From: Geodermatophilaceae bacterium NBWT11
GTDB lineage: Bacteria > Actinomycetota > Actinomycetes > Mycobacteriales > Geodermatophilaceae
Reading direction: 5' to 3'
NCBI GenBank assembly: GCA_014218215.1
Contig: CP043652.1
Location: 2,480,001-2,544,000 of the forward strand
Length of the DNA stretch: 64,000 nt
Part shown: in pieces, positions 1 through 64,000 of the stretch
How the letters are laid out: each line of letters opens with the position of its first letter
Numbering within the stretch: the first letter of the stretch is position 1
The notes under the pieces: generated by a model
Seen by the model: only the letters and a program-made list of their open reading frames with translations
The model's database searches: none
What the model was told of the DNA's origin: nothing
Translations under genes and position numbers: made by a program

Positions 1-42
1 GGGATCAGCGGCATCGCCGCCGACTACGGGTTACCACTGTGA
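1..42 (+). CDS. 3' end of an upstream gene, possibly TerD family (partial)
   Basis: The first 13 codons read GISGIAADYGLPL and then TGA, sharing GTGA with the next start at 39. A hydrophobic, AxxYG-type C-terminus is typical of TerD/TerE proteins, and the downstream protein ends similarly (AQAYGFRAITWAD). The four-base overlap implies the same operon. A TTA leucine codon, rare in this GC-rich sequence, lies at 31-33. Too little remains to assign function with certainty. Confidence 0.5.
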   Translation, partial: GISGIAADYGLPL

Positions 43-1220
43 CCACCGTCCCCGGGGACGCGCCCGCCCGCCCGGACCTCGATTGGCTGCGCCACCGGAG
101 CCGCCGTCAACCCGAGACAGGTGCGGTGTCTCCCGCCACCGGGTCGGTCGGGTTGGCCGACTTCTTGGCCGGCCGGACCACCCGCCGGCAGCCTGAGCCG
201 ACGGCCACCCCGGAACCGGCCCTGCCGCAGGTCCACCGCCCGGCCCCGGCCGGGGACCTGCACCTCATGACGCCGGCCGCTGACCCGCTGGACCTGTCCG
301 GTCCGCCGTCGGCCCGACCGACCACTCCACGCGCACCGGCCCCCGTGGCCCCGCCGGGCGGCGACCAGGTGGACCTGTCGCCGCCGAGCACTGTGCGGCC
401 CGCGTCGCGTCAGGTCAGCGAGGACCTCGACCTCTCCTCGTCGGACCTGGACCTGTTCGAGCGGGCACCGCGCCCCGGCCCGTTGCAGGCCCCCGTGTCC
501 GCCGACCTGGCCGTGTCCGACCCGCCGGTCGCTCCGCCGTCCGCCGCCCGCCCTGAGTCCTCCGACCTCGACCTCTTCCCCGAGGCCTCGAGGAACCGGG
601 TGCCGCGGACCCCGGCACCGCCCCCGCGGCTCGAGCCGGTGGTCCGCAGCGTCCCGCGTGTGCCGCCGGGGGGGCGGGTGATCCTGACGCCGCGGGAGCC
701 CACGGTCACGCTCGACCGCGTGCAGTCCGGGGTCGGGGCGCTCACCATCACCGCGATCTGCTCGCCAGCCGTCGGTGACCTCGTACTGGGCGCGGTGCAC
801 CAACTGGCTGACGGCAGCTCCGGCGTGGTCAGCCGCACTGTGGGCATCCCGACGGCTCCGCCGCGTTCGCGCCGGCCGGTGCTCGAAGCCGGCCGCGGCG
901 AGTTCGACCAGATCCGGGTCGACCTGCGCCAGAGCCGGTCATTGCGCCGGTTCGTCGTCTACGCGGTGTCGGCGTCCGAGTCCTCGCTGGCTTGGGGCGG
1001 GACCCTGTTGCTGTCCACCCACGGAGGCTCCCGGGTGGAGATCCCCCTGGACCTGGCCCAACACGACGGCCCCGTCGTCCTCTCGTCCGTCTACGTCGTG
1101 GACGGCGAGTTCGTGGTCCGCGCGGAGCTCGACCCCGTCCGCGGCCTGGTCCGCGACGTCGCGCAGGCCTATGGCTTCCGGGCCATCACCTGGGCCGACG
1201 CCCGCACCCCGGTGCTGTGA
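39..1220 (+). CDS. TerD-domain protein with long disordered N-terminal region
   Basis: This 393-residue protein starts with GTG overlapping the previous stop. Residues 1 to about 205 are Pro/Ala/Asp-rich and look disordered, with two copies of SSDLDLF and related DL(D/H/A)L motifs. Residues from about 210 to the end match the TerD fold: a VTLD start, the pairs of beta strands, SLAWGG, and the AYGFRAITW tail. TerD domains are about 190 residues, bind calcium, and act in tellurite and general stress responses, often membrane-associated. It is first in a tightly overlapped operon with biosynthetic genes. I infer that the tail is a protein-interaction region; its role is unknown. Confidence 0.85.
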   Translation: MTTVPGDAPARPDLDWLRHRSRRQPETGAVSPATGSVGLADFLAGRTTRRQPEPTATPEPALPQVHRPAPAGDLHLMTPAADPLDLSGPPSARPTTPRAPAPVAPPGGDQVDLSPPSTVRPASRQVSEDLDLSSSDLDLFERAPRPGPLQAPVSADLAVSDPPVAPPSAARPESSDLDLFPEASRNRVPRTPAPPPRLEPVVRSVPRVPPGGRVILTPREPTVTLDRVQSGVGALTITAICSPAVGDLVLGAVHQLADGSSGVVSRTVGIPTAPPRSRRPVLEAGRGEFDQIRVDLRQSRSLRRFVVYAVSASESSLAWGGTLLLSTHGGSRVEIPLDLAQHDGPVVLSSVYVVDGEFVVRAELDPVRGLVRDVAQAYGFRAITWADARTPVL

Positions 1221-2401
1221 GCGCTCCCGTCAGGCCGCTCCCGCTGCGGCACTTCGCGCACCTGGACCCCGCCGACGAGCACCGTCTCTTCCTGCAGCCG
1301 CCTCAGCCGGTGGACCCCGAAGGCGACCCCGAGGTCCTCGCGCTGGCGTTGGGAGCCACGCTCTACCTGCCCGCCGACCGGCCGGCGCTTGCCGGCGACG
1401 TCCGCCGGCAGCAAGCCGCCGGGGTGACCAGCGTCGTGCTGTGCCTGGAGGACGCGATCGCAGACGCTGACGTCAAGACCGCGCAGGCCAACCTGGTGCA
1501 CCACGTCCGGGACCTGGCCGCCGACCCGCTCCTGCCTCTGGTGTTCATCCGGGTCCGCTGCGCCGAGCAGGTCGGCGAGCTCATCGACGCGCTGGGGGAC
1601 ACCGCCGCGGTCCTCACCGGTTTCGTGCTGCCCAAGTTCACGGGCGCCACCGGCCCAGCCTTCCTCGAGGCGGTACGGGCGGCGTCGGCCCGGCTGGGTC
1701 GGCCCTTGCGGGTCATGCCCGTCGTGGAGTCCCGGGAGATGGCGCACGCCGAGACCCGGGTCGACGCCCTGGTCCAGGTGCGCGACCTGCTCGCCGAGCA
1801 CCGGGCCGAGGTGCTCGCCGTCCGGATCGGGGCGACCGACCTGTCCGCAGCGTTCGGCTTGAGACGCCGCCGCGAGCTCACCGTCTACGAGGTCCGGGTG
1901 GTCGCTGACGTCATCGCCGACGTGGTCAACGTGCTGGGCCGGGCCGACGGCACCGGCCACGTGGTCACCGGCCCGGTGTGGGAGTACTTCAACAGCCCCG
2001 ACCGGGTCTTCAAGCCCCAGCTGCGCGAGACGCCGTTCCGCGAGCTCGAAGAGCGGTCGCTGCGAGCCGACCTGCTCGCCCGCGACCTGGACGGTCTGAT
2101 CCGTGAGGTGGTGCTCGACCAAGCCAACGGCCTCAACGGCAAAACGGTCATACACCCCACCCACGTGGCCGCCGTGCACGCACTGTCGGTCGTGCCGCAC
2201 GAGGAGCACGCCGATGCCCTCGACATCCTCGGTGCCGGGGCCGGCGGCGGGGTGGCCGCGTCGTCGTACCGGAACAAGATGAACGAGTCCAAGCCGCACC
2301 GGGCCTGGGCCCACCGACTGGTGCAACGAGCGCAGGTGTTCGGCGTAGCTCGGCCCACGACCTCCTTCGTCGACCTGCTCGGCGCCGGGATGCACCCGTG
2401 A
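1217..2401 (+). CDS. CitE/HpcH-HpaI-like TIM-barrel C-C bond lyase of the Ter biosynthetic module
   Basis: This 394-residue protein is started at the GTG overlapping the upstream TGA (GTGA). It reads LYLPADRP near the N-terminus, then VVLCLEDAIADADV, VVESREMAHAET and IRIGATDLSAAFGL, the Mg-binding Glu/Asp pattern of citrate lyase beta/HpcH aldolases. The C-terminal NGKTVIHPTHV motif is also typical of CitE proteins. Pfam's C-C_Bond_Lyase family occurs in Ter operons with phosphoribosyltransferases and HAD enzymes (Anantharaman, Iyer and Aravind 2012), proposed to make a nucleoside-like metabolite. The substrate is not known. The downstream gene also overlaps by four bases, so translation is probably coupled. 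Confidence 0.88.
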   Translation: MSAPVRPLPLRHFAHLDPADEHRLFLQPPQPVDPEGDPEVLALALGATLYLPADRPALAGDVRRQQAAGVTSVVLCLEDAIADADVKTAQANLVHHVRDLAADPLLPLVFIRVRCAEQVGELIDALGDTAAVLTGFVLPKFTGATGPAFLEAVRAASARLGRPLRVMPVVESREMAHAETRVDALVQVRDLLAEHRAEVLAVRIGATDLSAAFGLRRRRELTVYEVRVVADVIADVVNVLGRADGTGHVVTGPVWEYFNSPDRVFKPQLRETPFRELEERSLRADLLARDLDGLIREVVLDQANGLNGKTVIHPTHVAAVHALSVVPHEEHADALDILGAGAGGGVAASSYRNKMNESKPHRAWAHRLVQRAQVFGVARPTTSFVDLLGAGMHP

Positions 2402-4881
2402 CCGCCGGCTCGCCCTGGACCGGGGAGTGGGTGTGCGGTGAGCTCGACATCGTCGTCACCACCACCGACGCAGCAGGGTCCCTGAACGTCACCGACCTGG
2501 TGGGGATGGCCGTGCGGGTCAACCCGCGGCGTGCCCATCTGCTGGTCAGCCGGGTGCTGGGCAAGCACGTGCCGGCCGACCCCGACGTCGTGCGCGGGGC
2601 CGGCATGCTGCTCGGCCGACTGGTCGCCGACCGTCTGGCCGGGGTCGACAGCGGCGTGGCCGCCGCTGGCGGGGACCTCCTCGCAGCCGCCGTCCGCGGA
2701 GACAGCGGCGCTCCGGCCAGCCTGGTCGAGCTCACCCGGTGGACCACCGATCGCGCTCCGTGCGACGTGCTCGTGCTCGGCTACGCCGAGACTGCGACAG
2801 GCCTGGGCCACCTGGTCGCCGATGCGCTCGACACTGATGTCCTGCACTCGACGCGCCGACCGGTCGGCACGACACCCTTTGGCACGTTCGAGGAGGTGCA
2901 CTCGCACGCGACTGGCCACCTCTTGCTGCCCGACGATCCCGGCCTGTTCGCCGGGGATCGCCCGGTCGTGCTGGTAGACGACGAGTTGTCGACCGGGGCC
3001 ACGGTCATGGACACCATTCGGGGAATCCAGGCAGTCGCGCCGCGGCACCGGTGGGTCGTGGCCAGTCTGGTCGACCTGCGAACGGCCGAGGCCCGCGTGG
3101 AGCTGGACCGCTTCGCCGACTCGCTGGGCGTACAGATCGACGTGGTGGCGCTGGCAACCGGGGTGGTCGATCTGCCCGTCGACGTCTTGGCCCGCGGGAG
3201 GAAGTTGGTCGCCCAGCGCCTTGCCGGGGATGACGCACCCCCCAGCCCGGACGCCGGAGGACCAGTTGCGGAAGTGCACACCGGTTCCGGAATCCGGGAC
3301 GGCGGCCGGCACGGCTTCACCCCTGCCGACCGTCGCGCGATGGAGTCGGCCCTCCCCGGGATCGCCGCCCAGGTGGTCGGGGCGCTGGGCCCAGTCGCCG
3401 GCCGGGTGCTGGTCCTCGGCAGTGAGGAACTGGTCTACCTACCGGTGCGAGTTGCCGGCGAGCTGTCCGCTCGCGGGGTCGACGTGGTCGTGTCGAGCAC
3501 CAGCCGCTCCCCGGTGCTGGCGGTCGACGACCCTGGGTACGCCGTCCGGTCAGTTGTGCGCTTCCCCAGCCACGATCGGCCCGCGGATGGCCCGGGTCCA
3601 CGCTTCGCGTACAACGTGGCCCCGCCTGTGGGGGTCGGTGCCTTCGCCGCCGCCGTCCTCGTGGTCGACGACGCGAGTCGAGATTGGAGTGACGATCCGT
3701 CTGCGCTGCCCTCCGTGTTGGCGTCGGTCGTCGACGGGCCGGTTGTGGTGGTGACCGTCCCCAGCCATCGGCCCACCCCGGAGCCCCTGCGTGGCCCGAC
3801 CTTCGGTTCCTACGCCCCTGACGAGGTGGGCTGGCTGCTCACCGATCTCTCGCACCTATCGCTGGAAGCCCCGGTGGAGGATCGCGAACGTGCCATCCAG
3901 GCTGGCCGTGCGCATTACTCGGAGTCCTTGCCTGTGGAGTACCAGCCCGGTCCTGCCTACCTGGAACTGTTCGAGCAGGCTCTGGCGGCCTCCGCTTCCC
4001 GTCTCGCTACAGCGGTGGGTGTGGTGACCGAGGTGGTGCTCGCTGGCCGGTCCCGGCCCCCGGTGCTGGTGTCGCTGGCTCGCGCGGGCACGCCCATCGG
4101 TGTGCTGATGCGGCGCTGGGCGGCCCTGCGCCGGATCGACGTCCCCCACCTGACCGTCTCCATCGTCCGGGGACGTGGGCTGGACCCCCGAGCGCTCGAC
4201 CACCTGGCAGCCCACTACGACCCAGCCGACGTGGTCTTCGTCGACGGGTGGACGGGTAAAGGGGCGATCACCCGCGAGCTGTCGGCGGCGGTGAGAGGAG
4301 CAGAACGTGAGCAGGCCCGCGGCTTCCGGCCCGAGCTCGCGGTCGTCGCGGACCCCGGCGGCTGCACGTCGCTGTTCGGCACCCGAGAGGACTTCCTCAT
4401 CCCCTCGGCGTGCTTGAACTCCACCGTCTCCGGATTGGTGTCGCGGACGGTGCTCCGAGATGACCTGGTGCCGCCGGGCGGTTACCACGGTGCGAAGTTC
4501 TACCGCGAGCTTGCGGCCCAGGACGTCTCGGGCAGGTTCTTGGACGTCGTGTCCAGCCACTTCGAGTCGGTTGTCGACGATGTGGCTCGCAACCTGGCGG
4601 CCCCAGTGGACCGAGCCCCCACCTGGGCCGGCTGGGCCGCTGTGGAGGAGGTCGCGCAGGGGTTCGGCATCACAGACCTGAACCTGGTCAAGCCCGGGGT
4701 CGGGGAGACCACCAGGGTGCTCTTGCGCCGTGTGCCGTGGAAGGTGCTGGTGCGGCCCGACCGGACGGCTGAGCTTGCTCACGTCCTCCACCTGGCGAGC
4801 GACCGCGGCGTCGAGGTCGAGACGCGTCCGGACATGCCGTTCTCCTGCATCGGTGTCATCCGCCCTGGCGGGGCCACGTAG
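2398..4881 (+). CDS. Four-domain fusion: phosphoribosyltransferase (PRTase_2)-TRSP-StiP-PELOTA_1
   Basis: This 827-residue protein starts with GTG overlapping the previous stop by four bases. In order: PRTase_2, about residues 1-260, with PRPP-binding loop VVLVDDELSTGAT near 189; a TRSP-like domain, about 300-430, with the signature as TSRSP; a StiP (putative cysteine protease) domain, about 480-735, with LVSLARAGTPIG, VVFVDGWTGKGAI and SACLNSTVSG; and a PELOTA-type RNA-binding domain, about 740-827. In many Ter operons these occur as two separate proteins, so this looks like a full fusion. The proposed role is assembly of a ribosylated metabolite under stress. It ends in TAG, unusual here. 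Confidence 0.88.
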   Translation: MTAGSPWTGEWVCGELDIVVTTTDAAGSLNVTDLVGMAVRVNPRRAHLLVSRVLGKHVPADPDVVRGAGMLLGRLVADRLAGVDSGVAAAGGDLLAAAVRGDSGAPASLVELTRWTTDRAPCDVLVLGYAETATGLGHLVADALDTDVLHSTRRPVGTTPFGTFEEVHSHATGHLLLPDDPGLFAGDRPVVLVDDELSTGATVMDTIRGIQAVAPRHRWVVASLVDLRTAEARVELDRFADSLGVQIDVVALATGVVDLPVDVLARGRKLVAQRLAGDDAPPSPDAGGPVAEVHTGSGIRDGGRHGFTPADRRAMESALPGIAAQVVGALGPVAGRVLVLGSEELVYLPVRVAGELSARGVDVVVSSTSRSPVLAVDDPGYAVRSVVRFPSHDRPADGPGPRFAYNVAPPVGVGAFAAAVLVVDDASRDWSDDPSALPSVLASVVDGPVVVVTVPSHRPTPEPLRGPTFGSYAPDEVGWLLTDLSHLSLEAPVEDRERAIQAGRAHYSESLPVEYQPGPAYLELFEQALAASASRLATAVGVVTEVVLAGRSRPPVLVSLARAGTPIGVLMRRWAALRRIDVPHLTVSIVRGRGLDPRALDHLAAHYDPADVVFVDGWTGKGAITRELSAAVRGAEREQARGFRPELAVVADPGGCTSLFGTREDFLIPSACLNSTVSGLVSRTVLRDDLVPPGGYHGAKFYRELAAQDVSGRFLDVVSSHFESVVDDVARNLAAPVDRAPTWAGWAAVEEVAQGFGITDLNLVKPGVGETTRVLLRRVPWKVLVRPDRTAELAHVLHLASDRGVEVETRPDMPFSCIGVIRPGGAT

Positions 4882-5711
4882 TGACAGCCGACGTCCTCAT
4901 CGCCACGGATCTCGACCGCACGCTCATCTACTCGGCGAACGCGGCGGGAGAGCCGTTGCCGGGGGAGCCGCCCTGGGTGGTGGTGGAGCACCTGGACGGG
5001 CGGGCCATCTCGTACGTCTCCGCGCTCGCGGCCAGCCGTTACGAGACCCTGGCCGATGCCTGGTGCGTCGTCCCGGTGACCACCCGGACCCCTGCGCAGC
5101 TGGCACGGATCCGACTGCCGGGTCCGGCCCCCAGGTACGCCGTGGCCGCGAATGGTGGGGTCCTGCTCGAGGAGGGGAAGCCCGATCACCTGTGGGCGGA
5201 GACGGTTGCCGCGGCCATGGCCAAGGTTGCTGCGGTCGACGAGGCCCACGCCGCACTTGCTCGCGCCTGCTCGGCGGACCTCAGTGCGCGGCTGTACACC
5301 GTGCCCGGCCTGTTTTGCTATGCCGTTGTCGACCGGCCGGCGTTCTCGGAGGACAGGCTTGCCGAGCTGCGCGCCTGGGGCCGTGTGACGGGGTGGGGAG
5401 TTTCGCTACAGGGCCGCAAGCTCTATCTCGTACCGACGGTTCTGACCAAGTCCGCTGCGGTCGCCGAAGTGGCCCGACGCGCGAGGGCTCGGTGTGTGCT
5501 CGCTGCCGGTGACTCTCTCCTGGACATCGACCTCTTGGAGTTTGCGGACGCCGCCGTCAGGCCGGGGCATGGTGAGCTGGCGGAGCGCAGTTGGTCGCGG
5601 CCGCATGTAACGACCCTCGAGTCGCAGGGCATCAGGGCCGGGGAGGATGTCCTGGCCTGGTTCGCAGAGCAAGCCGGCGAGCGTCGAGCCGGGATGGTGT
5701 CCCCGCTCTAG
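4881..5711 (+). CDS. HAD-superfamily hydrolase of the Ter module
   Basis: This 276-residue protein starts with GTG sharing one base with the previous TAG. The N-terminus reads IATDLDRTLIY, the HAD motif I (DxDxT), with a Ser/Thr motif II near PVTTRT, a Lys (LTKSAAV) and the acidic motif IV AGDSLLDIDLL near residue 211. The cap insertion between motifs II and III resembles type IIB (sugar- or nucleotide-phosphate phosphatases). As the last gene of the Ter operon it probably dephosphorylates an intermediate of the nucleoside-like product. This is inferred from family context. It ends in TAG 43 bases before the tRNA fragment. Confidence 0.85.
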   Translation: MTADVLIATDLDRTLIYSANAAGEPLPGEPPWVVVEHLDGRAISYVSALAASRYETLADAWCVVPVTTRTPAQLARIRLPGPAPRYAVAANGGVLLEEGKPDHLWAETVAAAMAKVAAVDEAHAALARACSADLSARLYTVPGLFCYAVVDRPAFSEDRLAELRAWGRVTGWGVSLQGRKLYLVPTVLTKSAAVAEVARRARARCVLAAGDSLLDIDLLEFADAAVRPGHGELAERSWSRPHVTTLESQGIRAGEDVLAWFAEQAGERRAGMVSPL

Positions 5712-5753
5712 CTTGCTGGCTGATGCGCGCAGCGTGGGGCCGTTGGCGTCGCC

Positions 5754-5806
5754 GGAAACCCGCTGGGAGTGAAAGCTCCTCGAGGGTTCGAATCCCTCGC
5801 CCTCCG
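5754..5806 (+). other. tRNA-Ser(GGA) 3' fragment, candidate island att site
   Basis: From the anticodon onward this matches the 3' half of a serine tRNA: GGA anticodon (5754-5756), AA, anticodon-stem strand CCCGC, a long class II variable arm with GGAG/CTCC, T-stem GAGGG, loop TTCGAAT, CCCTC, acceptor strand GCCCTCC, and discriminator G at 5806. No GGAGGGC 5' strand, D-arm or 5' anticodon stem lies upstream; instead there is the end of the HAD gene. It cannot be a working tRNA, and is best read as the displaced 3' half left at the distal end of an integrated element. Confidence 0.75.
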
Positions 5807-5826
5807 CTCGAGCAGGTCGCGGGGGA

Positions 5827-6132
5827 TCAGACCCCGGCCATCACGGTGGTCCGGGTCAGCTGCGGCGCCGCCGCCAGCACCTCCGCCAGCCGGGAGGCCC
5901 CCTCCGGTGTCTGGCGCCAGGCCCGGTAGGCGTCGTCGTGCTCCAGCGACTCCCAGCGCTCCACCACCACGACGTGGGCCGGGTCGGTGGCGTCGACCGT
6001 CACCTCCACCCCGAGGCAGCCGGCGAAGGCGCGGGTGGCCTCGAGGGTGGTGGTGAGGAGGCGCCCGGTCCCCTCCGAGTCGGCGGCGGCAGCGGGGGAC
6101 AGGGTCAGCTCCAGCAACGAGATCACGGTCAT
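5827..6132 (-). CDS. Putative quinol monooxygenase (antibiotic biosynthesis monooxygenase family)
   Basis: This 101-residue protein starts at ATG 6132 (MTVISLLEL). It has the small alpha/beta ferredoxin-like ABM pattern: LLTTTLEATRAFAGCLGVEV, then HVVVVERWESLEHDDAYRAW, where the aromatic/His positions line a small hydrophobic pocket. The family includes YgiN-type quinol monooxygenases and many uncharacterised stress proteins. It is the first chromosomal gene to the right of the island scar and lies downstream of the helicase on the same strand. Substrate unknown. Confidence 0.85.
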   Translation of the reverse strand: MTVISLLELTLSPAAAADSEGTGRLLTTTLEATRAFAGCLGVEVTVDATDPAHVVVVERWESLEHDDAYRAWRQTPEGASRLAEVLAAAPQLTRTTVMAGV

Positions 6133-6161
6133 GGCCGCATCATGCCGCCACCCAGCACGTC

Positions 6162-8147
6162 TCAGCGAGCGCCCGTGGGCCCTCCGCCCGAGCGCCCGCG
6201 GCGCCGGTGCTTGGGCCGGTCCGAGGGCGGGGGCCCGGCGTCGGAGCCGCGGCCGCGGTCGGCGCGGTTGTGCGCGTTCGGGTCCTGCCGGCCACCGGCG
6301 CCGATGTCGGACTTGCGCGGCTTGCGGCCGCCCGTCGTCCCCCCGGACTTGGCGCCCGAGGACGAGCCCGAGCGGGACGGGCGACCGGAGCGGGCCGGAG
6401 CACCCTCGCGCGGCGGACGACGGTCCGAGGCAGCCGGCCGACCGGCCGGGCGGGTGCCGCAGTCCCGGCAGGTGGTGAACCACGGCGCGATCGGCGTCCC
6501 GCACTCGACGCACTTCGCGGCGGTGGACATGGCGATCGCGTCGGGCAGCAGCTCGGTGATCCGCTGCGCGCACTTCTGCTCGTTGGCAGCGGCGTCCTCG
6601 CTGGTCAGGCCGGCGACCCCGGGGAAGGAGCGGAGCAGCGTCTGGGCCTCGCGGGCCTGCGCGGCGGCCATCTCGAAGTCCTGCACCGTGGCGGTGCGGG
6701 GGACGTCGGGCAGCACCAGCTCGCGGCTGACGTGCAGCCCGGCTTCGTGCTGCAGGGCGGCGCGGGCCAGCGCGAGCCAGCGCACCTTGCGCGGCGGGTC
6801 GTGGTCGACGGCCAGGTTGATCAACCGCCAGACCGTCCACAGGTCGGTGGCCAGCGGGCCGCGCAGCATCGGGAGCAGGGCCTGCACCCGGATGACCAGG
6901 CCGGTGACGTCGTCCGGCGTCATGACCTGGGAGTCCTTGGTGGCCGCGCGGGCCCAGGCGGCCCAGCGGGTCAGCGCCTCGGGCAGGTCGACGGCCTCGA
7001 ACGCGCCGAGGTCCTCGAGCTCCGGGCGCAGCCGCGGACGGCGGTGCGGCAGGTCGCTCATCACGTCGCCGCGGGCGACGGAGGCGCCGGCGACGACGAG
7101 GGAGGGCACCGGCTTGAGGCCGGGGATGCCGCCGAGGACGCCGACGGTGCCGTGCCCGGTGAGGCCGTACCGCCCGGCGCGACCGGCGATCTGGGCGGCC
7201 TCCCAGGTGCGCAGCGGGCGCAGCTCGGTGCCGTCGTACTTGGTGGTCTCGGCGAACAGCACCGTCGTCGCGGGCACGTTGATGCCGTGCCCGATCACGT
7301 CGGTGGTGACCAGCACCTCGAGCTCGCCGCGGGTGAAGCGGTCGATGACGTCGCGCCGGGTGGCCGGCGGCAGCGCCCCGTAGAGGACGCCGACCTTCCC
7401 CTGGCGGTGCGGGTCGAGCTGCGCGGCGACGGCGTAGACGGTCTTGCGGGAGAACGCGACGACCAGCGTCTGGGCCTGCACGTGGGCCGGGCGGACCGGC
7501 CGCTCCAGCACGTCGAGCCGGGACAGCCGCTTGTGGTTGACCACGACGACCTGCTGGGCGTCGGCGACCAGCGGGCGCAGCAGCAGCAGCGCCTCGGCGG
7601 CGGAGATGAGGTGCATCTCGCGGTACTCACCGGTCAGCAGCAGCCGGGCCCAGTGGTGGCCGCGGTCGGGGTCGGCGACCCAGTGCGACTCGTCGAGGAC
7701 CAGCAGGTCACCGCGCGGCGGGGCCTTCTCCACCGTGCAGCAGACGATCGGCGCGTACGGGTCGATCTCCTCCTCGCCGGTCGACAGACCGACGGTGCCG
7801 GCGGGCAGCTGGGCGGAGAGCTTGGCGTACGCCTCGTGCGCGAGCTGGCGCAGGGGGGCGGCGTAGACGCCGGAGCCGGCGGCCGCGAGGGCCTGCAGCG
7901 ACTCGTAGGTCTTGCCGGAGTTGGTGGGGCCGAGGTGGAAGACCACGTGCTCGGGCCGGGTGGTGCGCACCGGCAGCGCGGGCTCGGCGCCGTCGACCCA
8001 GGTCTGCTGGGCGCGGCGCTCGTCGCGGGCGGCGGCCTTGTCGGCGGTGCGGGCGGTCGCCTCGTCGGCGGCACGGCGGGCGGCCTTGCCGGGGCGGCCG
8101 GAGGGGGTGCGCACCCGGCGACGGGCGGCGGGGGAGGGAGGGGTCAC
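6162..8147 (-). CDS. SUV3-like DExH RNA helicase with zinc ribbon and basic tail
   Basis: This 661-residue protein starts at GTG 8147, supported by AAGGA a few bases upstream. After a basic N-terminus of about 70 residues comes Walker A GPTNSGKT, then VDLL-type motif II LVLDESH, SAA, motif V VTTDVIGHGINVP and motif VI QIAGRAGRYG. GPTNSGKT and the overall layout match the SUV3 mitochondrial/bacterial RNA helicase group rather than DEAD-box enzymes. A C-x2-C...C-x2-C zinc ribbon (KCVECG...CRDCG) follows near residue 560, then about 90 residues rich in Arg, Gly, Ser and Pro, probably an RNA-binding disordered tail. Likely role: RNA unwinding during decay or processing. Confidence 0.88.
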   Translation of the reverse strand: MTPPSPAARRRVRTPSGRPGKAARRAADEATARTADKAAARDERRAQQTWVDGAEPALPVRTTRPEHVVFHLGPTNSGKTYESLQALAAAGSGVYAAPLRQLAHEAYAKLSAQLPAGTVGLSTGEEEIDPYAPIVCCTVEKAPPRGDLLVLDESHWVADPDRGHHWARLLLTGEYREMHLISAAEALLLLRPLVADAQQVVVVNHKRLSRLDVLERPVRPAHVQAQTLVVAFSRKTVYAVAAQLDPHRQGKVGVLYGALPPATRRDVIDRFTRGELEVLVTTDVIGHGINVPATTVLFAETTKYDGTELRPLRTWEAAQIAGRAGRYGLTGHGTVGVLGGIPGLKPVPSLVVAGASVARGDVMSDLPHRRPRLRPELEDLGAFEAVDLPEALTRWAAWARAATKDSQVMTPDDVTGLVIRVQALLPMLRGPLATDLWTVWRLINLAVDHDPPRKVRWLALARAALQHEAGLHVSRELVLPDVPRTATVQDFEMAAAQAREAQTLLRSFPGVAGLTSEDAAANEQKCAQRITELLPDAIAMSTAAKCVECGTPIAPWFTTCRDCGTRPAGRPAASDRRPPREGAPARSGRPSRSGSSSGAKSGGTTGGRKPRKSDIGAGGRQDPNAHNRADRGRGSDAGPPPSDRPKHRRRGRSGGGPTGAR

Positions 8148-8324
8148 GGTGTCCTTCGGGTACAGGGCGGGTCGGCGCAGTGCTGCGCTCGGGACCTCAC
8201 AGGGGGCAACAGCGCCGTCATCGGTTCTGTGCCCACCTCCACGGTCCCACACGGGCCCACCCCGGGGGGTGAGGGCGACCGCCGACGGACGAAGTCGGGG
8301 CGCTGACCTGCCGATCTTCCCGTC

Positions 8325-9404
8325 GTGCACACCCCCGACCGACGGCCACCGTGGACCGTCCCGACGTGGCTGGCCCCGCGCGACCCGCGCCTGGGCCCCC
8401 TGGTGGCCGCCGCCCTGCTCGCATGCGGCGCGCTGCTCGACCTGACGCTGATGCTGTTGCTCCCCGCCCTCGGCGGCACCGCGCCGGGCTTCGGCTGGGT
8501 CGTGCTGGTGCTGCTCGTGGTCAACGGCCTGGTCTGCGCGACCGCGCCGCGAGGGAGCGCGACCAGCCAGCTGTCGGTCGTCGCCGGGGCGCTCACCGCG
8601 ATCGTGGCCTGCGCGTCGATGTGGGGCCTGCTCTACGGGGAGCTCGACGCCGGGGTCTCGCTGATGGGGCTGCCCGCGGTCTTCGCCGCCAGCCAGCTCC
8701 GCCGCCCGCTCGCGATCGCGCTCACCGGGCTCACCTGCCTCTCGGCGGTCACCGTGCTGGCACTGGTCGCCCCGTGGACGGCGTTCCGGACCGTCGACGC
8801 GGTGATGGTCTGCGGCAGCCTGACGCTGCTGTGCGGCGCCACCCTGCACTACGTCGAGGACACCCGCCGGCTGCTGGACCGCCTCGAGCGGCTGGCCGCG
8901 GTCGACGGGCTGACCGGGCTGGTCACCCGCCGGGTGCTGGACGACGCCCTGGCCACCGCACTCACCTCGGCCGGCGCGCAGACCGGCACCGCGCTCGTGC
9001 TGGTCGACGTCGACTCCTTCAAGACCGTCAACGACCGCTACGGCCACCCGGTCGGGGACGCCGCACTGCAGCACGTGGGCGCCGTCCTCACCGCCGCGGT
9101 GCGCAGCACCGACGCCGTGGTCAGCCGGCTGGGCGGGGACGAGCTGGCGGTGCTGCTCCCCGGCTGCGCCACCGACGTCGCCCGCGCCCGGGCGCAGGAC
9201 CTGGTGCTCGCCGTCCGCGCTGCCCCGCTGCTGCTGGCCGACGGCTCGCCGCTGCCGATCACCGTGAGCGTGGGTGTCGCGCACGCACCCACCCACGCAC
9301 CCGACGTCCGGGCGCTCTACGCCGCCGCGGACGGCGCGCTGTACGCGGCCAAGCGCGGCGGCCGGGACCGTTCCGAGGTCGCCGAGGTGGCCGTCCTCAA
9401 CTGA
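8325..9404 (+). CDS. Membrane diguanylate cyclase (GGDEF)
   Basis: This 359-residue protein starts with GTG. The first 175 residues hold about five or six hydrophobic segments forming an unnamed membrane sensor region. The GGDEF domain (about residues 190-350) is intact: DGLTGLVTRR, DVDSFKTVNDRYGHPVGD, and the catalytic loop RLGGDELAVLL, where GGDEL is an accepted active variant. It should make c-di-GMP at the inner face of the membrane. It is divergent from the helicase gene across 177 bases and overlaps the next, convergent gene by eight bases. No receiver domain is seen, so the input is probably membrane or ligand sensing. Confidence 0.92.
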   Translation: MHTPDRRPPWTVPTWLAPRDPRLGPLVAAALLACGALLDLTLMLLLPALGGTAPGFGWVVLVLLVVNGLVCATAPRGSATSQLSVVAGALTAIVACASMWGLLYGELDAGVSLMGLPAVFAASQLRRPLAIALTGLTCLSAVTVLALVAPWTAFRTVDAVMVCGSLTLLCGATLHYVEDTRRLLDRLERLAAVDGLTGLVTRRVLDDALATALTSAGAQTGTALVLVDVDSFKTVNDRYGHPVGDAALQHVGAVLTAAVRSTDAVVSRLGGDELAVLLPGCATDVARARAQDLVLAVRAAPLLLADGSPLPITVSVGVAHAPTHAPDVRALYAAADGALYAAKRGGRDRSEVAEVAVLN

Positions 9405-10500
9405 GCCGGCGGGCCGCCGCGGCCAGCGTGCGGGCGGTCAGCCGGCCGTCGGCCAGGCCGAGGGCGACGACGTCGTCGAAGACCCGCTGGTCGTCCCCGG
9501 CCGCCCGGAACGCCGCGTCCATCACCCGTGGCCAGCGGCTCACCCAGGAGGCCGTCGAGGAGTGCGCCAGGTGGACGCCCAGGCGGGCCCGCAGCGCGGA
9601 ACGGAAGGCCCGTCCGGCACCGGCGCCCTGCGCGGCGGCCGCACCGGCCAGCGCCCCGGAGAGCACCGCGTAGAAGATGCCCTCCCCGGTCATCGGGTTG
9701 ATCAGCGACTGCGCGTCCCCGGCCAGCAGCACCCGGCCGTCGGGCAGACGCGGGCGGCCGGTGGACAGCGGCAGCCGGTGTGCCCGCAGCCCGGTCGGAT
9801 CGACGCCCGGGAGCAGCCGGTGCAGGCCCTCGAGCAGCCCGGCGCGGGTCGCGCCGCCGCTGACCAGCTCGCCGTAGCCGACGTTGGCCCGGCCGTCGCC
9901 GATCGGGAACGACCAGGCGTAGGCCGGCCAGCGCTGGTCGGTGGTGGTGATGACCTGCACGCCCCCCTCGCCGGCGGGGGCGTAGCCGCGGATCGCGATG
10001 GCCAGCCGGTCCGGCCGGTTCGGGCCGATGCCCAGCGCCCGGCGGACGACGGACTCCGCGCCGTCGGCCCCCACGAGCACACCGGCCCGCAGCACCCCGT
10101 CGACGTCCACGCCGTCCGGACCCGGCGTCACCCGCTTCACGGTGTGCCGGCGGAACGCGGCGCCGGCGGCCAGTGCGGCGTCCAGGATGCGGCCGTCGAG
10201 CACCGCCCGGGGGACGACGACGGCCGGCCGGTGCATCGTCCGCTCGACGGTCCGGCCCGAGGGCGAGGTCAGCCGCAGCCGCGGGACGGCGGGGTACCCG
10301 TCGGTGAGCGCGTCGACGTCCACCCCGAGGACGGCCAGGACGTCGAGGGCCTCGGGGGCGATGCCGTCACCGCAGACCTTGTCGCGGGGGAAGTCCGACC
10401 GGTCGAGCACCAGCACCGAGGCGCCGTGCCGGCGGGCGGCCAGCGCGGTGGCCGCTCCGGCCGGGCCGCCGCCGACCACGACGACGTCCCAGGTCTCCAC
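9397..10500 (-). CDS. FAD-dependent geranylgeranyl-reductase-family oxidoreductase
   Basis: This 367-residue protein starts with ATG. The N-terminus carries the dinucleotide-binding motif VVVGGGPAGAATALAARR, followed by the family hallmark DKVCGDGI near residue 40, LVGADGAESVVRRALG, and a second FAD motif VLLAGDAQSLINPMTGEGIFYAV. These match the geranylgeranyl reductase family, which reduces isoprenoid double bonds in lipids and quinones, and related hydroxylases. In actinobacteria a paralogue (MenJ) reduces the menaquinone side chain; whether this is that enzyme cannot be told from the sequence. It is transcribed away from the DinB-like gene. Confidence 0.88.
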   Translation of the reverse strand: METWDVVVVGGGPAGAATALAARRHGASVLVLDRSDFPRDKVCGDGIAPEALDVLAVLGVDVDALTDGYPAVPRLRLTSPSGRTVERTMHRPAVVVPRAVLDGRILDAALAAGAAFRRHTVKRVTPGPDGVDVDGVLRAGVLVGADGAESVVRRALGIGPNRPDRLAIAIRGYAPAGEGGVQVITTTDQRWPAYAWSFPIGDGRANVGYGELVSGGATRAGLLEGLHRLLPGVDPTGLRAHRLPLSTGRPRLPDGRVLLAGDAQSLINPMTGEGIFYAVLSGALAGAAAAQGAGAGRAFRSALRARLGVHLAHSSTASWVSRWPRVMDAAFRAAGDDQRVFDDVVALGLADGRLTARTLAAAARRLS

Positions 10501-10553
10501 GGTGCCGACGGTAGGTGGTTCCGCCCGGGGCCGCGCCGGTGCAGGCTGGGCGC

Positions 10554-11054
10554 ATGAGCGAGCACGAGCTGTGGCTGCGGTCGATCGCCGAGCAGCGGGC
10601 CGCGTTCCGGGGTGCGGTCTCGGGGCTGACCGAGGAGCAGGCCCGCTCGGTGCCCAGCGCCAGCGGCCTGTCGCTGGCCGCGCTGGTGAAGCACGCGGTC
10701 TGGGCCGAGGACACCTGGGTCGGGGCGCGCGTCGGCGGGGTCGTGCCCGACGAGGGCCCGGCCGGGTGGGTGGCCGGGTTCGAGCTCACCGCCGAGGACA
10801 CGGTGCCCGCCCTGCTGGCCCGCTGGGACGCCGCCGCCGTCCGCACCGAGCAGGTCGTGCGCGCCGAGCCCGACCTGGACCGGCCGGTGCCGCTCAGCGC
10901 GGAGACCCGGCAGTACGTCGACCCGACCGCCGAGCCGACCGTGCGCTGGGTCCTGCTGCACCTGGTCGAGGAGCTGGCCCGGCACGCCGGGCACGCCGAC
11001 GTCGTCCGGGAGTCGATCGACGGCAAGGGCGCCGCCGACCTCGCTCAGCCCTGA
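10554..11054 (+). CDS. DinB-like / maleylpyruvate isomerase-type protein
   Basis: This 166-residue protein starts at ATG 10554 (MSEHELWLRSIAEQR), with GCAGG-rich sequence just upstream. It has the four-helix-bundle pattern of DinB/DUF664 proteins: LAALVKHAVWAEDTWVG carries the first metal histidine, and WVLLHLVEELARHAGHADVVRE carries the paired His residues near the C-terminus. Such proteins bind a divalent metal and include thiol-dependent (mycothiol) S-transferases and maleylpyruvate isomerases. Its end overlaps the convergent LOG-family gene by ten bases. The substrate is unknown; a bacillithiol/mycothiol-linked detoxification role is possible. Confidence 0.85.
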   Translation: MSEHELWLRSIAEQRAAFRGAVSGLTEEQARSVPSASGLSLAALVKHAVWAEDTWVGARVGGVVPDEGPAGWVAGFELTAEDTVPALLARWDAAAVRTEQVVRAEPDLDRPVPLSAETRQYVDPTAEPTVRWVLLHLVEELARHAGHADVVRESIDGKGAADLAQP

Positions 11055-11617
11055 GCCGGGCGGGTCCACTTCCGCTGCGGGTGCTCGTACCGCTCGACGA
11101 ACTCCAGCAGCCCGTCGGCGGTGTGCACCACGCCGAGGGCGTCGAGCCGGCGGCCGTCGAGGTAGCCGTCGTCGACCATGCGGTGCAGCTGGGTGAGCAG
11201 CGGCTGCCAGAAGTCGTCGACGTCCAGCAGCAGGGTCGGCTTGGCGTGCAGGCCGAGCATCCCCCAGGTCCAGGCCTCGAAGAGCTCCTCGAGCGTGCCG
11301 GCCGCGCCGGGCAGCGCGACGAAGGCGTCGGCGAGGTCGGCCATCGCCGCCTTGCGCTCGTGCATCGAGGACACCACCCGCAGGTCGGTCAGCTCGGGGT
11401 GGGCCAGTTCGTCGTCCACCAGGTGCTGCGGGATGACCCCGACCACCTCGCCGCCGGCGGCCAGCGCGGCGTCCGCGACCGTGCCCATCATCCCCACCTT
11501 GCCGCCGCCGTAGACGATGCCGACCCCGGCGCGGGCCAGGGACTCGGCGAACGCGGTGGCCGCGTGCTGGTGGGACGGCGGCCCGGCCTGGGACCCGGTG
11601 AAGACGGCGATGCGCAT
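11045..11617 (-). CDS. LOG-family protein (cytokinin riboside 5'-monophosphate phosphoribohydrolase-like)
   Basis: This 190-residue protein begins at ATG 11617 (MRIAVFTGSQAG). An upstream ATG at 11641 would place the start inside a perfect hairpin, so I prefer the shorter form. It has the Rossmann-like YGGGKVGMMG loop, SSMHERKAAM with the catalytic Arg, and the region corresponding to PGGxGTxxE, here PGAAGTLEELFE with Ala for the second Gly. The LOG family removes ribose 5'-phosphate from nucleoside monophosphates. Role here probably nucleotide salvage or turnover. It lies downstream of a terminator-like hairpin and so is probably transcribed on its own. Confidence 0.87.
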   Translation of the reverse strand: MRIAVFTGSQAGPPSHQHAATAFAESLARAGVGIVYGGGKVGMMGTVADAALAAGGEVVGVIPQHLVDDELAHPELTDLRVVSSMHERKAAMADLADAFVALPGAAGTLEELFEAWTWGMLGLHAKPTLLLDVDDFWQPLLTQLHRMVDDGYLDGRRLDALGVVHTADGLLEFVERYEHPQRKWTRPAQG

Positions 11618-11630
11618 GGCGTCGACCTTA

Positions 11631-11671
11631 TGGAGTGCCACGGGCGAGGATTCCTGCGCCGTGGCACTCCA
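11631..11671 (-). terminator. Perfect 13-bp inverted repeat, probable terminator of the SDR-MaoC operon
   Basis: The arms TGGAGTGCCACGG (11631-11643) and CCGTGGCACTCCA (11659-11671) are exactly complementary, with a 15-base loop. The structure lies seven bases past the MaoC stop and 13 bases before the LOG-family start, on the shared transcribed strand. There is no U tract, as is usual in GC-rich actinobacteria. It could also be an operator; the position favours termination. Confidence 0.55.
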
Positions 11672-11677
11672 TCAGGG

Positions 11678-12142
11678 TCAGGCGGGCTGGCCGTAGGCGC
11701 GGGTGACCCACTCGGCGATGCAGACCGGCTTGTCGCCGCCCTCGCGCTCGATGACGACCGACAGGGTGTTCTGCACCCCGCCGGCCACCTCCTCGACGTT
11801 CGCCAGGGTGGCCGTGGCCCGCACCCGCGAGCCCACCGGCACCGGCGCGGGGAAGCGGACCTTGTTCAGCCCGTAGTTCACGCCCATGACGGCGTCGGTG
11901 ATCGTGTAGGTCTGGGTGGCCAGCGGCACCAGCAGCGACAGGGTGAGGAACCCGTGCGCGATCGGCCCGCCGAACGGGCTCTCGGCCTTGGCGCGCTCGA
12001 CGTCGATGTGGATCCACTGGTGGTCACCGGTGGCGTCGGCGAAGGTGTTGACCGCCTCCTGGGTGATCTCGTACCAGTCGCTGGTGCCCAGCTCGGTGCC
12101 CTTCAGGCCCGGCAGGTCGGCGATCGTCGTGGTGGTGGTCAT
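11678..12142 (-). CDS. MaoC-like (R)-specific enoyl-CoA hydratase
   Basis: This 154-residue single hot-dog protein has an ATG overlapping the acyl-CoA synthetase stop by four bases. The hydratase 2 motif is clear: FADATGDHQWIHIDVERAK, with the catalytic Asp and His, followed by FGGPIAHGFLTLSLL. It hydrates trans-2-enoyl-CoA in fatty acid or aromatic side-chain beta-oxidation. Actinobacterial homologues of this length resemble Rv0130 and NodN. It is the last gene of a four-gene operon with an acyl-CoA synthetase, an amidohydrolase and an SDR, which together suggest degradation of a carboxylated ring or branched compound via CoA esters. Confidence 0.9.
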   Translation of the reverse strand: MTTTTTIADLPGLKGTELGTSDWYEITQEAVNTFADATGDHQWIHIDVERAKAESPFGGPIAHGFLTLSLLVPLATQTYTITDAVMGVNYGLNKVRFPAPVPVGSRVRATATLANVEEVAGGVQNTLSVVIEREGGDKPVCIAEWVTRAYGQPA

Positions 12143-13680
12143 GCGTCACTCCTCGATGAGTACGTCTGGCGTAGGTCGGGCTTGCGGATCTTGCCGGTCG
12201 CGGTCTTGGGGAGCTCGTCGACGAACCGGACCTCCTTGGGCACCTTGAACCCGGCGAGCCGTTCCCGCAGCGTGGCGCGGAGGGCGTCGGCGTCGGGCAC
12301 GGTGCCGGGCGTGGGGACGACGACGGCCAGGCCGACCTCGCCCCAGTACGGGTCGGGCACGCCGATGACGGCGACCTCCTGCACCTCTGGCAGCTCCAGC
12401 ATCGTGGACTCCACCTCGGCCGGGTACACGTTCTCCCCGCCGGAGATGATCATGTCCTTGTAGCGGTCCCGGATGGTCAGGTAGCCGTCCTCGTCGACCG
12501 ACCCGGCGTCCCCGGAGTGGTACCAGCCGTCCACGAGCACGGCGGCGGTCGCCTCGGGGGCGTCCCAGTAGCCCTGCATCACGTTGGGGCCGGAGACGAC
12601 CACCTCGCCGATCTCGCCGGGCGCGCACTCGGTGCCGTCGGGCCGCACCACCCGGACGTCGACGAAGAACTGCGACCTCCCGGCCGACCCCACCTTGGCC
12701 ACCGCGTCCGCGCTGTCCAGCATCGTGCCGGCCGGTGCGGTCTCGGTCATGCCGTAGGCCTGCTGCACGGTGATCCCGCGGTCGAGCCAGGTGTGCAGCA
12801 GCGGCAGCGGCAGGGGAGCCCCTGCCGCGGCGACCGTCCGCAGGGCGGAGAGGTCGAGGGTCGCGAAGCCGGGCTGCCGGGCGAGGGCGTCCATCATCGT
12901 GGGGACGGCGAAGAACGACGTCACCCGCTGCTCGCTGATCACCTGCAGCGTCGCGGCCGGGTCGAACCCGCGCACCAGGACGACGCAGCCCCCGCGCAGC
13001 AGGGTCGGGTTGACCGTGCCGTTGAGCCCGCCGACGTGGAACAGCGGGGCCAGGCCCAGCGTCCGCTCGTCGGGGCCGCCCTCCAGGCTGAGCACCTGGT
13101 CCAGGCACGCCCACGTCATGTTGCCGTGGGTGAGCACCGCGCCCTTGGGCCTGCCGGTGGTGCCCGAGGTGTACATGACCAGGCAGACGTCGTCGTGGGT
13201 CACGGGCTCGTCGCGGAGCAGCGGTGCGGCCGCCGCGGTGAGCGTCGTCCAGTCCAGGCTGTCGGCGCCGCCCTCGAGCGGCGGCTCGGCGGCGATCCAG
13301 GTGCGGACGGCGGGCAGCTGGTCCCGCAGCACGTCGGCCGTCGTCCCGTGCTCGCGGCCGTGCACCACCAGCGAAGCCCCGGAGTGGGCGAGCACGTACT
13401 GCGCCTCGGGCGGGGTGAGCCGTGCGTTGACCGGCACCCACACCGCGCCGAGCTGGCCGCAGGCGTAGAGCAGTTCGAGGCCGACGGGGTGGTTGGCGCC
13501 CAGCCAGGCGACGCGGTCGCCACGCTGGACGCCCAGGTCGTGCAGGACCGAAGCCGCCCGGCGGACGGCGAGGGCGAACTCGCCGTGCGTCGTCGTCGTC
13601 CCCTCGAACCAGATGGCCGGCTTCTGCGGCGACATCCGCAGCCGGCGCTCGGGCCAGGACCCGAGCCCGGAGTTCCTCAC
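12139..13680 (-). CDS. Acyl-CoA synthetase (AMP-binding, FadD type)
   Basis: This 513-residue protein starts with GTG, overlapping the amidohydrolase stop by four bases. The ANL-superfamily signature is intact: P-loop MYTSGTTGRPKGA near residue 175, GMTETAPAG, the YHSGDAG and DRYKDMIISGGENVYPAEVE hinge, and the C-terminal catalytic lysine in PKTATGKIRK. It forms acyl-AMP and then acyl-CoA from a free carboxylic acid. Chain-length preference cannot be read from the sequence. As the only ligase of the operon it presumably activates the substrate before the hydratase and dehydrogenase steps. Confidence 0.92.
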   Translation of the reverse strand: MRNSGLGSWPERRLRMSPQKPAIWFEGTTTTHGEFALAVRRAASVLHDLGVQRGDRVAWLGANHPVGLELLYACGQLGAVWVPVNARLTPPEAQYVLAHSGASLVVHGREHGTTADVLRDQLPAVRTWIAAEPPLEGGADSLDWTTLTAAAAPLLRDEPVTHDDVCLVMYTSGTTGRPKGAVLTHGNMTWACLDQVLSLEGGPDERTLGLAPLFHVGGLNGTVNPTLLRGGCVVLVRGFDPAATLQVISEQRVTSFFAVPTMMDALARQPGFATLDLSALRTVAAAGAPLPLPLLHTWLDRGITVQQAYGMTETAPAGTMLDSADAVAKVGSAGRSQFFVDVRVVRPDGTECAPGEIGEVVVSGPNVMQGYWDAPEATAAVLVDGWYHSGDAGSVDEDGYLTIRDRYKDMIISGGENVYPAEVESTMLELPEVQEVAVIGVPDPYWGEVGLAVVVPTPGTVPDADALRATLRERLAGFKVPKEVRFVDELPKTATGKIRKPDLRQTYSSRSDA

Positions 13681-14552
13681 CGCAGCCCCAGGGCGACGAT
13701 GGCGTTCTCCTTCATGATCAGCGGCACGACCTCGGGCTTCATCTCGAGCGTCGAGAAGTCGGCCATCCAGCGGTCGGGCTTGAGCAGCGGGTAGTCCGAG
13801 CCGAACAGCACCTTGCGCTTGAGCCGCCCGTTCGCCGCCTTCACCAGCTGCGGCGGGAAGTACTTCGGTGACCAGCCGGACAGGTCGATGTAGACGTTGG
13901 CCTTGTGGGTGGCGATGGAGATCGCGGCGTCCTGCCAGGGCACCGAGGGGTGCGCCATGATGATCGTCAGGCCCGGGAAGTCGGCGGCGACGTCGTCGAG
14001 GAGCATCGGGTCGGAGTACCGCAGCTTGATCCCGCGCCCGCCGGGTAGGCCCGCGCCGATGCCCGTCTGGCCGGTGTGGAACAGCGCCGGGACGCCGAGG
14101 CTCTGCAGTTCCTCGTACAGCGGGTACACCGCGCGGTCGTTGGGCTCGAAGGCCTGGATCGACGGGTGGAACTTGAACCCGCGGACCCCGTGCTGCTCGA
14201 CCAGCTTCCGGGCCAGCGCGATGCCCTTGGCCCCGCGCGCGGGGTCGACCGAGCCGAACGGGATGAGCACGTCGGGGTGCTGCGCGGCGAGGTCGGCGAT
14301 CTCCTCGTTGGACAGCGCCGGGTGCCCGGTGGCGTGCTCGATGTCGACGGTGAAGACGACCGCGGCCATGTTCCTGCTGCGGTAGTCCGCGGCGATGTCC
14401 GGGACGGTCGGGTCGTAGGGGTCGCCCTTGAAGTACTTCGCGGCAGCAGCGTTGAGCTCGTCGTCCAGTGCGAAGTGGCCGTGGGTGTCGGCGTGCACGT
14501 GGGTGTGCACGTCGATGGCGACCAGGTTCTCCAGGTCCAGCTGCAGGGCCAT
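13677..14552 (-). CDS. Amidohydrolase family protein (ACMSD-like)
   Basis: This 291-residue protein starts with ATG one base after the SDR stop. It has the amidohydrolase_2 metal-binding pattern: IDVHTHVHADTHGH at residues 13-26, GFKFHPSIQAF, LFHTGQTGIGAG, IIMAHPSVPWQ and the C-terminal Asp in VLFGSDYPLL. This is the zinc site of the aminocarboxymuconate semialdehyde decarboxylase/gamma-resorcylate decarboxylase group, which do non-oxidative decarboxylation or hydrolysis. In this operon a decarboxylase or hydrolase acting on a cyclic acid is plausible. The exact reaction cannot be assigned. Confidence 0.87.
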   Translation of the reverse strand: MALQLDLENLVAIDVHTHVHADTHGHFALDDELNAAAAKYFKGDPYDPTVPDIAADYRSRNMAAVVFTVDIEHATGHPALSNEEIADLAAQHPDVLIPFGSVDPARGAKGIALARKLVEQHGVRGFKFHPSIQAFEPNDRAVYPLYEELQSLGVPALFHTGQTGIGAGLPGGRGIKLRYSDPMLLDDVAADFPGLTIIMAHPSVPWQDAAISIATHKANVYIDLSGWSPKYFPPQLVKAANGRLKRKVLFGSDYPLLKPDRWMADFSTLEMKPEVVPLIMKENAIVALGLR

Positions 14553-14553
14553 C

Positions 14554-15459
14554 TCAGGACTCCGGCTCGAACTGCTGGCCGACGGTCTGCTTCGAGGCCT
14601 CGAACCGCTCGGGCCAGATCGCGGCGATGGCGTCGGCCGACCAGCCGGTGCCGTCGGCGAACTCGACGACGACCTCCGACGGGTGGCTCCACAGCGCGAG
14701 CCGGTCGCCGCCGATGCCGACGGCCTGCCCGGTGATGCCGGCCGCGGCGTCCGAGGCCAGGAACGCGATCAGCCCGGCGACGTCGTCGGCGGAGCCGAAG
14801 GCCAGCTGCTGGCGGGCGTAGGGCGGCAGCTGCTCGCCGGCCTTGAGCGCGGTGACGTAGGGCTCGAGGAAGGGCACCGTCTCGGTCATCGCGGTGGCCG
14901 CGACCGGCACGACGGCGTTGACGGTGATCTCGGCGCGGGCCAGCTCCATCGCCCAGGTGCGCACCATGCCGACGATCCCGGCCTTGGCCGCGGCGTAGTT
15001 GGTCTGGCCGAAGTTGCCGACCTGACCGGTGGGGGAGCCGATGCAGATGACGCGCCCGCCCTCGCCCTGCTCGCGCAGCTTCACCGCGGCGGCCCGGGTG
15101 CAGGTGAACGTGCCGCGCAGGTGGGTGGTGATGACGGCGTCGAACTGGTCGTCGGTCATCTTCCACAGCGTGGTGTCGCGCAGGATGCCCGCGTTGTTGA
15201 CCAGCACGTCGAGCCGGCCGAACTCGGCCACCGCCCGGTCGACGAGGGCCTGGGCGGTCTCGCTGCTGCCCACCGGCACGACCTCGGCCACGGCGCTGCC
15301 CCCGGCGGCGGTGATCGACTGCACCGCGGCCTCGGCCACCTCCGCGTCGACGTCGTTGACCACGACCGCCGCACCGCGGCGGGCGAGCTCCTGGGCGTAC
15401 GCGAGGCCGAGGCCCCGCCCGGATCCGGTGACGACGGCGACCTTGCCGGTCAGCTCCAC
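14554..15459 (-). CDS. Short-chain dehydrogenase/reductase, first gene of the MaoC operon
   Basis: This 301-residue protein is started at GTG 15459 because GAGGAGAA lies three bases before it. A longer in-frame form would run into the MarR promoter. It has the NAD(P) motif TGSGRGLGLAYA, VNDVD (NAD preference), NNAG, catalytic Ser in IGSPTGQ and YAAAK. A C-terminal extension of about 50 residues goes beyond the SDR core, similar to the (3R)-hydroxyacyl-CoA dehydrogenase domain of multifunctional enzymes, which pairs with MaoC hydratases. It is divergent from the MarR gene at 15537, which probably controls the operon. Confidence 0.9.
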   Translation of the reverse strand: MELTGKVAVVTGSGRGLGLAYAQELARRGAAVVVNDVDAEVAEAAVQSITAAGGSAVAEVVPVGSSETAQALVDRAVAEFGRLDVLVNNAGILRDTTLWKMTDDQFDAVITTHLRGTFTCTRAAAVKLREQGEGGRVICIGSPTGQVGNFGQTNYAAAKAGIVGMVRTWAMELARAEITVNAVVPVAATAMTETVPFLEPYVTALKAGEQLPPYARQQLAFGSADDVAGLIAFLASDAAAGITGQAVGIGGDRLALWSHPSEVVVEFADGTGWSADAIAAIWPERFEASKQTVGQQFEPES

Positions 15460-15505
15460 GGGTTCTCCTCGATGAGTGGGGGTGGTGCCGGGACCGTAGG
15501 CGGGT

Positions 15506-15526
15506 ATCGTGGAGGTTGTCAACGAT
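15506..15526. promoter_or_regulatory. Candidate MarR operator ATCGT-N11-ACGAT
   Basis: A five-base inverted repeat lies between the divergent SDR operon and the MarR gene, ending just before the MarR ribosome binding site. A repressor bound here could block both directions. Short arms make it a weak call. Confidence 0.3.
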
Positions 15527-15536
15527 GGAGGAACTC

Positions 15537-15965
15537 ATGGACAGACCGTTGAGCGAGGACCTGGGCTTCCTGCTCTCCCGGGCCAGTGGCGCGGTCGTCC
15601 GGACGACGAACGCCGCCCTGGTCGAGCACGGGCTGCGTGTGCGGCAGTACTCGGTGCTGGTGCTCGCCTGCGAGACGGCCGACGGGGTGAGCCAGCGCAC
15701 ACTGGCCACCGTGCTGGGTCTGGACCCCTCCCAGGTGGTCCTGCTGGTCGACGAGCTGACCGCCGCGGGCCTGGTCGAGCGGCGGCCCGACCCCGCCGAC
15801 CGCCGCACCCGGCTCGTGGTCGCCACCGCCGCCGGACGTCGGGTGCGGGGCCTGGCCGGCACCGCGGCCGCGGCAGCCGTCGAGTCGCCGATGGCCCTGC
15901 TGGACGAGGCCGACCGGCAGGTCCTGCGCGAGCTGCTCACCCGGATCTGGTCGGCCACCACCTGA
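15537..15965 (+). CDS. MarR-family transcriptional regulator
   Basis: This 142-residue protein is started at ATG 15537 with GGAGGA four bases upstream; a TTG at 15516 and an ATG at 15525 are also in frame. Winged-helix features: VRQYSVLVLACE, SQRTLATVLGLDPSQVVLLVDELTAAGLVERRPDPADRRTRLV, which includes the recognition helix and the DRR wing. MarR proteins usually repress a neighbouring operon and release DNA on binding a small aromatic or acyl ligand. Its divergent neighbour is the SDR-amidohydrolase-ligase-MaoC operon, the probable target. Confidence 0.9.
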   Translation: MDRPLSEDLGFLLSRASGAVVRTTNAALVEHGLRVRQYSVLVLACETADGVSQRTLATVLGLDPSQVVLLVDELTAAGLVERRPDPADRRTRLVVATAAGRRVRGLAGTAAAAAVESPMALLDEADRQVLRELLTRIWSATT

Positions 15966-15992
15966 GCCGACGGCCGGGGCGGCCGCCCCGGG

Positions 15993-16871
15993 TCAGGCGG
16001 TCTGCTCCTCGGGGATGGTGTCCAGGCAGGCCGCTGCGGCTGCCCGGGCGGCCGGCTCGACCCGGGCGTGCTCGGCGGAGAACAACGCCTGGGCCTGCTC
16101 GCCGGGCCACGGGCTCGGCAGCAGGTCCAGCGGGAGGCGGGGGGTGTCCCGCAGCGCCAGCCGCCACTCCTCCTGCAGGGCCAGCTGACGGGCCAGCGGG
16201 TCGGTGTGCCGACGGTCGGAGCTGCCGCCGTCCCAGCGGCGGGTGAACGCCTCGAAGGTCTCCGCGGCCGCGGGCACGTCCCAGACCTCACCGAGCAGGA
16301 CGGCGGGGTCCAGGCCGGCGTGCGGTCGTGCGGTGAAGGCCCGGACGTGGGCGGCCGCCTCCAGGTCGCCGAGCGCCGCACCGATGTCCACCGTGCCCGG
16401 GGCCGCCCACAACCCGCCCTGCAGCAGGCCGAACCCCGCGGCCTGCAACCGGGTGCGCAGCTCGTGCCGCTGGCGCTGCCAGGCGTCGGGCAGGTGGAAG
16501 GACAGCAGCGTCCACTGCCCGTCCCACTGCCGGTCGGCCGTGGCGTCCTCCCGCCAGATGCGGGTGTAGCCGGCGCGCAGGGCCTGCACCGAGGAGGGGG
16601 TCAGGCCCAGGTAGACCTGGCGGCCGCGCTTGTGGCCCACCAGTCGGCTGCGGCGCACCATGCGGGTGATCGCCGACCGGGTGGCGTGTGCCGTCACGCC
16701 CAGCCCGTCCATCACGTCGATCAGGCTGGGCGTGGCGACCAGCAGGCCCCGGTCCAGCACGTGCGCGCCGTAGAAGGTGAGCAGCAGGCTCTCCGGGCGC
16801 AGTGCCACGTCCTCGGGGCCGCCGGCCGTCGCGCCGGCGGCCGCGTGCTCCTGCTCCTCGACGTCCTCCAC
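15993..16871 (-). CDS. PaaX-family transcriptional regulator
   Basis: This 292-residue protein starts with ATG. After a short acidic N-terminus, residues 25-95 form a winged helix (TFYGAHVLDRGLLVATPSLI, GVTAHATRSAITRMVRRSRLVGHKRGR), followed by the PaaX central domain with WREDATADRQWDGQWTLLSF and the C-terminal PaaX domain ending in RLPLDLLPSPWPGEQA. PaaX represses phenylacetate degradation and responds to phenylacetyl-CoA. No paa catabolic genes are next to it, so the target may be the CoA-ester operon to its right (11678-15459) or a distant locus. Confidence 0.88.
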   Translation of the reverse strand: MEDVEEQEHAAAGATAGGPEDVALRPESLLLTFYGAHVLDRGLLVATPSLIDVMDGLGVTAHATRSAITRMVRRSRLVGHKRGRQVYLGLTPSSVQALRAGYTRIWREDATADRQWDGQWTLLSFHLPDAWQRQRHELRTRLQAAGFGLLQGGLWAAPGTVDIGAALGDLEAAAHVRAFTARPHAGLDPAVLLGEVWDVPAAAETFEAFTRRWDGGSSDRRHTDPLARQLALQEEWRLALRDTPRLPLDLLPSPWPGEQAQALFSAEHARVEPAARAAAAACLDTIPEEQTA

Positions 16872-16914
16872 CTGGCCAGTGTCACCGATGACCTGCGCGG
16901 ACCCCCGCCGGCCG

Positions 16915-18315
16915 TCAGCCGAACGGGCGGTTGAAGCGGGGCGGGGTGTACGGGACGTAGCGCGGGGCGGGGTCGGCGCCCAGGGCGGCGGCCCGGGCGT
17001 TCATCGCGGCTGCCGAGGTCGCCGGCCAGTGCCCACGGTCCAGTCGCTGGACGAGGGTGTCGATCGCGGCCTGCTGCTCGGCCGCCGAGAACGTGCAGTG
17101 CCCGACGGTCGCGGTGTACGTCTGCCGGAGCAGGGACGCGCTGCCCGCCCGTCGCACCAGGGACTCGTAGTGCTGCTGCTGGGCCACGGTGGAGATCTGG
17201 TCGCCGGTCGGTGACAGGGTCAGCACCGGGACCTGCAGCTCCCCGTCGAACACGATGCCCTCGGAGAAGCGGTCCACCGCGGCGGGGTCCGCGGCGATCC
17301 GGGGTGCCCCGGCCAGGGCGGCGAGGTCCGCGCGCAGGTCGATGCCGGCGGCTGCGTAGAGCTCGCGCACCACGCGGCGGGCCTCGGGGTCGGCCGCCTG
17401 GAGCTGTCGGGCGTAGTCCACACCGGTGTTCCACGAGGGGTTGCCACCGGCCGCGGCGGTGAGGGCGGCCCGGCTGCTCATGGCCTGTCCGATGTAGGGC
17501 AGCGGACCGCCGGCGAGAGCCAGGAAGGCGCCCTCCTGCAGGGCTGCGACGTCGTGGCGACCGGGCGGGGGCGGCTGCGTGCCGTCCGGCTGCACGCCCC
17601 AGTTCGGCAGCTGCCCGATCGCGGTCGCCAGCGCGATGCGGGCGCGGCCCTCGGGGGTCTGCTGGGCGGTGGTCAGCGCCTGGATCCAGGCCTGCTGGGC
17701 GGCCGGGACGTCGGGGACCTCGAGGACCGGCAGCCCGGGCGCGACGAGCTGCTCGAGCACGAAGACCGTGTCCAGCTTCTGGTTCCACTGCGGCACGGAG
17801 CCGCTGAGACCACCGCACATCGGGACGGCACCGTCGAACACGTCGGGGTGCACCTGGGCGACGCCGGCGGAGACGAACCCGCCCATCGAGGTGCCGGCGG
17901 CGACCGCGTGCCGGGCCGGGCCGTAGGCGGCCTCGAAGCGGGCCAGCGCCTCGGCCTGGTTGTCGATGGCGGAGGCGATGTCCCACCCGGTCACGGTGCG
18001 GGTGGTGCCGCCGCGGGCCGTGCCCTCGGCCAGCAGGCGCTGGGTCAGCGCCTCGGCGGGCCCGGCGCCGACGAAGTCCAGTGCGACGACCACCGTGCCG
18101 TTCCAGTCGGCCGGGACGAGGAACTCGTACGGGGTGCCGTCGGTGAGCACCCCGCTGATGCAGGTGGGTCGGGCTGCCGAGTCGACCTGGCAGGGGACCC
18201 CGCCGGCGGGCGCGGCTGCGGCGGGGGCCGTCGCCGTCCCCAGCAGCAGGGCGAGGGCGCCCACCACGGTGGCGGCCCGGCGGGTCCTCGGGGTGGTTCG
18301 GGAGCGGGTGCGCAC
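16915..18315 (-). CDS. Secreted alpha/beta hydrolase
   Basis: This 466-residue protein starts at GTG 18315, with GGAGG seven bases upstream. An Arg/Thr-rich n-region is followed by a hydrophobic stretch (VVGALALLLGTATAPAAAAPA) typical of a signal peptide cleaved after AAA. The nucleophile elbow is GTSMGGF near residue 170, and His in TVGHCTF near the C-terminus is a candidate catalytic residue, with Asp in TGDQIS before it. It resembles uncharacterised actinobacterial extracellular esterases/peptidases with a tannase-like size. A MarR gene lies divergently upstream. Substrate unknown. Confidence 0.85.
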   Translation of the reverse strand: MRTRSRTTPRTRRAATVVGALALLLGTATAPAAAAPAGGVPCQVDSAARPTCISGVLTDGTPYEFLVPADWNGTVVVALDFVGAGPAEALTQRLLAEGTARGGTTRTVTGWDIASAIDNQAEALARFEAAYGPARHAVAAGTSMGGFVSAGVAQVHPDVFDGAVPMCGGLSGSVPQWNQKLDTVFVLEQLVAPGLPVLEVPDVPAAQQAWIQALTTAQQTPEGRARIALATAIGQLPNWGVQPDGTQPPPPGRHDVAALQEGAFLALAGGPLPYIGQAMSSRAALTAAAGGNPSWNTGVDYARQLQAADPEARRVVRELYAAAGIDLRADLAALAGAPRIAADPAAVDRFSEGIVFDGELQVPVLTLSPTGDQISTVAQQQHYESLVRRAGSASLLRQTYTATVGHCTFSAAEQQAAIDTLVQRLDRGHWPATSAAAMNARAAALGADPAPRYVPYTPPRFNRPFG

Positions 18316-18428
18316 GCGGCTGCCTCCACGGGTGGACGGGTGCGGCCGCCCGGTCGGGCCGCCGCGGCCGGCGGTTGTGACGGGGGCCACCGGACGGCGG
18401 CGAGCGTCCACCCGGACTCCCGATGATG

Positions 18429-18441
18429 TCAAGCAGCTTGA
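18429..18441. promoter_or_regulatory. MarR-type operator palindrome TCAAGCAGCTTGA
   Basis: A 6-1-6 perfect palindrome of the TCAAG/CTTGA type bound by many MarR proteins. It sits 31 bases before the MarR gene at 18472 and in the shared 156-base region with the divergent secreted hydrolase at 18315, so it may mediate autoregulation and control of the hydrolase. Confidence 0.5.
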
Positions 18442-18471
18442 GATGTCCAGCCCGCTGCGAGACTCCCCGGT

Positions 18472-19002
18472 GTGGCAGGTGAGGGCACAGGGTCCCCGGT
18501 CGATCCCGGTCGTCTGCCCCGGGCGGCCGCGGGCCGGGTGGAGTACGTCGCCCAGCGGCTGGCGCGGGCGCTGACCCGGTCCACCGACGCGATCGCCGCC
18601 CGGCACGGCGTGAGCGTCCCGGAGTACCGGGTGCTGCTGCTGCTCAGCGACCAGGTGCCCCGCTCCAACGCCGAGCTCGCCCGGTTGTCGTTCGTGTCCG
18701 CCCAGGCCACCCACCTGGTGCTGGCCGACCTGGTGGCGCGGGGTCTGGCCGAGCGGGGGGCCCACCCGGAGAACCGCCGGATCCGGTTGGTCCGGCTCAC
18801 CGACCAGGGCGCCGCCGTCCTGGAGGCCTGTCTGGCCGACGTGGTCGCCGTGGAGGACCGCCTGCACGCCGGCATGCCCCAGCCCGAGCGCGACCTCCTG
18901 CTGTCGGCCCTCACCCGGGCCGCGGAGACCCTGGCCGGCGGCCACTTCGGCGACCTGCACTCCGAGCGCGAGGCGACGGAGCGACGCCGACACCGGCCCT
19001 GA
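18472..19002 (+). CDS. MarR-family transcriptional regulator
   Basis: This 176-residue protein is started at GTG 18472. The helix-turn-helix and wing are visible as GVSVPEYRVLLLLSDQ, SNAELARLSFVSAQATHLVLADLVARGLAERGAHPENRRIRLV. The N-terminal 20 residues look unstructured, so a later start is possible. The C-terminus is charged (HSEREATERRRHRP). A near-textbook MarR palindrome lies 31 bases upstream. Likely targets are itself and the divergent secreted hydrolase; the ligand is unknown. Confidence 0.85.
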   Translation: MAGEGTGSPVDPGRLPRAAAGRVEYVAQRLARALTRSTDAIAARHGVSVPEYRVLLLLSDQVPRSNAELARLSFVSAQATHLVLADLVARGLAERGAHPENRRIRLVRLTDQGAAVLEACLADVVAVEDRLHAGMPQPERDLLLSALTRAAETLAGGHFGDLHSEREATERRRHRP

Positions 19003-19038
19003 GCCCCGAGGGGCGCGTCGAGAACGTGCGGCACTTTC

Positions 19039-19081
19039 TTGACGGCCGTCACGCAGACGACTAGCTTCCTGTCACCGGTGA
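19039..19081 (+). promoter_or_regulatory. Sigma70-type promoter with operator-like palindrome for the ABC transporter
   Basis: A -35 TTGACG (19039-19044) is followed after exactly 17 bases by a -10 TAGCTT (19062-19067). A perfect ten-base palindrome TCACCGGTGA (19072-19081) overlaps the expected transcription start, and ATCAC-N6-GTGAT follows at about 19090-19105. The transporter lipoprotein starts at 19139. The arrangement suggests repression of a housekeeping promoter. Confidence 0.55.
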
Positions 19082-19138
19082 GCTGTGGATCACACCGACG
19101 TGATGCGGCGCGGCACGCGCCCAGGACTGGAGTTCGCG

Positions 19139-20032
19139 ATGAAGAGGCTCATGACCGCGGCAGCGACCGCTGCCCTGCTCACCCTGGCCGCCTGCGGCGG
19201 GTCCGGGGACGACGGCGGGGAGTCGGCCGACGCGTCGGGCGGTGCCGGGGCCGTGCAGGCCGAGTTCTCCCAGGAGGCGGCCGACCTGCTGCCGCAGGCC
19301 ATCCAGGACAGCGGCACCATGACGTGGACCGCGGCGCCCAAGCCGCCGTTCTACGTCGACGGCGAGGACGGGTTCACCGGGCTGGGCCCGGACCTGCAGG
19401 CCGCGATGGAGCAGGTGCTGGGCGTGGACATCGAGTTCCAGGCCACCGACGGGCTCAACTCGGTGCTGCTGTCCCTGCAGTCCGGCCGGGCCGACTTCTT
19501 CGTCGGGGGCGTGCGGGCCACCCCCGAGCGCCAGCAGGACTTCGACCTGGTGGGCTGGCTGACCGTCGGCCCCTCCTACCTGATCCCGGCCGAGCGGGCC
19601 GACGAGCTGACCGAGCCGGGCGACCTCTGCGGGCTGACGGTCGCCTACGAGGAGGGCAGCTCCATGGAGTCCTTCGTGACCGCGCTGGCCGAGGACTGCG
19701 CCGGTGGCAGCGACGGCGAGCTGACCCCGCTCCCGCTCACCGCCGACGGTGCCCGGCTGGCCGTGGACTCCGGGCGCGCCGACGCCTTCGCCGCCAACGA
19801 GAGCGACAGCCGCTACATCCAGCTGCAGCGCGAGGGCCGCTACGAGGTCATCGTGGAGGACACCGGCACGTCGGACCTGACGGCGGGCATGTCGCTGGCC
19901 GGGTCCGGCGTCGGGGAGGCCATGGCCGCTGCCTTCCAGGCGCTCATCGACCAGGGCGTCTACGAGGAGCTCATGACCGAGTGGAACCTCGCGGACTCGA
20001 TGGTCGACGAGTCCGTGCTGAACCCGGCATGA
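19139..20032 (+). CDS. ABC transporter substrate-binding lipoprotein (polar amino acid type)
   Basis: This 297-residue protein is started at ATG 19139 with GGAG upstream. The signal peptide ends in lipobox LAAC, so it is anchored outside the membrane by a lipidated Cys. The mature part is an SBP_bac_3 domain: MTWTAAPKPPFYVDGEDGFTGLGPDL, the two lobes joined at DFFVGGVRATPERQQDFDL, and GLTVAYEEGSSMESF. It probably binds an amino acid or similar small acid. The permease and ATPase follow with overlapping starts. The next genes act on CoA thioesters and aromatic compounds, so the solute may be a carboxylic acid nutrient. Confidence 0.92.
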   Translation: MKRLMTAAATAALLTLAACGGSGDDGGESADASGGAGAVQAEFSQEAADLLPQAIQDSGTMTWTAAPKPPFYVDGEDGFTGLGPDLQAAMEQVLGVDIEFQATDGLNSVLLSLQSGRADFFVGGVRATPERQQDFDLVGWLTVGPSYLIPAERADELTEPGDLCGLTVAYEEGSSMESFVTALAEDCAGGSDGELTPLPLTADGARLAVDSGRADAFAANESDSRYIQLQREGRYEVIVEDTGTSDLTAGMSLAGSGVGEAMAAAFQALIDQGVYEELMTEWNLADSMVDESVLNPA

Positions 20033-20925
20033 GCGTCCAGGGCCCGGAGTCCCCGGCCCGGTCGGTGGTCGGAGCGACCCGGGCGACCGACGGGGGGACG
20101 ACGGTGGACGCGCGGGACAGCCGCCCCGAACGCCGTCCCCTGCTGTGGCTGGCCTGGGTCGTGCTCGTGCTGCTCGTGGCCCAGGTGGTCGCCTTCGTGC
20201 TGCGCAGCGACCGGCTGGAGCTGTCGGTCGTGGGGGAGTACCTGTTCGCCGAGCCGATCCTGGACGGGCTGGTCACCACCGTCGTCCTCACCGCCGTCGC
20301 CACGGTGCTGGGCACCGCACTGGGGGCGCTGGTGTGCCTGGCCCGGCTCAGCTCGCTGGCCCCGGTCCGCTACCTGGCCACGGCCTGGATCGCGGTCTTC
20401 CGCAGCGTGCCCCCGCTGGTGCAGCTGCTGTTCTGGTTCAACCTGGCCTACCTGGTGCCCGTGCTGTCGCTCGGCATCCCGTTCGGGCCGTCGTTCGGGG
20501 AGTGGAGCGCCAACGACGTCATCACCCCGTACACCGCCGCGGTCGTCGGGCTGTCGCTCTACAACAGCCCCTACAGCGCGGAGATCATCCGGTCGGGGCT
20601 GTCGGCGGTGCCGCGGGGTCAGCTCGAGGCGGCCAGCTCCCTGGGGCTGCCCGGGCGGGACACCTTCTTCCGCATCCGGCTCCCGCAGGCCACCCGGATC
20701 ATCCTGCCGCCGATGGGCAGCCAGGTGATCTCGCTGCTCAAGGGCACCTCGCTGGTCAGCGTGATCGCGATGACCGACCTGCTCGGCGCCGCCCGCGAGG
20801 TCTACACCCGCACCTTCGAGGTCGTGCCGCTGCTCATCGTCGCGATCGTCTGGTACATCGTCCTCGTGGCGGCCCTCACCGCAGGGCAGTCCTGGTTGGA
20901 ACGGCGGTTCTCCCGTGGCTACTGA
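20029..20925 (+). CDS. ABC transporter permease (polar amino acid type)
   Basis: This 298-residue protein is started at ATG 20029, overlapping the binding-protein stop by four bases. After a 40-residue cytoplasmic N-terminus there are about five or six transmembrane segments. The BPD_transp_1 EAA loop is seen as [32 protein letters not shown], the site that contacts the ATPase. The TIGR01726-type HEQRAAB family runs as a dimer with one ATPase. Only one permease gene is present, so it probably forms a homodimer. Confidence 0.92.
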
Positions 20926-21703
20926 CCCAGCGACCCCGGTGCTGCGCGCCCGCGGTGTGGGCAAGGTGTTCGGCGAGGTCACCGCCCTGGAGGACGTCGA
21001 CCTCGACGTCACCGAGGGCGAGGTCGTCGTCGTCATCGGCCCCTCGGGGTCGGGCAAGTCGACGCTGGTGCGCTGCATCGACCAGCTCGAGCAGATCGAC
21101 GCCGGCTCCATCGAGCTCGACGGCGAGCTGCTCGGCTTCCGGGTCGACCGCGGTGGCGTGCTGCGCCGGCTGCCCGCCCGCAGGACCGCGCCCCAGCGGC
21201 GCCGGATGGGCATGGTCTTCCAGTCGTTCAACCTCTTCGCCCACCTCACCGTGGAGCGCAACGTCTGGGAGGCCCCGGTGCGCTCGCTCGGCGAGCCGGT
21301 CTCCGAGGCCAGGGCCCGGGCCCGGGAGCTGCTCGACCGGGTCGGGCTCGCCCACAAGGGCGAGGCCTACCCGGTGCAGCTGTCCGGCGGCCAGCAGCAA
21401 CGGGTGGCGATCGCCCGGGCGCTGGCGATGCGCCCCCGGCTGATGCTCTTCGACGAGCCCACCAGCGCGCTGGACCCCGAGCTCGTCGGTGAGGTGCTCG
21501 CCGTCATGAAGTCCCTGGCCCAGGAGCGCACCACGATGGTCGTGGTGACGCACGAGCTCCAGTTCGCCCGCGAGGTCGCCGACCGCGTCGTCTTCATGGA
21601 CGCCGGCCGGGTCGTCGAGCAGGGCCCGCCCGACGAGCTGTTCGGCCGGCCGCAGACGGAGCGGCTGCAGGCGTTCCTGCACCGGTTCTCCGCCGCCTCC
21701 TGA
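20915..21703 (+). CDS. ABC transporter ATP-binding protein (GlnQ type)
   Basis: This 262-residue protein starts with GTG, overlapping the permease by 11 bases. All nucleotide-binding motifs are intact: Walker [11 protein letters not shown]-loop [13 protein letters not shown], signature LSGGQQQR, Walker [13 protein letters not shown], and H-loop VVTHELQF. A 20-residue Arg-rich insertion ([20 protein letters not shown]) sits before the Q-loop, longer than in typical GlnQ proteins. It powers uptake through the adjacent permease and lipoprotein. Confidence 0.93.
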
Positions 21704-21797
21704 GGCCCCCACACCCCCCGTCCCTCCCACGCCGACGTCCTCCACCGGTCCCGCCCAGGCGGGCGACCGGGGTGCCCGTCGGGTCTGGAGCCCCACC

Positions 21798-23063
21798 GTG
21801 CCCACGAACGAGACACCCACCCCCGAGACCGACGACCGGCCGCTGGCCGGGATCCGGGTCCTCGACCTGACCCGCGCGCTCGCCGGGCCCTACGCGACCC
21901 TGCTGCTGGCCGGCCTCGGTGCCGAGGTGGTCAAGGTCGAGGACCCCGACTCCGGCGACCTGGCCCGGGAGAACAGCCCCTACCTGGGGGCGGACGGCGT
22001 CACCGTGGGCCGGCAGGGCCCCGACGACGTCTCGCTCTCCCACCTCACCCGGTCCCGCGGCAAGTCCGGCGTGACCCTGGACCTCAAGCACCCGATGGCC
22101 GCCGAGGTCTTCACCGACCTGGTGGCCAGGTGTGACGTCGTGGTGGAGAACTTCACCGCCGGCACCGCCGAGCGCCTCGGGGTGGACTACGCGCGGGTCA
22201 AGGAGGTCAACCCGCGCGCGGTGTACCTCTCCCTCAGCGGCTTCGGGCAGGACACCCGGGCCGGCAGCAAGGCGATGGACGTGCTGGTCCAGGCGCTGAG
22301 CGGGGTCATGTACACCAGCGGCGAGGCCGAGGACCCGCCGGTGCGGCTGGGCATCCCGGTGGCGGACATGCTCGCCCCGGTCTTCGGCGTCATCGGCATC
22401 CTGGCGGCACTGGAGCGCCGGCACCGGACGGGCCTGGGCGACTGGGTCGACGTCTCCATGCTGGGTGCGCTCACCTCCTTCGTCGCCATCGAGAACTGGG
22501 GCGCGATGGCCGAGGCCGGCATGGAGGCCCGCACCGGGCGCACCGTGCACCGGCTCTCGCCCTTCGGCGTCTTCGAGTGCGCCGACGGCTGGGTGGCGGT
22601 CGTCGCGGTGCACGACAAGCTGGCCACCGGCCTGTTCAGCGCCATGGGCGACCCCACGCTCGGGGACGACGACCGGTTCCGCAGCCGGGACCGCCGGGTC
22701 GCCAACGCCCGCGAGCTGGAGGCCCGCATCGAGGCGTGGACCAGGACCCTCCCGGTCGCGGAGGTGCTGGACCTGCTGGAGCGGCAGGGCGTGCCGGCGG
22801 CCCCGGTGCGCACACCGGAGGAGGCACTCGCCGACCCGGGCACGCTGCGCCGGCAGGAGTCCGTCCCGGTCGTGCACCCGGTGCACGGCCCGGCCGAGGG
22901 CCTGCACACCGCCGGGGTGCCGATCACGTTCACCTCGGGCAGCGTCGGCTTCGACGACGTCCTGCCGCTGCACCTGGGGCAGCACAACGACCACGTCTAC
23001 GGCGACCTGCTCGGCTACGACGAGGAGCGGGTGCAGGAGCTGCGGGACCGCGGGGTCATCTGA
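21798..23063 (+). CDS. Family III CoA-transferase (CaiB/BaiF)
   Basis: This 421-residue protein starts with GTG. Hallmarks: IRVLDLTRALAGPYATLLLAGLGAEVVKVEDP at the N-terminus, VVENFTAGTAERLGVDY, and AMDVLVQALSG, whose Asp (about residue 161) corresponds to the catalytic aspartate of formyl-CoA transferase. It moves CoA between carboxylic acids. The downstream gene starts on its last base, so the two are translationally linked. Together they suggest CoA activation of a 2-hydroxy or aromatic acid, as in pathways using 2-hydroxyacyl-CoA dehydratases. Confidence 0.92.
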   Translation: MPTNETPTPETDDRPLAGIRVLDLTRALAGPYATLLLAGLGAEVVKVEDPDSGDLARENSPYLGADGVTVGRQGPDDVSLSHLTRSRGKSGVTLDLKHPMAAEVFTDLVARCDVVVENFTAGTAERLGVDYARVKEVNPRAVYLSLSGFGQDTRAGSKAMDVLVQALSGVMYTSGEAEDPPVRLGIPVADMLAPVFGVIGILAALERRHRTGLGDWVDVSMLGALTSFVAIENWGAMAEAGMEARTGRTVHRLSPFGVFECADGWVAVVAVHDKLATGLFSAMGDPTLGDDDRFRSRDRRVANARELEARIEAWTRTLPVAEVLDLLERQGVPAAPVRTPEEALADPGTLRRQESVPVVHPVHGPAEGLHTAGVPITFTSGSVGFDDVLPLHLGQHNDHVYGDLLGYDEERVQELRDRGVI

Positions 23064-25462
23064 TGCCGTCCCCGTACCAGGCACTGGTTGCGGCGCACGC
23101 CGCCCGTCGGGACCCCGCCGGCTGGCGGGGTGCGGGACCCGTCGTGCTGCTGGTCGGACCGGTCTCGGCGACCGAGCTCGTGCTGGCGGCGGGGATGCAC
23201 CCGGTCGAGCTCTCCGCGGACCCGGACGCGGCCACCCCGACCCTCGACGAGCTCGCCGGGCCGGTGGCGCTGGGGTGGCGGGGGCGTTCGCTGCTGGACC
23301 AGGTGCTGGCCGCGCGGGACGACGCCGCCGCGGTGCTGTTCACCGGGACGACGTCGGCCGACGCCGGGCTGTACGCCACGGTGCGGGAGCTGGCCCGCAC
23401 CACCGGCGTCGCCCTCCCGCCGTGCCACCACCTCGACGCCCCGGGCCTGGACCGGGACACCTCGCGCCGCTACCGCCGGGAACGGCTGACCGGGGCGATG
23501 GCCTGGCTCGGGGGCGTCGGCGGGAGCGAGGTCACCCCGGGACGGCTGCGCGAGGCTGCCGCGGTCGTCGCGTCCCGGGACGCCGTCCTCGCCGAGCTGC
23601 GCGCCGAGCAGGCGTCGGTCCGGCCGCGCCTGGGCGGCCACGCCGTGCAGGTCGCCGGGCAGGCCGGGGCCGCGCTGGGGCCGGCCGCCCACGAGCAGCT
23701 GCTCGCCGCCCTGGTGGCCGAGGGGTTCGCCTCCGCCCCGGCCCCGGTCGGCAACGGGCCCCGGATCGTGCTGTCGGGCAGCGTCCAGGACGAACCGTGG
23801 CTGACCGCCGTGCTCGAGGAGTCCGGCGCGGTGGTGCTCGACGCCTCCGGGGGCGGCGTCGCCCGCGCCCTGGACCGCACGCCCGACGTCGTGGGCGCCC
23901 TCGCCGAGCGGCCGGTGCGCTGGTCCGGACGTCCGGCTGCCGACGACGGGGAGCTGGTGGCCGACCTCGTGCGCCGGGCTCGCGAGGCCGACGCCACCAC
24001 CCTCGTGCACGCCGCGTGGGACGGCGACGAGGTGGCCGCCTGGGACGGCGCCCGGTTGCAGGCCGGTGCGCCCGCCGACCTCCGGGTGGTCGTCGTCCGC
24101 GGCTCGGCCGGGCGGCACCGGGCAGCCGGGTTCTCCGCGGACCGGGCCGGCAGCGGACCTCGCCCGCGGCCCGTGGCGACCGCGACGGACCGGCCGGCCC
24201 GGCCCGCCCCGCCGGGGGCGCGGTCCCGGAAGGTGCTGACCGTCAGCGACTCCTTCAGCGCCCACCAGCGGGAGTGGTTCGCCGAGACCACCCAGCGGGC
24301 GCGCGAGGGCGAGCCGTTCGCCGTCGTCTCGGCCGACTACCCGCACGAGCTGCTGCGGGCGATGGACGTGCCCTACGTGGTCACCCAGTGGTGGGCCTCG
24401 ATCGTCGGGGCCAAGCGGCTCACCGCCGGCCACGCCGAGGTGCTGGCCGCCGCCGGGTACGCCGCGGACGTCGAGCCCTACAGCGCGCAGGGCCTCGCCA
24501 GCCACCTCGCCACCGGGGAGGAGCCGTGGGGCGGGTTGCCCCGTCCGGACCTGCTCGGGGCCTCGCTCGGCACCCCGCCCACCCAGCGGCTGTACACCGC
24601 GTGGGCCCGGGAGACCGGTGCCCGGTACCTGCCGCTGGAGCGGTCGGCCGAGACGCGCTGGGAGCTGTCCCCGACCTGGTGGGAGGACCTGCGGCACGAC
24701 TGGGACACCGCCCTGGAACCGGCCCGGCTGGACCTGCTGCAGGCCGAGCTGGCCGGGGTGGTGCGCGGGGTGCAGGAGCAGACCGGGCGGCGGCTGGACC
24801 CCGACCGGCTCGCCGAGGTGCTCCAGCTGGCCAACGAGCAGGCGCAGGCCAACCGGGAGGCCCGCGACCTGCTGGCGGCGGCCCGCCCGGCCCCGGCCGG
24901 GGTGGTGGACACCATGCCGGCCACGATGGTGCCGCAGTGGCACCGCGGGTCGGTCTGGGCCCGTGACGCCGCCCGCGCCCTGCGTGACGAGCTCGCCGAG
25001 CGGGTGGCGGCCGGGCAGGGCGTGGTCGCCGACGAACGGCTGCGGCTGATGTGGGTGGGCCGTGGCATGTGGGGCGACACCGGGCTGTACCAGCACCTCG
25101 AGGACACTCACGGCGCGGTGTTCGTCTGGTCGATGTACCTGGCGCTGGCCGCCGACGGCTACGAGCGGCAGTGTGCCCCCGGGCAGGACCCTGTGCGGGC
25201 GCTGGCCAGCAGGTTCGCCGTGATGGGCGACGAGCTGAGGATGCCCGGGTGGGCCGGCCCCTGGCACGTCGAGGAGGCCCGGCGGCACGGGGTGGACGCC
25301 GCCGTGGCCATCGCCGACGCCGACCCCTTCGTCGTCCGCAGCCTGGAGGCGGCCGGCGTCCCGGTTCTCCGGCTGGACCTGGACAACACCGCGCACGACG
25401 GTGGCGCCCTCGCCCGACGCCGACTGGAGGACTTCGTCGCGGGGCTGCACCCGGTCCGGTGA
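23063..25462 (+). CDS. Fused two-domain 2-hydroxyacyl-CoA dehydratase/benzoyl-CoA reductase-like protein
   Basis: This 799-residue protein overlaps the CoA-transferase stop by one base. It contains two HgdB/FldB-like halves. The first has ATELVLAAGMHPVELS near residue 36; the second, from about 385, has SADYPHELLRAMDVPYVVTQWW, both versions of the family's conserved P-x-EL-x-AAG/AMD motif. Family subunits usually hold a [4Fe-4S] cluster through three or more cysteines, but I see only two Cys in the whole protein (PPCHHL and RQCAPG). No activator ATPase is nearby. It may work without a cluster or serve a non-radical role in this aerobic-looking oxygenase locus. Confidence 0.75.
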   Translation: MPSPYQALVAAHAARRDPAGWRGAGPVVLLVGPVSATELVLAAGMHPVELSADPDAATPTLDELAGPVALGWRGRSLLDQVLAARDDAAAVLFTGTTSADAGLYATVRELARTTGVALPPCHHLDAPGLDRDTSRRYRRERLTGAMAWLGGVGGSEVTPGRLREAAAVVASRDAVLAELRAEQASVRPRLGGHAVQVAGQAGAALGPAAHEQLLAALVAEGFASAPAPVGNGPRIVLSGSVQDEPWLTAVLEESGAVVLDASGGGVARALDRTPDVVGALAERPVRWSGRPAADDGELVADLVRRAREADATTLVHAAWDGDEVAAWDGARLQAGAPADLRVVVVRGSAGRHRAAGFSADRAGSGPRPRPVATATDRPARPAPPGARSRKVLTVSDSFSAHQREWFAETTQRAREGEPFAVVSADYPHELLRAMDVPYVVTQWWASIVGAKRLTAGHAEVLAAAGYAADVEPYSAQGLASHLATGEEPWGGLPRPDLLGASLGTPPTQRLYTAWARETGARYLPLERSAETRWELSPTWWEDLRHDWDTALEPARLDLLQAELAGVVRGVQEQTGRRLDPDRLAEVLQLANEQAQANREARDLLAAARPAPAGVVDTMPATMVPQWHRGSVWARDAARALRDELAERVAAGQGVVADERLRLMWVGRGMWGDTGLYQHLEDTHGAVFVWSMYLALAADGYERQCAPGQDPVRALASRFAVMGDELRMPGWAGPWHVEEARRHGVDAAVAIADADPFVVRSLEAAGVPVLRLDLDNTAHDGGALARRRLEDFVAGLHPVR

Positions 25463-26678
25463 GCCGCCCGGGCGTGCTGCGCGGGTACTTCCTGGGCTAC
25501 GTGCTCGGTGCGCTGAGCTCGGGCACCGGCATCTGGATGCTCCGGCTGGGCCAGACGCTGGCGCTGCTGCAGGTGCCCGACGTCGCCGGCTGGGCCTTCG
25601 GGGTGCTCGCCGCCCTGCAGACCGTGCCGGTGGTGCTGTTCTCCCCGGTGGTCGGGGTGCTGGCCGACCGGGTGCCCCGGCTGGCGCTGCTGCTGGCCGG
25701 GCAGCTGTTGATGTCCGCCGTGGCCGTCGTCGAGGCCGTCCGTGCCCTCACCGGCACCCACCTGCTGGCCCCCTCGCTCGTGCTGGCCGCCGTGCTGGGG
25801 TGCGCGGCCGCCCTCGACCAGCCGGTGCGGACGTCCGCCGTCTCCGACCTGGTCCCCGCCCGGGACCTGCCGCGCGGGGTGGGCGCGGTGGTGCTCACCA
25901 CGCAGCTGGGCCGGGTCCTGGGCCCGGCCGCCTGTGCCGGGCTGACCGCCGTACGGGGCACCGCCGCGGTCTTCGTGGGGTGCGTCGGGCTCTTCGCCGT
26001 GTTCACCGCGACCCTGCTGCCCGGACTGCGCAGGCGCAGCCGGGGGAGGCCCCGGACCGCCGGCGGCCTGCGCCGGGCGTGGGCGGCCCTGCGGGACGAC
26101 CCGGCGCTGCTCGTGGTGCTGTGGTTCGTCGGCTGCGGTGGGCTCGTGGGTCCGAACCTGACCACGCTGAGCACCCTGACCGTCAGCGGGGAGTTCGGCG
26201 GGGGTGCTCTCCAGGTGAGCATCGCGACGCTGGCCCTCGCCGTGGGAGCCGTCGCCGGGGCGGTGTGGACCACGGTCGGGCTGCGGGGACCGTCGCCGGT
26301 GTCGGTCGGTCTGGGCACGGTCGCCTGCGGCGTGACGGCCTCGGCATCGGGACTCGCACCGACGTACCCGCTCTACCTCGGGGCGCTGGTGCTGTGCGGT
26401 GCACGTCGCTGTTCATGGCCTCCCAGGGCAGTGCCCTCGTGCAGGTCCGGGTCCCCGACGAGCTCCGGGGGGTGGTCACCGGGTTGTTCACGGTGGCCCT
26501 GATCGTGGGCGTGCCGCTGGGGGCGCCGCTCATGGGCCTGGGGTCCGACGTGCTCGGGCCCCGGTCCACGGCGGTCCTCGCCGGTGCCGCCGTGGTCGTC
26601 GCCGCCGTCGGGGGGCTCGCGTGGTCGCGGCGCCCCGGGCTTCCGCCACGCGGAAGTCCCGTTCCGCCGACCCCGTGA
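25459..26678 (+). pseudogene. MFS transporter with a frameshift near 26400
   Basis: GTG at 25459 overlaps the upstream stop by four bases. About 313 residues of a normal MFS protein follow (EntS/MFS_3 type: RGYFLGYVLGALSSG, GVLADRVPRLALLL, ARDLPRGVGAVVLTTQLGR). At about 26398-26403 the frame breaks. The rest of the protein, TSLFMASQGSALVQVRVPDELRGVVTGL, continues one frame over, to 26678. Losing one base after GGT at 26398-26400 explains it. Without the shift the protein would have about 405 residues and 12 helices. This may be a sequencing error or a real inactivation. It probably exported or imported the substrate of the neighbouring catabolic genes. Confidence 0.75.
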
Positions 26679-26727
26679 CGGCAGTCACGCTCGACCCGTC
26701 ACCGCCGACGCCCCAGGAGGACCCCGC

Positions 26728-27813
26728 ATGACCTCGATCGTCCGCGACCAGTGGTACGTCGCCGCCTACGGGCGCGAGATCGGCAGTGGCCCGGACCGGG
26801 AGGTCTTCGGGCGGACGATCTGCGGGGAGTCGATCCTGTTCTGGCGACGGGAGGACGGTGTGGTCACCGCCATGAGCGACCGGTGCGTGCACCGGCGGTT
26901 CCCGTTGAGCGAGAAGCCCAGCCACCTCGTCGGGGACACCGTCGTCTGCGGCTACCACGGCTTCACCTACGGGGCCGACGGGAAGTGCGTCGCCGTCCCC
27001 GGTCAGACCCGGGTGCCGCGCACCGCCCGGCTCAAGACGTACCCGGTGGTCGAGCAGGACAGCTTCGTCTGGGTCTTCATCGGCGAGGACGAGAAGGCCG
27101 AGAGCGTGCCGGTCCCGCGCGCGCCCTGGCTGGACCAGGAGGGGTACGCAACGGTCAGCGGCATGGAGCCGCTCGCCGCGCGGGCCAGCCTGCTGGTCGA
27201 CAACCTCATGGACCTCTCCCACGAGACGTACCTGCACGGCGGCTACATCGGCACGCCCGAGGTGGCGAACACCCCGATCACCACCGAGGTCGACGAGGAC
27301 GCCCAGGTCGTCTACGTCTCCCGGCACATGGACGACGCCGACTGCCCGCCCTTCTACGCCAACTCCACCGGCATCCAGGGCCGCATCGTGCGCTGGCAGG
27401 ACATCGAGTTCCACCCGCCGTGCCTCTACCTGCTGCACAGCAGGGTCGCCCCGGTCGGCGTGCTGCCGGCCGAGGACGGCACCGACCCGGGCGGCTTCCA
27501 CGTCGAGGTCGTCTACGCGATCACCCCGGAGACCGAGCACTCCACGCACGACTTCTGGGCCGTCGCTCGCGACTTCGCCCTCGACGACCAGGGGGTCAGC
27601 GACTACCTCGCGGAGAGCAACCGCACCGTCGTGCTGCAGGACGTGCACGCCCTCGACGCGCTCGAGCGGGTCCTGGCCGGGGAGCCCGACGGCTACCAGG
27701 AGCTGTCGATCAACATCGACACCGGTGGGCTCGCCGCGCGCCGGATCATCGCCGCCCAGGCCGCGGCCGGCGCCGAGCGCGTGCCCGACAGCCCCGCGGT
27801 CCTCAGCCGGTGA
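26728..27813 (+). CDS. Rieske non-heme iron oxygenase (VanA-like)
   Basis: This 361-residue protein is started at ATG 26728 with AGGAGG seven bases upstream. The N-terminal Rieske site is CVHRRFPLSE...VVCGYHGF (C-x-H...C-x2-H), and the catalytic iron site is DNLMDLSHETYLHGGY (D-x2-H-x4-H). The layout WYVAAYGREI matches vanillate O-demethylase oxygenase and relatives, which demethylate or hydroxylate aromatic acids. A VanB-type reductase follows two genes on. The true substrate cannot be fixed; vanillate-like methoxy-aromatics are likely. Confidence 0.92.
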   Translation: MTSIVRDQWYVAAYGREIGSGPDREVFGRTICGESILFWRREDGVVTAMSDRCVHRRFPLSEKPSHLVGDTVVCGYHGFTYGADGKCVAVPGQTRVPRTARLKTYPVVEQDSFVWVFIGEDEKAESVPVPRAPWLDQEGYATVSGMEPLAARASLLVDNLMDLSHETYLHGGYIGTPEVANTPITTEVDEDAQVVYVSRHMDDADCPPFYANSTGIQGRIVRWQDIEFHPPCLYLLHSRVAPVGVLPAEDGTDPGGFHVEVVYAITPETEHSTHDFWAVARDFALDDQGVSDYLAESNRTVVLQDVHALDALERVLAGEPDGYQELSINIDTGGLAARRIIAAQAAAGAERVPDSPAVLSR

Positions 27814-28079
27814 CCCCCACGCCCACCCGGATGCTGGACGGCGACCGGGTCACCCGGGTGGCCTGGCTGCCCGGCAACGACCGGCTCGTGGGGGAGTGCT
27901 CCTGCGGGGCGTCCGCCGAGGCCGGTGACCCGATCCACCTGCAGGACTGGCTGCTCGCCCACCCCGACCACCCGGCCACCGTGGTCGAGCCCGACCAGGA
28001 GACGGTCGAGCACGTGCCGCCCCCGCACCGGGTGCTGCACCCGTGGCAGGCCGCAGGCGATCGGCGGGCGGTCACGTGA
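27810..28079 (+). CDS. Small Cys/His-containing protein between oxygenase and reductase
   Basis: This 89-residue protein has GTG overlapping the oxygenase stop and TGA overlapped by the reductase start, so it is firmly within the operon. It contains GECSCGASAEAGDPIHLQDW followed by LLAHPDHP, giving C-x-C...H...H-x2-H, a possible zinc or iron site. The last 30 residues are Glu/Pro/His-rich. I recognise no named family. It may help assemble or regulate the oxygenase, or act as a small redox or zinc protein. Confidence 0.75.
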   Translation: MTPTPTRMLDGDRVTRVAWLPGNDRLVGECSCGASAEAGDPIHLQDWLLAHPDHPATVVEPDQETVEHVPPPHRVLHPWQAAGDRRAVT

Positions 28080-28993
28080 GGCTGCGAGTCGCGGGGCGGA
28101 CCGAGGGCGCGGAGGGCGTCGTCGTCCTCGAGCTCGCCGACCCCACCGGCGCCGACCTGCCCGCCTGGACCCCCGGCGCGCACGTCGACCTCCTGCTGAC
28201 CGACGACCTGACCCGGCAGTACTCGCTGTGCGGCGACCCGGCCGACCGGTCGGTCTACCGGATCGGGGTGCTGCGCGAACCGGCCGGGCGGGGCGGCTCG
28301 GCGTACGTGCACGACCGGCTCCGCGAGGGGGACGACGTCGACGTGCAGGGCCCGCGCAACCACTTCGAGCTGGCGCCCTCCCCGCGGTACCTCTTCATCG
28401 CCGGCGGCATCGGCATCACCCCGATCCTGCCGATGGCCGCCGCCGCGCGGGCAGCGGGCGCCGACCACGAGCTGCACTACGGCGGCCGCAGCCGGCGCTC
28501 GATGGCGTTCCTGGCCGAGCTCGAGGGCACGCTGCACCCGCAGGACGAGGTCGGCCTGCTCGACCTCGACGCCCTGCTCGGCACCCCGCGGCCGGACACG
28601 CTGGTCTACTGCTGCGGCCCCGAGCCGCTGCTGGCCGCCGTCGAGGAGCACTGCGCCGCTTGGCCCGCCGGGACGTTGCACGTGGAACGGTTCGCCTCCA
28701 AGGGCGTCGGCGACGTCGTCCGCGCCGAGGGGTTCGAGGTCGAGTTGAGCCTCACCGGGACGACGATCACGGTCACCCCGGAGCAGTCCGTGCTGGCCGC
28801 GCTCGAGGCCGCGGGGGTCGACGTCCTCTCCTCCTGCCAGGAGGGCACCTGCGGCACCTGCGAGACCGCGGTGCTGGCCGGCGAGGTGGACCACCGGGAC
28901 TCCCTGCTCACCCCCGACGAGCAGGCCGCCCACGACACGATGTTCGTCTGCGTCTCGCGCGCTGCCGGGCCACGGCTCGTCCTGGAGCTGTGA
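28076..28993 (+). CDS. Oxygenase reductase (VanB-like, FMN and 2Fe-2S ferredoxin)
   Basis: This 305-residue protein has GTG overlapping the previous stop by four bases. The N-terminal flavin domain has TPGAHVDLLL and RQYSLCGDP, the nucleotide-binding domain FIAGGIGITPILPM and VYCCGPEPL, and the C-terminal plant-type ferredoxin SSCQEGTCGTC...MFVCVS (C-x4-C-x2-C-x29-C). This is the phthalate dioxygenase reductase/VanB order. It passes electrons from NAD(P)H to the Rieske oxygenase encoded just upstream. Confidence 0.93.
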   Translation: MRLRVAGRTEGAEGVVVLELADPTGADLPAWTPGAHVDLLLTDDLTRQYSLCGDPADRSVYRIGVLREPAGRGGSAYVHDRLREGDDVDVQGPRNHFELAPSPRYLFIAGGIGITPILPMAAAARAAGADHELHYGGRSRRSMAFLAELEGTLHPQDEVGLLDLDALLGTPRPDTLVYCCGPEPLLAAVEEHCAAWPAGTLHVERFASKGVGDVVRAEGFEVELSLTGTTITVTPEQSVLAALEAAGVDVLSSCQEGTCGTCETAVLAGEVDHRDSLLTPDEQAAHDTMFVCVSRAAGPRLVLEL

Positions 28994-29003
28994 CACTGCC
29001 GCG

Positions 29004-29735
29004 GTGAGGACGGCGAACGGCAAGCTGCTCGCCGTCCTGGACGCCTTCGGCCGGGACCGTCCGGTGCTCACCCTCTCCGAGCTGGCCCGGGCGGTGGGGG
29101 TGCCGCTGTCCACCGCGCACCGGCTGGTCGCCGAGCTCACCGCGTGGGGTGGCCTGGAGCGCGACGCGGACGGCGGCTACCGCGTGGGCCTGCGGCTGTG
29201 GGAGCTCGGGGCGCTCGCCCCGCGGGGACTGGGGCTGCGCGAGGTGGCGCTGCCGTTCATGGAGGACCTGTACGAGGTCACCCACGAGAACGTGCAGCTC
29301 GCGGTGCGGGACGGGGCCGAGGTGGTCTTCGTCGAGCGGTTCGCCGCCCGGGGCGCGGTGACCGTGCTGACCCGGGTGGGCGGGCGGTTCGCGCTGCCGC
29401 CCACCGGGGTGGGGCTGGTGCTGCTGGCGCACGCCCCGGTCGAGGTGCAGGAGGAGGTGCTGGGCGCCCCGTTGCAGCGGCACACCCGGCACACCGTGGT
29501 CGACCCCGGTCGGCTGCGCCGGGTGCTGGCCGAGGTGCGCCGCGCCGGGCACGCGGTCAGCGACCGGCAGGTCACCGACGACGCGGTGTCGGTCGCTGCG
29601 CCGGTGTGGGAGCGCGGGCAGGTGGTCGCGGCGCTGTCGATCGTGGTGCGCGGGGAGTCCGCCGCCGTCGTCCGGCCCTTCGTGCCCGGGGTGATGGCGG
29701 CCGCGCGCGGGATCAGCCGGTCGCTGCCGGGGTGA
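29004..29735 (+). CDS. IclR-family transcriptional regulator
   Basis: This 243-residue protein starts with GTG 10 bases after the reductase stop. The winged helix is LLAVLDAFG...LTLSELARAVGVPLSTAHRLVAELTAWGGLERD, followed by the IclR effector domain with NVQLAVRDGAEVVFVERF and RRAGHAVSDRQVTDDAVSVAAPVW. IclR proteins control aromatic degradation operons. Being co-transcribed with the oxygenase genes, it is the probable local regulator. It overlaps the convergent GGDEF gene by 23 bases. Confidence 0.9.
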   Translation: MRTANGKLLAVLDAFGRDRPVLTLSELARAVGVPLSTAHRLVAELTAWGGLERDADGGYRVGLRLWELGALAPRGLGLREVALPFMEDLYEVTHENVQLAVRDGAEVVFVERFAARGAVTVLTRVGGRFALPPTGVGLVLLAHAPVEVQEEVLGAPLQRHTRHTVVDPGRLRRVLAEVRRAGHAVSDRQVTDDAVSVAAPVWERGQVVAALSIVVRGESAAVVRPFVPGVMAAARGISRSLPG

Positions 29736-31365
29736 CCCGGTCGTCGACCACCCGGTCGCGGCCGGTGCGCTTGGCCTCGTAGAGGTGCCCGTCGGCGCGG
29801 CTGAGCAGCTCCGAGGGGGCGGCCGTGGCCGACCACCGCGTGCTGGTGGCACCGATGCTGACCGTCACCGGGACGGCGCCGGTGAGCGACTCCCACGGGT
29901 GCTCGGCGATGGACCGGCGGACCTCCTCCAGGCGTCGCGCGGCTGTCTCGGCGTCCAGCCCGACCAGCACCAGCAGGAACTCCTCCCCGCCCATCCGGGC
30001 CGCGAAGGAACCCGGCGGCTCGGGCGTCACGGCACCCTCCAGCAGCGAGGCGACCCGGCGGAGCACCTCGTCGCCCACCTCGTGGGAGCAGGTGTCGTTC
30101 ACGGCCTTGAAGTGGTCCAGGTCCAGCAGAGCGACCTCGGTGGCCTGGCCCTGCACCGCGGCCTGCACGAGCAGGGCGGGCAGCTGGTCGTCGACGTGGC
30201 GGCGGTTGTAGAGCCCGGTCAGCGGGTCGCGCAGCGACAGCTCGCGGTACCGGCGGCTCTGCCGGCGGGCCTCGGTGGTCTCGTACATCGCCTGCAGCGT
30301 GCGGGCCCGGGAGTCCCGCTGGGCGTCGAGCTGGTCCAGCGCGTCGCGGGTGTAGGTCACGTGCTCGGTGTAGGCGGCCTCGAAGTCACCCTGCGCGGCG
30401 TGCAGCTCGGCCTGGGCGCGGCGGGCACGCACCCGGATGGCGGTCAGCCCGTGGGTCTCGCACCGCCGGACGCACTCGTCCAGGCTGGCCTGGGCCTCGC
30501 CGAGGTGGCCGCGGGCGCGCTGCACCTCGGCGTGGGTGAGGAGGAAGTCGGCACCGTCGTCCCCGTCGGGGGAGCCGGCGAGCACCTCCGGGGTCAGCGC
30601 CGGCCGCAGTGCCGCCTCGGCGTCGTCGAGGCGGCCGAGCCCGACGAGCACCCGGGCCACGGTGTCCAGCCGGCCGACGTCCAGCCCGATGCCGTGCTGG
30701 GCCGACAGCGCCTGCAGCCGGGTGGAGCGCTCCAGCGCGGTGTCGTGCACCCCGGCCAGGGAGGCGGTGTAGGCGCTGTTGTTGAGGATCAGGAGCAGCC
30801 GGTCCAGGTCGCCCAGGGCCTCGGCCCGCTCGAGCACCTCGGAGTAGCGGTGCTGGGCGGTGGCGTCGGCCTGCAGGCCCAGGCAGTCGGCCAGCCGCAC
30901 GCGGTGGTCGATCTGCAGCTGTGCCGGGGCGTCGTCGGCCAGCAGCTCGACGGCGTGCACGGCGTGCTCCAGGGCCACCGCGAGGTCGCCCAGCTCCTGG
31001 AACACCGAGGCCAGCAGGAAGTGGCTGCGGGAGAGCAGGTGGGTGGCCTCGTGGTCGGTCGCCCAGCGGTGCACGTCGTGCGCGGTGCGGCCGGCCTCGG
31101 CCACGTGCCCGCGGCGACGGCGGACGTCGGCGGCCACCAGGTCGGCCCGCAGCTCGAACTCGGTGAGCCCGAGAGCACGGGCGTCGGCCGCGGCCACCTC
31201 GGCGCCGCGGGCGGCCAGGTCCATGTCCCGGTCGAAGCGGGAGAGGGCCTCGAGGTCGTCGAGGGTGGCCTCGAGGCGGGCGGCGGTGGGCGCGGTCGAG
31301 GGCACGGCAACAGGCACGGCGGCACCCGCTGCCTGCCCGCCCGTCACCACCATCGCGTCGCCCAC
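29713..31365 (-). CDS. TPR-containing cytoplasmic diguanylate cyclase
   Basis: This 550-residue protein starts with GTG. Residues 30 to about 365 form tetratricopeptide-like helical repeats (SHFLLASVFQELGDLAVALEHAV, LLILNNSAYTASLAGVHDTALE), then a short coiled linker. The GGDEF domain (about 385-540) is intact: DPLTGLYNRR, DLDHFKAVNDTCSHEVGD and RMGGEEFLLVLV. No membrane segments or signal are seen, so it acts in the cytoplasm, with the TPR part probably sensing a protein partner. This is one of four c-di-GMP genes here. Confidence 0.92.
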   Translation of the reverse strand: MGDAMVVTGGQAAGAAVPVAVPSTAPTAARLEATLDDLEALSRFDRDMDLAARGAEVAAADARALGLTEFELRADLVAADVRRRRGHVAEAGRTAHDVHRWATDHEATHLLSRSHFLLASVFQELGDLAVALEHAVHAVELLADDAPAQLQIDHRVRLADCLGLQADATAQHRYSEVLERAEALGDLDRLLLILNNSAYTASLAGVHDTALERSTRLQALSAQHGIGLDVGRLDTVARVLVGLGRLDDAEAALRPALTPEVLAGSPDGDDGADFLLTHAEVQRARGHLGEAQASLDECVRRCETHGLTAIRVRARRAQAELHAAQGDFEAAYTEHVTYTRDALDQLDAQRDSRARTLQAMYETTEARRQSRRYRELSLRDPLTGLYNRRHVDDQLPALLVQAAVQGQATEVALLDLDHFKAVNDTCSHEVGDEVLRRVASLLEGAVTPEPPGSFAARMGGEEFLLVLVGLDAETAARRLEEVRRSIAEHPWESLTGAVPVTVSIGATSTRWSATAAPSELLSRADGHLYEAKRTGRDRVVDDRVTPAATG

Positions 31366-31513
31366 GTCCTCCCCATCGTCAGTCCGGCCCCCCTCATGAA
31401 CCCGGGAGTGCCGCTTCCCACCCTCCCGGGTGTTCCTGGACCCGATCGTGCCGCATCGGTCACACCCAGGTCACGGGGTGGTTGGCCGTGTCGGGGGCGG
31501 GGCAGTCGACGAC

Positions 31514-32675
31514 GTGCCCGCCTCCCTCCGCCGACGACTCGACCACCTCGTGCGACGGCTGGACGCCGACCGCTACCTGCAGCTGGTGCTGCTGGGCTTC
31601 GGCGGCTCCATCGTGGTCACCCGGCTGTACCTCGAGCTGACCGACTACCCCACCGTGGGCGGGGACACCCTGCACATCGCCCACGCGGTGTGGGGCGGAC
31701 TGCTGCTCTTCGTCGGTGGAGTGCTGCCGCTGGTGCTGGCCAACCGCTCCGCGCTGCCCTGGGCGGGGCTGCTCACCGGCATCGGTGCCGGGCTGTTCGT
31801 CGACGAGATCGGCAAGTTCATCACCGTCGACAACGACTACTTCTTCGCCGCCGCCGCGCCGGTGGCCTACGCGGTGTTCGTGCTGGCGCTCTGGCTGTAC
31901 TTCCGGGTGCGCGGACAGCGCGACGACTCGCCCCGCGCCGAGCTGCACGCCGCCCTCGAGCTGCTCGGCGACGTGGTCGACCGCGACCTCTCCCGGGACG
32001 ACCGGCGCGAGCTGGAGCGGCGGCTGGAGTCCGCCGGCCGTTCGGACGTCGAACGGCTGTCCCGGCTGGCGGGCGAGCTGCTCGAGCTGACCCGCAGCGG
32101 CGCCCTGGACGGCGGCATCGAGGAGCCGGGGCGGCTGCGCAGGCTGGCCGACCGGGCCGGGGCCTGGGCCGACCGGCACCTCGCCGGTCCCCGGCTGCGC
32201 CGCCTCACCGTCGGCGCCCTGGTCGCGCTGGGGGTGGTCGCCGTCGGCGACCTGGCGGTGGTCGCCACCATCGGCGTCGACCTGCTCGACGGGACGACGA
32301 CGTCGCTGGCCGACGCGGCGAACGACTACGCCCGGGTGGGCATCCAGGACGGGCTGGGCGTCACGCTGCTGCTCCTGCGGGTCGGCCTGGACCTGGTCGT
32401 CGGCGTGCTGCTGCTGGTCGCGGCCGTGCTGCTGCTCCGGGGCCGCGACCGGCGCGGGGGTGGAGATCGGCCAGGGCGGCCTGCTGCTGGCCCTCACCCT
32501 GGTCAACGTGCTGCTCTTCTACACCGAGCAGTGGGTCGCCGCGGGGGCGGCGACCGTCGAGCTCGTCGTCCTCGGCCTGGTCTGGCGGTTCCGCCGTGAC
32601 GCGCTGCAGGAGCAGCCCGACGGCTCCGACGACGAGCCCGCCGAGGTCAGAGAGCCGGCCGGACGAACGAGTTGA
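31514..32675 (+). pseudogene. Multi-pass membrane protein with a frameshift in a G run (32456-32460)
   Basis: I start it at GTG 31514 (MPASLRRRLDHLVRR); an in-frame GTG at 31430 is also possible. Helices include LVLLGFGGSIVVTRLYL, WGGLLLFVGGVLPLVLA, PVAYAVFVLALWLYF, TVGALVALGVVAVGDLAVVA and LVVGVLLLVAAVLLL. The frame then turns into Arg-rich nonsense at the five-G run 32456-32460. Removing one G restores VEIGQGGLLLALTLVNVLLFYTEQ and a further helix, ending at TGA 32675. The family is unknown to me. The extra base may be a sequencing error in a homopolymer. Confidence 0.7.
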
Positions 32676-32946
32676 CCTGGCTGGTGATCACCTTCGGGAA
32701 GGTCTCGAAGGCGGTGGCACGCTCGGCCGAGGCGTTGTAGGTGGCCTCCACCTCGCGGAAGCGGTCCTCGTCGCCGTCGAGCTCGACGGCCCAGACGAAG
32801 GCGTCGTTGGTCTCGTCCACCCACGGCTGGAGCACCCGGAAGCCGTACTGCCGGCGGACCGGGACGATCGAGGGGAACCAGGCGAGGAAGTCGGCCATCC
32901 GGCCCGGCTCGACGGCGTAGCGACGCAACTGCACGGTCGTGGTCAT
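32647..32946 (-). CDS. NIPSNAP-like small protein
   Basis: This 99-residue protein is started at ATG 32946 (MTTTVQLRRYAVEPGR). It has the ferredoxin-like dimeric alpha/beta barrel pattern of NIPSNAP proteins: LRRYAVEPGRMADFLAWF, QYGFRVLQPWVDETNDAFVWAVEL and FPKVITSQVNSFVRP. Function is unknown in bacteria. It overlaps the 3' end of the frameshifted membrane protein gene on the opposite strand. Confidence 0.82.
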   Translation of the reverse strand: MTTTVQLRRYAVEPGRMADFLAWFPSIVPVRRQYGFRVLQPWVDETNDAFVWAVELDGDEDRFREVEATYNASAERATAFETFPKVITSQVNSFVRPAL

Positions 32947-32989
32947 GCGCGCAGTGTGCCGGGGCCGCAGGGCGGCCCCGGCACGCACC

Positions 32990-33340
32990 TCACGCCGGGG
33001 GTGCGTAGAACTGCAGGTCGTTGCCCTCGGTGTCCTTGAAGGGCGCGATCTTGCCCCACGGGTGCTCGCTGATCCCGCCGGTGAACTCCACCCCGGCGCC
33101 CTGGAGCCGCTCGACCTCGGACTCGATGCCGCCGTCGGGCTGGAAGGTGATCACCGCGCCGCCGTGCGAGTGGCCGGTGTCCTCACGCCCGTTCAGCCCG
33201 ATCATCAGGCCGTTGGCGTCGAACTCGCTCCAGTCCTCGGTGACCTTGCCCTCGGGCAGGCCCAGGACGTCCCGGTAGAAGGCCCGGGCCCGCTCCATGT
33301 CGTCCACGGGCACCCACACGCTCGCCACTCCGCTGGCCAT
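32990..33340 (-). CDS. VOC-superfamily (glyoxalase-like) protein
   Basis: This 116-residue protein is started at ATG 33340 with GGAGAA just upstream. It shows the two beta-alpha-beta-beta-beta repeats of VOC proteins: SVWVPVDDMERARAFYRDVLGLPEG at the N-terminus and PWGKIAPFKDTEGNDLQFYAP at the C-terminus, with the metal-ligand Glu/His positions partly kept (HGGAVITF). Such proteins include glyoxalases, dioxygenases and antibiotic-binding proteins. Substrate unknown. It is divergent from the metY gene. Confidence 0.87.
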   Translation of the reverse strand: MASGVASVWVPVDDMERARAFYRDVLGLPEGKVTEDWSEFDANGLMIGLNGREDTGHSHGGAVITFQPDGGIESEVERLQGAGVEFTGGISEHPWGKIAPFKDTEGNDLQFYAPPA

Positions 33341-33422
33341 GTCGTTCTCCTTCGCTCGTCGGATGTCTCCACGCCTCGTGCCCGCCGGGCCGGGATCGCA
33401 ACCGTCGGGGGAGACTGACGGC

Positions 33423-34712
33423 ATGGCCGATCGCAACTGGGGTTTCCGCACCCGGGCCCTGCACGCCGGGGGTCAGCCCGACCCCACGACCGGGGCGCGG
33501 GCGGTGCCGATCTACCAGACCACCAGCTACGTCTTCGAGAGCGCCGACGACGCCGCGAACCTGTTCGCACTGCAGAAGTACGGCAACGTCTACACCCGGA
33601 TCGGCAACCCGACGGTCGCCGCGTTCGAGGAGCGGATGGCCTCGCTGGAGGGCGGGCTCGGGGCGGTGGCGACGTCGTCCGGGCAGTCCGCGGAGTTCCT
33701 GACCTTCGCCGCGCTCGCCGGCGCCGGGGACGAGATCGTCGCCGCGGCCTCGCTCTACGGCGGCACGATCACCCAGCTCGACGTCACGCTGCGCCGGTTC
33801 GGGGTGACCACCACGTTCGTGCGGGGCAACGACCCGGCCGACTACGCCGCGGCGATCACCCCGCGCACCAAGCTGCTGTTCGCCGAGGTGGTGGCCAACC
33901 CGGGCAGCGAGGTCAGCGACATCGCGGGCCTGGCCGAGGTCGCGCACGCCGCGGGCATCCCGCTGGTGGTCGACGCGACCACGGCGACGCCGTACCTCTG
34001 CCGGCCGATCGAGCACGGTGCCGACCTCGTGATCCACTCGGCGACCAAGTTCATCGGCGGGCACGGCACCACGATCGGCGGCGTCGTCGTCGACGCCGGC
34101 ACCTTCCCGTGGGACAACGGCAACTTCCCACAGATGACCGAGCCGACGGAGTCCTACGGCGGCATCTCCTGGTGGGGCAACTTCGCCGAGTACGGCTTCC
34201 TCACCAAGCTGCGCAGCGAGCAGCTGCGCGACATCGGCGCCTCGCTCAGCCCGCACAGCGCGTTCCTGCTCATCCAGGGCGTGGAGACGCTGCCGCAGCG
34301 GATGCGTGAGCACGTCGCCAACGCCCAGCGCGTCGCCGAGTGGCTCGACGCCGACGAGCGGGTCGCCTGGGTGCGGTACTCCGGGCTGCCCGACCACCCG
34401 CACCACGCGCTGGCCGAGAAGTACCTGCCCGAGGGCCCGGGGGCGGTGTTCAGCTTCGGCGTCGTCGGGGGCCGCGAGGCCGGCCGGCGGTTCGTGGAGT
34501 CGGTGGAGCTGTGCAGCCACCTGGCCAACATCGGCGACGCCCGCACCCTGGTCATCCACCCGGGCTCGACCACGCACGGCCAGCTCTCGGTGGAGCAGCT
34601 GGAGACCGGTGGGGTGTCCCCGGACCTGATCCGCATCTCGGTGGGGCTCGAGGACGTGGAGGACGTGCTGTGGGACCTGGACCAGGCGCTGACCCAGGCG
34701 GTGCGGGCGTGA
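33423..34712 (+). CDS. metY: O-acetylhomoserine aminocarboxypropyltransferase (sulfhydrylase)
   Basis: This 429-residue protein is started at ATG 33423. It is a PLP Cys/Met metabolism enzyme: GARAVPIYQTTSYVFES, YTRIGNPTVAAFEERMA, the PLP lysine in HSATKFIGGHGTTIGG (about residue 208), and the C-terminal HPGSTTHGQLS...GVSPDLIRISVGLED. The length of about 430 and the YTRIGNPT and FIGGHGT motifs favour MetY over MetB. It makes homocysteine from O-acetylhomoserine and sulfide. It is followed by a CoA-binding protein in a four-base overlap, a pairing common in actinobacteria. Confidence 0.93.
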   Translation: MADRNWGFRTRALHAGGQPDPTTGARAVPIYQTTSYVFESADDAANLFALQKYGNVYTRIGNPTVAAFEERMASLEGGLGAVATSSGQSAEFLTFAALAGAGDEIVAAASLYGGTITQLDVTLRRFGVTTTFVRGNDPADYAAAITPRTKLLFAEVVANPGSEVSDIAGLAEVAHAAGIPLVVDATTATPYLCRPIEHGADLVIHSATKFIGGHGTTIGGVVVDAGTFPWDNGNFPQMTEPTESYGGISWWGNFAEYGFLTKLRSEQLRDIGASLSPHSAFLLIQGVETLPQRMREHVANAQRVAEWLDADERVAWVRYSGLPDHPHHALAEKYLPEGPGAVFSFGVVGGREAGRRFVESVELCSHLANIGDARTLVIHPGSTTHGQLSVEQLETGGVSPDLIRISVGLEDVEDVLWDLDQALTQAVRA

Positions 34713-35182
34713 ACCCGACCGCCGGCGAACGGCAGACGATCCTCGACCGCACCCGCACGGTCGCCGTCGTGGGCGCCTCGGACAACCCGTCCCGGGCCTC
34801 CTACTTCGTGGCCACCTACCTGCTGTCGACCACGCCGTACGAGGTCTGGTTCGTCAACCCGCGGGTGAGCGAGATCCTCGGCCGGCCGGTGTACCCGTCG
34901 CTGGCCGAGCTGCCCGGCGTCCCGGACCTGGTCGACGTCTTCCGCAAGCCCGCCGACCTGCCCGGGGTGCTCGAGGAGACGATCGCGGTCGGCGCGCGCA
35001 CCTTCTGGCTGCAGCTGGGGCTCTCCGACGACGCCCTGGCCGCGAAGGCCACCGACGCCGGCCTCGAGGTGGTCATGGACCGCTGCCTGAAGATCGAGCA
35101 CGCCCGCTTCCACGGCGGCCTGCACCTGGCCGGCTTCGACACCGGCGTGATCAGCTCCCGCCGCCGTCCGGCCCGCCGCTGA
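34709..35182 (+). CDS. CoA-binding protein (CoA_binding_2 family)
   Basis: This 157-residue protein starts with GTG overlapping the metY stop by four bases. A Rossmann-like CoA-binding fold is indicated by TVAVVGASDNPSRASYFVATYL, VWFVNPRVSEILGRPVYPSL, DLVDVFRKPADLP and GARTFWLQLGLSDD. Members bind CoA but no clear enzyme activity is known. Coupling to metY suggests a role in sulfur-metabolite or thiol status. Confidence 0.9.
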   Translation: MNPTAGERQTILDRTRTVAVVGASDNPSRASYFVATYLLSTTPYEVWFVNPRVSEILGRPVYPSLAELPGVPDLVDVFRKPADLPGVLEETIAVGARTFWLQLGLSDDALAAKATDAGLEVVMDRCLKIEHARFHGGLHLAGFDTGVISSRRRPARR

Positions 35183-35194
35183 ACCAGGGGTGGC

Positions 35195-35238
35195 GGGCCG
35201 TTCTGCACGGTGGCGAGCCGGTGCAACGCCCCGCCACC
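35195..35238. repeat. Palindromic 44-bp repeat, copy A
   Basis: A 44-base sequence that folds into a hairpin (arms around CCGTT-CT-GCAC and GTGCAACG, extended by GGTGGCGGG/CCCGCCACC). It differs from copy B at 36459-36502 at four positions. It lies between the convergent CoA-binding gene and the AbiEi-like gene, so it may also act as a two-way terminator. Confidence 0.7.
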
Positions 35239-35239
35239 G

Positions 35240-36340
35240 TCAGAAGTGACCCGCGCCCCCGGTCCCACCGGGGCCGAGGGGGCCACCCAGGGTGTCCTGG
35301 GCCCGCCACAGCCAGCCGTCGTCAGCCGTCCCGGTCCGGACCTTCCCGACCGGGCGGGCCCGTTCGCCGAACTCGCGGTGCCGCGGGCCGGGCAGCGCCA
35401 GCTCCCGCAGCACCCGGGCCCGCAGTCGTGACCACTCCTCGGCCAGCATCCGGTAGGTGATCCGGACGAAGCGGATGCCGAACGACCGCAGCAGGTCCTC
35501 GATGCGCTTCTCCTCCCACACGTCGGTCCGCTGGTCGGCTGGGCCCAGGTACTTCGAGCGTCCGTCGAACTCCACGGCCAGCGCCGCCTCGGGGTACCAC
35601 CCGTCGACCACCTTGAGCAGCTCGCCGTCGAGCCAGATCTCGACCTGGGGGACGAAGGGCGGCAGTCCACCGGCCGCGAAGGCCAGTCGACCGCAGGTCT
35701 CGAGCCAGCTCTCCGCCCGGCCGTCCGCGAGCTCCAGGACCCGCCGCACCGCGGGTGTGCCGGCAACGGTGGCGTGTCGCTCGAGCGTCTCGACCAGCTC
35801 CTCGCGTGTGGTCAGCCCTCGGAGGAGCGCGGCGTCGGCGGCAGCCACGGCATCGACCTCCCGCCAGGTCCGGGCCACGTCCACCACCGTCCGACCGGGG
35901 GTGGTGAGCAGGTAGGCGCCCCGGCGGGTCACCTCGTCCGTCGGCAGGGCTGCCCGGTGGAGCACCCAGTCGCGGCCCCGGCCACCCACCCCGGCCGGGT
36001 CGACGAGGTGGACCCGGTCGACGGTGCCGTGGCGACGGGCCGAGCGGGGCAGGCCCCAGACCCAGGCGGCCGTGCCTGCGGCCAGCGGCGCCGCTCCGCC
36101 GCCGACGGCCGCGCTCACCGCCAGGGCCCGCAGTCCCGGCAGTCGACGGGTGCGCTCGACCTCGGCCAGGTCGGCGGCCGAGACGTAGGCGCCCCGCCGC
36201 ACCTGGCGCAGCTCGCCCGCACGGACGGCCGCCGCGATCTCCCGGTCGGTCACCCCACGGGCCAGGAGGGCAGGGCGGGTGACGAGGCCCAACCGGTGGC
36301 GCGCGGCCTCCCGGGTGGTCAGCGGCAGCACGAGGGTCAT
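35240..36340 (-). CDS. AbiEi-like N-terminal domain plus Vsr/DUF559-like endonuclease domain
   Basis: This 366-residue protein is started at ATG 36340. The N-terminus (LTTREAARHRLGLVTRPALLARGVTDREI...VRRGAYV) matches the winged-helix AbiEi_4 antitoxin domain. The middle resembles AbiEi-like C-terminal parts. From about residue 255 there is an endonuclease-like core: VEFDGRSKYLG, EEKRIEDLLRSFGIRFVRITYRML, the E/D...K pattern of Vsr/DUF559 proteins. Such proteins are abundant in Geodermatophilaceae and relatives, and no toxin gene is adjacent, so defence is only one possibility. The gene is flanked by 44-bp palindromic repeats. Confidence 0.8.
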   Translation of the reverse strand: MTLVLPLTTREAARHRLGLVTRPALLARGVTDREIAAAVRAGELRQVRRGAYVSAADLAEVERTRRLPGLRALAVSAAVGGGAAPLAAGTAAWVWGLPRSARRHGTVDRVHLVDPAGVGGRGRDWVLHRAALPTDEVTRRGAYLLTTPGRTVVDVARTWREVDAVAAADAALLRGLTTREELVETLERHATVAGTPAVRRVLELADGRAESWLETCGRLAFAAGGLPPFVPQVEIWLDGELLKVVDGWYPEAALAVEFDGRSKYLGPADQRTDVWEEKRIEDLLRSFGIRFVRITYRMLAEEWSRLRARVLRELALPGPRHREFGERARPVGKVRTGTADDGWLWRAQDTLGGPLGPGGTGGAGHF

Positions 36341-36458
36341 GCCCCGACCGTGACCCGCGCCGCGGCCGCCCGGGGTCCGGGGAACGGATCTGTGGACACC
36401 GCCGGCGGGTGTGGACGCCGGCGAGCGCGTCGGGCCTGGGTCTGCTCCTCGGGGTCGG

Positions 36459-36502
36459 GGGCCGTTCTGCACGGTGGTGGACCGGTGCAACGGCCCGCCA
36501 CC
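36459..36502. repeat. Palindromic 44-bp repeat, copy B
   Basis: This has 40 of 44 bases identical to copy A at 35195-35238 and the same orientation. It lies between divergent genes (36340 and 36551), where a terminator would not be expected. With copy A it brackets the AbiEi-like gene as direct repeats 1.26 kb apart. Confidence 0.7.
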
Positions 36503-36550
36503 GGGGGGAACCACCCGCCGGCTGCCCGCGCGGCAGGGGAGGATGGGGCG

Positions 36551-37012
36551 GTGAGGTCACCCACCGACGGCTGGACGCGCTGCTCGCTGGGCCACCGGCA
36601 CTGGGGGCTGGCCGGGGCGGCCGGGCTGCTGGTGCATCGCCGGGGGGCCGACGGCGTGGAGCTGCTGCTGCAGCACCGGGTCGAGTGGAGCCACCACGGC
36701 GGCACCTGGGGCACCCCCGGCGGGGCGCTGCACCCGGACGAGTCCGCGGTGGACGGTGCGCTGCGCGAGGCGGGGGAGGAGCTGGGGCTGACGGCGTCGG
36801 CGCTGGTCCTGGGCGCGCAGAGCGTCGACGACCACGGCGGCTGGAGCTACACCACCGTGCTGGCCACCCCGGTCGGTGACCTGGAGCCGGCGGACCTGCA
36901 GCTCAACGACGAGAGCGTCGGGGTGGCCTGGCTGTCGCCCACCGACCTCGGGGTGCCGCTGCACCCGGGCCTGGCCGCCTCGCTCCCCACGCTGCTGCCG
37001 CTCCTGGGCTGA
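36551..37012 (+). CDS. Nudix hydrolase
   Basis: This 153-residue protein starts with GTG. The Nudix box is complete: GGALHPDESAVDGALREAGEELG (G-x5-E-x7-REAxEELG; read at about residues 57-79). It begins with CSLGHRHWG and ends with a hydrophobic helix. It hydrolyses a nucleoside diphosphate linked to another group, possibly oxidised nucleotides. The substrate cannot be determined. It is divergent from the AbiEi-like gene, with repeat copy B between them. Confidence 0.9.
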   Translation: MRSPTDGWTRCSLGHRHWGLAGAAGLLVHRRGADGVELLLQHRVEWSHHGGTWGTPGGALHPDESAVDGALREAGEELGLTASALVLGAQSVDDHGGWSYTTVLATPVGDLEPADLQLNDESVGVAWLSPTDLGVPLHPGLAASLPTLLPLLG

Positions 37013-37111
37013 CACGTTCGGGTGGACGTCGGCGCGGCTCGTCCTGTGCCGGAACGGGAGCGTGCAGGATCGTCGGGCACGGGTCACCCCTCGAACTGCG
37101 GAGTCCACCGG

Positions 37112-38353
37112 ATGCGCCTGCCGCGCCTCGTCCTCACGTCCCTCGCCGCCGCTCTCGTCGGTGCCGTCGCCCTCCCGGGGGTCGCGGCCGCCGCCCCGCC
37201 GCGGGGCGCCTACGGGCTGCCCACGGGTGGGGGTGCCGCTGCCGGCAGCTACGACACCGCGGTGGTGGGCTTCCCCGGCATCGAGCGGTCGACGACCAGT
37301 GGGCTGGCGCCGACCACGCCGACGACGTCCGCCCTCTTCCTGAACGCGGCCACCCCGTTCGGGGCCGTCTTCGGCACGTCGGCCGGGCAGTCCTACCTCT
37401 CGGTCCGGACCGGTGCCCAGGCGACGACCACCGTCCTCACCCTCGCCTCCCCTGCACCGGCCGGCTCCTGGGGCTTCGCGCTCGGCGACGTCGACGCCGA
37501 GTCGTTCGTGGTCACCGGCACCGGTGCCGACCAGCAGCCCCTCACCGCCGCGGAGCTGGGGGTGCAGGCCGCGTTCTCCCTGTGCGGCGCAGACCCGGCC
37601 GACAGCACCGACCCAGGGGTGTGCCCCGGCCCGGAGGCCGGCAACGTCCCGGCGATCAGCTCGGCCGGGGGTGCCGTCACCGTCGCCGGGACCGCCGACA
37701 ACGCCACGGGTCTGGACTCCGAGGGAGCGTCCGCCTGGTTCCGGCCGACCGCGGAGGTCACCTCCGTCACCCTCGTCTCCACCCGCCGGCCCACGGTCGG
37801 CACCACGCCCACCGCGCAGCTCTGGGTCGCCGCCCTGGCCGCGACCCTCTCCGGGACCGTCACCCCGCCACCGGCCACCCCCGAGGCCCCGGTCGCGGGC
37901 CTGACAGTGACCCTGGAGACCCCCGAGGGCGAGCCGCTGGTCGATCCGGCGACCGACGCCCCCGCCAGCACGGTGACCGGTCCCGACGGCGCGTTCGACT
38001 TCCCCGCCGTCGTCGCCCAGCCGGTGGTGGTCGTCGTCGCTCCGCCGGCCGGGGTGGACGCCGCACCGACCACCGTGTCGGTCGACCTGTCCGACGGCGA
38101 CGTCCTCGACGTGAGCGCCGCCCTGCCGGTCGCGGCAGCGCCCCCGGTCACCCCGCCGACGACCCCACCCGCGACGCCGACCGCGACGTCCTCCGCGCCG
38201 GGCGCCGTCCCCGTGGCCCCGGTCGCCGTCACCCCCGCCCCGCAGCTGGCCGCCACCGGCACCCCGGTCGGCCTGCTCGCCCTGGGCGGTGGCCTGCTGC
38301 TGGCGGCGGGGTCCGGCACGGTGCTGGTCAGCCGGGCCCGCGCCGGGCGATGA
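37112..38353 (+). CDS. Cell-wall-anchored surface protein with LAATG sorting signal
   Basis: This 413-residue protein is started at ATG 37112. It has a signal peptide (MRLPRLVLTSLAAALVGAVALPGVAAAAP), a beta-rich extracellular domain of about 220 residues with two Cys (SLCGADP, GVCPGP), a carboxypeptidase-like/SpaA-type beta repeat from about residue 260 (LSGTVTPPP...GLTVTLETPEGEPL...TGPDGAFDFPAV), a Pro/Thr linker, and the C-terminal signal LAATG, membrane helix and RARAGR. LAxTG is the class E sortase motif in actinobacteria. Probable role: surface adhesion or structure. Confidence 0.87.
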   Translation: MRLPRLVLTSLAAALVGAVALPGVAAAAPPRGAYGLPTGGGAAAGSYDTAVVGFPGIERSTTSGLAPTTPTTSALFLNAATPFGAVFGTSAGQSYLSVRTGAQATTTVLTLASPAPAGSWGFALGDVDAESFVVTGTGADQQPLTAAELGVQAAFSLCGADPADSTDPGVCPGPEAGNVPAISSAGGAVTVAGTADNATGLDSEGASAWFRPTAEVTSVTLVSTRRPTVGTTPTAQLWVAALAATLSGTVTPPPATPEAPVAGLTVTLETPEGEPLVDPATDAPASTVTGPDGAFDFPAVVAQPVVVVVAPPAGVDAAPTTVSVDLSDGDVLDVSAALPVAAAPPVTPPTTPPATPTATSSAPGAVPVAPVAVTPAPQLAATGTPVGLLALGGGLLLAAGSGTVLVSRARAGR

Positions 38354-38360
38354 TCCCGCG

Positions 38361-39026
38361 GTGACCGACCGACGGACCGCTGCCCGGGTCTTCCACACCG
38401 TGCTCGCGGTGCTGGTGACCGTCTCCGTGCTCACCGAGCTCGGCCGGGCGGTGACCGGCGCGAACGTGCTGGTGCCGACGAACGACCCGGGCACCGGGAT
38501 GCGGGTGCTGCGGTTCTTCTCCTACTTCACGGTCCAGAGCAACCTGCTGCTGCTGGCCGCGGTGCTGCCGCTGACCCGGGACCCCGACCACGACGGCCGG
38601 GGTTGGCGGGTGCTCCGGCTGACCGCGCTGCTGGGCATCACGGTGACCGGGCTGGTCTACGTGTTCGTGCTGGGCCCGACGCTGGACCCGGTCGGGCTGG
38701 GGTGGTGGACCAACGCGGGGCTGCACTACGCCGCGCCGCTGCTCGCCGTCGTGGGCTGGCTGGCCTTCGGGCCGCGCCCGCGGGTCACCGGGCACACCGT
38801 GGGCTGGTCGATGGCCTGGCCGGTGGGCTGGATCGGCTACGCGCTGGCGCTGGGCGCGCTCACCGACTGGTACCCCTACCCGTTCATGGACGTCGTCGAG
38901 ATCGGCTACCCGACCGCGCTGCGCAACCTGGCGTTCGTCGCGGTGCTGGCGATCGCCCTGCTGCTGCTGTTCCGGCTGGTCGACCGCCGGCTCCCGGCCA
39001 CGGAGGTCAGCCCGGCACGACGGTGA
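38361..39026 (+). CDS. Pr6Pr-family membrane protein
   Basis: This 221-residue protein starts with GTG eight bases after the previous stop. Six hydrophobic helices are seen. The motif FFSYFTVQSNLLLL and the conserved HYAAPLLAVVGWLAFG and YPYPFMDV segments match the Pr6Pr (FAR-17a/AIG1-like) membrane family. In animals related proteins are fatty-acid hydrolases with a Thr/His pair; bacterial function is unknown. It overlaps the convergent endonuclease/phosphatase gene by 20 bases. Confidence 0.88.
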   Translation: MTDRRTAARVFHTVLAVLVTVSVLTELGRAVTGANVLVPTNDPGTGMRVLRFFSYFTVQSNLLLLAAVLPLTRDPDHDGRGWRVLRLTALLGITVTGLVYVFVLGPTLDPVGLGWWTNAGLHYAAPLLAVVGWLAFGPRPRVTGHTVGWSMAWPVGWIGYALALGALTDWYPYPFMDVVEIGYPTALRNLAFVAVLAIALLLLFRLVDRRLPATEVSPARR

Positions 39027-39792
39027 CCGCGGCCATCCGGTGGTCCCCGAGGGACAGCCGGGTGACGACGGGGTCGGTGCCGACCAGGCCGCCCAGGGAC
39101 AGCAGGTGGTCGAACTGCACCTTGGGGTCCGGGGCCGGCCAGGTGCGCTCGCTGACCAGCCGGCGGCCACCGGTGACCACCGAGGACAGCGAGCCGCCGA
39201 GGTTGAGGTCGCCGGCGACGAGCACCGGGCCGGGCAGCGAGCGGGTCCAGCGGTGCACCCGGCGCAGCTGCCGGGCCGCCGAGGGGGCGGAGAAGGACAG
39301 GTGCGTGCCGACGACGGTCACCCCGTCGAGCTCGGCGGCGATCGCGGCGCGGGGCTCGTCGGGGAACCACCACAGCTTCCGGTCGCCGGTGCGCGGGTCC
39401 GGTGCCACCAGCGGCAGCTTGAGCGGGCCGGCCCGCAGACCCAGCACGTGCCAGCGGCGCACCGGCAGCCGGCTGAGCAGCGCCACCCCGTAGTGCGGTC
39501 CGGTGACGGCGTCGCCGGGCCCCTGGAGGACGCCGTCCAGCGCCGTCCAGGAGGCGAACGGGTCGGGCGTGCCGGCCAGGGTCGGGGCGAACCGCCAGTC
39601 GGTGGCCCCGACCGCCTCGGCCACCGCGGCGGGCTGGTGCACCCGGTGCGAACGCGCCTGCTCGACGTCGACCTCCTGGAGTGCCAGCACGTCGACGTCC
39701 AGGTCGGCGAGGGCGCCCGACAGGTCGTCGCGGGAGGCGGACCGGCCCGAGGAGTCGCGCCCGGAGGCCAGGTTCAGGGTGCCGACGCGCAT
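39007..39792 (-). CDS. Endonuclease/exonuclease/phosphatase family protein
   Basis: This 261-residue protein is started at ATG 39792 (MRVGTLNLASGRD). EEP-fold motifs are intact: TLNLASG with the Asn, LALQEVDVEQ with the Mg-ligand Glu, GTHLSFSAPS, AGDLNLGG with the Asp/Asn pair, and DHRMAAV with the catalytic His at the end. Such proteins cleave phosphodiesters in DNA, RNA or lipids. No signal peptide is evident, so it is probably cytoplasmic. It is divergent from menB. Confidence 0.88.
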   Translation of the reverse strand: MRVGTLNLASGRDSSGRSASRDDLSGALADLDVDVLALQEVDVEQARSHRVHQPAAVAEAVGATDWRFAPTLAGTPDPFASWTALDGVLQGPGDAVTGPHYGVALLSRLPVRRWHVLGLRAGPLKLPLVAPDPRTGDRKLWWFPDEPRAAIAAELDGVTVVGTHLSFSAPSAARQLRRVHRWTRSLPGPVLVAGDLNLGGSLSSVVTGGRRLVSERTWPAPDPKVQFDHLLSLGGLVGTDPVVTRLSLGDHRMAAVTVVPG

Positions 39793-39844
39793 GGGCCCAC
39801 CCTGCGGGTTCTGGGTCGGGCGCGCGCGGGCTACGGTCGCCTGC

Positions 39845-40735
39845 GTGAGTGCACTCGAGGGCGTCTCCGAGACGTTCGACCCGGCCGCCTGGCAGACCGT
39901 CGAGGGCTTCGAGGGCCTGACCGACCTGACGTACCACCGGGCGGTGGACGCCGGCGTCGTGCGGGTGGCCTTCGACCGACCCGAGGTCCGCAACGCCTTC
40001 CGGCCGCAGACCGTCGACCAGCTGCTGCAGGTCCTGGAGCACGCCCGGCTGGCCACCGACGTCGGCTGCGTGCTGCTCACCGGCAACGGCCCGAGCCCCA
40101 AGGACGGCGGCTGGGCCTTCTGCTCCGGCGGGGACCAGCGGGTGCGCGGCAAGTACGGCTACGAGGCCGGCGCCGGGGTGAGCGGGCGGCTGCACATCCT
40201 GGAGGTGCAGCGGCTGATCCGCTTCATGCCCAAGGTCGTCATCGCGGTGACCCCCGGTTGGGTGGCCGGCGGCGGGCACAGCCTGCACGTGGTCAGCGAC
40301 CTGACCCTGGCCAGCGCCGAGCACGCCCGGTTCAAGCAGACCGACGCCGACGTGGGCAGCTTCGACGGCGGGTTCGGCTCGGCCTACCTGGCCCGCCAGG
40401 TGGGGCAGAAGTTCGCCCGGGAGATCTTCTTCCTCGGTGACGAGTACTCCGCGGCCGACGCGCACCGGATGGGCATGGTCAACGCCGTCGTCCCGCACGC
40501 CGAGCTCGAGGCCACCGCCCTGGACTGGGGCAGGCGGATCGTGGCCAAGAGCCCGACCGCGCAGCGGATGCTCAAGTACTCCTTCAACGCCATCGACGAC
40601 GGGCTCGTCGGTCAGCAGCTGTTCGCCGGGGAGACCACCCGGCTGGCCTACATGGCCGAGGAGGCCGTCGAGGGGCGGGACTCCTTCCTGGAGAAGCGGC
40701 CGGCGGACTTCAGCCGGTTCCCCTGGCACGTCTGA
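39845..40735 (+). CDS. menB: 1,4-dihydroxy-2-naphthoyl-CoA synthase
   Basis: This 296-residue protein starts with GTG. It is a crotonase-fold enzyme with MenB hallmarks: RPEVRNAFRPQTVDQLL, FCSGGDQRVRG (oxyanion region, GDQ), HVVSDLTLASAEHARFKQTDADVGSFDGGFGSAYLARQVGQK with the catalytic Asp, and the long C-terminal tail that covers the neighbouring subunit. It cyclises o-succinylbenzoyl-CoA in menaquinone synthesis. Other men genes are not in this window. Menaquinone is the likely acceptor of the formate dehydrogenase at 56842. Confidence 0.93.
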   Translation: MSALEGVSETFDPAAWQTVEGFEGLTDLTYHRAVDAGVVRVAFDRPEVRNAFRPQTVDQLLQVLEHARLATDVGCVLLTGNGPSPKDGGWAFCSGGDQRVRGKYGYEAGAGVSGRLHILEVQRLIRFMPKVVIAVTPGWVAGGGHSLHVVSDLTLASAEHARFKQTDADVGSFDGGFGSAYLARQVGQKFAREIFFLGDEYSAADAHRMGMVNAVVPHAELEATALDWGRRIVAKSPTAQRMLKYSFNAIDDGLVGQQLFAGETTRLAYMAEEAVEGRDSFLEKRPADFSRFPWHV

Positions 40736-40745
40736 GGAGGCGCAC

Positions 40746-41051
40746 GTGATCGTCGAGGTGCTGGGCCCGGACGACGTCCGGGTGGTCGACGTGGACGACC
40801 TGACGAGGTTGCACCTCGCGCTGGGGGTGGTCGACGCCGCGGAGGCCGACGCCGCCCTGCGCGCGGCCGGTCTGGGCCGGCTCGACGGGCCGGACGACGC
40901 GGTGCTGGACACGGCCGCGCTGCGGGCCGCTGCGCAGCTGCCGGACACCGACCCGGGCTGGGTCGGCATGCTCCGCTACGCCGAGCAGCACGGCTGGCTC
41001 GTGGAGGACGGCGCCGGGATCCGGGTGCACGTGGAGTCCGCCGCCGGCTGA
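40746..41051 (+). CDS. Small protein co-transcribed with menB
   Basis: This 101-residue protein has GTG preceded by GAGGAGG 10 bases after the menB stop. It is acidic and mostly helical (LGVVDAAEADAALRAAGLGRL, TAALRAAAQLPDTDPGWVGMLRYAEQHGWLVEDGA), with no Cys and no membrane segment. I recognise no domain. The close spacing suggests translation with menB and perhaps a structural or regulatory role in menaquinone synthesis. Confidence 0.75.
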   Translation: MIVEVLGPDDVRVVDVDDLTRLHLALGVVDAAEADAALRAAGLGRLDGPDDAVLDTAALRAAAQLPDTDPGWVGMLRYAEQHGWLVEDGAGIRVHVESAAG

Positions 41052-41067
41052 GGTGACTGGTTGAACA

Positions 41068-41090
41068 CGTGACGACCTGTTTTCGTCACG
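41068..41090. terminator. Hairpin CGTGACGA-N7-TCGTCACG after the menB operon
   Basis: A perfect 8-bp stem with a seven-base loop (CCTGTTT) 17 bases past the stop of the small protein. It could end the menB operon or be an operator for the TetR gene 94 bases further on. Confidence 0.45.
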
Positions 41091-41183
41091 CCGAGTGACA
41101 CCAGGCTGACGGCGTAAGGGACACGCGGAATTGTCGGACGTCGGTCGTTGTGGTGACTCCACTCCTAGAGGCACCATGGGGTT

Positions 41184-41807
41184 GTGACGAGCACCAATGA
41201 CGTTCCCGCACCGGCGCTGGTGCGTTCCCCAGGACGGCCCCTCAGCCCCGAGCTCAGCGACCAGCTGACCTCGGTGGCGGTCGACATCCTGGCCGACGAG
41301 GGGTGGGGCCGGCTCAACAGCGACCGGGTCGCCGCCCGTGCCCGGGCCGGCAAGGCCGGCATCTACCGGCGCTGGCCCACGATGGCGGCGCTGGCCCGGC
41401 ACGCGGTCACCGGCTTCCAGCTGGTCCGCACCCCGGAGGACTCCGGCTCCGTACGCGGCGACCTCACCGAGCTGCTCGGCCCCTGGACGCGCCCGCTGGA
41501 CCGCGAGGAGCGCGCCGCGGCCAGCCTGGTCGGCGCCGCCCGGCACGACCCCGAGCTGCGTGCCGGGCTCGACTCGGCGGTCGTCCAGCCGTTGGCCGCG
41601 GTGCTCACCGAGATCACCGACCGCTCGGCCGACCGGGGCGTCGTCGTCCCGGAGAACCGGCGCGCGCTGCTGGGCACGCTGGTCCAGGCCCTGTGGTGGG
41701 AGCGCTACACCGCCTTCGCGGTGCCGCTGACCGACGCTGAGGTCGACGAGCTCGTCGCCGAGGTGCTGCTGCCCGTCGTCGAGCCGGCAGCGGTGCTCTC
41801 GGCCTGA
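41184..41807 (+). CDS. TetR-family regulator
   Basis: This 207-residue protein starts with GTG. The N-terminal helix-turn-helix is seen as LSDQLTSVAVDILADEGWGRLNSDRVAARARAGKAGIYRRWPTMAALARHAV (residues about 20-70), followed by a TetR_C ligand-binding domain. A hairpin that could be its operator lies upstream at 41068. The C-terminus overlaps the convergent TetR gene on the other strand by about 100 bases. Target unknown. Confidence 0.88.
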   Translation: MTSTNDVPAPALVRSPGRPLSPELSDQLTSVAVDILADEGWGRLNSDRVAARARAGKAGIYRRWPTMAALARHAVTGFQLVRTPEDSGSVRGDLTELLGPWTRPLDREERAAASLVGAARHDPELRAGLDSAVVQPLAAVLTEITDRSADRGVVVPENRRALLGTLVQALWWERYTAFAVPLTDAEVDELVAEVLLPVVEPAAVLSA

Positions 41808-42445
41808 GCCCGGTCGTCGAGCACCTGCAGCCCCGCCGCGATCGCGTCGAAGACCGCGGTGGTCGTGGCCGCGATGTCGGCGTCGGTGACGTCGGCCTGC
41901 TCGCTGAGGATGAGCCGCCGCTGGGCCACGATCAGCACCCGGGCGGCGCTGAGGAACTGGCCGGCGACCAGGTCGGCGGACAACTTCAGTCGAGGCGAGT
42001 CGGTCTCCCACGCCTCCAGGACGGCGCGGGCCAGGGTCCGTTCGGCCACCCGGTAGCGCTGTGACTCGGCCGCACGCAGGGCGTCTGACTCGCTGAGCAC
42101 CTCGAGGTAGCGCCGTCGCTCCGGGCGGCTGACCGAGGCGGGGTAGGAGTTGATCTCCCGCTGCAGGAAGTCGCGCAGCGCCGCGACCGGCCCGACGCCG
42201 TCGGACCGCTCCCGCACGGCCTGGGCGGGCCGGTCCACCCACGGGGTGCGGTCGGCGAAGAAGAGGTCCTCCTTCGCCGCGAAGTGGTTGAAGACGGTCT
42301 GCACGGCCACGTCGGCCCGCTCGGCGACGTCGGCGATGGTCACCGCGTCGAAGCCCCGCTCGGCGAACAGCAGGTGTGCGGCGTCACGGATCTCGGTGCG
42401 CGTCAGTGCCTTCTTCCGCGCCCGCCGGTCGCTGCCCTCCTGCAC
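41705..42445 (-). CDS. TetR-family regulator with Ser/Thr-rich tail
   Basis: This 246-residue protein is started at GTG 42445. The helix-turn-helix is TRTEIRDAAHLLFAERGFDAVTIADVAERADVAVQTVFNHFAAKEDLFF, followed by a ligand-binding domain ending near LQVLDD. The last 35 residues (Ser/Thr/Ala-rich) are encoded opposite the end of the TetR gene on the plus strand, and the gene ends in TAG, otherwise seen only in the island genes. The low-complexity tail may be an accident of the overlap. Confidence 0.85.
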   Translation of the reverse strand: MQEGSDRRARKKALTRTEIRDAAHLLFAERGFDAVTIADVAERADVAVQTVFNHFAAKEDLFFADRTPWVDRPAQAVRERSDGVGPVAALRDFLQREINSYPASVSRPERRRYLEVLSESDALRAAESQRYRVAERTLARAVLEAWETDSPRLKLSADLVAGQFLSAARVLIVAQRRLILSEQADVTDADIAATTTAVFDAIAAGLQVLDDRAQAESTAAGSTTGSSTSATSSSTSASVSGTAKAV

Positions 42446-42485
42446 GCAGGCAGCGTAGGCAGGGGTCACGCCCGGGGGAAGCGCG

Positions 42486-42944
42486 TCAGCGGCGGGTCGT
42501 GACGCCCGTCCAGTCCCCGACGACGGCGGCCGACCAGGACCGGACCAGCGCGGGCAGGTCCACCACGTCGAGGTCGGCGGCGACGTCGGCGACCGTCGTC
42601 GTCCACTGCTCGGGCCGGACGGCGGGGGCCGCCGACCCGTCGCCGAGCAGCTGCCGCAGCCGGGCCAGTGCCGCCGCGTCGTCCCCGAGCGGGTGCTGGG
42701 CGTCGTAGGTGGCCTCGGCCAGCTCCAGGACGCCGGCGGCCCGCAGGTCGCTGGGGGCCTCGTCGCGCAGGCCCCGGACCGTGACGTCGAAGAGCCGGGT
42801 GCAGGCGGGGGAGGCGCCCTCGTGTCGGACCTCGAGACCGGGGACCGCGGCCAGCACGGCGCCGCACCCGGGGCAGCGGGAGACCATGCCCGACGGTTCG
42901 GGCAGAGCCGGGGGAGCGGCGGCCGGGGACGGGTCAGACGGCAC
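42486..42944 (-). CDS. DUF5946-like small protein with CPGCGA motif
   Basis: This 152-residue protein is started at GTG 42944, with AGGA seven bases upstream; GTG 42962 has no such site. The N-terminus has RCPGCGAVLAAVPGLE and HEGASPACTRLFD, i.e. C-x2-C with further Cys/His, the pattern of DUF5946 proteins. The rest is helical (EATYDAQHPLGDDAAALARLRQLL, and WTTTVADVAADLDVV). Function unknown. A metal-binding N-terminus is likely. Confidence 0.78.
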   Translation of the reverse strand: MPSDPSPAAAPPALPEPSGMVSRCPGCGAVLAAVPGLEVRHEGASPACTRLFDVTVRGLRDEAPSDLRAAGVLELAEATYDAQHPLGDDAAALARLRQLLGDGSAAPAVRPEQWTTTVADVAADLDVVDLPALVRSWSAAVVGDWTGVTTRR

Positions 42945-43003
42945 CCGGCGATCCTGCCGCACGCAGCGGCGGCCCGCCCGCCGCCGGGGGGAGACTGTGC
43001 GGC

Positions 43004-43801
43004 ATGTCGCTGACCACCGGCCCCGGCCCGCTCGCGCACGCCAACCGCGGGCGGTTCAACGTCGACCTGTCCGCCGCCCCGGCCCACCTCCTCTACCTGC
43101 ACGCCGTGCCCCAGCGGGTCCGCGGCGTCCTGGCCGGTCAGACCGTCGTGGACACCGAGCGGGCGGTGCTGCTGCACGAGAGCGCGCTGCTGCCCCAGTG
43201 GTACGTGCCGCGCGAGGACGTCCGGTTCGACCTGCTCACCCCGACCGCCACCAGCACGCACTGCCCGTTCAAGGGCGACGCCGTCTACTGGTCGCTCACC
43301 GTCGGCGACCGGGTGGTGGAGGACGCCGTCTGGGGCTACCCCGAGCCGCTGGACGCCGTCCCCGAGCTGGCCGGGCTCGTCGCCTTCTACTTCGGCGAGC
43401 TGGACGCCTGGTACGAGGAGGACGAGCTGGTCTTCGGCGGCCATCCGCGCGACCCCTTCCACCGGGTGGACACCCGGCGCAGCAGCCGTGAGGTCACCGT
43501 CACCGTGGGCGGCACCGTCGTCGCACGGACCGACCGGGCCGTCGCGCTGTACGAGACCGGCCTGCCCACCCGCTGGTACCTGCCCCGCGAGACGGTCGAC
43601 CCGGCAGCGCTGACGGCGTCGGACACCCGCAGCGAGTGCCCCTACAAGGGCGTGGCGAGCTACGCCCACCTCACCGTCGACGGCACCCGGCGGGAGGACC
43701 TGCTGTGGTCCTACGTCGCGGCGTTCCCCGAGGCCCAGGGCGTGGCCGGGTACTGGGGCGTGGACGACTCCGCCGAGGACGTCGAGGTGCGGGTCGGGTG
43801 A
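43004..43801 (+). CDS. Tandem DUF427 protein
   Basis: This 265-residue protein is started at ATG 43004. Two DUF427 repeats are seen, each with the motif LYETGLPTRWYLPRETV-like (LLHESALLPQWYVPREDV in the first, ALYETGLPTRWYLPRETV in the second), followed by HCPFKGDAVYWS and ECPYKGVASYAH. DUF427 proteins are cupin-like beta proteins of unknown function, common in actinobacteria. The next gene, a lipoprotein, starts inside its stop codon (GTGA). Confidence 0.9.
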   Translation: MSLTTGPGPLAHANRGRFNVDLSAAPAHLLYLHAVPQRVRGVLAGQTVVDTERAVLLHESALLPQWYVPREDVRFDLLTPTATSTHCPFKGDAVYWSLTVGDRVVEDAVWGYPEPLDAVPELAGLVAFYFGELDAWYEEDELVFGGHPRDPFHRVDTRRSSREVTVTVGGTVVARTDRAVALYETGLPTRWYLPRETVDPAALTASDTRSECPYKGVASYAHLTVDGTRREDLLWSYVAAFPEAQGVAGYWGVDDSAEDVEVRVG

Positions 43802-44088
43802 GAGCGCCCCTGCTGCTGGTCGGCGCGCTGATGCTGGCCGGCTGCGGCAGCCCGCCCGCGGCCTCGACGATCAGCGCCGCCCTGCAGGACGACGGCGCCC
43901 CCGCCGCGCTGGCCGACTGCTTCGCCGCGGGCCTGCTGGACGCCGACGTCTCCGGCAGCACGCTGGACACGTTCGCCGAGCAGGGCGCGGTCGACGACGA
44001 GGGCGCCGACGTCGAGCTCGACGTCGACGACCTGCCCGTCGCCGACGCCCTGCTGGCCGACTGCGCGGAGCAGACCACCTCGGGTTGA
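43798..44088 (+). CDS. Small acidic lipoprotein
   Basis: This 96-residue protein starts with GTG overlapping the DUF427 stop by four bases. A short signal peptide ends with lipobox LAGC (residues 14-17), followed by a Ser/Pro linker and an acidic region with two Cys (LADCFAAGLL and LLADCAEQT) that could form a disulfide. No known family. It is probably exported and lipid-anchored. Confidence 0.8.
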   Translation: MRAPLLLVGALMLAGCGSPPAASTISAALQDDGAPAALADCFAAGLLDADVSGSTLDTFAEQGAVDDEGADVELDVDDLPVADALLADCAEQTTSG

Positions 44089-44118
44089 GCCCACCGGCCC
44101 CTGGGCACCGCGGGGACC

Positions 44119-44784
44119 GTGCCCGCACCCGTGATCGCTGTCCTGGACGTCGACGGCACCCTCGTCGACTCGAACTACCACCACGCGCTGGGCTGGTACC
44201 GGGCGTTCCGCTCGGTGGGGGAGACCTTCCCGGTGTGGCGGCTGCACCGGCTGATCGGGATGGGCGGGGACCAGCTGGTGGCCGCGATCGGCGGGCAGGA
44301 GCTGGAGGACCGGGTCGGCGACGAGGTGCGGGACCGCTGGGCGGCCGAGGTGGAACCCCTGCTCGGTGAGCTGTCCCCGCTGCCCGGCGCCCGGGACCTG
44401 CTGGTGGCGATCCGCGACCGCGGCCACCGGCTGGTGCTCGCCAGCTCCGGCAAGCAGTCGCAGGTCGACGGCTACCTCGACCTGCTCGACGCCCGGGATC
44501 TCGCCGAGGACTGGACCACCAGCGACGACGTCGAGTCTTCCAAGCCCGCGCCGGACCTGCTGCAGACCGCGCTGCGCAAGCTGGGCGAGCCCGCGGACGC
44601 ACCCGCCGTGCTGATCGGGGACTCGGTGTTCGACGTGGAGGCGGCGAAGCGGGCCGGCATGCCCGCCATCGCCGTCCGCTCCGGTGGCTTCGGGGACGAC
44701 GAACGATGCGAGGCCGGCGCCGTGGCTCTGTACGACACCCCGGGCGACCTGGCCGCCGACCTCGACGCCACCGCGCTCAGCTGA
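44119..44784 (+). CDS. HAD-family phosphatase (PGP-like)
   Basis: This 221-residue protein starts with GTG. HAD motifs are complete: VLDVDGTLVDSNYHHALGWY (motif I, DxDGTxxDS), the Ser/Thr in VLASSGKQSQ (motif II), Lys in SSKPAPDLLQTAL, and motif IV IGDSVFDVEAAKRAGM. The length and layout fit phosphoglycolate phosphatase/beta-phosphoglucomutase-like enzymes. The substrate is not clear. It converges on gpgS with eight bases of overlap. Confidence 0.9.
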   Translation: MPAPVIAVLDVDGTLVDSNYHHALGWYRAFRSVGETFPVWRLHRLIGMGGDQLVAAIGGQELEDRVGDEVRDRWAAEVEPLLGELSPLPGARDLLVAIRDRGHRLVLASSGKQSQVDGYLDLLDARDLAEDWTTSDDVESSKPAPDLLQTALRKLGEPADAPAVLIGDSVFDVEAAKRAGMPAIAVRSGGFGDDERCEAGAVALYDTPGDLAADLDATALS

Positions 44785-45778
44785 CGGCGGCGAACCGCTC
44801 GACGTAGTCGGCCACGGTCACCATCGGCGGCCGCTGGTCGACCGCGACCGGGATGCTGGTGGGCACGAAGCCCTCGCCGTCGTGCGCGAACTGGGTGAGC
44901 AGCCCGCCCGGTGCCGAGCGGTGCCGGTTGCCGCGCTGGGAGCGGGCCAGCACGGTCGACAGGATCTGACCGGCCATCGCGCCGAGCGCCTCGTCGGTCT
45001 GGTGCGAGTGCACCCGGGTGCCGAGGTCGACCTGGGCCAGGCCGGGCAGGCCGCAGACCTGCAGCAGGTCGACCAGCAGACCCACCTCGACCCCGTAGCC
45101 GGAGACGAAGGGCACCTGCTCCAGGGCCGAACGCCGTCCGGCGTACTCCCCGCCCAGGGGCTGCACGAAGCCGGCCAGCTCGGGCCACAGCGCGTTGAGC
45201 AGCGGTCGCGCGGTGAGCTCGGTGACCCGGCCGCCGCCGGCCGCGCGCACCTCGCCGTCCACGGACAGCGGGCGGGTGTAGCAGCCCTTGACGTAGTCGA
45301 CCCGCGGGTCGGTGAGCAACGGGCCGAGCAGGCCCGGCACGTAGTGGCTGACGTCGTTGAGCAGGTCGGAGTCGATGAACACGACCAGGTCTCCGCTGGT
45401 GGCGGCCAGGGACTTCCACAGCGCCTCGCCCTTGCCGCGGCGCGACCCGTGGCCGGGCAGCACGTCGGCGGTGGCCACCACGTCGGCGCCGGCGGCCCGG
45501 GCGATCGCGGCGGTGTCGTCGGTGGAGTCGGAGTCCATCACCAGGACCTCGTCGACCAGCTGCACGTCCTCGACCCAGCGGGTGACCAGGTCGCGGACCA
45601 GCCCGCCGACCGTGGCCGCCTCGTTGCGCGCGGGGAGCACGACCGAGATCCGGTGGCCCCCGCGGCGCTTGGCCGCGAGCAGGGCGGGGACGTCGATCTC
45701 GGCCAGGGAGGTGGCCGAGGTGGTGCGGTGCTCGAACCAGGCGCGGGCGTCGGGTCTCATGCGCCCACTGTCAGACAC
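44777..45778 (-). CDS. gpgS: Glucosyl-3-phosphoglycerate synthase
   Basis: This 333-residue GT81-type protein starts with GTG at 45778 (AGGAG eight bases upstream) or ATG 45760. Motifs: ISVVLPARNEAATVGGLV, DSDSTDDTA, FIDSDLLNDVSHYVPGLLGPLL (D-x-D metal site), GGEYAGRRSALEQVPFVSGYGVEVGLL and HSHQTDEALGAMA. It moves glucose from a nucleotide sugar to 3-phosphoglycerate, the first step to glucosylglycerate, a compatible solute and precursor of methylglucose lipopolysaccharides. A partner phosphatase is not next to it, although an unrelated HAD gene is. Confidence 0.93.
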   Translation of the reverse strand: MSDSGRMRPDARAWFEHRTTSATSLAEIDVPALLAAKRRGGHRISVVLPARNEAATVGGLVRDLVTRWVEDVQLVDEVLVMDSDSTDDTAAIARAAGADVVATADVLPGHGSRRGKGEALWKSLAATSGDLVVFIDSDLLNDVSHYVPGLLGPLLTDPRVDYVKGCYTRPLSVDGEVRAAGGGRVTELTARPLLNALWPELAGFVQPLGGEYAGRRSALEQVPFVSGYGVEVGLLVDLLQVCGLPGLAQVDLGTRVHSHQTDEALGAMAGQILSTVLARSQRGNRHRSAPGGLLTQFAHDGEGFVPTSIPVAVDQRPPMVTVADYVERFAAVS

Positions 45779-45810
45779 CCCTGCCTCTCCTGTCGCGTCC
45801 GCAGGGGCGG

Positions 45811-45832
45811 GTTCACGCGATCTTCACGTCCG
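45811..45832. promoter_or_regulatory. PHO-box-like direct repeat upstream of gpgS
   Basis: Two adjacent 11-base units, GTTCACGCGAT and CTTCACGTCCG, resemble the actinobacterial PhoP-binding direct repeat (G/T-T-CAC). They lie 33 bases before the gpgS start. Two units make this a weak call. Confidence 0.25.
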
Positions 45833-45897
45833 GCGCGGCGCGGGGCACACGCCCGTAACGGAGCCTGACCAGGCCGTTCCCGCCGTCCACCGGTCGT

Positions 45898-48030
45898 TCA
45901 CCCGCCGGCCGCCTCCACCCTCGCGGCGGCGCGGGGATCGGGGTGGCCCAGGTCGGTGAGCCAGCCGCGGAGGACCCGGTGCAGCGCCTCGGCGCCGACC
46001 ACCTCCCCGGGCGGGGTGAAGGACGACGGGTAGACCAGGAAGCCGTGCTGCTGCGGCCCGCCGAGCCCACCGTGCGACCCCACGTGCGGCTCGAAGGGGG
46101 AGGCCTCGTCGGTCTCCGGGTCGTACCGGCTGTTGATCATCAGGTCGGCGCAGTGGGGGAAGGTCGAGGCCCGGGCGACCAGCGATGCGGCGTGCTCGCC
46201 GTAGGGCTCCAGCGGGTCCTCGCCGACGACGACGCCGGAGTCCAGCCGGCGCAGTCCGTCGCGGCCGAGCACCACGGGGCCGAACTCGGCGGTCTGCACC
46301 AGCACGAAGCCCACCCCGGCGTGGTCGACGAGCCGGGGGAGCAGGTCGGGCCAGCGCTGCTCGATCTGCTCGATGGTGGCCCGGCCGGGCAGGTCGGTGA
46401 AGCTGACCAGCGCGGTGTGCCCGCTGACCACGCAGACCACCCCGGGGGCCACCCGCGCGGTCCGGCCGGGCTCGCCGGTGACGTCCCGGGGGCGGTGCTC
46501 GGCCGAGCCGGCCGTCTCCACCCGGGCGCGCAGCCGGCGGGCGATCGGGCCGTCCCCGGTGGACACCTCGGCGAGCGCGGCGCCCACCTGCCAGCCCTCC
46601 GCGGGGCGGCGGCTGTCCGAGGGGCCGGCGAGCGGCTTGTGCCGGCCGCGGTGCCGGCGGGTCTGCGGCACACCGCCGCACAGCCGGCCGACCAGCTCCT
46701 CGACGGTCTCGCCGAACCGGTCGGCGAAGGCCTGGCCCTGGGTCTGGCCGTGGTCGGAGAGGCAGACCAGGTGGTAGGGCCGGGGGGCGAGCTGGGTGGC
46801 CCGCCAGAGCCGGCCGATCTGCTGGTCGATGCTGCGCAGCACCTCGAGGGTGTCGTAGCGCTCGATCCCGGAGTGGTGCGCGACCTCGTCGTAGCCCAGG
46901 AAGTCCGCGTAGGCGACGGGGCGGCCGGCGACCATGTCCTCGATCAGCGCGGCGACGACGACGTCCCGGGCGATGACCGTCGTCCCCGGTCGGGCCAGCG
47001 GGTAGACGCCGCCGCGCCGCACCCGGGGGCGGACGTCGGCGCGGCGCTGCTTGCCCGCCGCGCGCAGCTCGCGCCACACGTCGACCAGGGACACCGCCAG
47101 CGTGCGCAGGGTGTTCACCGGGTTGGCGAAGTAGGAGTAGTAGCCGGCGCCGAAGCGCGCGTCGGCGGCCCGCGAGCCCCGGGCGACCAGCTTGGGCAGT
47201 GCGCTCATCGTGAGCGAGACGTGGTCGGCGTCCCCGGTGAACAGGTTGCCGCGCCCGGCGCCGCCCCCGGACAGCAGCCCGGCCCCGTCGCTGTGCCGGG
47301 CCTCGACCAGCGCGGCGTCCCCCGGGTGGGAGACGGTGACCACCCGGTCGCGCTCCTTCTCGTACCAGCGGAAGGCGACGACGTCGAAGTTGTCGCCCTG
47401 CAGGATCCCGCAGACGCTGGCCCCGGTCTGCGAGCTCCAGTCGGTGTGCCAGGAGGTGAGCACGTGGCTGTCGGCGCGCAGCCACGCGGCGAGCGTGGGC
47501 ATCGTGCCGTCCCGCACGGCACGGCGGGCGATCGCGTGCCCGAGGCCGTCGATCTGCAGGAACAGCACACCGGGGACGTCGTCCCGGGTGCCGTCGCCGG
47601 CCTTGCGCCGGGCCCGCCGGTGGAACAGCTCGTCCTCGTCCAGGGCCAGCGCGCTGCTGATCACCGCCGCCACCCCGGCCATCGCGACCGCGACCACGAT
47701 CGACGTCCGGAAGGAGGTGACCTCGACCCCGGGGATGGCGTAGAAGACGCCCAGCACGCCGGCGCCGAGCACCAGGAACCCGCCCAGGCCCAGCGTCACG
47801 AACGCGAACGGCAGCGCGATGCGCATGAGCAGCGGCCAGACGACACCGGCCAGCACGCCCAGCAGCAACGCGGCGACCGGCGGCTGCCACCACGCGTCCA
47901 TGGCGAAGCCGGTGAGCCAGCGGTCCAGGCCCCACAGCGCCAGGGTGGCGAGCAGCCAGACCAGCAGCACCCGGGCGACGGCGCGGCCGGAGGTGAGCAC
48001 CCGGCCGGGGGGACGGTGCGGGGCGCTCAC
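45898..48030 (-). CDS. Membrane-anchored alkaline-phosphatase-superfamily protein (phosphodiesterase domain)
   Basis: This 710-residue protein starts with GTG overlapping the DedA stop. Four N-terminal helices (RVLLVWLLATLALWGLDRW, AALLLGVLAGVVW, FVTLGLGGFLVLGAGVLG, SIVVAVAMAGVAAVI) form a phage-holin-like membrane part. After about residue 160 is a type I phosphodiesterase/nucleotide pyrophosphatase domain: LFLQIDGLGHAIA, SHTDWSSQTGAS-like motif, ADFLGYDEVAHHSG, LSDHGQTQG and HVGSHGGLGG hold the zinc ligands. It probably acts at the membrane on lipid or envelope phosphodiesters. It is in an operon with a DedA and an MBL-fold protein. Confidence 0.88.
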   Translation of the reverse strand: MSAPHRPPGRVLTSGRAVARVLLVWLLATLALWGLDRWLTGFAMDAWWQPPVAALLLGVLAGVVWPLLMRIALPFAFVTLGLGGFLVLGAGVLGVFYAIPGVEVTSFRTSIVVAVAMAGVAAVISSALALDEDELFHRRARRKAGDGTRDDVPGVLFLQIDGLGHAIARRAVRDGTMPTLAAWLRADSHVLTSWHTDWSSQTGASVCGILQGDNFDVVAFRWYEKERDRVVTVSHPGDAALVEARHSDGAGLLSGGGAGRGNLFTGDADHVSLTMSALPKLVARGSRAADARFGAGYYSYFANPVNTLRTLAVSLVDVWRELRAAGKQRRADVRPRVRRGGVYPLARPGTTVIARDVVVAALIEDMVAGRPVAYADFLGYDEVAHHSGIERYDTLEVLRSIDQQIGRLWRATQLAPRPYHLVCLSDHGQTQGQAFADRFGETVEELVGRLCGGVPQTRRHRGRHKPLAGPSDSRRPAEGWQVGAALAEVSTGDGPIARRLRARVETAGSAEHRPRDVTGEPGRTARVAPGVVCVVSGHTALVSFTDLPGRATIEQIEQRWPDLLPRLVDHAGVGFVLVQTAEFGPVVLGRDGLRRLDSGVVVGEDPLEPYGEHAASLVARASTFPHCADLMINSRYDPETDEASPFEPHVGSHGGLGGPQQHGFLVYPSSFTPPGEVVGAEALHRVLRGWLTDLGHPDPRAAARVEAAGG

Positions 48031-48632
48031 TCGACCGGCTGCTTCCGCTTCCGGCGCCGGGAGGCCACCAGGTTGCCGACCAGCCCCACCAGCAGCACCA
48101 GCCCGGTGGCCACCAGGGTGGCGATCAGCGGGTTGTCGAAGATGCCGCCGCTGACCACGCCGAGCAGGGCGTAGGCGACCGCCCACAGCAGGGCGGCGCC
48201 GAACGAGGCGGGGAGCAGCCGGCGCCAGGGGTAGGCCAGCGCGCCGGTGGCGACCAGCACCGGGATGCGGCCGGCGGGCAGCAGCCGGCCGGCGACGACG
48301 ATCTGCCAGCCGTGCGCCCGGAACTGGGTGCGCACCTCCTCCAGCCGGGAGGCGTGCTGGCCGCGGGAGACCCAGCGGACCGCCGACGGGCCGCCGAACC
48401 GGGCAATGGAGAACGTCACGACGTCGCCGAGGAAGGCGGCCAGGGTGGCGAGCACCAGGACGAGGGCGATCTCCAGCCGGTCGGTGGTCATCGCGACCGC
48501 GGCCGCCACCGACAGCAGCGGCCCGGTGGGGACGACGGGCACGATCGAGCCGAGCAGGATGCCGCCGAACAGCACCGGGTAGCCCAGCGAGCTCCCGTCG
48601 GTCCACCCCGAGGCGAGCACGGTGACGCTCAC
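48027..48632 (-). CDS. DedA-family membrane protein
   Basis: This 201-residue protein starts with GTG overlapping the upstream MBL-fold gene by four bases. Features: PVLFGGILLGSIVPVVPTGPLLSVAAAVAM with the Pro-rich re-entrant loop, GDVVTFSIARFGG, and AGRLLPAGRIPVLVATGALAYPWRRLLPAS with the conserved R...G-x-R-x3 motif. DedA/VTT proteins help flip polyprenyl phosphate and other lipids across the membrane. Neighbouring phosphodiesterase genes suggest an envelope lipid-carrier role. Confidence 0.9.
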   Translation of the reverse strand: MSVTVLASGWTDGSSLGYPVLFGGILLGSIVPVVPTGPLLSVAAAVAMTTDRLEIALVLVLATLAAFLGDVVTFSIARFGGPSAVRWVSRGQHASRLEEVRTQFRAHGWQIVVAGRLLPAGRIPVLVATGALAYPWRRLLPASFGAALLWAVAYALLGVVSGGIFDNPLIATLVATGLVLLVGLVGNLVASRRRKRKQPVE

Positions 48633-49420
48633 GGGGCGGGCCAGGCGATCGGGGAGCCGGGGGCGGTGACGAGGACGGTGGTGTCCAGGCCGGCGGCGGC
48701 CACCGCGGCGGCGAAGTCGTGCGGGGGGTCGACGAGCAGCCGGCGCATGAGGGGACCCACGCGCGGCAGTGTCGTCGTCCCCACGGCTGCGAGGGTGCCC
48801 CAGTGCACTGGGACGGCGTGCCGCGGGTGCAGCAACGCGCAGGCCAGGGCCGCGCCGGCCGGGTCGAGGTGCCCCGGGCCCAGGGAGGTGCCCCAGCCCC
48901 AGACGGGCAGCAGCGCGAGGTCGATCGTCCCCAGGGAGGACATCTCGGGGAACACGTCGGTGTCGCCGGCGGCGTAGACCGTCGTCGTCCCGTCGGAGAG
49001 CAGGTGGCCCATCGCGAGGGCGTCCGGGCCGCGCTCGGAGCGCGGGCCCCACCGGTGGCCGCTGTGGTGCGCGGGCACCCCGGTGACGGTCAGCGCGCCG
49101 TCGGTGAGCACCTCACCGGGCGCCAGCTCCTCGACCCGGGTGAACCCCTTGCCGCGCAGCCACGCCCCGGACCCGCGGGGGACGACGACGCGGGTGCCGC
49201 GGCCCAGCGTCCGCAGCGAGGGCAGGTGCAGGTGGTCGCCGTGCTGGTGGCTGATGAGCACGAGGTCCACGTCGGCCCACGCCGAGGGGTTCAGCCGGGG
49301 GACGACGCGGCGCAGCGGACCCACCCCGCCGGTGAGCAGCGGGTCGGTGAGCACCACCCGGTCGGCGAGCTCGAGACGGACGGTGGAGTGGCCCAGGAAG
49401 GTGGCCGCCGGTGTCCGCAC
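48629..49420 (-). CDS. MBL-fold metal-dependent hydrolase (UlaG-like)
   Basis: This 263-residue protein is taken from GTG 49420 (MRTPAATFLGHSTVRLEL); a TTG five codons earlier is also in frame. The metal site is VLISHQHGDHLHLPSL (HxHxDH), with further ligands in AHHSGHRWG, YAAGDTDVFPEM and HWGTLA. The UlaG/RNase Z-like layout fits lactonases and N-acyl phospholipase D-type hydrolases. As first gene of the DedA operon it may act on an envelope phospholipid. Confidence 0.87.
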   Translation of the reverse strand: MRTPAATFLGHSTVRLELADRVVLTDPLLTGGVGPLRRVVPRLNPSAWADVDLVLISHQHGDHLHLPSLRTLGRGTRVVVPRGSGAWLRGKGFTRVEELAPGEVLTDGALTVTGVPAHHSGHRWGPRSERGPDALAMGHLLSDGTTTVYAAGDTDVFPEMSSLGTIDLALLPVWGWGTSLGPGHLDPAGAALACALLHPRHAVPVHWGTLAAVGTTTLPRVGPLMRRLLVDPPHDFAAAVAAAGLDTTVLVTAPGSPIAWPAP

Positions 49421-49447
49421 GGGGTCAGTGAACAACAGAGATGCAGG

Positions 49448-51995
49448 TCAGCGGCCACCGACGCTCGGGGCGCCCTCGGCCAGCAGGGCGCGGACCCCGC
49501 CGATGTCGACCAGCTGGGGGGTGGCCCGGCTGCGCACCATCCGCACGCCGGTCGCCAGGGCGGCGTCGCGCAGGGGGGGTGGCCTCCACGCCGTGCACGA
49601 TCGTGGTGATCCCGAAGGCGTCGGCGGTCGCGGTGATGGCCGCGAGCACCTGGAGGGCCCGGGCCTCGTCGCCCCGGGCGCCCAGGGCCGACAGGTCCAC
49701 GCGGACGGAGTCCAGCGGGATGCGGGACAGGTGCTTGTAGAGCGTCTGGCCCATGCCGTAGTCGTCCAGGCAGATCCGCACGCCGTCGGCGTGCAGCACG
49801 TGCAGCGCCCGGGGCAGCGAGGCCGGCGCCGTGGCCAGGGCCTCCTCGGTGACGGCCACCGAGAGCCGGGGCGCGGGCAGGCCGGAGGTGGCCAGGGCCG
49901 TGCGGACGTCGGCGACCAGCAGCTCGGGTAGCACGTGCCCGGCGGGCAGGTCGACGGCGAGGGTCAGGTCCGCGGGCAGGGTGGCCGCCTCGGCGGTCGC
50001 GGTGTGCACCAGCCAGCGCTGCAGGGCGGCTGCGTGACCCTGCCGGCCACCGGCCGCCCAGAGCTCGGCGGCGGGCAGCTCGCCGGCGGTGCGGTGGACC
50101 CAGACCGGGACGGCGTGCACGGCCAGCACGGGGGACTCCGCGGAGCCGGCCAGGGTGTAGCGGAGCTGGACCTGGCCGTCGGCGAGCGCGGCGGCGACGT
50201 CGGAGTCGGTGGAGTGCGAGCCGCGGCCGTCGTCCCACACCCGGACGCAGCCCTTGCCGGCCTGCTTGGCCGCCCGCAGGGCCGCGTCGGCCTCCCGGAA
50301 GGCGAGCTGGCCCCCGCCGGGGTGCAGCTGGGCGACCCCCACGCTGGCGCCGACGGCGTAGGTGCCGGCCGCGGTGCGGTGCGGGTGGGCGAGCGCGTCG
50401 ACCACCCGCTGGGCGGTGTCGCGGGCCTCGCGCAGCGTGCCCTCGACCAGGACGGCGAACTCGTCGCCCCCGAGCCGGGCGACGACGTCCTGCTCGCGGA
50501 CGGCCGAGCGCAGTCGACGGGCCACCTCGACCAGCAGCTGGTCGCCGGCCTCGTGCCCGGCCTCGTCGTTGACCGCCTTGAAGCCGTCGAGGTCGAGGAC
50601 CAGCAGGCAGCGTTCGGCGGTGCCGTTGCCCATCTCCTGGAAGAGCAGGGCGCGGTTGGGCACCCGGGTGAGGTGGTCGGTGTAGGCCATCCGCTCGAGC
50701 TCGCGCTCGCGCCGGCGGCGGGTGGTGACGTCGCGCAGGTGCAGCACCCGGCGGTCGCTGCCGGGACGGTCGTGGTGGGTGACCTCGAGCTCGGTGTGCC
50801 CGTCGTCGTCGGCCGGGACGCCGAAGTGCAGCACCGAGCCGCCCACGGCCAGCTCCTGCCCGACGCGCTCACGGTCGGCGGCGTCGACCAGGTCGAGCAG
50901 CGGGATCCCGGCACCCGGGTCGTCCAGACCGAGCAGGCTGCGCGCGGCGCGGGACGTGAACTGGAGGCGGAGGTCGCCGTCGACGATGACCACCCCGTCG
51001 GTGCTGGACTCCACGAGCTCGCGGAAGTCCTCCTCGGTCCGCATCAGGTCCGCCACCAGCCGCCCGCTGTCCCGCACCCGCAGGCTGGTGCGCACCAGCA
51101 GCAGGGCCACGACGGCGGCCACCCCCGCGAGGGCCACGGGCGAGGGCTGCTGGCCCCGGAGCACGGCGACGAGCAGCGCCAGCGGGAGGCCGAAGAGCGC
51201 CGCGACGGTGATGCCCAGGCCGATCGGGTTGATCCGGGGCGCCCGGGCGCGGGGGCCCTGGTCGGCCGCGACCGTGCGCGGTGCCGCGGCGATGGCGAGG
51301 AGGAAGGCCTCCAGGGCCAGCAGGACGGCACCGTCCCCGACCGCCTGCCAGAGCTGCAGCGGGTACAGCAGGGAGACCGCGAGCATCGAGGACGCCAGTG
51401 CGCTCAGGGCGATGCCGACCACGACGGCGGTGGCCGAGTGCCGCAGCGCGCGGGTGGACACCGTGCACAGCGCTCCGCCGAGACCGACCGCGACGGCGGC
51501 GTAGCTGCCGTAGCCGACGGCCAGCGGGCCCAGGGCGCCCGCGCCCTCGGCGGTGAACACCAGCAGGTCGGTCACGACGAGCAGGGACAGCGTGACCAGC
51601 AGGCCGTCGACGAGCAGGGTCGGTCCACGCGTGCTGCTCACCTGCCGGGCGAGCAGCACGCAGACCACCGGCGGGAGGCAGACGGCCAGGCCGAGCAGCA
51701 GGTCCCCGATGCCGACGCCACCGAACGCGGGTGCCAGGCCGCTGCCGGTGACCAGCCCGGACAGGGAGAAGAGCCCCCCGCAGACGAGCAGGAGCCGCCA
51801 CGGGGTGCGCGCCCGGGAGTCCAGGCCGCGGGCGGCCCGGGCCGCCCGCAGGGTGGCGACCGCCGCGAGGAGGCCGAGGGCGAGGTTGTCCCACTGCCGG
51901 CCGGAGCCGTCCGGCGGCGACGACGGCAGCGCGAGGGCCAGCACGAGGCCCCCGACCACGAGCGCCACCACGCTGGAGCGCGGGACGGCGGTCAC
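49448..51995 (-). pseudogene. Membrane GGDEF/EAL protein; GGDEF intact, EAL degenerate, frameshift in G7 run
   Basis: GTG at 51995 overlaps the previous stop. About eight to ten membrane helices come first (to about residue 315), then a PAS-like part (DFRELVESSTDGVVIVDGDL), an intact GGDEF domain (RLGGDEFAVLV), and an EAL-like domain missing the EAL motif and most catalytic acids (LAVHAVPVW, AVTEEAL, CLDDYGMGQTLYKHL). Seven Gs at 49573-49579 put the last 45 codons out of frame; six Gs would give LRDAALATGVRMVRSR...APSVGGR and a stop at 49448. As read it ends at 49425 instead. Probably a cyclase only. Confidence 0.8.
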
Positions 51996-54622
51996 GACGG
52001 CAGACCCGTGGGGGCCACGGCGTTGCGGGCCACCCGGTCGGGGAGGTCGACGGCCTCCAGCGGCCGGGCCAGCAGGAAGCCCTGGACGAACCGGTGGCCC
52101 ATGTCGCGCAGCAGCTGCAGCTCGGCCGGGGTCTCCACGCCCTCGACGACGACGTCCATGCCCAGGCTGCTGCCCAGGTGGAGCACCGAGCGGCACAGCG
52201 CCCGGCGCTGCCGGTCGTGCTCGATGTCGGCGAGGAACTGCCGGTCCATCTTGAGGACGTCGATGGGCAGCCCGACCAGGTAGGCCAGCGAGGACCACCC
52301 GGTGCCGAAGTCGTCCACCGCGATCCGTACCCCGAGCCGGTGCAGGGCGAGCAGCTCGTCAGCGACGTGCACGTCGTCCAGCACCACCGACTCGGTGAGC
52401 TCGAGGGTCAGCCGCGAGGCCGGGAGGCCGCTGTCCTCCAGGGCCGTGAGCACGTCGGTGAGCAGCTCCCCGGACCGGACGTGCCGGGCCGAGACGTTGA
52501 CCGCGACGGCCACCGAGCTGGTCGGCAGCGCGGCCACGGTGCGGGTCGCGGCGCCGAGCACCCAGCGGCCCAGGGTGACGACGAGGGCGGACTCCTCGGC
52601 CAACGGGACGAACTCGGCCGGGGACACCTCGCCCCAGGTCGGGTGCGACCAGCGCAGCAGGGCCTCGACCGAGACGGTGCGGTGCAGGGCGAGGTCCACG
52701 ATCGGTTGGTAGACCAGCCGCAGCTCGTCGCGCTCCAGGGCCACCTCGAGGTCCCGGCGCAACGCGTCGCGGCGGTTCTGGGCGATGAGCAGGGCGACGC
52801 TGTGCCTGCGGACCCGCCCGGGTCCGGCCGCCCGGGCACTGGTCAGCGCCGTGCCCGCCCGGCGGAGCACGTCACCGGCGTCGGCGTCGTCCTCGAGGGT
52901 GGCGATGCCGGCGGCCGCGGACAGCCGCAGCCCGCCGAGCGGGGTGTCCGGGTCGACGGAACCGGTGAGCCGGTGGGCGACGGCCTCGGCGTCGGTGACG
53001 GACCCGGCGACCAGCACGGAGAACTCGCCGGTCCCGGACCGCACGAGCCAGTCGTCCCCGCGCAGCAGTCGGGCGAACCGGGCGGTCAGCTCGACGAGGG
53101 CCGCCGGGTGGGGCCGCTCACCCAGGCCGCTGACGCCGATCTTGACCAGGGCGGTCGGGCGGCAGGGCCGGTCCCGGAGCAGGGTCGCCAGGCGCTGGAC
53201 CAGCTCGGGGCGGGTGGGCAGTCCCGTGACCGGGTCGGTGGCCGTCACCAGGGCGACGTCGGCGCCGTCGGTCCCGCGACGGCCGCTCACGTCGCGGCAG
53301 TAGAGCACCAGGGCCCCGACGTCGGGGTCGGCCCGCAGGTCGCGGACCCGGGCCTGGATGAGCCGCCAGCTCCCGTCCCGGTGCTGCAGCCGGGCGGTGC
53401 GGGTGCGGCCCTCGGGTCCCTCGTCGCCGGCGGTCGAGCGGAGCCCGGCGAACAGACCGGGGGCGTCGTCGGGGTGGACGACCTCGGAGATGAGGTGCCC
53501 CACGGCCCGGTCGGCGTCCCGGCCGAGGAGGTCGGAGACCCCGCTGGACGCCCAGGCCACCCGGAGCTGGTCGTCCAGCACGACGACCGGGTCGACGCTG
53601 GAGCGGACGACGGTGCGGAAGTAGGCCTCGCTGCGCGTCAGGTCGGCGGTGAGGGCCCGGTGGTCCCGCCAGGCGACGGCCTGGTGCAGCACGAGCAGGG
53701 CGAGCCCGACCACGCCGAGGACGACGCCGACCCGGCTGAGCTCACCGGTGACCAGCACGCTCACCAGCAGCAGGGTCCCCCCGACCAGGGCGGTCGCGTG
53801 CGGGAGGAGCGCCCCTACCGGGGACAGCAGGACGTCGGCGGGGACGGTCGGCGCGGGGGAGCGGTCGGCGAGCGCGGCCACGGCCAGCAGGCCGAAGCCC
53901 AGCACCCCCACGGCGCACGCCACCGCCGGGGGGTCCGTCGCGGCGGGGTCGACGAACTCGCGGAGGGCGCCGATCGAACTGGCGAGAGCGTTGGCGAGCT
54001 GGGCGGCGAGGACCACGAGGGCGACCCGGCGCAGCGGCCCGGTGCTGCTGGTGGTCAGCAGCAGGCTGACGCCGGTGGTGAGGGCGACGACGATGCCCAG
54101 CGCGTAGAGCGTGGCTCCGTCGGTGGTGCCGGCGTCGAGGTCGCCCCCGTTGAACAGGACGAAGACGGTCAGCAGGCACAGCAGGCAGGCGACGACGAAC
54201 AGCGACAGCGAGCTGGCGAGCTGCAGGGGCAGCCCGCGCCAGGTCGCCGCGGGGATGAGCAGGGCCACCGGGACCAGGGCCAGCAGCATGCCCGGGAGCG
54301 CGCCGGCGGTCGGTGGGACGGCGTCACCGGAGACCACCTGGACGAGCCCGGAGCCCAGGGTGGTGGCCAGCGTGGCCGCGGCGTACCAGCGCCACACCGC
54401 CGGGTGGCCGCTGCGCCCGGCCAGCCGCAGGCACGCGACGGCGGAGGCCACCAGGCCGCCGAACGTGAGGGTGACGAGCGCCGCCGTGCCCGTTGCACCG
54501 GGCAACCGGCCGGCGGCCAGCGTGGCTGCTGCGGCCAGGAGGACGAGACACGTCGCCCGTCGGAGACGACTGTCGGAGGGGGACCCGGTGGTCGCCACGG
54601 AGGCGCGGGGTCCAGTGGTCAC
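51992..54622 (-). CDS. Membrane PAS-GGDEF-EAL protein; EAL intact, GGDEF degenerate
   Basis: This 876-residue protein starts with GTG. It has about nine or ten helices (residues 20-320), a PAS domain (YFRTVVRSSVDPVVVLDDQL), then a GGDEF domain whose catalytic loop is RSGTGEFSVLV, so cyclase activity is unlikely. The EAL domain is complete: YQPIVDLALHRTVSVEALLRW, VNVSARHV, LELTESVVLDDVHV, VDDFGTGWSSLAYLVGLPIDVLKMDRQFL and VEGVETPAELQ. It should be a c-di-GMP phosphodiesterase. It is transcribed with the neighbouring cyclase-type protein. Confidence 0.92.
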   Translation of the reverse strand: MTTGPRASVATTGSPSDSRLRRATCLVLLAAAATLAAGRLPGATGTAALVTLTFGGLVASAVACLRLAGRSGHPAVWRWYAAATLATTLGSGLVQVVSGDAVPPTAGALPGMLLALVPVALLIPAATWRGLPLQLASSLSLFVVACLLCLLTVFVLFNGGDLDAGTTDGATLYALGIVVALTTGVSLLLTTSSTGPLRRVALVVLAAQLANALASSIGALREFVDPAATDPPAVACAVGVLGFGLLAVAALADRSPAPTVPADVLLSPVGALLPHATALVGGTLLLVSVLVTGELSRVGVVLGVVGLALLVLHQAVAWRDHRALTADLTRSEAYFRTVVRSSVDPVVVLDDQLRVAWASSGVSDLLGRDADRAVGHLISEVVHPDDAPGLFAGLRSTAGDEGPEGRTRTARLQHRDGSWRLIQARVRDLRADPDVGALVLYCRDVSGRRGTDGADVALVTATDPVTGLPTRPELVQRLATLLRDRPCRPTALVKIGVSGLGERPHPAALVELTARFARLLRGDDWLVRSGTGEFSVLVAGSVTDAEAVAHRLTGSVDPDTPLGGLRLSAAAGIATLEDDADAGDVLRRAGTALTSARAAGPGRVRRHSVALLIAQNRRDALRRDLEVALERDELRLVYQPIVDLALHRTVSVEALLRWSHPTWGEVSPAEFVPLAEESALVVTLGRWVLGAATRTVAALPTSSVAVAVNVSARHVRSGELLTDVLTALEDSGLPASRLTLELTESVVLDDVHVADELLALHRLGVRIAVDDFGTGWSSLAYLVGLPIDVLKMDRQFLADIEHDRQRRALCRSVLHLGSSLGMDVVVEGVETPAELQLLRDMGHRFVQGFLLARPLEAVDLPDRVARNAVAPTGLPS

Positions 54623-54767
54623 GGGCAGATCTTCGGGACCGGGAGGCCCCAGGTGGAGCCCCCCGCGTGGTTGTCACCCGAAGGGGGAGCGCTCCGTGAC
54701 CACATAGTTACGCGCCGTCCACCGAATGACTGGCTGAACCCCACGCGTCACACTAGGTTCCAGTGAC

Positions 54768-54784
54768 CCGCACCACTGGTGCGG
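54768..54784. promoter_or_regulatory. 17-base palindrome CCGCACCA-C-TGGTGCGG
   Basis: A perfect 8-1-8 palindrome 22 bases before the small membrane gene at 54807, in the divergent region with the c-di-GMP gene at 54622. It is a candidate operator or small hairpin. Confidence 0.4.
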
Positions 54785-54806
54785 CCATACCCCCGAGGAG
54801 GGGTCG

Positions 54807-54956
54807 ATGTTCATCCTGTGGATCACACTGGCGTGGTCTGTGGTGGCGTGCGCGGCCGGCCTGTGGATCGGTGCGTCGATGCACCTCGCCGAGCTCGCCG
54901 ACGAGGTCCGGTTCGACGTGGACGAGCTGTTGCGCCGGGAGTTCGCGCCCAGCTGA
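54807..54956 (+). CDS. Small single-pass membrane protein (49 aa)
   Basis: ATG at 54807 is preceded by GAGGAGG. The sequence begins MFILWITLAWSVVACAAGLW, one hydrophobic helix, followed by a charged cytoplasmic-type helix (HLAELADEVRFDVDELLRREF). It ends at TGA 54954-54956. No family recognised. The strong ribosome site, upstream palindrome and coherent TM helix support a real gene. Confidence 0.65.
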   Translation: MFILWITLAWSVVACAAGLWIGASMHLAELADEVRFDVDELLRREFAPS

Positions 54957-54962
54957 CGCGGG

Positions 54963-55472
54963 TCAGCCGGCGGTGCTGGCCGCGGACGTCGTGGCCTGCG
55001 CCGACGGGCTGGTCGTCGTCTCCGACGTGGCCGTCGCGGCCGTGTCCGTGGCGGTCGCGGTCGCGGTCGGCTCGGAGGACGCGGTCGGGTCCGGCGTCGG
55101 CTCCGTGCTCGGGGCGGGGGGCGTCGTCTCCGTGGGGACGGACGCGGTCGGAGCGGTGACCTCGTCGACCACCGGCGGGACGACGCCCGGGTCGACGGCC
55201 TGCGTCGTCGCCGTGGCCGTGGTCGGGGTGGTGGGGACGGGCGCGACGGAGGTGGCGGCGGTCGTCGCCGACGCGGGCTCGGCGCGGGTGGTCGCGCTGT
55301 CCACGACGGGGGTGGCCGGGTCGCTCATGGCCCCGTGGGCCAGCACCGCCAGCGGGACGGCGGCGAAGCTGAGCGTCCAGACGGCGAGGGCGACCGGGAG
55401 CCACTGCTTCTGGGGTGGCCGGGCGGGCGCCCGACGGCGGGAGCCGTGCCCCGCCGCTCGATGACCACCCAC
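54963..55472 (-). CDS. Single-pass membrane protein with Thr/Pro-rich extracellular stalk
   Basis: This 169-residue protein is taken from GTG 55472, with GGGGAG seven bases upstream; GTG 55523 is also in frame. After a basic N-terminus (GSRRRAPARPPQK) comes a helix (QWLPVALAVWTLSFAAVPLAVL), then about 120 residues of Thr, Pro, Ala, Ser and Val without Cys (mucin-like stalk). No sorting signal. It resembles the next gene, so the two may be paralogues. Function unknown. Confidence 0.7.
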   Translation of the reverse strand: MGGHRAAGHGSRRRAPARPPQKQWLPVALAVWTLSFAAVPLAVLAHGAMSDPATPVVDSATTRAEPASATTAATSVAPVPTTPTTATATTQAVDPGVVPPVVDEVTAPTASVPTETTPPAPSTEPTPDPTASSEPTATATATDTAATATSETTTSPSAQATTSAASTAG

Positions 55473-55589
55473 CGTGTCGCTCCCCGTGTCCGCCTGATGA
55501 CTGCAGGCACGGACGCTAGTCACCTCAGGCCGTGACGGACCAGTCCCACCGGCGTGTCCCCGAGCGACGCGCCCGCCGTCCGGTCGGGA

Positions 55590-56324
55590 TCACGCCGGGG
55601 CGGTCGTCGTGCAGTCCGTCGTGCAGCTGGGTGTCGTCGTCGTGGACTCCGACGTCGGGGCGCTGCTCTCCGACGTGCTCGAGGCGGACGAGGTCGAGGT
55701 CTCCACCGGGGTGCTCGTGACGACCGGGGCGTCCGGGGTGACCGGCGCGGGCGGGCGGGGCGTGGTGGTGGTGTGCACGACCGGGGTGCTCCTCGGCGCC
55801 GACGTGGTCCGCGCCGCGGTGGGCGGGCTCCCGGCCCCGGCGGTGCCCGGGGTGCCCGGCGTGAGGTCGATGGTGGGGATCGCGGGCATCGGCAGCTCGG
55901 CGGTGGTGGTCGCCGCCGGGGTGGTGGCGACCACGGCCTCGGTGCCCGCCGCGTCGTCCGTGCTGGTGGTCGGTGCCGGGTTGCTCGCGAACCCGGTCGT
56001 CAGGACGACCGCGGCCACGACGGCGGCGACGGTGACCCCGACGCCGGCCGGGATCCACCGGCGGTGCGAGGGGCGGTGGACCAGCACGCGACCGCCGGGG
56101 AGGTCGTCGTCGGGCTCGTCGACCGCGGCGTGCCGGCCGGTCTCGGTGAGCACGGGCGTCGGCGTGACGCTGGTGTCCTCGGAGAGGTCGGCGTGCCGGC
56201 CGGAGTCGGACAGCCGGTCCGCGGGCGGGAGCCCGACCGGGCCCGGCGCGGGTGCGGCGGCGTGCCTGCTGGCCTTCGGGGGGACGGGAGGGAGGCTGCC
56301 TCGTCGCACGGGCTGGTCGTCCAT
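55590..56324 (-). CDS. Membrane protein with RHA repeats and Thr/Pro-rich stalk
   Basis: This 244-residue protein is started at ATG 56324 with GAGGGGG upstream. The cytoplasmic N-terminus has three copies of an RHA motif (ASRHAAAP, SGRHADLS, TGRHAAVD), then a helix (RWIPAGVGVTVAAVVAAVVL), then a Thr/Ser/Pro-rich tail ending PSCTTDCTTTAPA with two Cys. No known family. Layout mirrors the neighbour at 54963. RHA repeats may be docking or phosphorylation sites. Confidence 0.75.
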   Translation of the reverse strand: MDDQPVRRGSLPPVPPKASRHAAAPAPGPVGLPPADRLSDSGRHADLSEDTSVTPTPVLTETGRHAAVDEPDDDLPGGRVLVHRPSHRRWIPAGVGVTVAAVVAAVVLTTGFASNPAPTTSTDDAAGTEAVVATTPAATTTAELPMPAIPTIDLTPGTPGTAGAGSPPTAARTTSAPRSTPVVHTTTTPRPPAPVTPDAPVVTSTPVETSTSSASSTSESSAPTSESTTTTPSCTTDCTTTAPA

Positions 56325-56391
56325 GGTGGGTCCCCCTCGGTGCCGCCGCCGGTCACTCTCCGGCGCACGCGATCGTGACAGTCCGGAGGTG

Positions 56392-56410
56392 TGCACGTAC
56401 AGAACGTGCA
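56392..56410. promoter_or_regulatory. Inverted repeat TGCACGT-N5-ACGTGCA
   Basis: A perfect 7-5-7 palindrome 68 bases before the stalk-protein start at 56324, in the region shared with the small gene at 56635 on the same strand. Candidate operator. Confidence 0.4.
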
Positions 56411-56437
56411 GGCGTGTCGTCGACGGGCGGTCGGCGT

Positions 56438-56471
56438 GTCCGGTCACACGGCGCGTCCGGTCACACGGCGC
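56438..56471. repeat. Two tandem 17-bp repeats GTCCGGTCACACGGCGC
   Basis: Two exact adjacent copies (56438-56454 and 56455-56471), followed by a partial GTCGGTCA. They end six bases before the stop of the small membrane gene. The role is unknown; possibly a binding-site array or slippage product. Confidence 0.6.
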
Positions 56472-56476
56472 GTCGG

Positions 56477-56635
56477 TCAGGCGGCGACCGGCTCCGCGAC
56501 GGCGACCTCGGCGCGGCGCGGCGCGGCGGTGAGGCGAGGACCGATCACGCAGGCGAGCGCGCAGGCGATGAAGACCGCGTGGTGGCTGGCCCAGACGAGG
56601 AACGCGAACAGCGAGGCGTCGACCCAGAAGCTCAT
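56477..56635 (-). CDS. Small membrane protein (52 aa)
   Basis: ATG at 56635 has GAGGA seven bases upstream. The sequence MSFWVDASLFAFLVWASHH then AVFIACALACVIGPRL gives one or two hydrophobic segments, and the C-terminus is short and Ala/Val-rich. No recognised family. It lies between the stalk-protein gene and the formate dehydrogenase operon, on the opposite strand to the latter. Confidence 0.6.
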   Translation of the reverse strand: MSFWVDASLFAFLVWASHHAVFIACALACVIGPRLTAAPRRAEVAVAEPVAA

Positions 56636-56841
56636 GGCGGGATCCTCAGGGTCACCGTAGGAGCACGGTGCGCGACATGCCGCTGGTGGGGGCATCACGT
56701 GACGGAAGGGACCGGTGTTCCGTCGGGCGGCCCACCCGGGGCCGCCTGCCGTGGGTCAGGAGGCGCGGACGGTGCTGGTCGCACCGGGCGGGGGTGTGAC
56801 CGCCCGCGCACCGTCGCGTCACGGGTGGCACGATCGTCCGG

Positions 56842-59800
56842 GTGAAGACCTGGCTCGACTCCTGGCCGGTGTTCCGCCAGCTGACCGGTTCCGACCCCCT
56901 GGGTCGTGGACACGCAGCGCGGAGCAAGGCGACCGAGAACGTCACGAGCCGGACGGCCACCGCCGACCGGGTCGTGAAGTCCATCTGCCCCTACTGCGCC
57001 GTGGGTTGCGGCCAGCGGGTCTTCGTCAAGGACGAGAAGATCGTCCAGATCGAGGGCGACCCCGACTCCCCGGTCAGCCGCGGCCGGCTGTGCCCCAAGG
57101 GCAGCGCGAGCAAGTCCCTGGTCACCAGCCCCACCCGGGTGACCACGGTGAAGTACCGCGCGCCGTACGCCACGGAGTGGACCGACCTCGGGCTCGACGA
57201 GGCGATGGAGATGATCGCCGACCGCGTGCTCGCCGCCCGTACCAAGGGCTGGCAGGACACCGACGGCGGCAAGCGCGTGAACCGCACGATGGGGATCGCC
57301 AGCCTCGGTGGCGCGACGCTGGACAACGAAGAGAACTACCTCATGAAGAAGCTCTACAGCGCCATGGGGGCCATCCAGATCGAGAACCAGGCCCGCATAT
57401 AGCACTCCGCCACCGTGCCCGGTCTGGGTGCGACGTACGGGCGCGGCGGCGCCACGGGGTTCCAGCAGGACCTGGTCAACGCTGACGCCATCGTCATCGA
57501 GGGCTCGAACATGGCCGAGTGCCACCCGGTCGGGTTCCAGTGGGTGATGGAGGCCAAGGCGCGGGGCGCCAAGGTCATCCACATCGACCCGCGCTTCACC
57601 CGCACCAGCGCGGTCGCCGACCAGCACGTGCCGCTGCGGGTGGGCACCGACATCGCCTTCCTCGGCGGGCTGATCAGCTACGTCCTGGAGAACGAGCTCG
57701 ACTTCCGTGACTACGTCACCGCGTTCACCAACGCGGCGTCCATCGTCAGCGAGGACTTCGTCGACACCGAGGACCTCGACGGCCTGTTCTCCGGCTGGGA
57801 CGACGAGTCGAACTCCTACGACAAGGCCAGCTGGCAGTTCGAGGGCGCCCAGGAGCCCAGCGCGAGCGGGTCCGACGAGGTCGGCGCGACCATCCCCGAG
57901 CCCTCGAAGGTGTCGGGCACCCCGGCCACCGACCCGACGCTGCAGCACCCCCGCTGCGTCTACCAGGTGCTCAAGCGGCACTTCGCCCGCTACACCCCCG
58001 AGATGGTCTCCGACATCTGCGGCATCGAGGCCGAGGTCTTCCTCGACGTCGCCCGCACGGTGACGGCGAACAGCAACCGGGAGCGGACGACGGCCTGGGT
58101 GTACTCGGTCGGCTGGACGCACCACACCGTCGGCGCGCAGTACATCCGCACCGCCGGGATCCTGCAGGCCCTGCTGGGCAACATGGGTCGGCCCGGGGGC
58201 GGCATCCTCGCCCTGCGCGGGCACGCCTCCATCCAGGGCTCGACCGACATCCCGACGCTGTACAACCTGCTGCCGGGCTACCTGGCCATGCCGCACGCCA
58301 CCGAGCACGAGACGCTGGACGACTTCTGCGCCGTCGGTGACGAGATGAACGGCTTCTGGGGCGGCACGCGGGCCTACATGGTCAGCCTGCTCAAGGCCTG
58401 GTGGGGCGACGCGGCGACCGCCGAGAACGACTACCTGTTCAACAACATCCCGAAGATCAACGGCGACCACGGCTCCTACCGCCAGGTCGCGGACATGATC
58501 CAGGGCAAGATCCCCGGCTACTTCCTGGTGGGGGAGAACCCCGCGGTCGGCCACGCCAACGGCAAGATGCAGCGCCTGGGCCTGGCCAACCTGGACTGGC
58601 TCGTCGTCCGCGACCTGCAGATGATCGAGTCGGCCACCTTCTGGAAGACCGCCCCGGAGATCGAGACCGGTGAGCTCGTCACCGAGCAGATCGGCACCGA
58701 GGTCTTCTTCATGCCGGCGGCCACGCACACGGAGAAGGAAGGCACCTTCACCAACACCCAGCGGCTGCTGCAGTGGCACCGCCAGGCGGTCGAGCCGCCG
58801 GACGACGCTCGCAGCGACCTGTGGTTCTACTACCACCTGGGCCGCATCCTCCGGGACCGGCTGGCCGACTCCACCGACCCCCGCGACCGCCCGCTGCTGG
58901 ACTTGACCTGGGACTACCCGACCCACGGTCCCTTCGTCGAGCCCAGCGCCGAGGCGGTGCTGCGCGAGATCAACGGCGTCGGCCCGGACGGGAAGACGCT
59001 GTCCTCCTACACCGAGCTCAAGGACGACGGCTCCACGTCGGCCGGCTGCTGGATCTACACCGGTGTCTACGCCGACGAGGTCAACCAGTCCGACCGGCGC
59101 AAGCCCGGCCGGGAGCAGTCCTGGGTGGCCCCGGAGTGGGGCTGGGCGTGGCCGGCGAACCGGCGCACCCTCTACAACCGCGCCTCGGCCGACCCCGAGG
59201 GCAAGCCGTGGAGCGAGCGCAAGGCCTACGTCTGGTGGGACGAGGACGCCCAGAAGTGGACCGGGCACGACGTCCCGGACTTCGAGGCGACCAAGCCGCC
59301 GTCCTACCGGCCCGCGCCCGGCGCCAAGGGTGCCGACGGCATCTCCGGCGCTGACGCGTTCGTGATGCAGAACGACGGCAAGGCGTGGCTGTTCGCGCCG
59401 ACCGGGCTGGCCGACGGCCCGATGCCGACGCACTACGAGCCCGACGAGTCGCCGGTCTCCAACGCGCTCTACGCCCAGCAGTCCAACCCGGGCCGCGAGG
59501 TCATCGAGGCGGCCTGGAACCGGAGCAACCCGCCGACCAGCGACGTCTACCCGTACGCGTTCACCACCTACCGGCTCACCGAGCACCACACCGCCGGCGG
59601 GATGAGCCGCACGCTGCCCTACCTGTCCGAGCTGCAGCCGGAGTTCTTCGTCGAGGTGAGCCCCGAGCTCGCCGACGAGCGCGGGCTGGAGAACGGCGGC
59701 TGGGCGACGCTGGTCAGTGCCCGGACGGCGATCGAGGCCAAGGTCCTGGTCACCGAGCGGGTGCGCCCGCTCAAGCTCAAGGGCGGCCGGATCGTGCACC

Positions 59801-60126
59801 AGATCGGCGTCCCGTACCACTGGGGCGAGCAGGGTCTGTCGGTCGGCGACAGCGGCAACGACCTGTTCGGCGTCGTGATGGACCCCAACGTGCACATCCA
59901 GGAGTCCAAGGTCGCCACCTGCGACATCCAGCCCGGACGGCGCCCGCGCGGCCCGGCGCTGGTGGACTTCGTCGAGGCCTACCGCGAGCGGGCCGGCGTG
60001 AAGTCCGGCCGCGTCCCGGTCGGCGGCCGGTCCCCGGTCGAGGCGGCGTCCTTCACCGGCGAGAGCGGCCACCAGGCGAACACCACACAGACCAACCCGT
60101 CCGGCGACGGACCGAGGACCCCGTGA
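56842..60126 (+). CDS. fdhA: Formate dehydrogenase alpha subunit, selenoprotein with Sec at UAG (57400-57402)
   Basis: Read through TAG at 57400-57402 this is one 1094-residue chain. It has the [4Fe-4S] ligands C49, C52, C56 and C84 (CPYCAVGC...LCPKG), residue 187 as Sec in NQAR-I-U-HSATVPGLGATYGRG, the exact Sec position of FDH-N/FDH-O enzymes, followed by the catalytic His188, and the bis-MGD domains with LVVRDLQMIESATFWK and the C-terminal molybdopterin-binding part. Frame is identical on both sides of the TAG. A SECIS-like hairpin starts 11 bases later. It oxidises formate to CO2. No Tat signal is evident, so it probably faces the cytoplasm. It heads the operon with beta and NrfD-type subunits. 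Confidence 0.92.
57403..57432 (+). promoter_or_regulatory. SECIS-like hairpin after the UAG Sec codon
   Basis: After an 11-base spacer, CGTGCCC (57414-57420) pairs with GGGTGCG (57426-57432), five Watson-Crick pairs and two G-U pairs, closing loop GGTCT. The E. coli fdhF SECIS also has an 11-base spacer and a GGUCU loop, read by SelB. The location directly after the TAG strongly supports recoding. Confidence 0.75.
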
Positions 60127-61214
60127 CCCAGATCAGCTCAGCCAGCCCGGTCTTCACCGGCAAGGACGACGAGAACCGGCTCTACGGGCCGCTGCCGGAC
60201 GTGTCCGGAGAGGCCGGGTACGAGGACGACCACCCGGCCCGGGTCGGGTTCTTCACCGACACCAGCGTCTGCATCGGCTGCAAGGCCTGCGAGGTCGCCT
60301 GCAAGGAGTGGAACACGCTCCCCATGGACGACGCCGACGGTCTGAAGGACGCCATGGGCCTGTCCGGGATGTCCTACGACAACACCGGCATGCTCGGGGC
60401 CAACTCGTGGCGGCACGTCGCGTTCGTGGAGCAGTCCCGCGCGATCGACCTGCCGATGCCCTCGATCGGCGTGCCGGCTGCCCCGGGCCAGGGTGCCCAG
60501 TCGGCGGGTGGGTGCGGTGGGTCCTGCGGTTCGGGGGAGTCCCCGGCGCACGCGAAGGCCGACGGCGTGACGATCGACCAGGCCAGCGTGCTCAACGCCC
60601 AGGCGCTGAGCTCGTTCGACCCGCAGACGGCGCCCTCGGGTGACCGGGAGATCCGCTGGCTGATGTCCTCGGACGTCTGCAAGCACTGCACGCACGCCGG
60701 CTGCCTGGACGTCTGCCCGACCGGTGCGCTGTTCCGCACCGAGTTCGGCACCGTCGTGGTGCAGGACGACATCTGCAACGGCTGCGGCTACTGCGTGCCG
60801 GCCTGCCCGTACGGCGTGATCGACCAGCGCAAGGACGACGGCAAGGTCTTCAAGTGCACGATGTGCTACGACCGGCTGACCGACGGTCTGCAGCCGGCGT
60901 GCGCCACGGCGTGCCCGACCCAGTCGATCCAGTTCGGTGATCTGGCCGAGCTGCAGGAGCGTGCCGACGCGAGGTTGGCGACGCTGACCGAGCAGGGCGT
61001 GACCACGGCGCGGCTGTACGGCCGCGACGAGGACGACGGCGTCGGGGGAGCGGGGGCGTTCTTCCTGCTGCTCGACGAGCCGGAGGTCTACGGCCTGCCG
61101 CCGGACCCGATCGTCACCACCCGCGACCTGCCCTCGATGTGGAAGCACGCGGCCGGTGCGGCCGCGATGCTGGTCGGCGTGGCCGTCACCTCGTTCCTGG
61201 GACGGCGGAAGTGA
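60123..61214 (+). CDS. fdhB: Formate dehydrogenase iron-sulfur (beta) subunit
   Basis: This 363-residue protein starts with GTG overlapping the alpha stop by four bases. It has four Cys clusters: CIGCKACEVACKEW (residues 50-60), CKHCTHAGCLDVCP, CNGCGYCVPACP and CTMCYDRLTDGLQPACATACP. A Cys/Gly-rich insertion (GGCGGSCGSGES) lies near residue 130, unlike E. coli FdnH. The C-terminus ends with a hydrophobic helix (AAGAAAMLVGVAVTSFLG) that may anchor it to the membrane. It passes electrons from alpha to the membrane subunit. Confidence 0.93.
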   Translation: MTQISSASPVFTGKDDENRLYGPLPDVSGEAGYEDDHPARVGFFTDTSVCIGCKACEVACKEWNTLPMDDADGLKDAMGLSGMSYDNTGMLGANSWRHVAFVEQSRAIDLPMPSIGVPAAPGQGAQSAGGCGGSCGSGESPAHAKADGVTIDQASVLNAQALSSFDPQTAPSGDREIRWLMSSDVCKHCTHAGCLDVCPTGALFRTEFGTVVVQDDICNGCGYCVPACPYGVIDQRKDDGKVFKCTMCYDRLTDGLQPACATACPTQSIQFGDLAELQERADARLATLTEQGVTTARLYGRDEDDGVGGAGAFFLLLDEPEVYGLPPDPIVTTRDLPSMWKHAAGAAAMLVGVAVTSFLGRRK

Positions 61215-62392
61215 GCGACGCAGGCAAGCGGTCGGCCCCGGAGGTCTCGCCGGACTCGGCGATCGTCGGGCGCCCGTCCGAGCCGGTCGACGCGCCGCTG
61301 GACCACCGCCCCGGCACCTCCGGGGTGGCCACCCCGGGTGGTGGCTGGCGCAAGGCCGACGGTCCCTCGGCGCAGAAGCGGACCAAGCGGAAGCGCAAGG
61401 GCGGCGGCGGTGGGCGCGGCCGGGACGGCGACCCCACGGTCGGCGACGCGGACTTCCAGTCCTACTACGGCCGGCAGATCGTCAAGTCCGCGGTGTGGAA
61501 GACCCCCGACGTGCCGCTGTACCTGTTCCTGGGTGGCGCGGCCGGTTCGGCGTCGGTGCTGGGTGCGATGGCCGAGTTCACCGACCGTCCCGCCCTGGCG
61601 CGCACCGGACACCTGATCGCCGGCGGCGGCGCGATCGCCTCGGTGGGCTTCCTGATCCACGACCTGGGCCGCCCCGAGCGCTTCCTGCACATGCTGCGGG
61701 TGTTCAAGCCGACCTCGCCGCTGAGCGTGGGTTCCTACATCCTGTCGCCGTTCAGCGCGCTGACCGGCGCGACCGCGGCGCTGCACCTGCTGGGCCAGGT
61801 CCCGGCCGTGCGCCGCTCGGGTGGCTGGCTGCCGAAGCTCATCCGCTCGGTGGGCCTGCGCAAGACCGCCGGCATCGGCGCCGCGGTCTTCGGTGGCCCG
61901 ATGGCCGCCTACACCGCGGTGCTGCTGGCGAACACCGCGACGCCGTCCTGGCACGAGCCCGGCGACCAGCTGCCCTTCGTCTTCTGCGGTTCGGCGCTGG
62001 CCGCCGGTGGCGGCCTGTCGATGGTCTTCACCCCGGTCGACCAGGCCGGCCCCGCCCGCCGCACGGCCGTCGCCGGTGCCGCGGTCGAGCTGGTCGCGAT
62101 GCACAAGGTCGAGAACGACCACGGCATCGTCTCCGAGCCGTACCACATCGGCCGGGCCGGGAAGCTCCTGCGGATCGCCAAGGCGTGCACCGCCGCGGGC
62201 GCGGTGGGTGCCACCGTGGTCGGCGGGCGGCGCTGGGGTGCCGTTGCGTCAGGGACGCTTCTCGCGGCTGGCTCGCTGCTGACTCGGTTCGGCGTCTTCG
62301 ACGCGGGGATGGCGTCGAGCAAGGACCCGAAGTACGTCGTCGTCCCGCAGCGGGCGCGGATGGCTGCCCGGGAAGCGGCTGCCGCGGGCTGA
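61211..62392 (+). CDS. NrfD/PsrC-type membrane quinone-reducing subunit
   Basis: This 393-residue protein is started at GTG overlapping the beta stop by four bases. The first 85 residues are charged and disordered with a Lys/Arg-Gly block (KRTKRKRKGGGGGRGRDGD). From about residue 100 there are about eight hydrophobic helices: LYLFLGGAAGSASVLGAMAEF, LIAGGGAIASVGFLIHDLGRPERFLHM, FGGPMAAYTAVLLANTATPSWH and others. The GRPxRFLHML and TPSWH motifs are typical of NrfD/PsrC quinone-interacting subunits, not of cytochrome b556. It probably transfers electrons to menaquinone. It has no heme-binding pattern. Confidence 0.88.
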   Translation: MSDAGKRSAPEVSPDSAIVGRPSEPVDAPLDHRPGTSGVATPGGGWRKADGPSAQKRTKRKRKGGGGGRGRDGDPTVGDADFQSYYGRQIVKSAVWKTPDVPLYLFLGGAAGSASVLGAMAEFTDRPALARTGHLIAGGGAIASVGFLIHDLGRPERFLHMLRVFKPTSPLSVGSYILSPFSALTGATAALHLLGQVPAVRRSGGWLPKLIRSVGLRKTAGIGAAVFGGPMAAYTAVLLANTATPSWHEPGDQLPFVFCGSALAAGGGLSMVFTPVDQAGPARRTAVAGAAVELVAMHKVENDHGIVSEPYHIGRAGKLLRIAKACTAAGAVGATVVGGRRWGAVASGTLLAAGSLLTRFGVFDAGMASSKDPKYVVVPQRARMAAREAAAAG

Positions 62393-62485
62393 GTCGGGCT
62401 CCTCCGGCACGTGCGTGGGGGTGCGCCGAGATCCCGCGTGGGTCAGCACGCCCCGCAGCGGATCCGCCCGGTCTAGGTTCACCCC

Positions 62486-63337
62486 GTGCAGCAACGGGTG
62501 AACCAGGCTCTGGCCGCCGTACGCACGGCGCGGGCGGTGAGCCAGCACGTGGCCGGGCGCAGACCCGTGACCGGTGGAGGCGCGTCGGGTGTCGTCGTCT
62601 CGCTCACCACGCACGGGCGGCGGGTCCGCGGGGTGCACCGGACCATCGAGACGATCGCGGCCGGTGTGCTCCGGCCCGACCGTCTGGTGCTCTGGCTGGA
62701 CCCCGCCGACCACGCGACACCGACCGATGCCCTCCGGCGGCTCGTCGACCGTGGTCTGGAGGTCCACGAGGCCCCGGCCGAGTGGGGACCGCACAAGAAG
62801 TACCTGCCCTACTGCCTGGCGCACGCTGCTGACGGTGCACTGCTGGTCACCGCCGACGACGACGTCCTCTACCCGCGTCGCTGGCTGCAGGACCTGGTGG
62901 ACGCCCACAGGGCGGACCCCGCGGCGGTCTGGGCGCACCGGTCGCGGATGATGCGGCTGACCGCCGACGAGTCCGTCCTGGCGCCGTACCAGGCATGGTC
63001 GTACTCGCGCAGCTCCGGTCCGTCGTTCGCGCGGGTGCCGATCGGCATGGGCGGCGTCGCCTACCCCGCCGTCCTCCAGGCTCGGCTGGCAGAGGGGGGT
63101 GCGAGCGTGCCCGACCTGGTGCGGCGCACCGATGACCTCTGGTTGCACCGGCACGCCCTGCGGGGCGGCTTCCCGGTGGGACAGGTCCGGGAGGTGGCCG
63201 CCGACTTCCCCGTCCAGTTGGGTTCGCAGGACTCGGCCCTGTTCCGGACGAACCTGAACGGTGGGAACGACCACGTGGTGAGCCGGCTCTACGACCCCGC
63301 CGACCTCGAGCTGCTGCGGGAGCACGCCCGGGGCTGA
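62486..63337 (+). CDS. Glycosyltransferase-like protein (GT2 fold)
   Basis: This 283-residue protein starts with GTG. Conserved features: GVVVSLTTHGRRVRGVHRTIETI, LVLWLDPADHATP, HKKYLPYCLAHAADGALLVTADDDVLYPRRWLQ with the D-x-D metal motif, and RTDDLWLHRHALRGG. It resembles polysaccharide glycosyltransferases. It starts 94 bases after the formate dehydrogenase operon; its partner may be the flippase gene downstream. Acceptor and donor are unknown. Confidence 0.85.
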   Translation: MQQRVNQALAAVRTARAVSQHVAGRRPVTGGGASGVVVSLTTHGRRVRGVHRTIETIAAGVLRPDRLVLWLDPADHATPTDALRRLVDRGLEVHEAPAEWGPHKKYLPYCLAHAADGALLVTADDDVLYPRRWLQDLVDAHRADPAAVWAHRSRMMRLTADESVLAPYQAWSYSRSSGPSFARVPIGMGGVAYPAVLQARLAEGGASVPDLVRRTDDLWLHRHALRGGFPVGQVREVAADFPVQLGSQDSALFRTNLNGGNDHVVSRLYDPADLELLREHARG

Positions 63338-63492
63338 GCTGTGGGCGGTGTCATGGGCGGTGGCGCCGTCGTCGGAGCGGTCCGGGGGTTCTGGCTGACT
63401 ACTCTCGGAGGGGAGGGCTGCCGTCGCCGGTGCCGTTCGGGGCGTCCCGTGACGGGTGCCCGCCCGACGAGGGAAGAGGCCCCGGAACCCGC

Positions 63493-64000
63493 ATGGCCCA
63501 GCTCGAGACAGCCCGCCCACCGTCGCGGAACCGCCCCCCGGTCCGGCGGGTGCTGGAGTTCTACGGGCTGACCGCCGCCACGGCTCTGGCGCCGCTGGTC
63601 GCGCTGCCGGCGATCACGTCCTCGGCCGGTGCGTCCGGGTTCGCCGCCGTCGTGCTGGGTCAGACACTGGGCGCTGCGGCGGCCGTCGTCGTCCTCATGG
63701 GCTGGGGCCTGGTGGGGGCGCACGCAGTGGCGGTCCGGCGTGACTCGCCGGTCGAGCTCCAGGAGGTCTACTGGACCAGCCTGTTCACCCGGTTGGCGGT
63801 GGCTGCGGTCGTCCTGCCCGTCGTGGGCCTGATCGCCTTCCTGGTCGCACCCAGCCACGCCGCCGTCGTGGTCCTGGCCGCCGTCGGCTCCGGGCTCGTC
63901 GGGCTCACCAGCTCCTGGTACTTCACCGGGCTCGGGCGCAGTGGCCTCGTCGCGCTGTACGAGACGCTGCCGCAGGTCGCCGTCTCCGTGCTCGGTTCGG
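63493..64000 (+). CDS. Polysaccharide flippase-like membrane protein (partial, cut by window end)
   Basis: From ATG 63493 an open frame runs to the window end without a stop: 169 residues. After 20 basic N-terminal residues come VLEFYGLTAATALAPLVALPAITSSAGASGFAAVVLGQTLGAAAAVVVLMGWGL and further helices, with SSWYFTGLGRSGLVALYE, matching the Wzx/RfbX-like (MATE/MVF) flippases. It probably exports a lipid-linked glycan. The rest is outside the window. Confidence 0.8.
   Translation, partial: MAQLETARPPSRNRPPVRRVLEFYGLTAATALAPLVALPAITSSAGASGFAAVVLGQTLGAAAAVVVLMGWGLVGAHAVAVRRDSPVELQEVYWTSLFTRLAVAAVVLPVVGLIAFLVAPSHAAVVVLAAVGSGLVGLTSSWYFTGLGRSGLVALYETLPQVAVSVLGS

What the first reader, a model, noticed from the sequence alone, without database searches (positions are those of the whole stretch)
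5754..5806. tRNA-Ser(GGA) half marks the right edge of an island
A tRNA 3' half beginning at the anticodon, with a complete variable arm and T-arm but no 5' half, directly follows the Ter operon. It predicts an intact copy of the same 53 bases at the left end of the element.
Basis: partly seen in the sequence, partly recalled or inferred. Interest (0 to 1): 0.65.

Follow-up and report, generated by a model that had tools for sequence, protein, structure and literature searches.

The report
Displaced tRNA-Ser(UGA) half at island edge
The tRNA scrap is the scar left when a mobile element inserted into the chromosome's tRNA-Ser(UGA) gene, a common route by which bacteria gain gene islands; here the island holds a tellurite-type stress gene cluster.

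Summary
The tRNA 3' part at 5754-5807 is real: 50 of 53 bases match the end of an intact gene; the next best place in the window gives 30 of 53. The intact copy lies 14.9 kb to the left, outside the window. It is tRNA-Ser(UGA), not Ser(GGA); the true Ser(GGA) gene lies about 123 kb to the right and differs. Between the two copies are a broken tyrosine integrase, beside the intact gene, and a 14-kb TerC/TerD/TelA cluster. Goekera, a neighbouring genus, has the empty site. Five of the 8 other genomes searched in the genus also have a displaced half. So the island reading holds, with a corrected tRNA. Two qualifications: the sequence left of the scar lacks the attachment arm that four relatives share, and three relatives carry the Ter cluster at two other places. 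The integrase may therefore not have brought the Ter genes. An ordinary, decayed tRNA island: a new member of a known kind.

The parts
5754..5807 (+). displaced 3' part of tRNA-Ser(UGA), from the anticodon to the end of the acceptor stem (right attachment-site scar)
   Evidence: 50 of 53 bases identical to the last 53 of the intact gene at G000:C1:2470821-2470908
5738..5751 (+). possible diverged trace of the D-arm region of the same tRNA; tentative
   Evidence: 12 of 14 in register, 7 of 20,000 random places as good; free local search weak, 363 of 10,000
39..1220 (+). Ter-cluster gene, no Pfam match at 0.001
   Evidence: lies inside the block conserved in relatives, though 212-497 aligns poorly
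1229..2401 (+). C-C_Bond_Lyase (citrate-lyase-like TIM barrel) of the Ter cluster; start codon uncertain
   Evidence: PF15617, E 9.6e-118
2398..4881 (+). PRTase_2 - TRSP - StiP - PELOTA_1 protein of the Ter cluster
   Evidence: four Pfam domains
4881..5711 (+). HAD-IIB-like hydrolase, last gene of the Ter cluster
   Evidence: NCBIfam HAD-IIB matches, all below their cut-offs; no Pfam match
5827..6132 (-). ABM-domain gene between the scar and the conserved flank; start codon uncertain
   Evidence: PF03992; no tblastn match in 47 fetched loci
6162..7970 (-). Suv3-like helicase, conserved right flank of the hotspot; start codon uncertain
   Evidence: PF22527 and PF00271; 81-84% DNA matches of 1.8-2.2 kb in 6 of 8 other genomes of the genus, a 144-base match in G006 and only a weak one in G005

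Best explanation
The fragment is the displaced 3' part of the chromosome's tRNA-Ser(UGA) gene. A tyrosine integrase recombined an element's attachment site with the anticodon-loop region of that gene; the element supplied a new 3' half, so the gene stayed whole at the left end, and the old half was pushed to the right end. The locus, between tRNA-Ser(UGA) and a Suv3-like helicase gene, is a hotspot with DNA of different length and content among relatives. Here the element is a wreck: of its own parts only about 0.7 kb at the left (arm plus the C-terminal half of a broken integrase) and the scar at the right are recognisable, and a 14-kb Ter (tellurite-type stress) cluster fills the space. Shown: the two copies, the integrase remnant, the empty site in Goekera, the two tRNA versions in two relatives. 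Inferred: the reaction itself, the order of events, and that the present island cannot move on its own.
For: Intact tRNA-Ser(UGA) at G000:C1:2470821-2470908, same strand. Beyond it lies a Phage_integrase C-terminal match (PF00589), which matches residues 172-351 of the 387-aa integrase of relative G008 with two stops inside; G008 and G005 have unbroken 387- and 381-aa frames of it at the same spot. The 150 bases beyond the intact tRNA resemble those of G008, G005 and G007 (0 of 300 random stretches score as high). Empty site: in Goekera deserti (L047) the tRNA-Ser(UGA), identical over 90 of 90 bases, ends 130 bp from the in-frame helicase stop. Half swaps: in G004 and G005 the intact gene has a different variable arm (in G004 also a different T stem), while the displaced piece has the version seen in other relatives; in G004 the bases shared by both copies bracket the crossover to 14 bases, anticodon loop to just after the anticodon stem. 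Displaced halves in G002, G004, G005, G006, G008. GC 69.4% in the Ter cluster against 73.9% and 75.0% in the flanks.
Against: The 150 bases left of the scar show no similarity to the arm shared by G008, G002, G005 and G006 (scores within background), so the right scar is not shown to belong to the element that left the integrase. Differences from the intact gene are bunched in the first 17 of 56 bases, not spread as simple decay would be. No empty site was found inside the genus. The intact gene here equals Goekera's, so a swap cannot be seen in this genome. In G004 and G005 the two copies lie on different contigs of draft assemblies, so their linkage is not shown. G001, G003 and G007 have inserted DNA at the locus but no displaced half. 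GC is weak evidence: the cluster is also lower than its flanks in G008, where it sits elsewhere (72.2% against 74.0% and 75.5%).
Confidence: 0.92

Rival explanations
1. Version A of the best explanation: one element carried the Ter cluster in as cargo and then lost its own backbone genes and right arm.
For: Both edges are at the same tRNA gene in the right order and orientation, with the Ter cluster filling the space. Ter clusters in islands at serW and serX are known in E. coli O157 (PMC3064760, passages). Only 42 bases separate the HAD gene from the scar, so the right arm may simply be deleted.
Against: No shared right arm; in three relatives the Ter cluster is not beside this integrase.
Confidence: 0.5
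2. Version B: composite fossil. The scar at 5754 is from an older element, the integrase remnant from a later one, and deletion between them (or entry of the Ter cluster) removed the later element's own right end. The Ter cluster came by another route.
For: No shared right arm. The integrase remnant ends about where TerC ends. The Ter cluster lies at a shared place in G003 and G008 and another in G005, and matches to this integrase (E <= 1e-30) in those genomes lie on other contigs or more than 230 kb away. The scar has 3 changes in its last 53 bases, while G008's shows none from the anticodon loop on against its own gene.
Against: One element is the simpler history. Other kinds of integrase near the Ter clusters of relatives were not sought.
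Confidence: 0.4
3. The fragment is a decayed second tRNA-Ser gene (duplicate) and not a displaced half.
For: A possible D-arm trace at 5738-5751; letters GGA at the anticodon position.
Against: No acceptor 5' strand is seen. The predicted fold of 5720-5807 is no better than shuffles (z 0.44). Relatives have clean 3' halves beside the same tRNA locus or on contigs of their own. The anticodon-to-variable-arm sequence, with up to 2 mismatches, occurs in 2 of 397 genomes of the order: here, and at one place without a tRNA.
Confidence: 0.06
4. Chance resemblance.
For: None found.
Against: 50 of 53 bases against 30 of 53 for the next place in the window.
Confidence: 0.001

Closest known systems
tRNA-gene genomic islands as catalogued by Islander (PMC4383910; abstract and passages seen)
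   Same: Intact tRNA gene at one end, displaced 3' piece in the same orientation at the other, tyrosine integrase beside the intact gene; anticodon-centred class (2083 of the 3919 islands in that paper's table).
   Different: Integrase broken, backbone genes gone, right arm not recognisable.
ter-bearing islands OI-43/OI-48 (SpLE1) of E. coli O157 in serW/serX (PMC3064760; listing with start of abstract, and passages)
   Same: A ter cluster in an island at a serine tRNA gene (serine by the gene names), with an integrase and a tRNA-derived direct repeat.
   Different: There the repeat is the last 14 bases of the gene, the integrase is a putative P4-type one, the islands excise and also carry urease and iha genes. 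Here the repeat runs from the anticodon and the integrase is broken. No sequence comparison between the two was made.
Ter stress-response gene clusters with lyase, phosphoribosyl transferase and HAD genes (recalled; no paper on them was read)
   Same: TerC, TerD, TelA, lyase and PRTase domain families in one cluster.
   Different: No difference was looked for beyond its position at a tRNA gene.

Membership tests
tRNA-gene genomic island | intact tRNA gene plus a displaced end piece of the same gene, same orientation, 2-200 kb apart (filters in PMC4383910) | tested here: met
   14.9 kb apart, both on + strand
tRNA-gene genomic island | the displaced piece reaches the end of the gene | tested here: met
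   identity runs through the last base of the gene and two bases beyond
tRNA-gene genomic island | integrase gene inside the island | tested here: inconclusive
   only a broken C-terminal part; unbroken relatives of it at the same spot in G008 and G005
tRNA-gene genomic island | empty site in a relative | tested here: met
   Goekera deserti L047, 130 bp between tRNA end and helicase stop; 1 of 29 helicase loci scanned of 80 fetched; none within the genus
tRNA-gene genomic island | both ends derive from one element (arms of one attachment site) | tested here: inconclusive
   left side matches relatives, right side does not; at most 42 bases of a right arm can remain
tRNA-gene genomic island | excision as a circle | not testable with these tools
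   not expected with this broken integrase (inference)
Ter cluster | TerD-domain, TerC and TelA genes together | tested here: met
   five TerD-domain proteins, one TerC, one TelA
   Ser(GGA) at C1:2609280-2609365 has different variable and T arms

The most novel reading that the evidence does not exclude
The two edges come from two different elements, and the Ter cluster replaced the interior without help from either integrase: a conserved 14-kb gene block that enters such places by another, unknown route (it sits at three different places in four genomes of the genus).
Probability: 0.35. Interest if true: 0.4.

Novelty: new member of a known kind. Interest (0 to 1): 0.2.

Why it matters
It places the edges of a variable locus in an actinobacterial genus (Klenkia, judged from its relatives) and gives an example of a Ter stress cluster in a tRNA island. 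A side observation, that elements seem to rewrite the 3' half of the one tRNA-Ser(UGA) gene seen per genome (G004, G005), is a clean natural illustration of a known process.

Tried and rejected
Ser(GGA) as the source: rejected. A copy of the GGA-type anticodon-to-variable-arm sequence elsewhere: searched in 397 genomes of the order (drawn from a larger group) with up to 2 mismatches, found in this genome and at one place in G201 where ARAGORN sees no tRNA. Thirteen viral contigs hold its first 16 bases; these were not looked at further. Phage records: 92 match the intact tRNA at 60-90% identity; of the 20 rows listed, 15 are annotated tRNA-Ser and 5 have no annotation under the match. Six viral contigs hold the last 24 bases; five carry whole tRNA-Ser genes and one, L128, only a 3' half. 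Anti-phage models: no match at 0.001 for 8 Ter-cluster proteins. Papers: no paper in the held library has both Klenkia and genomic island; the search for tellurite resistance, genomic island, tRNA-Ser and integrase gave one Staphylococcus paper, seen in the listing only; the search for Ter-dependent stress response gave 41 papers, 8 listed, none read.

The D-arm trace was tested with three stretches of the tRNA: 7, 36 and 73 of 20,000 random places were as good; a free local search gave 363 of 10,000. I keep it as tentative.

What the large element of G008 is: 10 of its frames were scanned with Pfam and 7 with PHROGs. They gave the integrase, two transposase-type genes and metabolic genes, and no phage structural family, so I did not name its class.

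Full report
What is there. Bases 5754-5807 carry the 3' part of a serine tRNA gene, 42 bases after the stop codon of the last gene of a Ter cluster. The last 53 bases of the intact gene match 50 of 53 here; the next best place on either strand of the window gives 30. No whole tRNA is found in the window.

Where the intact copy is. The window is G000:C1:2480001-2544000 of a 4.59-Mb genome. A search of that genome with the fragment and its surroundings gives one other match, at C1:2470837-2470910. ARAGORN calls it tRNA-Ser with anticodon UGA at 2470821-2470908 (L003:8821-8908). No second full Ser(UGA) gene turned up. The true Ser(GGA) gene is at C1:2609280-2609365, about 123 kb to the right, and its variable and T arms differ.

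The fragment against the intact gene. From the anticodon loop on, 5 of 56 bases differ and all lie in the first 17 (chance 0.0016 if evenly spread). Upstream, 12 of 14 bases resemble the D-arm region in register (7 of 20,000 random places), though a free local search is weak (363 of 10,000); five fragments in relatives show nothing of the kind. Either the piece began longer and has decayed at its left, or its left part came from another attachment site. I cannot decide.

What lies between. Beyond the intact gene is a broken tyrosine integrase on the other strand: a Phage_integrase match, and a match at C1:2471045-2471605 to residues 172-351 of the 387-aa integrase of G008, with two stops. Then come TerC (PF03741), five TerD-domain proteins, TelA (PF05816), and in the window a C-C bond lyase, a PRTase_2-TRSP-StiP-PELOTA_1 protein and a HAD-like hydrolase; some genes of the cluster have no family match. 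The integrase match ends about where TerC ends (TerC stop at C1:2471589), so the integrase's N-terminal half is missing. GC is 69.4% in the Ter cluster against 73.9% and 75.0% in 8-kb flanks.

Relatives. All 9 genomes searched in the genus, this one included, have a match to the tRNA; in G006 it is only the 3' part, on a 7.7-kb contig. Of the 8 others, 5 have a displaced 3' part: G002, G004, G005, G006, G008; G001, G003 and G007 have none at E 0.001. The gap between tRNA and helicase is 15.3 kb here, 5.3 kb in G003, 15.6 kb in G002, about 25 and 27 kb in G001 and G007, and 52 kb in G008; it could not be measured in G004, G005 and G006. In 12 loci fetched around the tRNA or the displaced half of the 8 relatives (for G001 and G007 only part of the gap), the island interior has no DNA match apart from the integrase end in G008 and G005 and short stretches beside the tRNA piece in G004 and G006.

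Empty site. Of 80 helicase loci from named genomes, I scanned 29, the nearer ones, for tRNAs. In Goekera deserti (L047) tRNA-Ser(UGA), 90 of 90 bases identical to the intact gene here, ends 130 bp from the in-frame helicase stop (counted by hand). In the other loci where a tRNA-Ser(UGA) was seen it lies several kilobases from the helicase's end (L046, L052), on the helicase's other side (L030, L034, L039, L044, L050, L051), or in a tRNA array (L054); in the rest none was in reach. No empty site was found within the genus.

How it works. In G004 and G005 the intact gene carries one variable arm (in G004 also a different T stem) and the displaced piece carries another, the one seen in other relatives. 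I read this as the element's half having replaced the host's half. In G004 the bases common to both copies bracket the crossover to 14 bases, from the anticodon loop to just after the anticodon stem. Variable and T arms lie wholly in the swapped half, so their pairing survives. In both genomes the two copies are on different contigs, so linkage is assumed. G006's piece has element-type sequence on both sides: its right side scores above all 300 random stretches against G008's, but not against this genome's (26 of 300). That would fit a junction between tandem elements; it is inference.

One element or two. The 150 bases beyond the intact gene resemble those of G008, G005 and G007 (0 of 300 random stretches as good), so the kind of integrase is clear. 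The 150 bases left of the scar do not match the arms that G008, G002, G005 and G006 largely share (scores 14 to 18 and 19, within background; G002 against G005 is itself weak). G004's does not match them either. The HAD gene comes within 42 bases of the scar, so most of any arm must be gone. The Ter cluster, TerC to HAD, is conserved over about 14 kb, in several pieces, in G008, G005 and, up to a contig end, G003. G003 and G008 share the place; G005 has other flanks. In G008 the cluster is about 2.1 Mb from the tRNA-Ser on one contig; in G003 the tRNA-helicase gap is on another contig and complete; in G005 the cluster is on a 46-kb contig without a tRNA. The large Ter protein has no match in G001, G002, G004, G007 or the incomplete G006. 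In G008 the TerC end lies next to the 5' end of a tRNA-Met gene, not on the 3' side where insertion into tRNA genes is usual. The cluster thus moves or is lost without a clear tie to this integrase. I put 0.5 on cargo of one element and 0.4 on a composite; both are versions of the best explanation.

Compared with the known. The layout fits the definition used by Islander (PMC4383910; abstract and passages), anticodon class, except that the integrase is broken and the right arm is not recognised. Ter clusters in islands at serW and serX are known from E. coli O157, OI-43 and OI-48 (PMC3064760; passages); there the repeat is the last 14 bases of the gene and the islands excise. No sequence comparison with those islands was made. 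The finding is a new member of a known kind, of low surprise.

Noticed in passing
L022:4415-4502 and L023:9793-9851 (G004); L020:11283-11370 and L021:4032-4094 (G005): Intact tRNA-Ser(UGA) and displaced piece carry different 3' halves: an apparent half-gene swap; the copies lie on different contigs.
   Followed up: partly
L024:7298-7356 (G006): A tRNA-Ser 3' half with element-type sequence on both sides, as at a junction of tandem elements.
   Followed up: partly
L128:1479-1502: A viral contig (IMG/VR) carries a tRNA-Ser 3' half that starts at the anticodon loop, with no whole tRNA found, like a phage attachment site.
   Followed up: no
window 2398-4881: PRTase_2, TRSP, StiP and PELOTA_1 domains in one 827-aa protein; in several other genera of the family the matches come in separate pieces, some with a TGA inside.
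   Followed up: no
window 5827-6132: ABM-domain gene between scar and helicase, without a tblastn match in 47 fetched loci: the variable stretch goes beyond the scar.
   Followed up: partly
L052: A record titled Bacillus sp. AZ43 (marked unverified) has this helicase at 75% identity, like Geodermatophilaceae, and a matching tRNA-Ser; the label looks wrong.
   Followed up: no
window 5755-5806, - strand: Rfam family Plastid-psbl-rps4 matches the reverse strand of the tRNA piece (27 bits, cut-off 68, E 0.0018); that model may include antisense tRNA-Ser sequence.
   Followed up: no
L044:6143-6238: ARAGORN reports an undefined tRNA with a four-base anticodon (gggt) in Modestobacter sp. VKM Ac-2984, 3.3 kb from tRNA-Ser(UGA).
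   Followed up: no
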